Virus record (IMG/VR): IMGVR_UViG_3300005581_000085
Location: 1 to 29,906 of that record
Length of the DNA stretch: 29,906 nt
DNA from: a virus
Strand: one strand, 5' to 3'
The position numbers and the translations under genes were made by a program. Below the pieces are notes generated by a model. That model had not been told where the DNA came from and made no database searches. It was given only the letters and a program-made list of their open reading frames with translations. This document shows positions 1 through 29,906 of this stretch, in pieces. The first letter of the stretch is position 1. The number at the start of each line of letters is the position of its first letter.

Positions 1-45
1 TACTACTATAGTAATTTTGTCACTTAATTTTGTTGTCGTTTGCAT
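1..45 (-). CDS. Start of a gene cut by the left window edge
   Basis: Only the first 15 codons are inside the window, reading MQTTTKLSDKITIVV with no stop. The ATG at 45 is preceded by AAGGTAGAAGGACA, a good ribosome binding site, and it begins 21 bases after the stop of the metallophosphoesterase gene, in the same direction. The string of beta-branched residues at the end suggests a beta strand, but no family can be named from 15 residues. Confidence 0.6.
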   Translation of the reverse strand, partial: MQTTTKLSDKITIVV

Positions 46-66
46 TGTCCTTCTACCTTAAAATTG

Positions 67-948
67 TTAAATTTTAGCTGCCACTTCATTGACGCCAGTG
101 TCATTTCGCAACTGATTTGGTCCTTGAATGCCAGTTCTATTCTTCCTGGCACGTCCTGAGGATTGTTCACGTGAACTGCTATCAGTATCAGTATCCACAT
201 TGTCTTTCTCCTTGGTCCAAGTTACAATCTCCCAACGGCCATCCCAGTGTTCTACAAGTGCTGTACACGACTCTACCCAGTCGCCATCATTCATGTATGC
301 AACACCATTGATCTCTTTGATCTCTGCATGATGTATGTGTCCGCATATTACTCCATCAAAGCCACGCTTCTTACAGTAGTTGGCCAAGTTTTCTTCAAAC
401 TTGAACACAAAATCTACTGCTTTTTTAACCTTGTACTTAAGATACCTGCTAAGGCTAAAGTACCCAAAACCCAGGCGACGACGAATCCAATTAAATTTAT
501 TGTTGAGTGCAAGAACAAAGTCATATGCTTTATCTCCTAGGAATGCTATCCACGGTGCCAGTCTAGTGATGCCATCAAACAAGTCTCCGTGTACTACTAG
601 ATAGTGTTTGCCGTCTGCGCCTATGTGTTCTATCTGATTATGTATTTCTACAAGCCCAAAACTAAAACCATATGGTATCATTGGCCTTAAAAATTCATCG
701 TGATTGCCGGCTACATAAACAACTCTAGTACCACGCTTGGCGTGTCCTAGTACCCTGCGTACTACGTTGGTATGACTTTGTTTCCAACGCCACCTGTTTT
801 GTTGTATCTTCCAGGCATCAATGATATCACCTACTAGATATAGTGTGTCGCAGGAGTTGTGTTTGAGAAAGTTATTGAGACGGTCGGCTTGACAATCTTT
901 GGTTCCAAGGTGTACATCACTGACAAAGATTGATCGGTACGTCTTCAT
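67..948 (-). CDS. LpxH-like metallophosphoesterase (UDP-2,3-diacylglucosamine diphosphatase-like family)
   Basis: The 293-residue protein carries the calcineurin-like phosphoesterase motifs in order: D11-x-H13, GD41, GNHD at 81-84, H120-GD, and GHIHH with H204 and H206. These residues bind two metal ions. The segment RWKQSHTNVVRRVL (54-67) and the spacing match the COG2908/LpxH-like group, which cleaves pyrophosphate or phosphate monoester bonds; LpxH itself hydrolyses UDP-2,3-diacylglucosamine in lipid A synthesis. The real substrate here is unknown. The last 45 or so residues form a polar, low-complexity tail rich in D, S, R, N and G that LpxH does not have. No clear Shine-Dalgarno precedes the ATG; the next gene upstream ends 33 bases away. 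Confidence 0.85.
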   Translation of the reverse strand: MKTYRSIFVSDVHLGTKDCQADRLNNFLKHNSCDTLYLVGDIIDAWKIQQNRWRWKQSHTNVVRRVLGHAKRGTRVVYVAGNHDEFLRPMIPYGFSFGLVEIHNQIEHIGADGKHYLVVHGDLFDGITRLAPWIAFLGDKAYDFVLALNNKFNWIRRRLGFGYFSLSRYLKYKVKKAVDFVFKFEENLANYCKKRGFDGVICGHIHHAEIKEINGVAYMNDGDWVESCTALVEHWDGRWEIVTWTKEKDNVDTDTDSSSREQSSGRARKNRTGIQGPNQLRNDTGVNEVAAKI

Positions 949-981
949 CCATTATTTAAGATAAAACCAGTTACAATTTTG

Positions 982-1623
982 TTACAATAATAAATTGTCT
1001 ACAAAATCCAGTAACAATCGATGATGTTGACCATGATGATATTGGTCTCGCATCCAACTGTAAGAAGAATACCAGTGCGCAGTACTTTCGGGATGACCGC
1101 CAATCAATCCCGTACGGCCTTGTATGATAGCCATTGGATCGTTGTTTCCAGCGTAACGAGCTACGGTTTTAAATTTTGACTCATCACCTACCAAAGCGCA
1201 GCCATCGTACCAAAACATCTTCATTGGCTCACTGTTCCAAGTTACGTTGATATTTTTGGCATGTGGTCTGCGTGTGTCTGTGCCAGGCCTGCACATATAC
1301 TGTTCTGCATCAACGTCCGTGAGCAGATTAAGGTAATTGCTTCCGGCCCAATAAGCACCCATGCAGATTCCTAGATATGCTCCACCTTGTGTTACAAACT
1401 CCTGAATACGTGCGCCATTGTCTCTTAACAAATATGCAAAACTACTGGCATCGCCTATGCCTCCAGGAACACAAACACAATCTACATCGTCAAAGAAATC
1501 CCGCTCAACTTCGTGGCGGGTAAAGATTTTAAAACGATAGTGCGGGCTCAGTGCTTGCATAATTCCGTTGCCACTTTGCACACTACACATGGGCTGATGT
1601 ACAAATAATGCAATAGTTTTCAT
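982..1623 (-). CDS. Class-I glutamine-amidotransferase-like protein with BPL_N domain
   Basis: The 213 residues form one domain resembling the N-terminal domain of eukaryotic biotin-protein ligase (BPL_N) within the class-I amidotransferase superfamily. A glycine-rich loop VPGGIGDAS lies at 52-60. The nucleophile elbow GICMGA at 85-90 holds Cys87, and GGHPE at 175-179 supplies His177 and Glu179, so a complete Cys-His-Glu triad is visible. The superfamily includes glutaminases and peptidases; the substrate here cannot be told. The ATG lies just after a hairpin terminator of the upstream gene, with no strong ribosome binding site; an ACTAAATA element lies at 1630-1637. Confidence 0.75.
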   Translation of the reverse strand: MKTIALFVHQPMCSVQSGNGIMQALSPHYRFKIFTRHEVERDFFDDVDCVCVPGGIGDASSFAYLLRDNGARIQEFVTQGGAYLGICMGAYWAGSNYLNLLTDVDAEQYMCRPGTDTRRPHAKNINVTWNSEPMKMFWYDGCALVGDESKFKTVARYAGNNDPMAIIQGRTGLIGGHPESTAHWYSSYSWMRDQYHHGQHHRLLLDFVDNLLL

Positions 1624-1645
1624 TTTGAATATTTAGTCAAAAGAA

Positions 1646-1663
1646 AACCCGCCGAAGCGGGTT
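1646..1663 (-). terminator. Hairpin terminator after the 178-aa gene
   Basis: A 7-bp stem AACCCGC/GCGGGTT closes a TTCG tetraloop (minus-strand sense) and continues into TTTTCTTTT. It lies 19 bases beyond the stop of the gene at 1682-2218. The stem and loop are identical to the hairpin at 2257-2274. Confidence 0.8.
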
Positions 1664-1681
1664 ATTTCTGAGTATGTTATT

Positions 1682-2218
1682 TTAAAATGTTGATTTAGGA
1701 TCAAACATATCACTGTCGCCATAATTTGGATTCCATTTACGGTCCACAGGGACGTTAGAGCTCATATCTTTACCAAATGCTTGACCGCCAACCATTGTAC
1801 CTCTTGTGCGCCGAAATGTTCCGCTTGGGCTTAACCCGGCTACTTCTCCAGTTGACGCAGTGTATGCTATAGAACCAGGATCAGTAATACGTGTGGTTGC
1901 AAGAATTTTCTGTGTTTGTGCAGGATCAGTTACTGGTGTCCAACCCGATTTTGCTAATTTTTGCTTGTATGCATTAAATGTTGCAATATTGCCTGCTACT
2001 GGGTTTTTCTCAGACCTATCAATTTGACCCTGATAGAACTTGTCTGATTGGTCCATTGCCTTCATTCTGGCATCCTTGTTTGTAGGTCCAGCAGGCAAAG
2101 AGGACAGTTTAGCATCAGCCGCATCGCTAGCTCTGCGCATTAAGTCCGGGCTTAGTTCGTTAATTTGTGCATTTTCATTGACAATATCAATATACTTGCG
2201 GAATAATTCAGTACTCAT
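1682..2218 (-). CDS. Hypothetical protein, possible virion-associated protein
   Basis: The 178-residue soluble protein starts MSTELFRKYIDIVNENAQ, an amphipathic N-terminal helix followed by a polar, Gly/Ser/Pro/Asp-rich body. I recall similar RKxIDIVNE openings in virion-associated proteins of large aquatic phages, but this is memory and not a search. No catalytic motif, signal peptide or membrane segment is visible. AAAGGA lies 8 bases before the ATG, which fixes the start. The gene is a transcription unit of its own, between two identical hairpins. Just upstream at 2236-2243 is GATAAATA, which fits the T4-like late-promoter consensus and would suit a late, structural role. Confidence 0.7.
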   Translation of the reverse strand: MSTELFRKYIDIVNENAQINELSPDLMRRASDAADAKLSSLPAGPTNKDARMKAMDQSDKFYQGQIDRSEKNPVAGNIATFNAYKQKLAKSGWTPVTDPAQTQKILATTRITDPGSIAYTASTGEVAGLSPSGTFRRTRGTMVGGQAFGKDMSSNVPVDRKWNPNYGDSDMFDPKSTF

Positions 2219-2235
2219 ATTTTAATCCTTTAAAA

Positions 2236-2243
2236 TATTTATC
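2236..2243 (-). promoter_or_regulatory. Candidate T4-like late promoter element
   Basis: GATAAATA (minus sense) matches seven of eight bases of the T4 late consensus TATAAATA. It lies 17 bases before the ATG at 2218 and 9 bases before the ribosome binding site AAAGGA. In an AT-rich genome such octamers also occur by chance, so the call is tentative. Confidence 0.35.
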
Positions 2244-2256
2244 AAATATAATGAGA

Positions 2257-2274
2257 AACCCGCCGAAGCGGGTT
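2257..2274 (-). terminator. Hairpin terminator at the end of the tmRNA gene
   Basis: The 7-bp stem AACCCGC/GCGGGTT with TTCG loop is the same as at 1646-1663, but the following tail (TTTCTCATTATATTT) has a weaker U-run. It ends the coding piece of the tmRNA precursor and precedes the gene at 1682-2218. Confidence 0.7.
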
Positions 2275-2276
2275 CT

Positions 2277-2638
2277 GAGTTTCTGTTACGAGGTATGTCT
2301 TACCCTAAGCGGCCTTTATCAGGCTGCTAATGCGAACTGTGAGTCGTTTGCGTTTACTTTTTTTGCTTCTACGACCAGGTTACCCCAATCCTACGGGTTC
2401 TGCTTTCCCGAGCTGTCCACTAATTTACTTGTTGCCCTGTCGAATCTAGGTCAGGCCCCTCAAAAAGATTCTTCCATCTGTCTAGTGCTTCAAAATAGCT
2501 AATCCAGACACATCCTTCACAGCCTCTACCACAACAAGTTGTTGGTTCTTTGGGTCTAGGATAAAAATCTTTTTGGTGGACCTGGGGGGATTCGCACCCC
2601 CGTCCAGAACACTTTTCTCTTTGCTTCATACAGCAATA
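2277..2638 (-). ncRNA. ssrA: Circularly permuted two-piece tmRNA (precursor)
   Basis: tmRNA frees stalled ribosomes and tags the unfinished peptide for proteolysis. Here the 3' (acceptor) part is transcribed first, about 2638 to 2574: a T arm GGGGG-TGCGAAT-CCCCC, then CAGGTCC, discriminator A and encoded CCA ending at 2574. An intervening segment 2573-2459 follows. The mature 5' end is at 2458, with GGGCCTG, then AGATTCGACAGGG typical of tmRNA 5' ends. GGGCCTG pairs with CAGGTCC over 7 bp, including the G3-U70 wobble that marks alanine acceptors. CAGGGCA (2439-2433) can pair with TGTTCTG (2611-2605) as helix P2. The tag frame lies at 2319-2351. A one-piece gene is excluded because only 64 bases separate the CCA end from the promoter. 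The 5' end of the acceptor piece and the 3' end of the coding piece are estimates. Confidence 0.93.
2319..2351 (-). other. tmRNA tag-peptide reading frame
   Basis: Reading from GCA at 2351 gives A-N-D-S-Q-F-A-L-A-A and a TGA stop. With the alanine carried by the tmRNA the added tag would be AANDSQFALAA. The terminal LAA is what ClpXP and ClpAP recognise. An upstream in-frame GCA at 2366 could in principle be the resume codon, adding A-K-K-V-N; GCA-AAC-GAC is preferred because it matches the usual proteobacterial tag start. Confidence 0.88.
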
Positions 2639-2644
2639 ACTTAC

Positions 2645-2673
2645 ATTATATATTTATTTGTGAATGCTGTCAA
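2645..2673 (-). promoter_or_regulatory. Consensus sigma-70 promoter of the tmRNA
   Basis: TTGACA (2673-2668), a 17-base spacer and TATAAT (2650-2645) match the bacterial consensus exactly. Transcription would start near 2638, at the beginning of the acceptor piece. The promoter overlaps the last codons and stop (2654-2656) of the sulfotransferase-like gene. AATAAATA within the spacer could also read as a T4-like late element. Confidence 0.88.
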
Positions 2674-3457
2674 CTACCTTGTTATATAATTCAATGTCTT
2701 TGCCCAGGTAATCAGGCAAAAACTTTCTAACCAATGGGTTAATTGTTTTATTGTTTATCAAAGATAACGTAGTTAGATCAGCCGAAATTTCAAATTGATC
2801 TGTGACCCAAGTATTCAATGATAACTCTTTCCTAATAGAGATTGGCAGATTATTAAAATCCTTGGTCCAACGACATTCAGGCCATAGTGGATCTTTAAAT
2901 AGATAATATAATCTATTCCAGGTTACTTCATCGTTGAGTTGAGCTCTTGCCTTGTCGTCGGTTAATAACTTGGCAATTGCAGTGGCACAATCGCTTTTCT
3001 TTTTAGATCCTTCGTGAACCAAACTCATGTCCCAATTTAGATAATCTTCACCATGATATTTGAGAAAAGAATTAGTAACTTGCAAGTTTTCACTATGGGT
3101 TCTTGACAACGGGATCCAATTGATGTCCCACATCTTCTCTTTAAACAACATATAATAAGAAAAAGAATGTGGGTCTGGGAACATTGAATACACTGTTAAT
3201 ACTTGTATGTTTGGATCATCGTAGAACCAATCACACATATTATGCATGTGAAGGAATTCTGCTTTGCCTTTGGCTTGCTTTAATATTGGGTCAAGCAAGT
3301 GCCCAAATACATGATGCTTTTGAAAGTCAACATCTTTCCAAAGTATTGGTTTCCAACCAAAATTATTTGAAAAGTTGTTGTAAAAAAAAGTTGATGCACA
3401 TTTATAATTAACAACGTACACCAAATTATTTTTAGTCAAGCATTCGGGCTCGTACAT
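2654..3457 (-). CDS. Sulfotransferase-like P-loop protein
   Basis: The protein is 267 residues from the ATG at 3457, four bases after the ahcY stop; a longer version would run into ahcY and has no support. The segment VNYKCASTFF at 16-25 resembles the 5'-phosphosulfate-binding loop of sulfotransferases (a Lys followed by A-S-T), and HHVFGHLLDP and VYSMFPDPHSFSYY further on suit the second half of that fold. The family transfers sulfate from PAPS to glycans or small molecules. The match is by motif only, and a diverged member with another role is possible. No Shine-Dalgarno is visible; translation may be coupled to ahcY. Confidence 0.55.
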   Translation of the reverse strand: MYEPECLTKNNLVYVVNYKCASTFFYNNFSNNFGWKPILWKDVDFQKHHVFGHLLDPILKQAKGKAEFLHMHNMCDWFYDDPNIQVLTVYSMFPDPHSFSYYMLFKEKMWDINWIPLSRTHSENLQVTNSFLKYHGEDYLNWDMSLVHEGSKKKSDCATAIAKLLTDDKARAQLNDEVTWNRLYYLFKDPLWPECRWTKDFNNLPISIRKELSLNTWVTDQFEISADLTTLSLINNKTINPLVRKFLPDYLGKDIELYNKVVDSIHK

Positions 3458-3461
3458 GCTA

Positions 3462-4808
3462 TTAGTATCGATAAGTGTCAGGCTTAAATGGGCCAGCAAC
3501 TGGCACACCAATATAATCAGCTTGCACAGGCGTGAGCTCAGTTAACTGCGCACCAATCTGTTCAAGATGCAGGCGAGCAACTTTCTCATCCAAATGCTTG
3601 GGCAACAAATATATTTCACCACGATGGTAATTATCTGGGTTGGACCAAAGTTCTATTTGTGCCAATACCTGGTTGGTAAAGCTGTTGCTCATAACATAGC
3701 TGGGATGCCCGGTGCCACAGCCTAGATTAACCAAACGTCCTTTGGCCAACACAATAATCTTGCGACCATTTACTAATGTCACATGATCAACCAAGGGTTT
3801 GATTTCATCCCAGTGCGCATCTTGAATACCAGCAATGTCAATTTCGCTGTCAAAGTGACCAATGTTACAAACAATGGCATTTTCTTTCATGCACAGCATG
3901 TGTTCGCGAGTGATAACATTGATATTACCTGTGGCAGTGACAAAGATATCTGCTAGTCCTTTTGCGTATTCCATGGTTACAACCTTGTAACCTTCCATGG
4001 CCGCTTGTAATGCACAAATAGGATCAGTTTCTGTAACCCAAACTTGTGCGCTTAGAGCTCGCAGTGCTTGTGCACTACCCTTGCCTACATCACCGTAGCC
4101 ACACACCACAGCAACCTTGCCGGCAATCATAACATCAGTGGCACGTTTGATGGCATCTACTAGACTTTCACGGCAACCATACAAGTTATCAAACTTTGAT
4201 TTAGTCACGCTGTCATTGACGTTGATGGCAGGTATCATCAACGTACCGGCTTTGATACGCTCAATTAACTTGTGAATGCCAGTTGTGGTTTCTTCAGTGA
4301 CACCTTTGATGTTGGCAATGAGTTCTGGATGTTTATCATGGATATAACCGGTCAAATCATGTCCGTCATCTAGTATCATGTTAGGTGTCCACCCATCAGG
4401 TCCACGCACAGTCTGCTCAATACACCACCAGTACTCCTCTTCGGTTTCGCCCTTCCAAGCAAACACCGGAATACCCGTTACTGCTAGGGCAGCCGCGGCC
4501 TGATCTTGTGTTGAGAAAATATTGCATGAGCTCCAACGCACACTGGCACCAAGTTCAACTAGTGTTTCGATCAACACCGCTGTTTGGATAGTCATGTGCA
4601 AACTGCCCACGATACGTGCGCCAGCAAGTGGCTTTTTGCCGGCATACTCACGACGGAGTGCCATCAAGCCTGGCATTTCATGTTCGGCAATGGCAATCTC
4701 TTTGCGACCCCAATCGGCCAATGCAATGTCATGCACTTTGTAATCTGTGTATGTTTCGTGTACCTTCATGGTGTTTCCGTGTTGTATAAAATCTACTTGT
4801 GTTGTCAT
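3462..4808 (-). CDS. ahcY: S-adenosylhomocysteine hydrolase
   Basis: At 448 residues this is a full-length, NAD-dependent enzyme that splits S-adenosylhomocysteine into adenosine and homocysteine, removing the inhibitor of methyltransferases. Visible family marks are [11 protein letters not shown] at 69-79 (His71), ILDDGHD at 145-151, EETTTG at 172-177, [19 protein letters not shown] at 198-216 (substrate Lys204 and Asp208), the Rossmann motif GYGDVGKG at 237-244 and the C-terminal KPDTYRY. Nothing essential appears to be missing. AAAGGACAACA before the ATG supports this start, and ATGA overlaps the dadA stop, so the two are translationally coupled. This gene is uncommon in phages. Confidence 0.97.
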
Positions 4809-5983
4809 TGTTGTCCTTTAATTAATTTTGTTAGATTGTTTGCTGTGGCTGGACTCAATGTCCAACCCAGATGACCATGTCCCACATGGTAAAATACATT
4901 TTTATTATTTTTACTTTGCCCTATAATGGGCATCATATTTGGTGTCATTGGACGTAAACAGGCCCATTGACTATAGTCACGTGTACTTACCTTGGGAAAG
5001 TTGGTGTGCACCCAATTCAACAAAGGTTCAATACGATCTCGGCGTATGTCATAGTTAACTCCGGCCAGTTCGGCAGTGCCTGCAACACGGAATCTATCGC
5101 CTAATCTTGCGGTGACAATTTTGGCCCGATCATCTAGTAGACTTCTGTTGGGTGCAAATTTAACACCGGCATTGTCTAAGTTTACAGTGATACTATATCC
5201 TTTGACTGGGTAGATGGGATTGTAGTCACCGAGCTTATTGCTTAACGCAACACTGCCTACACCATTGGCAACAACAATTCGGTCAAAGGAATCCAACTCG
5301 TTGACATCCGTGATCTGCGTGTTATAGATAAATGCAACATGGTATTTTCTTGATAGTACATTGCTGAGTGCTACACAGAACTTGTGTATGTCCCCGGTCC
5401 AATCAGCCTCGGTCCAAGTACCACCCACAATATCATTGACATACCGCATGTTGGGTTCAATTTTTTTAATTTGTGTGGGTGTTAATATTTTCCACTCACA
5501 GCCATTGCTTTCATACATTGACTGCATACTCTTTGCATGCTCAAAGTATTTTTGATCTTTGTAAAAATGCAAAATGCCCGAAGGACTTTGATCAAATTCA
5601 AGACGCTCTCGTTGGATGATTTCTGCATATAATTGTCGGGATTCAATACCTAACCCAATAGTCTCTGCGGTATTACGATCTTTTACATTGCTGGCTGTGT
5701 GGTACAAGAATCTTGCCAGCCACTTGGCCTTGTCCCAATCCAAGCTGGGGCGAATAAGCAACGGCGCATCCTTTTTAAACATCCACATTGCGCCTTTGAT
5801 GACATTGCTCCAGGTGTTCCAAGTTTCGCTGTTGCTGACACTGACTTGCCCGCCATTGGCATAGCTGGTCTTCATGGCTGGGTACGCTTCTTCGTCAAAT
5901 ACTGTTACAGTACATCCTTCACGGGCCAAAAAATAAGCAGACGTCAACCCTGCAATGCCTGCTCCTATTACTGCTACGTTCAT
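4805..5983 (-). CDS. dadA: FAD-dependent D-amino-acid dehydrogenase, DadA-like
   Basis: The 392-residue protein begins with the FAD-binding GxGxxG (G7, G9, G12) and an acidic residue after beta-2 (VFDEE, 28-32). [12 protein letters not shown] at 40-51, [10 protein letters not shown] in the middle and [14 protein letters not shown] with [14 protein letters not shown] from about 368 are hallmarks of the DadA/DAO family. DadA converts D-amino acids, chiefly D-alanine, to 2-oxo acids and ammonia and passes electrons to the membrane chain. It is slightly shorter than E. coli DadA (432). AAGGAAAATA precedes the ATG. It is coupled to ahcY. Other members of the DAO fold, such as glycine or sarcosine oxidases, remain possible. 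Confidence 0.85.
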
Positions 5984-5991
5984 TATTTTCC

Positions 5992-6282
5992 TTATGTTAG
6001 CATTCTAATTAGTCCAATTGAATCTATGGTGGTTAACAATATATAGTTAGCCAGCATGCCAAAAGATTTCCTAGTCCAACTAGCCCAAGCATACAAACCG
6101 CAGCCAAGGATCCAAACAGGATAAAGAGCAAGAAGCGGGGGATTGGGGACTGTGAATGCCATAACAATACTGCAACCCACACTAATAGCCCATGCAAGAA
6201 GCTCAACAGCAAAGCGAACTCGGTTAGATTTAAAGTCATCTTGTATCCAATCAAAGGTGGGTTTAAAAATGTTATCAATCAT
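5992..6282 (-). CDS. Small membrane protein with three predicted helices
   Basis: The 96-residue protein has three hydrophobic segments at roughly 24-43, 46-65 and 72-93, with conserved-looking motifs VPNPPL, YPVWILGCGLYAW and SFGMLANY. I recall close relatives in aquatic T4-like phages, function unknown; the arrangement is loosely like part of a PnuC-type transporter, which I would not rely on. The ATG at 6282 overlaps the upstream stop by 8 bases; a TTG at 6291 in the same frame would add three residues. It lies directly before dadA and could share its transcript. Confidence 0.75.
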   Translation of the reverse strand: MIDNIFKPTFDWIQDDFKSNRVRFAVELLAWAISVGCSIVMAFTVPNPPLLALYPVWILGCGLYAWASWTRKSFGMLANYILLTTIDSIGLIRMLT

Positions 6283-6835
6283 TGCTGTCAACTACGGTCC
6301 AACCAAGACGTCGTAAGTCTTCTCGAATCTCGTCGGTGACCATAGACTCGGCTACAAACGCTTCGGTTTCTTTGTAACGTACTTGTTCCTCGGGTGTTAA
6401 TTCGGCAAACTCAAGTTCAGTTAACATTTCACCACGTATGCCCGAGCAGTACCAATCAATATAGTCGCCTTTTTCCAGCATGTCTGCAATAATGCCGCCG
6501 GCATGCCGCCAACTACAACTCCAGGTTTCACCTTTGAGTATAGGCCAGGTATCCAACTTTTGAAAGTCGTTGTTACACATGGCCGCATACAAGTTCTGCG
6601 CATACACTTCATCTGCCTGTGCTTTTTTTAAAATCCAATCAGTGCTACGAAGATCATACTCAAGATTATTGATCTTCCATTCTTGAGTTTCTTCAAGCTC
6701 GAGAGTTTGTTGTTCCCAGGACTTGTAAAAGCTGATCATTTCTTCAGCGTGTTCAACGGTGGTGGTGCCATCTTCAGCACGTCGTGTCAAACCTTCGATT
6801 TGAAATGTTCCTCGCTTAGGGCTTCGGCTAGTCAT
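6275..6835 (-). CDS. Conserved phage hypothetical protein
   Basis: The 186-residue soluble, acidic protein has a helical N-terminal half with coiled-coil character (about 30-80) and a striking central motif WSCSWRHAGGIIADM at about 106-120 followed by GDYIDWYCSGI. I recognise the same motif from hypothetical proteins of marine myoviruses, but no function is known. It is coupled to the gene before it (ATGA overlap at 6832-6835) and to the membrane protein after it. No catalytic residues can be proposed. Confidence 0.8.
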   Translation of the reverse strand: MTSRSPKRGTFQIEGLTRRAEDGTTTVEHAEEMISFYKSWEQQTLELEETQEWKINNLEYDLRSTDWILKKAQADEVYAQNLYAAMCNNDFQKLDTWPILKGETWSCSWRHAGGIIADMLEKGDYIDWYCSGIRGEMLTELEFAELTPEEQVRYKETEAFVAESMVTDEIREDLRRLGWTVVDSND

Positions 6836-7071
6836 TGTAGTTTTCTATCTTCGGTAATGCTTTGCAACAGTTTTTCTGCCATCTCTGGGTCTTCGTTGAC
6901 TAACTCGTCAAGGTCCACAGGTTGGCTTTGTTCATTGATCTCACCAGTTTCAACCAAGCGAACTATCTCCAACATCAACTCATCAAGTTCTTCCTGGGTA
7001 CCATCAAAGTCATCAAAACATCCAGGTGCAAAAACGACTTCGGGTGTTTTCTTTTTATTCTTCTTTGTCAT
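6832..7071 (-). CDS. Small acidic conserved phage protein
   Basis: The 79-residue protein has a lysine-rich start (MTKKNKKKTPE), then FAPGCFDDFDGTQEELDELM and a very acidic, helical remainder. The GCFDxFDGTQEELDEL motif is one I recall from cyanophage hypothetical proteins; function unknown. The start overlaps the end of the Cys-rich protein gene by 17 bases, and the stop overlaps the next ATG (ATGA). Confidence 0.78.
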   Translation of the reverse strand: MTKKNKKKTPEVVFAPGCFDDFDGTQEELDELMLEIVRLVETGEINEQSQPVDLDELVNEDPEMAEKLLQSITEDRKLQ

Positions 7072-7342
7072 TTTTCAATCCATTACTGTGTCGGTTTGTG
7101 GTGTTTTCTACATCTTGGAATAGACGCTTTTCTTGCTGTGTTAACTCTTTAAAAGTTTTACGAGGATTACCGCACATTACACATTTCGGATTGCCGCAGT
7201 TCAATGCATGATGTTTGGCAAACTTGTGGGGCTCTGTTACTGGAACTCCGTATTCTTTAGCAATCTTAACCTGCTTTTTTACTGCGTTTTCGTCTTTGAG
7301 AAGACGCTTTGAATGTTTAAATTTGTCGGTCTCGCTGTTCAT
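7055..7342 (-). CDS. Small protein with a Cys/His zinc-binding motif
   Basis: From the ATG at 7342 the protein is 95 residues, basic and rich in Lys and Asn. HHALNCGNPKCVMCGNPRK at 44-62 places Cys49, Cys54 and Cys57 near His44 and His45, a likely three-Cys-one-His zinc site. I recall the same knuckle in small proteins of cyanophages. A TTG start at 7354 would add four residues. It overlaps both neighbours, so it is part of the operon running from the tRNA toward 6.0 kb. A nucleic-acid-binding role is plausible but not shown. Confidence 0.78.
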   Translation of the reverse strand: MNSETDKFKHSKRLLKDENAVKKQVKIAKEYGVPVTEPHKFAKHHALNCGNPKCVMCGNPRKTFKELTQQEKRLFQDVENTTNRHSNGLKNDKEE

Positions 7343-7865
7343 AAGTAGATTCAATTTTATGTTTGTCGATTGCTTCGCGCAGTGCTTGTTCGATGAGTTG
7401 ATTAAAAGTCATATCACGTTCGTGTGCCAACTTCATATACTTTAACAGTTCTTCGTCTGAAAAATCTATAGGGACACTCACACGAGTATCGTAATCTTCC
7501 CCTGCCCGAATAGCTAGAGCTTTTTGGATAAAGTCGTCATCAACTTCTAGATCAATGTAATCTACTTCATCCCATGCTTGATTGGCCAGCTCGCCTTTGG
7601 CTTGCGCTTCATTGCGATGCTTTTCTTGTTTGTTTTCAGCAATCATTCTGTACGCACGATTGTTGGTGTAGTCGCACATGTTGACTTCATAGACCTTTTG
7701 TGTCTTGGTGCTGAACACAATGCTAAAACTATGGCCGCCTTCGCCGTGAACACCATTCCATGAATCTAGTGTATAAGCGTTTGGGCCATAGCACGACCAA
7801 CCATACACACCGCCCTCGGTGATTTTGTAGTCTACCAATTCCATCCATTCTTTTATCGTAATCAT
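7317..7865 (-). CDS. Conserved phage protein with C-terminal ribbon-helix-helix-like region
   Basis: The ATG at 7865 is fixed by AAAGGAACAATT; the protein is 182 residues. Its N-terminal part (WMELVDYKITEGGVYGW, then SWNGVHGEGGHSFSIVF and VYEVNMCDY) matches hypothetical proteins I recall from cyanophages. The C-terminal part from about 130, RVSVPIDFSDEELLKYMKLA followed by TFNQLIEQALREAI, has the strand-helix-helix pattern of CopG/Arc DNA-binding domains. This suggests a phage regulator or a protein with a dimerising tail. It overlaps the next gene by 26 bases. Confidence 0.8.
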   Translation of the reverse strand: MITIKEWMELVDYKITEGGVYGWSCYGPNAYTLDSWNGVHGEGGHSFSIVFSTKTQKVYEVNMCDYTNNRAYRMIAENKQEKHRNEAQAKGELANQAWDEVDYIDLEVDDDFIQKALAIRAGEDYDTRVSVPIDFSDEELLKYMKLAHERDMTFNQLIEQALREAIDKHKIESTYEQRDRQI

Positions 7866-7875
7866 AATTGTTCCT

Positions 7876-8418
7876 TTATTTAACAAATGGTTTCAAGTCT
7901 GGGGCAGTCCACCCCACAGGTTTAAGTACCTTACCGTCCTCCCGTTTACGCACCTTTCCGGTGTCCTTGTCAATCTTAGCAAAATTGGTCTTCATAACTT
8001 CTTTCCAAGCGCCTTCTGCATCAAATCCTGCGCTATGAATAGCACCAATGGTGACAACTAAAATGTCAATGAGTGCATCCAACACTTCGACGTCATCATT
8101 GTTGGATAGTGCTTGTTTTAATTCATTGTGCTCTTCTTCAATCAGTGCACAATACATATCAAATTGTGAGCCAGGCGGACCAGCCACTGTTTGGTCGCAA
8201 GCCCGCATAAATTTCTCTTGATCACGAAACGGATTTGTCATGTTATCACCATCAGTTAATTGTTTAATTAATTGCCAACTACCATCATTGAGATCCATCC
8301 ATTGTAGTGTATCGCCTTCGGCCCAGCCTGTTTCTTCTAAAAGGTCAGGCGGAAAAGTTAACATACCATCGCCAGTTTCGGGATCTTCTTCTACGGTCAA
8401 TGTCCAGGATTTATTCAT
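7876..8418 (-). CDS. AbrB-like domain fused to MazG-like nucleotide pyrophosphohydrolase
   Basis: The 180-residue protein appears to have two parts. Residues 1-55 (WTLTVEEDPETGDGMLTFPP, then GWAEGDTLQW) look like a SpoVT/AbrB swapped-hairpin domain. Residues 60-180 carry the all-alpha NTP pyrophosphohydrolase signature EEEHNEL (E95, E96, E99) and EVLDALID (E111, D114, D118), the magnesium site of the MazG/HisE superfamily. Such enzymes hydrolyse NTPs or dNTPs to monophosphates. AGAGG precedes the ATG at 8418; Met60 could be an internal start giving the enzymatic part alone. It lies 18 bases after the tRNA and is probably cotranscribed with it. Confidence 0.82.
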   Translation of the reverse strand: MNKSWTLTVEEDPETGDGMLTFPPDLLEETGWAEGDTLQWMDLNDGSWQLIKQLTDGDNMTNPFRDQEKFMRACDQTVAGPPGSQFDMYCALIEEEHNELKQALSNNDDVEVLDALIDILVVTIGAIHSAGFDAEGAWKEVMKTNFAKIDKDTGKVRKREDGKVLKPVGWTAPDLKPFVK

Positions 8419-8436
8419 AAAACCTCTTTGTAAATT

Positions 8437-8514
8437 TGGTGGGCTGTCTGTGAGTCGAACACAGCACCAATGGATTATGAGTCCACTGCTCTAACCAACA
8501 TGAGCTAACAGCCC
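8437..8514 (-). tRNA. tRNA with CAU anticodon (Ile2 or Met)
   Basis: A complete cloverleaf is present: acceptor GGGCTGT/ACAGCCC, D arm GCTC/GAGC, anticodon stem GTGGA/TCCAT with loop CTCATAA, T arm CTGTG-TTCGACT-CACAG, discriminator A and an encoded CCA. The CAU anticodon fits elongator Met or, after lysidine modification, Ile for AUA codons; the initiator is unlikely because the first base pair is G-C and the anticodon stem lacks three G-C pairs. The segment GCAG..GACTCATAATC..TTGGT resembles bacterial tRNA-Ile2, so I favour that slightly. Confidence 0.95.
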
Positions 8515-8523
8515 TTCGTAGTA

Positions 8524-8552
8524 ATTATACACTGTACGTAGTTATTTGTCAA
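8524..8552 (-). promoter_or_regulatory. Consensus sigma-70 promoter of the tRNA operon
   Basis: TTGACA (8552-8547), 17-base spacer and TATAAT (8529-8524) are a perfect match. Transcription would start near 8517, only about three bases before the mature tRNA 5' end, and run into the AbrB-MazG gene and onward. Confidence 0.88.
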
Positions 8553-8562
8553 TGTATTTTGA

Positions 8563-8880
8563 CTAGGCTAGTATCCAAGAGTCGGAATCTTTGAGTTCAA
8601 TTGACTCACTACCATCGTACTCGTTTACTTTAAACAACATTCCTTCAGGAACCCAGGCAACGGCCAAGTCCTTCATACCGCCTTTGTAAAGTCCGGGATA
8701 CTTGAGTGTAACATAAGTCTCCAACTCTGCCCATTGGTCTTTTTCAACAAACACCACAATGGCTGGATCAAACAAGATCTCCGGCACTTCTTGATTCCAA
8801 GTACTCCAACCAGCACCAAAGCCGGGTGAATACAGCACTGCCACCTTGCCGTTATCGTTTAGTTTGTTGACTTTTTTCAT
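8563..8880 (-). CDS. Conserved phage hypothetical protein
   Basis: The 105-residue protein contains GKVAVLYSPGFGAGWSTWNQ at 11-30 and then IVVFVEKDQWAELETYV. I recall this opening from cyanophage hypothetical proteins without known function. No membrane segment or catalytic motif is evident. No Shine-Dalgarno is visible; the ATG lies four bases after the preceding stop, so translation is probably coupled. It is the last gene before the tRNA promoter. Confidence 0.78.
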   Translation of the reverse strand: MKKVNKLNDNGKVAVLYSPGFGAGWSTWNQEVPEILFDPAIVVFVEKDQWAELETYVTLKYPGLYKGGMKDLAVAWVPEGMLFKVNEYDGSESIELKDSDSWILA

Positions 8881-8884
8881 AGCG

Positions 8885-9046
8885 TCAGGAATTTACAGTT
8901 TCAAACGGACTGAGTTCTTCTTCAACATCGGCTGTTTCATACACCCAATTAATAGGGATTTCCAACATCTTTGCCACAGTCACTGGCAAGTAACCAGCTT
9001 CCAGCATTTCGCTGACTTGTAATGAAAGGTCGCTCATCTTACTCAT
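8885..9046 (-). CDS. Small protein with helix-turn-helix-like segment
   Basis: Starting at the ATG at 9046, chosen because AAGGAGTGGTAAA directly precedes it, the protein is 53 residues; an in-frame start at 9085 would add 13 residues inside the preceding gene. The stretch EAGYLPVTVAKMLEIPINWV has the helix-turn-helix spacing of a small DNA-binding protein. The tail is acidic. It may be a small regulator; the family is not recognised. Confidence 0.7.
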   Translation of the reverse strand: MSKMSDLSLQVSEMLEAGYLPVTVAKMLEIPINWVYETADVEEELSPFETVNS

Positions 9047-9047
9047 T

Positions 9048-9269
9048 TTACCACTCCTTTTTGTTGCCATCGGCTTCGTTGTCACGATAGCCTGCGGTGT
9101 ATGCTATGATTTCTTCGGCAGTCATTTGTGCCATATCAACACGTTGTGTTCTGTGAGTGTCACCCACAAAGTAATGCGGCCAATACTCTCGACCGTAATA
9201 GCTGTCTGCGGCACCTCGATCATATGGTCCACCATGTCGTTGATCGTAAGTTGGTTTTTCTGCAATCAT
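9048..9269 (-). CDS. Small conserved phage hypothetical protein
   Basis: The ATG at 9269 gives 73 residues and comes one base after the upstream stop (TAAAATG). MIAEKPTYDQRHGGPYDRG, then AADSYYGREYWPHYF, matches small proteins I recall from marine phages. It is rich in Tyr, Arg, Gly and His and has no membrane segment. Function unknown. A start at 9320 would overlap the neighbour by 50 bases and is less likely. Confidence 0.72.
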   Translation of the reverse strand: MIAEKPTYDQRHGGPYDRGAADSYYGREYWPHYFVGDTHRTQRVDMAQMTAEEIIAYTAGYRDNEADGNKKEW

Positions 9270-9270
9270 T

Positions 9271-9495
9271 TTATAATCCCACACTTTGTTTAATCTCATA
9301 ACGAGCAATCTTCTCGTCAAAATACATGCGAACGCCTTCGTTATAAGGGCTTGCTACCACAATCTCACCTAGTTCTACTGCTACGGCTTGTGTAAATTTA
9401 CGCAGAATACTCTGAGTGTCTTCCATCTGGTCCAAGGGATCTCGGTCCAGAATTTCTGCAAAGTCATTAATAAGTTTTTCTATGTTTGAATGCAT
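9271..9495 (-). CDS. Small hypothetical protein
   Basis: The 74-residue, mostly helical, acidic protein has AGGAATCTAAA before its ATG. No family is recognised. It ends one base before the following gene and starts two bases after the stop of the 47-residue gene, so it belongs to the dense small-gene operon between 8.5 and 10.2 kb. Confidence 0.7.
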   Translation of the reverse strand: MHSNIEKLINDFAEILDRDPLDQMEDTQSILRKFTQAVAVELGEIVVASPYNEGVRMYFDEKIARYEIKQSVGL

Positions 9496-9496
9496 T

Positions 9497-9640
9497 TTAG
9501 ATTCCTGTATGAAACGGATTGCGTCGACGTAAGTGGGCTAGTGCCAATTCCTTGCTGTCAAATCTGCCACCGATGGGTGTTTGATGTGCTCCACGCACAA
9601 TGTACCAGCCACCTAGTAAACCGTTATACACAACTTTCAT
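9497..9640 (-). CDS. 47-residue hypothetical protein
   Basis: Between two clear genes an open frame reads MKVVYNGLLGGWYIVRGAHQ and on to HTGI, 47 residues. GGAG lies 8 bases before the ATG, and TAATG couples it to the stop of the gene at 9640-9864. It fills an otherwise empty gap exactly. The composition (aromatic and Gly-rich start, basic end LALAHLRRRN) looks protein-like, and I recall similar small proteins in aquatic phages. Function unknown. Confidence 0.72.
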   Translation of the reverse strand: MKVVYNGLLGGWYIVRGAHQTPIGGRFDSKELALAHLRRRNPFHTGI

Positions 9641-9864
9641 TACACAATCTCCGTTACTGTATAGTTCAAACTGTGATAACCAACGTCATAAGACCCGCCA
9701 TATCCGGCAAACTGGCTTCCGTTGCAGGTCAACGTGGCCTGACCATTCTTGGTCATTTTTCTAGCCAATCGTAACCACGGTCCACCTTTAGAGGACATAG
9801 TGACACGACCATCAGCAGTTTCTCTAACTATGACATCAAATGTAAAGGTACGTGCATTTTTCAT
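9640..9864 (-). CDS. Small hypothetical protein
   Basis: The ATG at 9864 (MKNARTFTFDVIVRETADGR) is chosen over the one at 9924 because GGAG lies 8 bases upstream and the previous gene ends just before it. The 74 residues alternate short beta strands with charged loops and contain RLARKMTKNGQATLTC and GSYDVGYHSLNYTVTEIV. It looks like a small beta-rich protein. No family is recognised. Confidence 0.7.
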   Translation of the reverse strand: MKNARTFTFDVIVRETADGRVTMSSKGGPWLRLARKMTKNGQATLTCNGSQFAGYGGSYDVGYHSLNYTVTEIV

Positions 9865-9865
9865 A

Positions 9866-10144
9866 TTACATGCTCCAATAAGTTTCGCTGGCAGGGTTGC
9901 AACACCACGGAGTGTCTGCATCAATTGTAACAGGCTTACCGCTCATCAAATTCTTTACAACAATTTTTGGAGCACGATAAGTGTCACGAGCAACAATGTT
10001 GAGTTGGCTTTCGTTCCAACCTGCTTTGTTGCACAACCGAGTTCTAGTAGCCTTAGCGGCACCAAAAGTCTTGTAAGCCCGAGTCTTGTTGGGACCGTCT
10101 GTGACAATAAGTCCTGTACCTTTTGCAACGATTACGTATGACAT
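9866..10144 (-). CDS. Small basic hypothetical protein
   Basis: The 92-residue protein starts MSYVIVAKGTGLIVTDGPNK, with AAAGGAACTTTAT before the ATG. RAYKTFGAAKATRTRLCNKA suggests a basic helical stretch that could contact nucleic acid. It is the first gene behind the promoter at 10176-10204 and heads the run of small genes down to the tRNA promoter. I recall similar proteins in T4-like aquatic phages; function unknown. Confidence 0.75.
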   Translation of the reverse strand: MSYVIVAKGTGLIVTDGPNKTRAYKTFGAAKATRTRLCNKAGWNESQLNIVARDTYRAPKIVVKNLMSGKPVTIDADTPWCCNPASETYWSM

Positions 10145-10175
10145 ATAAAGTTCCTTTGTTTCTTACTATACTTCT

Positions 10176-10204
10176 ATTATAGCAAATTGGGGTTTTTTGG
10201 TCAA
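10176..10204 (-). promoter_or_regulatory. Strong promoter with extended -10
   Basis: TTGACC (10204-10199), 17 bases and TATAAT (10181-10176), the last preceded by TGC, make an extended -10 sigma-70-type promoter. The start would be near 10169, giving a 25-base leader with a ribosome binding site for the gene at 9866-10144. It shares sequence with the promoter at 10568-10596 (both have TTTGCTATAATA or TTTTGCTATAATA). Confidence 0.82.
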
Positions 10205-10213
10205 CCAAAATCA

Positions 10214-10233
10214 GTGTTGTTTTTAAACAACAC
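10214..10233 (-). terminator. Hairpin at the stop codon of the GIY-YIG gene
   Basis: GTGTTGTT pairs with AACAACAC around a four-base loop; the TAA stop of the GIY-YIG gene lies in the loop. A TGATTTTGG tail follows, a weak U-run. A related hairpin (TGTTGTA/TACAACA) ends the next gene upstream. Confidence 0.5.
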
Positions 10234-10561
10234 CGCGTACATCAGTATTTAGGTTGGGACGGAGTTCACGAATTAAGGCACGTTCTGCGGTGTGTGCTTC
10301 TGTTTTACCACGCACCACTGCAACAATACGGAACTGGAAAGCATCAGTGCCACGCTCACGAATTGCTTCGTACAAAGCCCAGCTTTTGTCTTCGCTACGT
10401 GAGCGATAGATGTGCTTGTTGACACGTGTTTTAACACTCTTCAAAACAGTGCTTTCTGTCTTGGCAGTGACGCCAATGTAGAAGTCTGTGCCGCTCTCAA
10501 TACGGTAAATGATGTGAGTGCGATCTGCACGTTTTTTTCGGGTTGCTTTTTTAATTTCCAT
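10223..10561 (-). CDS. GIY-YIG endonuclease-like protein
   Basis: From the ATG at 10561 the protein is 112 residues, the size of one GIY-YIG domain. IIYRI at 17-21 and FYIG at 27-30 are the two signature strands; Arg46, His50 and the Glu of [10 protein letters not shown] (Glu93) fit the catalytic Arg and metal-binding Glu. The N-terminus [10 protein letters not shown] is strongly basic. Phage GIY-YIG proteins may be homing nucleases or repair enzymes; no partner DNA-binding domain is present. It stands alone between its own promoter and a hairpin, and the promoter geometry predicts a leaderless transcript. Confidence 0.82.
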
Positions 10562-10567
10562 ACTAGT

Positions 10568-10596
10568 ATTATAGCAAAATGGGAATTTCTGGCCAA
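10568..10596 (-). promoter_or_regulatory. Promoter of the GIY-YIG gene, predicted leaderless
   Basis: TTGGCC (10596-10591), 17 bases and TATAAT (10573-10568) with TGC before it. Only six bases (ACTAGT) lie between the -10 element and the ATG at 10561, so the transcript should begin at or next to the start codon. Confidence 0.8.
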
Positions 10597-10626
10597 CCAA
10601 AAAATGCCAGATTTCTTCAAATAAAG

Positions 10627-10644
10627 TGTTGTATTTTTACAACA
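10627..10644 (-). terminator. Hairpin terminator of the small membrane gene
   Basis: TGTTGTA/TACAACA, 7 bp with a four-base loop, lies right at the stop codon (10645-10647) of the 76-residue membrane protein gene and is followed by CTTTATTTG. It is similar in sequence to the hairpin at 10214-10233. Confidence 0.55.
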
Positions 10645-10875
10645 TTAACTGAAATATCGGTAAGCTAGCCCTGCAAAACCGGTAAAAGTCATGATGAAGT
10701 TAGTGGTTACTAACGCTGGTTCCTGCCATCTAATACTGACTATTAACCAAATTAATCCACCAATACCCAATATTAATGGACCTTCTGGATAATATCCCAA
10801 ACTATTAACAGCAGTTCCGATAATCAATACTACAGTACCGGCCCATTTTAAATAGAAATTTAAATCTTTATTCAT
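10645..10875 (-). CDS. Small membrane protein
   Basis: The 76-residue protein has hydrophobic segments at about 10-27, 34-48 and 57-72, separated by the short loops NSLGYYPEGP and RWQEP. It starts MNKDLNFYLKWAG and appears to be an integral membrane protein with two or three helices; I recall the same protein from marine phages, function unknown. It has its own promoter six bases before the ATG and its own hairpin terminator, so it is expressed alone. Confidence 0.78.
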   Translation of the reverse strand: MNKDLNFYLKWAGTVVLIIGTAVNSLGYYPEGPLILGIGGLIWLIVSIRWQEPALVTTNFIMTFTGFAGLAYRYFS

Positions 10876-10881
10876 GTTAAT

Positions 10882-10910
10882 ATTATAGTATAAAACAATT
10901 TAATGGTCAA
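10882..10910 (-). promoter_or_regulatory. Promoter of the small membrane gene, predicted leaderless
   Basis: TTGACC (10910-10905), 17 bases and TATAAT (10887-10882). Six bases (ATTAAC) separate the -10 element from the ATG at 10875, the same geometry as the GIY-YIG promoter. The stop codon of the upstream gene (10909-10907) lies inside the -35 element. Confidence 0.8.
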
Positions 10911-11269
10911 CCGCTGGTGGTTAAAAATCTTTCAAGGTCGCCCCATAATGTAATCATCATGGCATCCTTACTTCCAAATAGCCAGATATTTTCCCATTTA
11001 TTTTTTGATTTTTCTAGATAATACGGACAATTGATTTTGCTACTTAATGCCAATAATAGTTTTGGGGTTATTGAAAATGAGTTGATTGAGAATCGATAAT
11101 ATTCAAGATCTAATATATCAACAAATACATCACAGCCTTTTTCAGTCAATCTATAACCACGACTATTATGTTTACTAACCCACCATTGAGATAATGCTTG
11201 ATCTATGGTTATTTGATTGTCTGTTGGCAGTATGTTTACCAACCGGGTAGTTAAATCACGCTTGATCAC
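10907..11269 (-). CDS. Conserved phage hypothetical protein, GTG start
   Basis: The 120-residue protein starts with GTG at 11269 and overlaps the upstream gene by 14 bases; no in-frame ATG lies near. MIKRDLTTRLVNILPTDNQI, the central GYRLTEKGCDVFVDI and SKINCPYYLEK match a protein I recall as conserved in cyanophages. The middle part could be a winged-helix-like fold (RLTEKGCDVF is typical of winged-helix recognition regions), but this is uncertain. No enzyme motif is seen. Confidence 0.75.
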   Translation of the reverse strand: MIKRDLTTRLVNILPTDNQITIDQALSQWWVSKHNSRGYRLTEKGCDVFVDILDLEYYRFSINSFSITPKLLLALSSKINCPYYLEKSKNKWENIWLFGSKDAMMITLWGDLERFLTTSG

Positions 11270-11558
11270 CGGGGAACACAGTTTCGCCAGATATTAACAA
11301 CACCACTGAAAACTTGTCTGTTTTAAATTGAGCATTTAACTTTTTGGCTAGATTCTTTGCGTGTCCAGGATTGCTGAAACTAACTTTTTTATATTTGGGA
11401 CCTGGGTACTGAGTTAACAGATTACTGGTTTTTAAATTAATGGGTTTTGCATCATAGAATACTGCCCAGATTCCCAGTGACGAAAGAACCTGCTCGGTCT
11501 TATAAGTCGCTTTGTTAGTTATTTCTGCTAACACTTGAGGTTTAGGTCTGCTCATCAT
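11256..11558 (-). CDS. Hypothetical protein
   Basis: The 100-residue basic protein begins MMSRPKPQVLAEITNKATYK. AGGAG precedes two adjacent ATG codons at 11558 and 11555; the second has the better spacing. The C-terminal half (FSNPGHAKNLAKKLNAQFKT, then KFSVVLLISGE) alternates helix and strand. It lies directly after the gene at 11584-11787, and a GCTAAATA element (11572-11579) is just upstream. No family is recognised. Confidence 0.72.
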   Translation of the reverse strand: MMSRPKPQVLAEITNKATYKTEQVLSSLGIWAVFYDAKPINLKTSNLLTQYPGPKYKKVSFSNPGHAKNLAKKLNAQFKTDKFSVVLLISGETVFPGDQA

Positions 11559-11583
11559 TAACTCCTGCTATTATTTAGCAGAG

Positions 11584-11787
11584 TTAGAATGGTTGCCCAT
11601 TAACTTCAATATTAGTAATACCACTAGTATCCATGGGTTCTTGTTGAGTTTGTAACCGTTCTAGATTTAACAATAGTCTAGTTAATTCTACATGTAGACC
11701 TTTTGCATCGCGCAACGGCATAATAAAATCTTTGGCACCACGTGCATCGAATCCTTGAAGCCGTTCAATAAATTTTTCTATGTGCAT
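11584..11787 (-). CDS. Small helical conserved phage protein
   Basis: The 67-residue protein starts MHIEKFIERLQGFDARGAKD and is almost entirely helical through VELTRLLLNLERLQTQQ. I recall close relatives of this size in cyanophages, beside the RNase H gene. The start overlaps the stop of the gene before it (TAATG), indicating coupling. Function unknown. Confidence 0.75.
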   Translation of the reverse strand: MHIEKFIERLQGFDARGAKDFIMPLRDAKGLHVELTRLLLNLERLQTQQEPMDTSGITNIEVNGQPF

Positions 11788-12215
11788 TATTTTGTTGGTT
11801 CTGTATTAAATGGACCTTGATATTCGTATCGTTGTAATGTAATAAGTTTGGGATTTTCCATTGCAATCCATACGCCGTGCTGGCACACACGATACCAACC
11901 TGCGGCATACCAGCTTTTGCTTTTACGAGTTTTTGTGTACAGCGGCAAGTGCCGTTGCACATCAAACATGACATTGTAGGCTCGACCCCTGGGGTTGTGT
12001 CCGTAAATTAAATTGTCTGTTTGTTTACTAGTGGTCACTGGATCAAAACTAATTCCAGCTAGTTTTTTAACAAGTTTTAAATCATCAAACGTTGATTCAC
12101 GCCCGTTGATGCGCACTGAGTATCCTTTGGGCATGGCTTGAATATTACCAATTTTTTTAGACTCGTCCCTTAGGATCCAGTATTGATCTGCAATTATGGG
12201 TTTTGCTTTAATCAT
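11787..12215 (-). CDS. Conserved T4-like phage protein next to RNase H
   Basis: The 142-residue form starts at the ATG at 12215, which overlaps the RNase H stop as ATGA and has AAGGAG 8-9 bases upstream. A start at 12251 (MAKSNIPRRVKQ added) is possible and resembles N-termini I recall from related phages. YWILRDESKKIGNIQAMPKG and LPLYTKTRKSKSWYAAGWY are conserved-looking motifs rich in aromatic and basic residues. The function is unknown; position suggests replication or nucleic-acid processing. Confidence 0.78.
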   Translation of the reverse strand: MIKAKPIIADQYWILRDESKKIGNIQAMPKGYSVRINGRESTFDDLKLVKKLAGISFDPVTTSKQTDNLIYGHNPRGRAYNVMFDVQRHLPLYTKTRKSKSWYAAGWYRVCQHGVWIAMENPKLITLQRYEYQGPFNTEPTK

Positions 12216-13213
12216 TTGTTTAACTCTCCTTGGTATGTTTGATTTAGCCATCGGCCAAATTGTTCAGCATTTTCACTGATTTTAATTAGTTGATACTTGC
12301 CACAGAACTTCATGAAGCGAACTCCCACCTGACCGATGTCTTTGTGACTGAGTTGTTCTTGAATTGCAGTATCAACTTTTTGTTTAATCTCTGCAGGTTG
12401 TGCAGTCAAGTCCACCAATGTTACATTACGATTGTAGTCATCAAGCACTCGGTGCTCTTCACCATTGTGGTCGGTCCAACGTTGCAACATGAGATTGTTC
12501 CAGGAGTAGCCTTTGGATTTGCGATCCTCGTAGGCTTCTTGTAGGCCCACTTTATTCTTAGTGCCTTTGGTGCGCACACCAGGGTACGCTGAAAAGACAT
12601 TGTCGCTGGGATCACCACGCATACATTTTTCAAATAGCAACCAAGTTGGGTCCGGTACTGTCTTAGGTGCTTTTGTTTTCTTATCAATCACCAGCTTGTC
12701 TTTGTGATCATATATGCCATTGATAGTGATAAGCTCGTCAGTGATACCATTGAACTGTTGCACATTTTCGGATAGTAATTGTACAAAATCTGTGTCACTG
12801 CTGATCACAAAATGTTCATCCTGTGGATGCAGTGCGATCCAACGTGCAATGATATCATCTGCTTCAGCTTCTTCGTGACGTATGACACTGCAATTAGTCT
12901 GTTCTCTGAGATACAATGTAAACTTGTCGAAGGTCTCCCAAAAAAGTTTTTCTTCTTCAGCTTCAGACTCAGTTAATGCGGCACGAGCCACAGCACGATT
13001 CTTCTTGTAAGGCTCGTAAAAATCTTTACGCCAACTTCGACCTTCGAGTGCAAAGATGACATGATCAGCATTGAACTTTTTAAAGACTTTGTTTACTGCG
13101 TTGAGTGTAATGTGCAATGCATAGCCTAGTTTTTCTTCTGGTTCGGCAGCTCGAAAGGCAGCATGGCGAGCTCGAAAGAACATGTTTGCTGTATCAATTA
13201 GTAAGTAGCGCAT
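12212..13213 (-). CDS. rnh: T4-like RNase H / 5'-3' flap exonuclease
   Basis: This 333-residue enzyme would remove RNA primers and flaps from lagging-strand fragments. The acidic metal site of the FEN/T4 RNase H family is present: Asp7 (LIDTAN), EEAEADD at 114-120, SSDTD with Asp140 and Asp142, and GDPSDN at 200-205 with Asp201 and Asp204. EGRSWRKDFYEPYKKNR at 57-73 is the basic helical-gateway region. T4 RNase H is 305 residues, so the length fits. It is the clearest phage hallmark in the window. The start has no strong ribosome binding site but lies 7 bases after the preceding gene's stop. Confidence 0.92.
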   Translation of the reverse strand: MRYLLIDTANMFFRARHAAFRAAEPEEKLGYALHITLNAVNKVFKKFNADHVIFALEGRSWRKDFYEPYKKNRAVARAALTESEAEEEKLFWETFDKFTLYLREQTNCSVIRHEEAEADDIIARWIALHPQDEHFVISSDTDFVQLLSENVQQFNGITDELITINGIYDHKDKLVIDKKTKAPKTVPDPTWLLFEKCMRGDPSDNVFSAYPGVRTKGTKNKVGLQEAYEDRKSKGYSWNNLMLQRWTDHNGEEHRVLDDYNRNVTLVDLTAQPAEIKQKVDTAIQEQLSHKDIGQVGVRFMKFCGKYQLIKISENAEQFGRWLNQTYQGELNK

Positions 13214-13220
13214 AGTGCAT

Positions 13221-13931
13221 TTAAATTAGTTTGTTATCAACAATGTATTGTAACATATGTTTAGCCCAAAAGCAATGGGCATCCTCACCAAAATGCCAGC
13301 TTTCTGGGCCAATAGTTGCGTATTTGTTGCTCTTGAGCAAATTATTGTAAGTTTGGTTGGAGTTGTACGGAGCCAAATAGTTAACTCCCCAGTCAAATCT
13401 GTGTTTGATGTTAGAAAAATCATTGTTGCCGTTAAAAAACACATGCTTGATATTTTGGTTAGCAAGCTCTTGATGGAACCCCCAAATTATATTGTGCCAG
13501 CGCATGGTACATTCATTCCAATCAACATCAACAACAAATTGTTTATACCTTGTTTGCATATCAGCAGGAACATCATCAACGCCACTGGCATTGACTTGAT
13601 ACCAAGTGCCGTCACGGTCCTGCCACTCTTCTCGCTCCCAGGTGCTCCATTGTATTACCATTAGAGTGTTATCCAATGTAGATCTTGATTGTTTAGATAT
13701 CCAATCTTGTGTGGTTCTAAGTATTCGTTGATTACTACTGGCGCTTTCTGCATCACAGGTAAATGATGCTCCTAGTAAGTCTGCAAGCTGTTGTCCCCAA
13801 CTTACTTCTAAATTGTTGGGATGTGGCTTACGTTCAAGGTGTATAAATTTAAAATCGTCTTCGGCAAATGCAAATGAATTCACCGCCTCGGCAGCGGCAG
13901 TGTGGCTATCACCATTAACGTATAATTTCAT
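13221..13931 (-). CDS. SGNH-hydrolase-like protein
   Basis: The 236-residue protein has the SGNH/GDSL block I as NGDSH (6-10, nucleophile Ser9) and a block V-like HFGEDAHCFW (213-222) with Glu216 and His219 in place of the usual DxxH. FFNGNNDF may provide the block III Asn. The family covers lipases, esterases and acetyl-transfer enzymes that trim or acylate glycans. A second, distant member lies at 16304-16993. It overlaps the radical SAM gene by 17 bases, so it is in that operon. The substrate is unknown. Confidence 0.7.
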   Translation of the reverse strand: MKLYVNGDSHTAAAEAVNSFAFAEDDFKFIHLERKPHPNNLEVSWGQQLADLLGASFTCDAESASSNQRILRTTQDWISKQSRSTLDNTLMVIQWSTWEREEWQDRDGTWYQVNASGVDDVPADMQTRYKQFVVDVDWNECTMRWHNIIWGFHQELANQNIKHVFFNGNNDFSNIKHRFDWGVNYLAPYNSNQTYNNLLKSNKYATIGPESWHFGEDAHCFWAKHMLQYIVDNKLI

Positions 13932-15834
13932 GTTGTGTTATTTTAATTGAAGATTTGCCAAATGCTCGCTTACGTCCGTAATATATGTTTTCATAAAAAC
14001 GAGTAGCACTCATTTTCTTGTCCTCGGGAAAATCAAAACTTACCACGCATGCCTGTTCCAGTGCAGTGTCCTGATCTAAATACCCAAACAGGTTAAGCGT
14101 GTATGATGTTTTTGTTGGATAGTTGCTTATTTGATCGTAGGTAACAATTAAGTTGCGTTGGTAGTCAAACAACTGTTGTTGTATGCCACTATCAATTTTG
14201 TATGTGTTGGTGACATATTTACACACAAAATCAAACACATAGTCCACTTGCTGTTCTAAATGTACTAATAGCGTCAGACTGGTCAGCAGGTTAATACCAG
14301 TCTGTGAAATTTTTTCAGTTACTGGGTGAGGCAAAAACCCATTGGTCATCCAAGCGGCATAGTGTGATTTGATTTTTTCTAACAGTTTACCTATGTAGGG
14401 ATCTTCACCAACTGCTTGATACAACTCTTGATAAAATTCTTTGTAGTCTATGCCATGGTGCTTGTATAAGAATTTGGCAATTTGAGTACTGAAACCATAC
14501 ATGTGAAAGGTATGCATAAAACTACTCCAAGTCTGTGCTTCAAGCATGTCATTCCACGACATGGTTGATGTTTCGGTGATCACAGCAATGGTTTCAACTG
14601 GACCTTCATCTTCAGCAGTGCTTTGACTCATGTAGTCAATTACATCCTTGGTCTGCATTTTGAAAATACTGCGTTGACTCAGATTCATTTCAGCATTTTC
14701 CAACAGTTGGCATTGTATGACTTCTATGCCATGATGATTGCCGGCCCGCATTATTTCAAACATACTGTGCTTCCAACTAGAAAGTGTTTCTCCCGGCAAT
14801 CCAAGTATCAATTCAGTATAAACTGGCACACGATTTTTCAAAGCTAGTTGAAATATTTCTGCAATCTTGTGTTGATTTAAATTGGTGCGTTTAATAATGT
14901 CTAAAACACCAGGAGTCATAGTTTGCACACTAACAGTCAACCCATTGTTGAGACATGAAGTCTCTTCAGTGATGCGTTTGACTAACTCAAATACATCGGC
15001 ACGTTGATTCTTTGCCCAGTTTGTAACCATGTGGTCCGGACTGCCGTGCAACTGTTGTTGTTCTATAATTTTATCAACAATAACGCTGTCACGTTCTAGA
15101 AACATACCAAAGTTGGCATCGGCAATTAATAGGCCATTACCATTTTGTGCCAGCCATTCGATATCTGCCAGTACTCTACTGAGTGGAAACTGTCGAACTT
15201 TATTGTAGGTTAAACTACCCCAATCACAGAAGGTACATGCATAAGGACATCCACGATTTGTTTCTAATGTTACATTCCAAGTAACATTGGGATTGTTTTT
15301 AATAATTTGATCAAACACGCCCACTTGATATGGACTAGGCAACACACTAAGATCCATGATACGATTTGCATCACCAGTGTCAACCGGTGCGCCGCCGCGA
15401 TTAATCACTAATCCGGGGATTGTCTCCAGTGCTTGATCTTGTAACAACTTAAGAAATGCAATCTCACCTTCTGACTTAATGCATACGTCAATGTATGGGT
15501 GGAGTTTAAATATATCTGGGTTCAACACCGCAGGTTCCGGACCACCAAAAACAATTAATACTTGATTGTTTAATTCTTTGATGCGTTGTGCTAGTTTGTA
15601 ATTGTAATTGCGATTCCATACATAGGTGCTAAACCCAACTACATTGTTAGTGGATAGTTGTTGCGCAAGTTCTTCAATGTTTTCTCTGCGCCAAACTAAT
15701 TGATCAAGTTGGAAATCTGTGTGTGGTTCTGCATAGGCCCATAAACAACCAACACTATACGGTAAAAAATAAATGTTGAGTTCGGTGGGGCCTTGTCTAA
15801 AGTTTGGCTGTACTAGACTCAGCAGTTTGGTCAT
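13915..15834 (-). CDS. B12-type radical SAM protein, paralog A
   Basis: The 639-residue protein has a cobalamin-binding-like N-terminal domain (FSTYVWNRNYNYKLAQRIK at 68-86, GGPEP at 97-101) and a radical SAM core with RGCPYACTFCDWGS, Cys196-x3-Cys200-x2-Cys203. ADANFGMFLERD and TELILGLPGET are further core motifs. About 300 residues after the core end in DFPEDKKMSATRFYENIYYG. The layout matches COG1032-type enzymes, which do methylations or rearrangements. The reaction is unknown. It is clearly a paralog of the protein at 18238-20166. ATGA couples it to the cytidylyltransferase gene. Confidence 0.85.
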   Translation of the reverse strand: MTKLLSLVQPNFRQGPTELNIYFLPYSVGCLWAYAEPHTDFQLDQLVWRRENIEELAQQLSTNNVVGFSTYVWNRNYNYKLAQRIKELNNQVLIVFGGPEPAVLNPDIFKLHPYIDVCIKSEGEIAFLKLLQDQALETIPGLVINRGGAPVDTGDANRIMDLSVLPSPYQVGVFDQIIKNNPNVTWNVTLETNRGCPYACTFCDWGSLTYNKVRQFPLSRVLADIEWLAQNGNGLLIADANFGMFLERDSVIVDKIIEQQQLHGSPDHMVTNWAKNQRADVFELVKRITEETSCLNNGLTVSVQTMTPGVLDIIKRTNLNQHKIAEIFQLALKNRVPVYTELILGLPGETLSSWKHSMFEIMRAGNHHGIEVIQCQLLENAEMNLSQRSIFKMQTKDVIDYMSQSTAEDEGPVETIAVITETSTMSWNDMLEAQTWSSFMHTFHMYGFSTQIAKFLYKHHGIDYKEFYQELYQAVGEDPYIGKLLEKIKSHYAAWMTNGFLPHPVTEKISQTGINLLTSLTLLVHLEQQVDYVFDFVCKYVTNTYKIDSGIQQQLFDYQRNLIVTYDQISNYPTKTSYTLNLFGYLDQDTALEQACVVSFDFPEDKKMSATRFYENIYYGRKRAFGKSSIKITQHEIIR

Positions 15835-16307
15835 TCTTGTTTGAGTGCCTTAAATGTTTCCGCGGCCACAACACGCTTGCGTAGGCTTGAACTAGAAAAA
15901 CTGTGATCACGACTGTTGAATACATGGTGTATGCCGCGGTCAATACCTTCCCATTTACCTGTGAACTCTTTGTCCTCATATTCTGTACCTAAAATACGCA
16001 CATCTAATGGAAGGATTAGAAGTAAGTCAATCAAGTCTTGCTCAGTCTGATAAACAACAACTTCATCAACATAGCGACATGCCGCAAGTTGTATTTGTCG
16101 TTCTACGATACTTTGAACTGGGTGATTTTTAGTGTCTGGTCTATCAATTGTGGGATCAGTTTGAAGTCCGCAGATCAAATAATCGCAATGATTCTTTGCT
16201 TCACTCAGCATGGCAATATGACCTGCATGTAGCATATCAAACGTTGAAAAGGTAATGCCAATTTTTTTACCATCAACTTTGAGTTGTTTAATGTGATTGA
16301 ATATCAT
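15831..16307 (-). CDS. Cytidylyltransferase-like nucleotidyltransferase
   Basis: The 158-residue protein carries the nucleotidyltransferase signature STFDMLHAGH at 21-30 (His27 and His30) and SSSSLRKR near 138-145, equivalent to the ISSTxIR motif. The size and the motif resemble glycerol-3-phosphate cytidylyltransferase (TagD) and the RfaE C-terminal domain, which activate an alcohol phosphate or sugar phosphate with CTP or ATP. The substrate is not predictable. It lies between an SGNH protein and a radical SAM protein with ATGA overlaps on both sides, suggesting a shared biosynthetic path. Confidence 0.85.
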   Translation of the reverse strand: MIFNHIKQLKVDGKKIGITFSTFDMLHAGHIAMLSEAKNHCDYLICGLQTDPTIDRPDTKNHPVQSIVERQIQLAACRYVDEVVVYQTEQDLIDLLLILPLDVRILGTEYEDKEFTGKWEGIDRGIHHVFNSRDHSFSSSSLRKRVVAAETFKALKQE

Positions 16308-16993
16308 AAATGTTTAACAATAAAATCGGCAAATTTTTTGTGCCCCGATTCTGACAAATGACCGGTGCCAGTTCGGTGCTCGCTGTCATTGATTAACGCC
16401 CAGTATTTTGTACAAAAATTGTGTAATTGGTAAATTTTCTGATGTTGTTTGACCCATTGCACTGAGTGTAATTTATCCAGGGCCGGAAATGACTCTATAA
16501 AACAATCAGTGTTGTCAGCAGCCGAATACCAAAAATAGTTAATTTTTTTGTGTTCTAAGTAGTTACTGAGCAAGAATAAATTTTGATAAAAGTCATGCAA
16601 CTGCTTGTGCACTTGATTTGAATCTAGCAGTTGACTTTTTTCAAAATCTGAAATTTCGTTTTCTTCTATTAAAAAATCAAGTGTGGTAAACTTTAACTGT
16701 GGTTCACTGTTTCTATCAAAACAATTATTTAAAATTTTTCTATTGGATCCATAGTACCATACTTCTTTGCGACGTATAAATGACCATCCTATTATAACTA
16801 ATGGGTTTGAGAATTTGCAAGAATTTAAAAAGTCTATGGTGCTTCTAACAATGCGGTCATTGTTGCTACCAACCCTTGCAATGTTTTCTACTGGTATATT
16901 TAAAGAATTGCCTAAGAAATTTGCGTAGGTCAACGTCTCTGAATACTTTGCTGAATAGCTATCTCCATTAACAATTAACCCATCATAAATCAT
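16304..16993 (-). CDS. SGNH-hydrolase-like protein, second copy
   Basis: The 229-residue protein has NGDSYS at 9-14 (nucleophile Ser12), VGSNND at 41-46 supplying block II Gly and block III Asn, and GHLSESGHKKF near 211-221 with Glu215 and His218 as a modified block V. It is AT-richer than its neighbours and only distantly like the SGNH protein at 13221-13931. ATGA overlaps link it to both neighbours. A lipase, esterase or glycan acyl-transfer role is possible. Confidence 0.68.
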   Translation of the reverse strand: MIYDGLIVNGDSYSAKYSETLTYANFLGNSLNIPVENIARVGSNNDRIVRSTIDFLNSCKFSNPLVIIGWSFIRRKEVWYYGSNRKILNNCFDRNSEPQLKFTTLDFLIEENEISDFEKSQLLDSNQVHKQLHDFYQNLFLLSNYLEHKKINYFWYSAADNTDCFIESFPALDKLHSVQWVKQHQKIYQLHNFCTKYWALINDSEHRTGTGHLSESGHKKFADFIVKHL

Positions 16994-17379
16994 GATACTT
17001 CTTTGCGCCCATTACCTATGTCGCGAATTTGAGAACCACGTCCGGGATTCATTGCTTGCTCTTGTTCCCATGTTTCCATGACCACATGTCTGCAAACATT
17101 CAGGAACCAACGATCGATAATCTCTGCATCAGAGTCTGTGGGTTTGCCTTGGTAACCAGCACGTATCAAATTGGCAACAAACTTATCATTCCAGTCCAAC
17201 TCAAATGCACCTTGGTGCATGTTTTCAGGATCCACATCCATACTAAGAATTGCCACATAGGGCTCGCCTTTTTCTGTGGCAATTTCCTTGGCTGTCTTGG
17301 CGGCTTTCTTTTCTTTAGGTTCCGCCACTGACTTGATTTCTGGCTGTTTCTTTTTAAAGATATCTAATAGTCCCATCAT
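16990..17379 (-). CDS. Conserved aquatic-phage hypothetical protein
   Basis: The ATG at 17379 overlaps the queE stop (ATGATG); the protein is 129 residues. It opens MMGLLDIFKKKQPE, has a Lys/Ala-rich linker and then GEPYVAILSMDVDPENM, GAFELDWNDKFVANLIRAGY and ETWEQEQAMNPGRG, ending RDIGNGRKEVS. I recall this whole pattern as one of the widely shared hypothetical proteins of T4-like cyanophages, where it is also close to metabolic genes. Function unknown. It supports the phage reading of the window. A start at 17388 would add three residues. Confidence 0.82.
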   Translation of the reverse strand: MMGLLDIFKKKQPEIKSVAEPKEKKAAKTAKEIATEKGEPYVAILSMDVDPENMHQGAFELDWNDKFVANLIRAGYQGKPTDSDAEIIDRWFLNVCRHVVMETWEQEQAMNPGRGSQIRDIGNGRKEVS

Positions 17380-18248
17380 TTGCCCCATCCATTGCCCCAG
17401 AGGTCAACGTGTAGTCGCGGACTGTAGTAGTATCCTTTGCTACATGCCCAGTCTGCAACCTTTACACGGTTGGCAGCATACGGAGTTACAACCCCGCCCT
17501 GTGGCATAACGTATACAACCCCAGTAAAGCCGCCTGCTCTAAACTCTTTTACAGCACGTTCAACTTCTGCAAAGTGTTCTTCAGTTTCAACAACAAACTT
17601 GAGATAAACCGTGCCAAGTTCTTGATAGCTGGCAACAATCTCGGGACAGATAGCTTCCTCCCACTTCTCTCCACTAGCACTAAGTTTGGCGCTGACACTA
17701 AAAGTTACAAACCGATCTTGTTTGCTGCCAAGTGCTGGTTGTTGCCATGCTTGTAAGAAATTTCTAAAACCTGGCTGTAATTTTTGAGTCCCGTTGGTTT
17801 CAAATGTAATGTTACGCAAGTCTGTCATGTAAGTATTGCTAATCAATTCTTCATAGGCACGTTGCCAACCCAACAATGGTTCTCCACCTGTGATAACAAG
17901 ATGTACATCGTTGCCGTTGTCCTGCACCCACTTATGATTGGGCGTTAGATTTAGCATATCCGTTACTAACTGTTTAGTTTCCACTGTGGGGCTTAGATGT
18001 TTGAAGTCTGGGTGCCAACTAGCATAACTGTCACAACCAGTGTTAACAAGTGGCAAGCTCATGAAGTCTGGGTACAAGTGCACATTTTTAGCAACTTCGT
18101 CGGCTTCTGTACTTTTTGCGCCTGGCGCACACCCAAAGCCAGCACAGGTAAAATTACACCCAAATGTGCGTAAAAACACACTGGGTACACCAACAAAACG
18201 TCCTTCGCCTTGTGCGGAATAGAATAGCTCACTTACTTTAAGTTTCAT
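17376..18248 (-). CDS. queE: 7-carboxy-7-deazaguanine synthase
   Basis: QueE is a radical SAM enzyme turning 6-carboxytetrahydropterin into 7-carboxy-7-deazaguanine. The 290-residue protein shows FYSAQGEGRFVGVPSVFLRT at 9-28, TFGCNFTC with Cys31 and Cys35, ITGGEPLL, FETNGT and the C-terminal RLHVDLWGNGWGK. The third cluster cysteine is unusual: Cys40 (four residues after Cys35) or Cys72 in NTGCDSYASW, so the plain CxxxCxxC spacing is absent. It is longer than E. coli QueE (223), partly by an insert at about 40-95. It overlaps the radical SAM paralog by 11 bases. With folE and queD nearby, it fits a partial preQ0 pathway. Confidence 0.92.
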   Translation of the reverse strand: MKLKVSELFYSAQGEGRFVGVPSVFLRTFGCNFTCAGFGCAPGAKSTEADEVAKNVHLYPDFMSLPLVNTGCDSYASWHPDFKHLSPTVETKQLVTDMLNLTPNHKWVQDNGNDVHLVITGGEPLLGWQRAYEELISNTYMTDLRNITFETNGTQKLQPGFRNFLQAWQQPALGSKQDRFVTFSVSAKLSASGEKWEEAICPEIVASYQELGTVYLKFVVETEEHFAEVERAVKEFRAGGFTGVVYVMPQGGVVTPYAANRVKVADWACSKGYYYSPRLHVDLWGNGWGK

Positions 18249-20166
18249 TTTTGTTTACCTTAATTTTTGCTTTACCAAAATCTCTGCGTCTTGCAAAATA
18301 ATAATATTCTAAGAACCTACCAAAGCTAATATCTTTGTCTTCAGGAAAGTCCATGTAATAATCAGTTTGTTCCTCTTTGAGTTCACTGGTGCCAGTAATG
18401 TAATCGTAGATGTTATAATCTAGTGTCAATGTCTTAGGGTATGTTGATACCGAGTCGTAAACAATAACAAAATTGCGCTGAAACTCATTTAGTGCTTGCA
18501 TGACTCCTGGATTAATATTATACTTTTCCATGAACTTATTCAACAAATTATACACGTGATCGTGTTTGCTGTCAATCTGTATGTTCAAAATAGTTCTATG
18601 CAACAGGTTCCATCCATGTATTTCAATTCCACCCAACATTGGATGATTGATTTTACCTTTTTCAAACCATTCTTCAAAGTTTCTACGTATTGCTCGTTGC
18701 TCATTTACAAACCAACTGTCTGATTGTAGGAAATCAAATAGTTCATTATAGAAATCTTTGTACTCTACTCCCAAATAACGATTGGCAAACCTGCTGTAAA
18801 AGGTACTTAGGCCGTTGATGTGGAAGGTATTAATAAACCAACTAAAAATTTCAGCATCAAGCATGACATCCAGTGGCAAGTCACGTGTGCTGGTAACAAC
18901 ATCAATGCTTTCTTCCACTTCCTCACTGCTGTATGAGCCTGAAAAATAATCATACACTTTCTGTGATTTTATTTTGTATAAGCTTCGTTGCAATGTATTC
19001 ATCTCAGCATTTTCTAATAGCTGTGCTTGATACACTGTGATCCCGGTATGGTTGCCACTTCTGAATAACCTCCAGAAATTTTCTTTCCAGCTAGCAATTG
19101 TTTCTCCGGGCAAGCCAAGAATAAGTTCGGTGTACATAGGGATTGAATTTTGTTCGCATAATTTAAAAATTTCTTCTAACTTGCTAACCTCCATGTTTTT
19201 TCTACGAATGTTTTCTAACACACCATCATCAAGACTCTGTACACTCAGTGTTAGTCCATGATTAAAATACGGCATTAACTTTTTAACAATGCTGACTACT
19301 TCTTGCTTTTGATTCTTTGCCCAAGCAATGCTGATGATTTTTGGATATCCGTATTTTTGCTGTACCTCAATTAATTTGTCAGCAATGAGATCATCACGTT
19401 CAACAAACATACCAAAGTTGGCATCGGTAAAACTAATAAAACTACACCCAAGTTTAGCAAACCAGTCAAGCTCGTCATACACTCGGTCAAGATTAAATTT
19501 CTTGACTTTGTTATAAGTCAAGCTACCCCAGTCGCAGAACGTACAAGCATACGGACATCCTCTGTTTGTTTCTAGTGTAGCGTTCCAAGTGACATCGGGA
19601 TTGTCAGCAATCAATTGATCAAAGATACCGGTTAGATAAGGACTTGGAACATCTTCTAAATTGTCAATACGTTTGGCTGGCCCGGTATCCACAAGCTGAC
19701 CTTGATTGTTGTATATCAGTCCAGATATGTCAGCAAAGCTACCATCTACGTGCTTTTCAAGCATTTGTTTAAATGTAATCTCACCTTCAAGTTTGGCAAC
19801 TATATCAATGAATGGATATTTTTTAAAAAACTCGGGATCTTCAATGGCAGGTTCAGGCCCGCCGAAAATAATTAACTTGTTGGGATAGGCTAATTTAAGT
19901 TGTTCAGCCAGCAGGTAGTTGTATTGATGATTCCACACATAGGTGCTAAATGCAACAACGTCACTGCTGGCCAGTTTTTTAATTACAACATCAATGTTTT
20001 CTCTGCGGAATATAAATTCCCCTAGATCGTAGTTGTTGTTGATAACTGGAAAAGTCCTGGCATAACTCCATAATACCCCAGCACTATATGGTAGGTAATA
20101 TGCATTGTATTCCTTGGGACCTTGTTTAAAATTAGGCTGTACAAAGCTAACAATTTGTTTATTCAT
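18238..20166 (-). CDS. B12-type radical SAM protein, paralog B
   Basis: At 642 residues it is colinear with the protein at 13915-15834 and shares long stretches, such as TLETNRGCPYACTFCDWGS. The cluster ligands are Cys204, Cys208 and Cys211. TYVWNHQYNYLLAEQLK and FGGPEP mark the N-terminal cobalamin-type domain, though the DxHxxG cobalamin ligand motif is not evident. The C-terminal extension ends MDFPEDKDISFGRFLEYYYFARR, like its paralog. The pair probably arose by duplication and may act on related substrates or as a heteromer. It overlaps both neighbours by 8 and 11 bases. Confidence 0.85.
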   Translation of the reverse strand: MNKQIVSFVQPNFKQGPKEYNAYYLPYSAGVLWSYARTFPVINNNYDLGEFIFRRENIDVVIKKLASSDVVAFSTYVWNHQYNYLLAEQLKLAYPNKLIIFGGPEPAIEDPEFFKKYPFIDIVAKLEGEITFKQMLEKHVDGSFADISGLIYNNQGQLVDTGPAKRIDNLEDVPSPYLTGIFDQLIADNPDVTWNATLETNRGCPYACTFCDWGSLTYNKVKKFNLDRVYDELDWFAKLGCSFISFTDANFGMFVERDDLIADKLIEVQQKYGYPKIISIAWAKNQKQEVVSIVKKLMPYFNHGLTLSVQSLDDGVLENIRRKNMEVSKLEEIFKLCEQNSIPMYTELILGLPGETIASWKENFWRLFRSGNHTGITVYQAQLLENAEMNTLQRSLYKIKSQKVYDYFSGSYSSEEVEESIDVVTSTRDLPLDVMLDAEIFSWFINTFHINGLSTFYSRFANRYLGVEYKDFYNELFDFLQSDSWFVNEQRAIRRNFEEWFEKGKINHPMLGGIEIHGWNLLHRTILNIQIDSKHDHVYNLLNKFMEKYNINPGVMQALNEFQRNFVIVYDSVSTYPKTLTLDYNIYDYITGTSELKEEQTDYYMDFPEDKDISFGRFLEYYYFARRRDFGKAKIKVNKNET

Positions 20167-21025
20167 TTTTTTTATAATTTAACTCTTTGAATGTTCCTGG
20201 TTGCCAAACCTTCATTTGTCCATTGGGGTCGTTGGCTTTTAGTTGTATCCACGGATCTCTTGATCCTTCAAACACTTCCTTGACCCAGGTCTGATCATGA
20301 CCTTGTGCGCCTAACCAGTCAGATAATTTAATAGTAGCATTGTATCTATTAGTTAACATATCTTTATGGTGGAAATCTCCAGGGCTGTCTGGGTTGCCTT
20401 CAAGCAGTGTGCGCTCCTTAAAGGTACTATCAATGTTGTTGCCGGTTAGATCTCCGCGATCGTGCGTAACCCAGACTGGTATACGCTCAAAAATGTTGAT
20501 CATGTATGCCATCTGACTGAGCCATGCATCTGACAAACTGTGCCCGCTCAGGTAGCCCAATGCATTGTACCATTCAATGGGCGTGATTGGAAATATGCTG
20601 TATGGATGGTCGTTGTGTGCATGGAATGACAATAGTTTAAATTCACCAGTGTGCTTGACAATTTCTCTGTCCCAGTTCTGCGATTCCATGACAGCATCAT
20701 CGTTCCATATCACAGTCCAGTCTGCATCAACCTGCTTGCACATGGTGTTGTAATAGACATGAAGATTGTGATACCCCAAACGATCAAATTTCATCACAGT
20801 ATAAACAACATCTCGCTCATCTAGTAACGGCTGCAATGACTTTTCCCAATGGTCAAATCCAACAGTGTCGTCTTTGTCAAACCCAATAATAAACTCAATG
20901 CTAGATAAATCATAGGCACGATTCACCAGGCTCATTACGCTTCTGGTCAACGCAACTGTTCTCCCACGTGTGGGCAACATTACTGCAATTGAAAATTCTC
21001 GTTTTGTACGATTAACAAGTTTCAT
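20159..21025 (-). CDS. Family-2-like (GT-A) glycosyltransferase
   Basis: The 288-residue protein begins with the nucleotide-sugar-binding strand IAVMLPTRGRTVALTRSVMS (13-32), followed by IIGFDKDD at 46-53 and the DxD-like WNDD at 107-110. These fit a GT-A fold glycosyltransferase that uses a nucleotide sugar and a metal ion. HHKDM later on could supply a further acidic/His site. No membrane segment is seen, so it is cytoplasmic. It overlaps the MazG-like and radical SAM genes. The sugar and the acceptor (host glycan, phage protein or DNA base) are unknown. Confidence 0.72.
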   Translation of the reverse strand: MKLVNRTKREFSIAVMLPTRGRTVALTRSVMSLVNRAYDLSSIEFIIGFDKDDTVGFDHWEKSLQPLLDERDVVYTVMKFDRLGYHNLHVYYNTMCKQVDADWTVIWNDDAVMESQNWDREIVKHTGEFKLLSFHAHNDHPYSIFPITPIEWYNALGYLSGHSLSDAWLSQMAYMINIFERIPVWVTHDRGDLTGNNIDSTFKERTLLEGNPDSPGDFHHKDMLTNRYNATIKLSDWLGAQGHDQTWVKEVFEGSRDPWIQLKANDPNGQMKVWQPGTFKELNYKKNE

Positions 21026-21293
21026 TGTATATGTTTGACCATTTTTTCAATTTTTCAATTTTGGCATCTTTGGCAACTTCTAAATTTTCCCAGGATACTA
21101 CATCCATTTCGTGCAAAATATCAATCATGGCTAACAAGTCACCTAGTTCTTCTTCCAGGTGTTCTCGATTGGTTTTGGGCTTTCCGGGTTTGAGGTTATC
21201 TAACCCGAATCGACTAATCTTACTTACTGCTTGTATTACCTCGGCACATTCTTCTTGCAGAATGTCCATGGTTTCCTTGATTTTGTTATTCAC
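21012..21293 (-). CDS. MazG-like nucleotide pyrophosphohydrolase
   Basis: The 93-residue protein carries the compact MazG signature: EECAE (E14, E15, E18) and EEELGD with Glu49 and Asp52, forming the magnesium site of a four-helix NTP pyrophosphohydrolase. Enzymes of this type hydrolyse (d)NTPs or alter alarmone levels in infected cells. It differs from the AbrB-fused protein at 7876-8418, having no extra domain. It sits between queD and the glycosyltransferase with ATGA overlap to queD. Confidence 0.8.
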   Translation of the reverse strand: MNNKIKETMDILQEECAEVIQAVSKISRFGLDNLKPGKPKTNREHLEEELGDLLAMIDILHEMDVVSWENLEVAKDAKIEKLKKWSNIYNETC

Positions 21294-21841
21294 GCAAATA
21301 AATCCTCATTCCATTCACGATGACCTTCACGGAAAGCCATGTTAGCTTGAGTCTCGCGCACTTCTACACGATAGCACCACAAACGAGCTGCCTCTCCTGG
21401 ACCCCACATTTCTGGAATATAAACACCGTTGACATACTTGTACAGCATATCGGCAAGTGATTCGCAACCCAGGCGTGGTAGCACTACAATCTTGGCCATG
21501 TTCCGCTCTTGTAACAATTTAAATGTCGCCATGTCGGGATCATCTTGTGCAACAATAAGAGTGTGATCAAATTGATCTTCTAATGTTTTCTTTAGTTCTT
21601 TGAGACCGCCATAATCTGCGGCCCAGTTACGGACATCTAGGTTGTTGGTGCCAAAGTAAAACTTCATACTAAACGAATAGCCATGAATTAAATTACAATG
21701 ACTGTCCGATCTCCACTGTCTATAGGCACACGGAAATGCGTCGTGATACTCTTTGGTACTGGTATATTTGTATACCACTGGTCTGGTATTTGGAAAGTTA
21801 TCTTCCATATGGTTGATTAGATCTTGTGTTGATGATTGCAT
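21290..21841 (-). CDS. queD: 6-carboxytetrahydropterin synthase-like protein
   Basis: QueD makes 6-carboxy-5,6,7,8-tetrahydropterin from dihydroneopterin triphosphate, after FolE and before QueE. The 183-residue protein has FPCAYRQWRSDSHCNLIHGY at 36-55, DYGGLKELK, FDHTLIVAQDDP at 91-102, LGCESLAD and VEVRET, all family marks. Cys49 fits the catalytic Cys. The usual zinc His positions are changed: Tyr40 and Tyr55 occur where E. coli has His16 and His33, leaving His53 (with His48 nearby). HGY is also what I recall for phage QueD types; Tyr40 is less expected. AGGAGAAACAGC precedes the ATG. Confidence 0.88.
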   Translation of the reverse strand: MQSSTQDLINHMEDNFPNTRPVVYKYTSTKEYHDAFPCAYRQWRSDSHCNLIHGYSFSMKFYFGTNNLDVRNWAADYGGLKELKKTLEDQFDHTLIVAQDDPDMATFKLLQERNMAKIVVLPRLGCESLADMLYKYVNGVYIPEMWGPGEAARLWCYRVEVRETQANMAFREGHREWNEDLFA

Positions 21842-21859
21842 GCTGTTTCTCCTATGTAT

Positions 21860-21889
21860 ATTATAGCATAGGCTTGCAGAATTTGTATA
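21860..21889 (-). promoter_or_regulatory. Extended -10 promoter of the queD operon
   Basis: TGCTATAAT (21868-21860) is a good extended -10 element. The -35 region is weak (TATACA at 21889-21884 with an 18-base gap), as is common for extended -10 promoters. Transcription would start near 21853 and give a very short leader with AGGAG. It would read queD, the MazG-like gene and probably the downstream operon. Confidence 0.68.
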
Positions 21890-21925
21890 GCGGGATGAAT
21901 GCCAAAAAGGCCGCTTGTTGATTAA

Positions 21926-22429
21926 TTACCCACCCTGATCACTATCTTTTGGAGGGAACGGCCACGAGTTTGATGGATCTGGGCGAGATTTTAGTTTAAC
22001 ATTTTCTTCAATAACTGTGCCATTTTCATCACATAGACTAACTTGATATGGTGCAATGATATGTACAGCAGTGTCTTCTTCCGCCCAATCATGTTCCCCA
22101 TCGAATAACCAACCTGCACCACCTTCGTAGTAGAGTTCTTTTAGTTCTTGTTGTTCAAGTTCGCTAATGTCATCGCTGAACTCCCATTCAATACTAACAC
22201 TGTCATCGAATTCACAGCCCCAACCACAATCGGTTCTAGCATAGGCAACAGGATCACCTTGCCAGGGAAGGTTGCAATCTAAATCACCTTCCACAAAGCC
22301 TTGACCCCAACGATAGGTTTCGTCAATGTTGAACCAACTAATACTATCATCTGGATTACTACGGAACATTTCTACATGGTAGACAATGCTTTTCTTTTCC
22401 AGAGGTTTGATAAGATATACGTTAGGCAT
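21926..22429 (-). CDS. Conserved aquatic-phage hypothetical protein
   Basis: The 167-residue, acidic protein starts MPNVYLIKPLEKKSIVYHVE and contains SWFNIDETYRWGQGFVE, CGWGCEFDDSV and GGAGWLFDGEHDWAEED. I recall the same series from hypothetical proteins of marine T4-like phages. It is tryptophan-rich and has no membrane segment. AGGAAATAATC, at the end of the BI-1 gene, supplies the ribosome binding site. Function unknown. The proline-rich tail ends DSDQGG. Confidence 0.8.
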   Translation of the reverse strand: MPNVYLIKPLEKKSIVYHVEMFRSNPDDSISWFNIDETYRWGQGFVEGDLDCNLPWQGDPVAYARTDCGWGCEFDDSVSIEWEFSDDISELEQQELKELYYEGGAGWLFDGEHDWAEEDTAVHIIAPYQVSLCDENGTVIEENVKLKSRPDPSNSWPFPPKDSDQGG

Positions 22430-22431
22430 GA

Positions 22432-23127
22432 TTATTTCCTATCACCGAACAAGTGCAACAGGTTAATAAACAAGTTGATAAAGTCCATATACAATGTTAG
22501 TGCACCACGAACTTCTGCAACATCACTAGCTTCTACACTAAGTTCTTCACGAATCTTTTGTGTGTCATACGCTGTCAATCCTAAAAAGATAATAATAGCC
22601 AATGCCGAGATTACCATCTGCATCACAGTTGATCCAATAAAGATATTCACAATGCTGGCAATAATGATCGCAATCAAGCCCACAAACATAAACTTGCCTA
22701 AACTATCAAGGCTTTGTTTAGTAAAGTATCCATACGCACTCATAACACCAAACAAGATGGCCGCACCCATAAATGCTGACACAATACTACCCATGGTGAA
22801 CACAGCAAAGATTGTGGCAAAACTCAAACCCATTAATGCCGCAAATCCATGTAGGCATAACTGTGCCACACTCTTACTTGGGTTATTGGCTAATACCATA
22901 CTGATGCCAAAAATTGCCACCAGGGGTGCAAAAATAACAATCCACTTTAGTACACCTGTAAAAAAGAATGCCAACAACTCGGGACTAGTGCCTACAAAGT
23001 AACTGACAAACATTGATACAACAACAGCAAGACTCATGTGACCATAAACACGACCCATTGCTGAATTGATTTCGCTAGCACTGCGGTAACTTAAAACTTC
23101 ACCGCCTGTATAATTTGTTCCAAACAT
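22432..23127 (-). CDS. Bax-inhibitor-1/YccA-type membrane protein
   Basis: The 231-residue protein has about seven hydrophobic segments spread from residue 30 to 225, an N-terminal cytoplasmic part (GGEVLSYRSASEINSAMGRV) and the family motifs FTMGS in the middle and AYDTQKIREEL near residue 195. This is the UPF0005/BI-1 family, whose bacterial members (YccA, YetJ) modulate FtsH or leak calcium in a pH-dependent way. In a phage it might protect phage membrane proteins from FtsH, as inferred from YccA. AAGGAGAATAAC gives a strong start. Confidence 0.88.
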   Translation of the reverse strand: MFGTNYTGGEVLSYRSASEINSAMGRVYGHMSLAVVVSMFVSYFVGTSPELLAFFFTGVLKWIVIFAPLVAIFGISMVLANNPSKSVAQLCLHGFAALMGLSFATIFAVFTMGSIVSAFMGAAILFGVMSAYGYFTKQSLDSLGKFMFVGLIAIIIASIVNIFIGSTVMQMVISALAIIIFLGLTAYDTQKIREELSVEASDVAEVRGALTLYMDFINLFINLLHLFGDRK

Positions 23128-23137
23128 GTTATTCTCC

Positions 23138-23329
23138 TTAGTTGTCCAAATCCATGGAGATCCACTCTTTGATTACGGCAATCAATTCTTCTTCTGTTGC
23201 ACACATAATCTTAGCGTTTTTCCATTCTTCTTTTTTGTCGCGGCCGCCAACCTCAATCATAAAACCATTGTCGTAACGATTGAGACTAATATTCTCGTTT
23301 ACTTTTGCAAGTTTGCTTAATTTTGACAT
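23138..23329 (-). CDS. Small conserved phage hypothetical protein
   Basis: The 63-residue protein has GGAGAAACAAA before the ATG. NRYDNGFMIEVGGRDKKEEW followed by ATEEELIAVIKEW matches small proteins I recall from cyanophages, where the gene also lies beside metabolic genes. It appears to be a small alpha/beta protein. Function unknown. It lies between folE and the BI-1 gene with gaps of 14 and 10 bases. Confidence 0.78.
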   Translation of the reverse strand: MSKLSKLAKVNENISLNRYDNGFMIEVGGRDKKEEWKNAKIMCATEEELIAVIKEWISMDLDN

Positions 23330-23343
23330 TTTGTTTCTCCAGA

Positions 23344-24033
23344 TTATCTTTTACAGTTATTTACAATATTCATAAATTCGTTTCTCACTGCTGGGTCTGT
23401 TTTAAACACACCGCCTAGTTTAGATGTAACTGTGCTTGACCCAACATCTTCTACACCGCGAGATTTAACGCAATAATGTTGAGCATCAATGACGACTGCA
23501 ACATTATCAGTTTCTAGAATATACTGAAGTGCATGATACACTTGTTCTGTTAAGCGTTCCTGAATTTGTGGACGCTTGCTAAAGTACTCAACAACACGAT
23601 TGATTTTACTTAGACCCAGCACACGTTGATTGGGAATATAACCCACTGTGGCCACACCGTCAATGACAACAAAGTGATGTTCGCAATTACTCTGTACATT
23701 GACATTTCGTTCAATGACCATTTCGTCATACTTCATCTTGTTGTCAACTGTGGTACACTTTGGAAATGCTTCGTAGTCAAGCCCCCAAAAGATTTCATTC
23801 ACATACATCTTGGCAACACGTTTGGGTGTATCCATTAAACTATCATCAGATAAATCTAACCCTAAAGTTGTCATAATCTTTTGAAATTGTTCTGTAATGA
23901 TTTCAATTTTTATTTTTCTATCAAGATTTGCACCACGTGTATCCCACGTTGGTGTCTCAACACCCATTTTGACTAAGTGTTCATGTACTTTTAATCCCAG
24001 TTCAGGGTCGCATTTTGTTTTGTTATAGCTCAT
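23344..24033 (-). CDS. folE: GTP cyclohydrolase I
   Basis: FolE converts GTP to 7,8-dihydroneopterin triphosphate, the entry to folate and to 7-deazaguanines. At 229 residues it is close to E. coli FolE (222), with the zinc ligands Cys117 and His120 (SNCEHH), Cys188 and catalytic His186 (AQHYC), and TPKRVAKMY at 69-77. LGLSKINRVVEYFSKRPQIQ at 139-158 is the conserved pterin-site region, and VEDVGSSTVTSKLGG is near the end. The first 40 residues are an N-terminal extension typical of the family. AAGGAAGG precedes the ATG. Its leader can fold as a pseudoknot. With QueD and QueE it suggests 7-deazaguanine rather than folate synthesis. Confidence 0.95.
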   Translation of the reverse strand: MSYNKTKCDPELGLKVHEHLVKMGVETPTWDTRGANLDRKIKIEIITEQFQKIMTTLGLDLSDDSLMDTPKRVAKMYVNEIFWGLDYEAFPKCTTVDNKMKYDEMVIERNVNVQSNCEHHFVVIDGVATVGYIPNQRVLGLSKINRVVEYFSKRPQIQERLTEQVYHALQYILETDNVAVVIDAQHYCVKSRGVEDVGSSTVTSKLGGVFKTDPAVRNEFMNIVNNCKR

Positions 24034-24053
24034 TTAGATAACCTTCCTTTGTG

Positions 24054-24091
24054 ATGGTTTGTTTTTGATGTTTGCTACCATTGTGTAGCAA
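24054..24091 (-). promoter_or_regulatory. Predicted H-type pseudoknot leader of folE
   Basis: In the 5' leader of folE, TTGCTA (24091-24086) pairs with TAGCAA (24077-24072). The loop bases AUGG (24081-24078) can pair with CCAU (24057-24054), leaving a 14-base A-rich connecting strand (24071-24058). The ribosome binding site begins four bases later. This is the size and layout of small translational riboswitches such as preQ1-I, though the loop sequence does not match the consensus I know. Ligand and function are not shown. Confidence 0.4.
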
Positions 24092-24105
24092 GAGTATTTA
24101 GTAGA

Positions 24106-24111
24106 ATTATA
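24106..24111 (-). promoter_or_regulatory. Candidate -10 element of folE
   Basis: TATAAT lies 73 bases upstream of the folE ATG, preceded by GTG as in the tRNA promoter. No good -35 is present at 16-18 bases (TAGGAT at 17). An ACTAAATA octamer at 24095-24102 overlaps the presumed start region and could be a T4-like late element. Confidence 0.45.
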
Positions 24112-24124
24112 CACTATTTGTCTA

Positions 24125-24955
24125 TTAAATCCTACTGAGATCTTTCCATAATACATGCATTTTTTTCAAGGTGTCTTTGTCTATGGGTTGATTGTAGTGT
24201 CGTTCAAGCTGTTCTAAACCTGCCACCAATGTTTCAAACTTGTACAAATCTGCAAAGTCGATGCTGAGTATGCTTGATGTATCGGCAGTGGCATGAATAA
24301 ATGGTTTGATAAATTCTTGATTGGCTAGATAGTTATCAAACAACTCATCATAGCTGTTATACCCAGAGATCAAATATTGATTATTAAACTGTAGTCTATG
24401 TTGCTGGCTAGTGGCATCATGTGCAAAATCTGGATGGTCCAAGGTTGAGGTTGCAATTTTAGTTTGGTCATTCCACAACCATAACTTTTGCTTGACCATT
24501 TCCTTGTATAAGTCAATGCTGTGTTGATTAACAAGATTGATTTCTATTACTTCTGATTGTCGTTGGAAATCGGTGCGAATCTTTTTGTGAAAATGATCTA
24601 CTATTTTGCGCCCCTGTCCCCAGGATTCAAAGAAGTATGTACTAGCGTGTTCTTTTACTAGTTGATTATAGTTGTCACTGGTTAGATCATTATTGCGAGA
24701 CAATCGTCTGCTAAAAAAATTAGTATTCCAGGGGTGATTAGGTTCTACCACGGTCCATCGAGATATGTCCCGAGTCCAAGTACTCTGGAACCAATCCCAA
24801 TGATCAACTTTGCCGTTTTGTACATCCCTGTCCCAGTGCGCTACATGTTTGAATAAAAACAGGCAAGTGATTAAGAATTTACCACCTGCCCCATTAGGAT
24901 ATCGTACAATAAGATTTTGATCAGTACAATAGTTACTGGTTTTCTCGTCGGTCAT
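24125..24955 (-). CDS. Hypothetical protein with P-loop-like N-terminus
   Basis: The start at 24955 (MTDEKTSNYC) gives 276 residues and overlaps the oxygenase gene by 23 bases; an ATG at 24973 adds six. LIVRYPNGAGGKFLITCLFL at 15-34 is a strand, a glycine loop and a helix, like a degenerate nucleotide or PAPS-binding loop, similar in placement to the sulfotransferase-like protein at 2654-3457. The rest is rich in Trp, His, Asn and Asp. I recall such YPxGAGG openings in aquatic phages. Function unknown; a sulfotransferase-like role is only a guess. Confidence 0.68.
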   Translation of the reverse strand: MTDEKTSNYCTDQNLIVRYPNGAGGKFLITCLFLFKHVAHWDRDVQNGKVDHWDWFQSTWTRDISRWTVVEPNHPWNTNFFSRRLSRNNDLTSDNYNQLVKEHASTYFFESWGQGRKIVDHFHKKIRTDFQRQSEVIEINLVNQHSIDLYKEMVKQKLWLWNDQTKIATSTLDHPDFAHDATSQQHRLQFNNQYLISGYNSYDELFDNYLANQEFIKPFIHATADTSSILSIDFADLYKFETLVAGLEQLERHYNQPIDKDTLKKMHVLWKDLSRI

Positions 24956-25661
24956 AAGGCCTTGTGTTTTCATCAAACCAATAAAGACTTCTATGTGGTG
25001 GGTTTACTGGTTGAGCACTGCTTTGAAAATAGAACAGCCTTAGTCCAATACGACGATATCCGTTGGGACAGGTTAATGGATCAGGATGACCGTGTATTAA
25101 CTGATTATCGTAATTCCACATTAACAGTCTATTTGCAGTGGGTGCAATTTTATGTAGACAGGTTTTCTTTTCAAAATCCCAAAATTCTAAGGACCCGCCC
25201 CAGTTAGGATTCCAGTCGTCACTGAGATATATGATTATACTAAGTGCACGATTTAATCTTAACTGTTCGTTCCAGTTAAAGTCGGTGTGTAGTTTTAAAC
25301 AATGTCCAGTTTCACATTCCATGATGCCAGCGCCAATCATGTGAGGATCTGGTATGAGTTTTTTTAATCCAGTGACACTTTCCAACCAATTGACAAACTC
25401 GGTGCTGTTTAAATTTAATACAAGCTCACGAGTCAATGGGGCATATTTGAGATTATTACACTCATACATAAAGCTACCATTGCGTGTGAACTTGCTAAAC
25501 ATATGGCGAGGAATTGTTTTAATTTCATCCTGTACTGACTTTAATAACTCATTAGGTAAAAAATCATCAAATGCTAACCAGGGCACAGGAGTACCATGTT
25601 GATAATCAATGGCGTAATCCTTGGCATCATATTTACTGGTCAGCAGTTCGATATCAATCAC
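24933..25661 (-). CDS. 2-oxoglutarate/Fe(II)-dependent oxygenase (prolyl-hydroxylase type)
   Basis: The 242-residue protein has LHTDFNW at 124-130, with His125-x-Asp127, and IHGHPDPLTCPNGYRRIGLR at about 189-208, supplying the distal His and an Arg for 2-oxoglutarate. DDFLPNELLKSV near 32-43 and GGSLEFW at 155-161 are typical of P4H-like enzymes. Such enzymes hydroxylate proteins, sugars or nucleobases using O2 and 2-oxoglutarate. They are frequent in cyanophages. The substrate is not known; its place among sugar and amino-transfer genes points to a small molecule or glycan. It overlaps both neighbours. Confidence 0.87.
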   Translation of the reverse strand: MIDIELLTSKYDAKDYAIDYQHGTPVPWLAFDDFLPNELLKSVQDEIKTIPRHMFSKFTRNGSFMYECNNLKYAPLTRELVLNLNSTEFVNWLESVTGLKKLIPDPHMIGAGIMECETGHCLKLHTDFNWNEQLRLNRALSIIIYLSDDWNPNWGGSLEFWDFEKKTCLHKIAPTANRLLMWNYDNQLIHGHPDPLTCPNGYRRIGLRLFYFQSSAQPVNPPHRSLYWFDENTRPYDRRENQ

Positions 25662-26580
25662 TGGGCAAGTCCTTGTTGGCTAGATATTTAGACAATGACA
25701 AACGATTACTAACGCCGCCACGGTTATATGCCTTGTACTTATCAGTACTGTCAATGCCAAAAATTACAGTATTGCTGGGCACCACGCCTAGCTTATCGCA
25801 CAACTCTTTTTGTGCCGCACCCCAGTACTGTGTGTTCCAGTCTGGCGACACATGATTTAATATCTGTAATCCTACTGCCGCTGATAGTCGGTTGGTATAG
25901 TTTGTTTTATTCATCACCAACAAGCTATCATCATCATCAACTCGTGTCAATCTCATGCCAATACGCAAATGACTTACTGGATAGCTTTTGCTCAAACTAA
26001 ATGTAATCACAGTAATTGCCGGATGATCAAAATCAAAGTCAATATTGGCACAGATACCAAAAAATGCACAGTCTACTAACACAGGTATGCCCAACTGTTC
26101 AGCTTCATTGAGCACCCGTTGCATGTCTGGATGTTTGTTACCAGTGTCACTGAATGGCAAGCTGATTACCACAGCATCTTGTGCAGTTAACTCACCATCT
26201 TCAATGAATGCCCAATCAAAATAGTTCCTCCAACTGGCCATGTGATACATGTATTCACCGCGGAAACAACGGAATCGACGAGTACAATTATCTAAATAAA
26301 ACTTATCAAATGCTTCGGATGTGCCATTGCAACTAGCACTGACAGGAAACTTATCTAAGTTTTTAAATGAATTGCGATATGACTCACCAATCCAAGCCCG
26401 GTATCTTTCTAGAAATTGATTTTGTATTTTGTCATTGTACAAATATTCTGAAGCCGCACTCACCATACCTTGTGTAGTTTTACGTGTGTGAGCAGAAACC
26501 ACAGCTTCTGCACCACCATATGGTAACCGTTTTAAGTTTGGCAATGCTGGCTTAGTCAATTTGGTACCAATCCCACGCAT
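25654..26580 (-). CDS. PLP-dependent aminotransferase-like protein (fold type I)
   Basis: From the ATG at 26580 it has 308 residues, short for a class I/II aminotransferase (about 380). The core marks are CNGTSEAFD at 84-92, the phosphate-region strand VVISLPFSDTG, VLVDCAFFG at 167-175 with Asp170 for the pyridine nitrogen, and FSLSKSY at 194-200 with Lys198 as the Schiff-base lysine, followed by HLRIGMR. The C-terminal small domain is reduced. It may transfer an amino group to a sugar or keto acid, or be a decarboxylase-type relative. It overlaps galE by 29 bases. A TTG start at 26589 adds three residues. Confidence 0.75.
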   Translation of the reverse strand: MRGIGTKLTKPALPNLKRLPYGGAEAVVSAHTRKTTQGMVSAASEYLYNDKIQNQFLERYRAWIGESYRNSFKNLDKFPVSASCNGTSEAFDKFYLDNCTRRFRCFRGEYMYHMASWRNYFDWAFIEDGELTAQDAVVISLPFSDTGNKHPDMQRVLNEAEQLGIPVLVDCAFFGICANIDFDFDHPAITVITFSLSKSYPVSHLRIGMRLTRVDDDDSLLVMNKTNYTNRLSAAVGLQILNHVSPDWNTQYWGAAQKELCDKLGVVPSNTVIFGIDSTDKYKAYNRGGVSNRLSLSKYLANKDLPSD

Positions 26581-27502
26581 GTGTAACAATATCAGTTAAT
26601 GTATACTGCGCCTGCCAACCTGTGGCATTAGAAAATTTATTGCTGTTGGCAGTAAGGGTAGCCGGGTCACCTTCACGTACCGGACCAAACCTTAGATTTA
26701 CTGTTTTACCAGTGACTGATTCAACTTCTTTGATTACCGTTAGATTACTATGCCCCGACGAGTTGCCGAGATTATATGTGCCTGGCGGTACTGCGGTGTC
26801 CACAGCAATCACATGTGCATTGGCAATATCGCTGACATGCACATAATCTCGTACACAGGTGCCGTCTTCAGTATCATACTCGTTGCCGTTGCAGATAAAT
26901 TCTGTGCCGTTAATCACTGACTCTAAAGCACGGGCAACAATATGTGTGGCACCCGATTCTTGTCCGTGACGCCCTTGTGCATCTGCACCGGCAGCATTAA
27001 AATATCTAAATGCCACAAAGTCTAAGCCATATGCCACAGCATAAGATTCCAAGAACCATTCAATCATCAACTTGCTTTGGCCATATGGACTGATGGGAGC
27101 AACTGGATCAATCTCCTCGCAAGGTGTCATTACTGGATCACCGTACACGCTTGCACTACTGCTAAAAATCACTCGCGGACGCTGTTCTAATTCAATGAGA
27201 GAATCTAACATAGCCAATGTTTTACCCACATTGTTATGAAAGTATTCTTGTGGATTAGCTTTGCTTGGACCCACTAGGCTAGTACCTGCACAGTGCACCA
27301 CAGCGTCAATTCCACTGTTAGACATAAGATCTAGGCCACGACCACTGCAAAAGTCAGTTTGATAAAATTGATCAACAAACGGTTCCAAATGCTTGGGCAA
27401 TGGCATTAGGTCAATTCCAAACACACGATGCCCTGCTTCGTGTAATTCAATAGCTGTTTGACCACCAATATATCCGGCTGCGCCGGTGACTATTACATTC
27501 AT
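26552..27502 (-). CDS. galE: UDP-glucose 4-epimerase-like NAD-dependent epimerase
   Basis: The ATG at 27502 has AAAGGAAACAAGA upstream; the protein is 316 residues, close to GalE (338). GAAGYIGG at 7-14 binds NAD, SSSASVYG at 114-121 holds the catalytic Ser, and SPYGQSKLMIE with Tyr140 and Lys144 completes the extended-SDR triad. RYFNAAGADAQGRHGQ and YNLGNSSGHS follow the GalE pattern, so UDP-glucose/UDP-galactose (or the N-acetyl forms) are likely substrates. It would supply nucleotide sugars to the glycosyltransferases here. It is joined by ATGA to the gene before it. Confidence 0.92.
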   Translation of the reverse strand: MNVIVTGAAGYIGGQTAIELHEAGHRVFGIDLMPLPKHLEPFVDQFYQTDFCSGRGLDLMSNSGIDAVVHCAGTSLVGPSKANPQEYFHNNVGKTLAMLDSLIELEQRPRVIFSSSASVYGDPVMTPCEEIDPVAPISPYGQSKLMIEWFLESYAVAYGLDFVAFRYFNAAGADAQGRHGQESGATHIVARALESVINGTEFICNGNEYDTEDGTCVRDYVHVSDIANAHVIAVDTAVPPGTYNLGNSSGHSNLTVIKEVESVTGKTVNLRFGPVREGDPATLTANSNKFSNATGWQAQYTLTDIVTHAWDWYQID

Positions 27503-27696
27503 TCTTGTTTCCTTTGTGGATAATAGTAGTGACATTCATGACGATACGGATACCAATCTCCTGCCATGCCACCCAGGTGTTGTAACGCCCAACGAGCCCG
27601 ATCTTCTACGTCGTTCATTTTGGCAATCCAAGGAGCGGTTGTTTGAGCACGAATATACTGCTTGAGATAGCAGAAACTTTGTTCCCGGGGCGTCAT
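27499..27696 (-). CDS. Small hypothetical protein
   Basis: The 65-residue protein begins MTPREQSFCYLKQYIRAQTT and ends with an unusual aromatic/His-rich stretch HLGGMAGDWYPYRHECHYYY. ATGA overlaps occur on both sides, so it is certainly in the operon. The Cys and His residues could bind a metal. The family is not recognised. Confidence 0.75.
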   Translation of the reverse strand: MTPREQSFCYLKQYIRAQTTAPWIAKMNDVEDRARWALQHLGGMAGDWYPYRHECHYYYPQRKQE

Positions 27697-27923
27697 TCTT
27701 CTATGTATCCTATGTTTTTTGCGTATTTTACAATAGACGGTGCCCCGTTTAGGCCATCTTCGTCTGTAAACACAGGATCACTTGCATGAGTATAACCATC
27801 ACGGAACGAGATAAACCAAGCAGATTCACCATAACTTTGACAGGGTGTTGCTTGTCCTACTGGTCGACCATTCACATAAGGTGGCCGATCAATACTGATC
27901 AAGTACTTGCTAACCTTGTTCAT
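27693..27923 (-). CDS. Small hypothetical protein
   Basis: The 76-residue protein starts MNKVSKYLISIDRPPYVNGR and is polar and compact, with aromatic residues spread through (SAWFISFRDGYTH) and an acidic end. No family is recognised. It is linked by ATGA overlap to the glycosyltransferase upstream and to the 65-residue gene downstream. Confidence 0.75.
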   Translation of the reverse strand: MNKVSKYLISIDRPPYVNGRPVGQATPCQSYGESAWFISFRDGYTHASDPVFTDEDGLNGAPSIVKYAKNIGYIEE

Positions 27924-29116
27924 TCTTCTATTTTTCTCACATGATATTTCTCATGTGCCACATGATCACGATAGCGATTGCCTGCACGATTCCATTGCTC
28001 ACCTTGCCCAGTCATGATGTCAATCACACGATCAATGGTGCCGTCGTTCCAGTCCGAGATCAAGCCCATGTTGTGGTGTGGATTACGCAATAAGTTTTGC
28101 ATTTTGTGATAGGCATCATCTATGCTCCAAGGAACATAGAGCCGGTTAGGGTCATTGGCAAAAGTCTCTGGGAAGCTACGATAAGCAGGGTATAGAACAT
28201 TGGAACCCAATGTATCTGCCTCACTCACAGTATTACTTACCCAATCTTGTAGTGCACAATTAAACAACACACGAGTGTCACCAAGCAATCGATAGTATTC
28301 ATTTTTGCTTAGGTTCTCATAGATTGAGAGTTTACCTTCTGCAGCCATGGTACGAGCACGTTCCAAATACTTGGTGTTGTTACTACGCAATGGACCACCT
28401 TGGAAGATAGCAAACTCTACAGGGAACGGGCCTTGGTTGTGCCACATCTCAATCAAGTCCATGTAAAAGTCAGGTTGCTTCTCTTGATCAAAACGTGCGG
28501 CAAAACCCACACGCATTTTGCGATCAGCAAATGGCTTAACTGTGGCACCACCACGTTCCAACACTTCTGATTTGCCAAATGCTAGGCCACTAATATTATA
28601 GATAGGAGCACGCCATCCAGCAATGCGCATGTGAGCAACCATCTCTTCGTTTGTGGCGAGAACTCCGTCCACGAACTCATTAACCATTTGTTCGTATAAG
28701 CCCATCCATTTTGCCATACCCCATACATGTACGAAGTCATCAGGATCAATGGACTGAGCCAGACAGCGCACATACACGCGAGGACGTTGATCAGCAGGAA
28801 CCTGATTAAGGATGTAGGGTAAACTCTCGATGCCGGGTTGAAACATGTCTTCAAAGTAGATAACATCCGCACTTGTGACCTCTCCGTTTTTCATCAACTG
28901 AACCAAGTTCATCATTTGGCTCATGCTAAAATAACTGCGCCCGTGTGCGTCCAGCACCTGACCCACCGAGATGGCTTGCGTGTTATCAATTGTAGTGCCA
29001 GGAACATAAACAACGTCAAGACCTCTACGGTCAAACACACGTCGGTTCCATTCTGTTAGTTGTAGTGTGTAACGGGCTTCGTAACTTTCCAAGCCCATGT
29101 AGTATAGTTTTCTCAT
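27920..29116 (-). CDS. GT-B-type glycosyltransferase
   Basis: The 398-residue protein is the length of a family-4-like glycosyltransferase. The N-terminal half has VYFED-like strand segments (SADVIYFEDMFQPG at 82-95); the second Rossmann half opens with VGFAARFDQEKQ at 203-214, followed by FAIFQGGPLR, RLLGDTRVLFNCALQDW and SEADTLGSNVLYPAY, the usual donor-binding order with a Glu in the SEAD motif. It lacks membrane segments. A TAATG overlap joins it to the gene before, and it has its own strong promoter at 29147-29174. Acceptor and sugar are unknown. Confidence 0.8.
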   Translation of the reverse strand: MRKLYYMGLESYEARYTLQLTEWNRRVFDRRGLDVVYVPGTTIDNTQAISVGQVLDAHGRSYFSMSQMMNLVQLMKNGEVTSADVIYFEDMFQPGIESLPYILNQVPADQRPRVYVRCLAQSIDPDDFVHVWGMAKWMGLYEQMVNEFVDGVLATNEEMVAHMRIAGWRAPIYNISGLAFGKSEVLERGGATVKPFADRKMRVGFAARFDQEKQPDFYMDLIEMWHNQGPFPVEFAIFQGGPLRSNNTKYLERARTMAAEGKLSIYENLSKNEYYRLLGDTRVLFNCALQDWVSNTVSEADTLGSNVLYPAYRSFPETFANDPNRLYVPWSIDDAYHKMQNLLRNPHHNMGLISDWNDGTIDRVIDIMTGQGEQWNRAGNRYRDHVAHEKYHVRKIEE

Positions 29117-29906
29117 TAATTTACTTTCTCTAGTAGTGTGTTAAACATTATAGCATCAGTTGGAAAAATGTCAAGTCCGTTGCACTGAATCTCATAACCT
29201 TTTGCTCTTAATCTTTGCTGAACAATAGCTTCTGCTATGATATTGATAGGTTGCCACGCCAGTGGTTGATTAGCAATAGAACATTCCACAATACGATCTA
29301 ACAACATAAACTCATCCACAATGTATTGTTGTGCCTCTTGCCAGGCCAACAAAAAATCATCAAGTCCAGATTTTTGAGTTAACCTGCAGTGATCAAAAAT
29401 CTTATTAGACGTAACTACAGCATCAAATAAAAAATCAGTATTTTTGACAGTTAAAAATTTATTATCAACATGTCCCGTCGAGGTTATCCATTCTTGTACC
29501 CATGCTACATAAAATAAACTAATCCACTCGCGTAGTTGCCATGTGTGCATTTGTGACCAATGAGTGTAACTTGAATTCCATGCAGTGATATTATGTTCAT
29601 CAAGGCCCTGACAAAAAATATCTAATCCCATCACCTTAGAAATTTTATAATACCGAAACAACATATTCAGCTCAGCTCCTGCAATATCACCAGCATAGAT
29701 AAGAACACATGTATCATTGGTAATATTATACTTGTTAAAACTTTGTAGTATTTCGAACAAGTGTTGTTGTTTGAACGGATATATTGGAGTAGTTACTTCG
29801 ACCACTCTATTGGATTTAAAAAAATTATCAATATGTTCTGTTTCTCTAAAATGTGCAGATTTACTAAACGAGTGCATAGACCCATCAGCAAGAATTTTAC
29901 CATCAA
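29116..29906 (-). CDS. Hypothetical protein, probably cut by the right window edge
   Basis: At least 253 residues are seen from the Met at 29877, but the frame stays open to the window edge, reading DGKILADGSMHSFSKSAHF, and no ribosome binding site precedes that Met. I therefore take it as partial at the 5' end. VLIYAGDIAGAELNMLFRYY in the first third looks like a glycine-rich strand-loop-helix as in nucleotide- or SAM-binding folds, but the motif is not specific. The body is helical and rich in Trp, Asn and Gln. It is the first gene of the glycosyltransferase cluster. Function unknown. Confidence 0.72.
   Translation of the reverse strand, partial: DGKILADGSMHSFSKSAHFRETEHIDNFFKSNRVVEVTTPIYPFKQQHLFEILQSFNKYNITNDTCVLIYAGDIAGAELNMLFRYYKISKVMGLDIFCQGLDEHNITAWNSSYTHWSQMHTWQLREWISLFYVAWVQEWITSTGHVDNKFLTVKNTDFLFDAVVTSNKIFDHCRLTQKSGLDDFLLAWQEAQQYIVDEFMLLDRIVECSIANQPLAWQPINIIAEAIVQQRLRAKGYEIQCNGLDIFPTDAIMFNTLLEKVN
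29147..29174 (-). promoter_or_regulatory. Strong promoter of the glycosyltransferase-galE operon
   Basis: TTGACA (29174-29169), a 16-base spacer ending TGC and TATAAT (29152-29147). It combines a consensus -35 with an extended -10 and lies inside the last codons of the gene at 29116-29906. The start near 29140 gives a 24-base leader for the gene at 27920-29116. Confidence 0.82.

Follow-up and report, generated by a model that had tools for sequence, protein, structure and literature searches.

A promoter family with leadered and predicted leaderless gene units in a group of jumbo phages

The window analysed here is the whole 29,906-base stretch of a virus record, and its sequence was read on both strands. 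Within 735 bases of the minus strand, which carries all the genes concerned, one promoter type is found in three copies (P1, P2 and P3; Table 1). The question raised by this locus is whether the messages of two of the genes begin on the start codon itself, i.e. are leaderless, and whether such an arrangement is kept among relatives. An earlier note on this DNA had described TTG(A/G)CC-N17-TATAAT, six bases and ATG before a membrane protein gene and a GIY-YIG gene, and a third, similar promoter with a normal leader before the next gene. Both descriptions are borne out by the sequence: P1 precedes the 76-aa gene and P2 the GIY-YIG gene, and the 31 nt between P3 and the 92-aa gene include AAGGAA.

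Table 1. Promoters, genes, hairpins and predicted leader of the region, in window coordinates.
Feature	Position	Strand	Details
Promoter P1	10882..10910	-	TTGACC 10910-10905, N17, TATAAT 10887-10882; then ATTAAC, ATG at 10875
76-aa membrane protein gene, DUF6552 (PF20189), predicted leaderless	10645..10875	-	Predicted RNA start at 10875
Hairpin TGTTGT-AAAAAT-ACAACA	10627..10644	-	Directly past the DUF6552 stop; absent from the list of terminator-like hairpins
Promoter P2	10568..10596	-	TTGGCC 10596-10591, N17, TATAAT 10573-10568; then ACTAGT, ATG at 10561
GIY-YIG nuclease-like gene, 112 aa, predicted leaderless	10223..10561	-	Predicted RNA start at 10561
Hairpin CGGTGTTGTTTAAAAACAACACTG	10212..10235	-	Spans the GIY-YIG stop codon; scored terminator-like
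Promoter P3	10176..10204	-	TTGACC 10204-10199, N17, TATAAT 10181-10176; then 31 nt including AAGGAA, ATG at 10144
Predicted 25-nt leader of the 92-aa gene	10145..10169	-	AUAGUAAG..., AAGGAA 10156-10151; start taken from the pyrimidine-A position common to both classes
92-aa gene	9866..10144	-	Relatives keep a Shine-Dalgarno leader

Promoters and genes of the region

P1, P2 and P3 are the only exact matches to TTGNCC-N17-TATAAT in the 29.9-kb window. A local scan gave 12 promoter-like sites, one of them entered twice with a second spacing, and P1 to P3 rank as the top three. Since shuffled local sequence yields 9.4 such sites (sd 3.2), the count in the region alone is not above chance; the evidence against chance is comparative and consists of the promoter matches in jumbo-phage records and of the spacing kept across relatives. 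The -10 boxes of P1 and P2 are placed for a start at the start codon and a Shine-Dalgarno motif is absent, the two features expected of leaderless genes, so that by sequence both genes are classed as predicted leaderless.

The 112-aa protein scores 21.6 bits against the Pfam GIY-YIG model, below the cut-off of 22.6, and a PHROG search returns homing endonuclease matches. GIY-YIG nucleases have conserved Tyr, Arg, Glu and Asn residues to which roles are assigned, and in an alignment of 17 sequences Y19, Y28, G30, R46, E93 and N105 are invariant. The predicted model has a mean pLDDT of 71, and its best fold match in Foldseek is the I-TevI catalytic domain (PDB: 1ln0; TM 0.59/0.69, probability 1.00), yet with 19% identity and an E-value of 0.034. 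I-TevI has a long DNA-binding part, for which a protein of 112 residues has no room. The fold match and the conserved residues agree with a GIY-YIG protein, which we call nuclease-like by its sequence and predicted structure. Three designed repeat proteins returned when the alignment was searched against the sequences of solved structures were judged chance matches. Neither the GIY-YIG protein nor the 76-aa protein nor the DNA of the locus had a match in the phage collection.

The window region is most likely part of a jumbo phage, of the T4 type as judged from ten related jumbo records, nine of which have a Gp23-type major capsid protein (Pfam: PF07068). A permuted tmRNA gene of the beta-proteobacterial type is found at window positions 2228-2666 on the minus strand (Rfam tmRNA_permuted 116 bits, beta_tmRNA 108.5 bits); its tag is ANDSQFALAA and its type hints at a beta-proteobacterial host. 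A tRNA with a CAU anticodon (8437-8514, minus strand) is preceded by a TTGACA/TATAAT promoter-like site, and its first base pair, G-C, suggests that it is not an initiator tRNA. By the look of the sequence, we take the genes at 3462-4808, 4805-5983, 17376-18248 and 23344-24033 to be an S-adenosylhomocysteine hydrolase, an amino-acid oxidase-like, a QueE-like radical SAM and a GTP cyclohydrolase I-like gene, respectively.

Leader type in three gene families and across jumbo-phage records

Relatives of the GIY-YIG gene were gathered by the protein alone and not by the promoter. Among the best 80 of 176 loci (73-100% identity), the -10 box is 6 nt from the ATG in 72 and 5 nt in 8, TATAAT is perfect in 79 and the -35 box is TTGACC or TTGACT in 74. 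Two further scans (best 80 of 380 and best 80 of 286) brought the set to 227 loci, of which 97 are distinct by upstream plus gene sequence. All 97 distinct relatives (best 80 per scan) have the ATG 5-6 nt past the -10 box, 96 of them by script (88 at 6 nt and 8 at 5 nt) and one by eye; in the latter, L476, the script had picked an ATG within the promoter, and by eye the arrangement is TATAAT-AAGAAC-ATG, i.e. 6 nt. The bases between the box and the ATG form 28 different strings, all 28 ending in C or T, so it is the length that is conserved. In bacterial and archaeal genome contigs, 43 stretches matched the pattern of these relatives and none was confirmed.

The 76-aa membrane protein matches DUF6552 at a Pfam E-value of 6.6e-8, and three sister proteins match the same family at 1.1e-5, 3.7e-5 and 6.3e-8, the first two slightly under the cut-off. 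Relatives were sought with an alignment headed by L141, a sister protein that is 31% identical to that of the window and itself came from the promoter-pattern scan; the best 80 of the 213 loci reduce to 49 distinct ones, 45 with the ATG at 6 nt and 4 without such a promoter nearby. Eight loci were found with the window's own 76-aa protein and inspected by eye: two have the six-base arrangement (L204, and L209 with TACAAT), and in the remaining six no such promoter stands before the gene.

The 92-aa protein has no Pfam or PHROG match at an E-value of 0.01. Partial matches occur in the named phages Phosso and DLP_6, in whose records no such promoters were found. The best 80 of its 173 loci reduce to 47 distinct relatives, all of which have a Shine-Dalgarno motif; the -10 box is 28-31 nt from the ATG in 44 of them and 6 nt away in none. 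Leadered units of the P3 type (e.g. window 10169-10160) often share a 5' AUAGUAA, followed by an A-rich stretch and AAGGAG. Judged by sequence, each of the three families tested keeps its predicted leader type even across long divergence.

The same promoter is found well beyond these families. TTGACC-N17-TATAAT with an ATG within 31 nt gives 171 pattern matches in 10 jumbo-phage records, a count in which a promoter with several ATGs appears repeatedly and in which G005 and G006 share sites; the matches have a single orientation per record, and the reversed control pattern gives 0. Four jumbo phages, 316-353 kb in size and all with a gene for a Gp23-type capsid protein, were scanned piece by piece. 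Three of them (G001, G002 and G004) had entered via the GIY-YIG gene and one (G009) via the promoter pattern. Before ORFs of at least 60 aa in these four phages, TATAAT stands at distance 6 from the ATG in 25 cases and in 0-8 cases at each of the other distances from 0 to 15, and 19 permuted hexamers give at most 12 cases at distance 6. Leaving out G009 and the GIY-YIG gene, 17 cases remain at distance 6 and 0-7 elsewhere, with at most 10 for the permuted hexamers.

Out of 152 TTGAC/TATAAT pairs with spacers of 12-22 bases in the four phages, 124 have a spacer of 17, 11 of 18 and 5 of 16 (87 of 112 at 17 without G009), and TG precedes the -10 box in 79 of the 124. This spacing fits sigma70-type promoters. 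In the four phages the T4 late motif TATAAATA occurs 28 times on the coding strand against a permutation median of 36, i.e. without enrichment, so no early/late contrast can be drawn; going by the promoter, the units are presumably of an early class. A Shine-Dalgarno-like motif was found before only one of 189 leaderless candidates, a set for which class counts are biased because it includes loci selected for distance 6, and of which we used only the base compositions and the Shine-Dalgarno count. Other leaderless candidates in the four phages include UvdE-like (Pfam: PF03851), Rv2179c-like exonuclease (Pfam: PF16473) and gamma-glutamyl cyclotransferase-like (Pfam: PF06094) genes.

Transcription start and alternative readings

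Leadered genes have no ATG constraint at positions 6-7 past the -10 box, and there a pyrimidine (88%) is followed by A (73%). In the four phages pyrimidine-A is present at these positions in 46 of 75 leadered units and absent in 29, and a pyrimidine stands before the ATG in 22 of 24 leaderless units. Because leadered genes show pyrimidine-A at the same place, the A of the ATG is most likely the first base of the RNA in the six-base units. The earlier note's placing of the start site on the ATG is in this way strongly supported by comparison, through the spacing kept in relatives and the absence of a Shine-Dalgarno motif. Lower 5' structure was not seen in the leaderless genes of the four phages (mean -5.4 vs -3.4 kcal/mol for leadered transcripts, over 50 nt), and their codons 2-8 are not clearly richer in A (0.41 vs 0.38).

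We hold with good confidence to a joint explanation that comprises a jumbo-phage promoter family, leadered and leaderless units, a leader type bound to the gene family and possible recombination at the promoter. Small single-gene units would be driven by a single family of strong sigma70-like promoters (TTGACC-N17-TATAAT, often with a TG ahead of the -10 box), and the host sigma70 polymerase would make RNA from an A seven bases past the -10 box, usually after a pyrimidine. In most units this A would open a leader of about 20-26 nt with AAGGAG or a variant. In a minority, to which the DUF6552 membrane gene and the GIY-YIG gene of the window would belong, it would be the A of the ATG, and the mRNA would therefore be leaderless. 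Initiation would presumably be by 70S ribosomes. Such an mRNA would be read by ribosomes that bind its 5'-terminal AUG, as reviewed for leaderless mRNA (PMC9031893).

One point against a fixed start is the group of eight GIY-YIG loci (best 80 of 176) with 5 nt, in which the seventh base past the -10 box is no longer the A of the ATG. RNA polymerases commonly shift their start site by a few bases, and in some messages the RNA might begin 1-3 nt off the A, with a very short leader or a partial AUG, so that the units would be near-leaderless or mixed. Given the 29 leadered units that lack pyrimidine-A, the start site may indeed vary, but the pair is the commonest one at that position in the leadered class and every GIY-YIG discriminator string ends in a pyrimidine, and we think such mixed starts unlikely. 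The main transcripts could also start upstream, with the ATG-adjacent promoter a minor one and translation coupled to the previous gene. The genes are closely packed on one strand, the TGA stop (10909-10907) of the upstream 120-aa gene (ORF 10907-11269) falls inside the -35 box of P1, and the six promoter-less loci found with the 76-aa protein agree with this as well. Upstream starts are nevertheless very improbable in our view, as the near-consensus promoter is kept in the 97 distinct GIY-YIG relatives (best 80 per scan) despite a changing upstream neighbour and the ATGs of the 189 candidates have next to no Shine-Dalgarno-like motifs. Least credible is a start of translation further in than the ATG next to the -10 box: among 26 leaderless candidates of the four phages, 2 do have an additional Shine-Dalgarno-led ATG 30 nt past the -10 box, but M1 is the sole Met of the window GIY-YIG protein, all 17 of the 17 aligned relatives share it, and codon periodicity begins at the near ATG.

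Exchange of units and comparison with known systems

The earlier note had also seen related TGTTGT hairpins at the ends of the units, as if these had been moved or duplicated as cassettes. Both hairpins are real (Table 1), but they are not specific to the units. TGTTG...CAACA has 159 matches in the four phages, of which 111 fall inside genes and 12 precede such a promoter by no more than 80 nt; hairpins were rejected as a mark of these units. Hairpins of at least six pairs lie upstream of 8 of 22 leaderless and 17 of 70 leadered promoters versus 88 of 1360 random places, and a U-rich stretch follows in 7 of these 25 (2 leaderless and 5 leadered). Hairpins are enriched before promoters, yet they are not general and are seldom terminator-like.

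When loci were compared for the presence or absence of each unit, the GIY-YIG gene was found to keep its place among the best 80 of 176: a u100 gene lies upstream of it in 73 loci, within 1.6 kb in 67. Its other neighbours vary: of the same 80 loci, 1 has the 76-aa gene immediately upstream and 5 have the 92-aa gene immediately downstream. The constant place is compatible with homing or with none. As for the features of a moron, an own promoter is present and the 76-aa and 92-aa units vary beside the GIY-YIG gene, and the hairpins seldom resemble terminators.

In its DNA the window GIY-YIG gene is 82-93% identical to 14 relatives (L005-L018). Promoter spacers hardly differ within this group (0.88-1.00 identity among seven compared pairwise). 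The P2 spacer of the window is 47% identical to those spacers, yet agrees in 17 of 17 bases with the spacer of a leadered L250 unit. The comparison suggests that in this one lineage the promoter core of the GIY-YIG gene was exchanged within the promoter, perhaps with the arrival of the DUF6552 unit; the spacer is close to the general family pattern, so convergence is possible too. As the 29 bp of promoter at the head of the units are nearly identical, recombination within them may let units swap promoters and neighbours. The palindrome GATAATATTATC, with repeats and variants, was seen by eye less than about 200 bases upstream of the GIY-YIG gene in L005, L008, L009, L011, L012, L015 and L083, in the stretch that corresponds to the DUF6552 unit of the window.

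Both units might be mobile cassettes with terminators at their ends, which would be compatible with leaderless messages. The differing neighbours, the agreement of the P2 spacer with the L250 unit instead of L005-L018 and the terminator-like score of the GIY-YIG hairpin argue for this, and the u100 gene kept upstream of the GIY-YIG gene and the scarcity of U-rich stretches after hairpins argue against it. We regard such cassettes as possible, with more doubt than belief. What stands of the cassette claim is the change of neighbours and one suggested promoter exchange; the GIY-YIG gene was not seen to move.

Returning to the promoter family with its two leader classes, these could act as two translation channels, in which a fixed leaderless set stays translated when the phage alters initiation, for example with its own bS21. 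We consider this rather improbable, and see as little likelihood that the set is made up of the GIY-YIG gene, the DUF6552 membrane protein gene and, in single phages, UvdE-like and exonuclease-like genes. bS21 (Pfam: PF01165) is found in six of the ten jumbo records (G002, G004, G007, G008, G009 and G010). The four without a match (G001, G003, G005 and G006) have leaderless GIY-YIG units (L011, L054, L070 and L073), so bS21 is not required for such units. IF3 (Pfam: PF00707) was found in none of the ten. If the idea of two channels is true, the phage would regulate by its choice of leader type, and units could pass from one channel to the other at the shared 29-bp promoter. This jumbo-phage group, met as metagenome contigs only, appears to fix leader type by gene family, and its matched sets of leaderless and leadered units under one promoter type are a natural test set for the use of leaderless initiation in infection. 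Genes of this kind may be overlooked, or given a wrong start, by gene callers that rely on Shine-Dalgarno signals.

Leaderless mRNA is already known. The open-licence literature searched yielded neither a leaderless class fixed by gene family nor any account of leaderless units for this phage group, and no PA5oct paper with mapped 5' ends. In the available parts of PMC11845039 and PMC9004378 the word 'leaderless' occurs in the reference lists only, and that of PMC7824862 does not contain it.

The jumbo phages PA5oct and XaC1 are the top named records for the neighbouring 5'-3' exonuclease, with 48-50% identity, and PA5oct has a QueE gene nearby. TTGAC-N18-TATAAT with an ATG within 31 nt is found 6 times in PA5oct (reversed control 1) and 0 times in XaC1 (control 5). 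At the distance-6 match of PA5oct there is no annotated gene, and at its distance-7 match the ATG is the annotated start (158242) of an exonuclease gene.

The cI mRNA of phage lambda starts at its AUG and comes from a single regulator gene. The messages predicted here would likewise be phage mRNAs that start at AUG, but they come from many units distributed over a large phage genome. Both lambda and cI come up in PMC3160421 and PMC9031893, and phage transcripts are often leaderless according to one paper (PMC5312081). Bacterial 'TA-led' genes, whose start codon lies about 10-12 bp past a -10-like box, were taken as leaderless by Zheng et al. 2011 (PMC3160421). In contrast to these bacterial genes as described there, the units reported here belong to jumbo phages, have a full -35/-10 promoter and fall into two predicted leader classes that follow the gene family.
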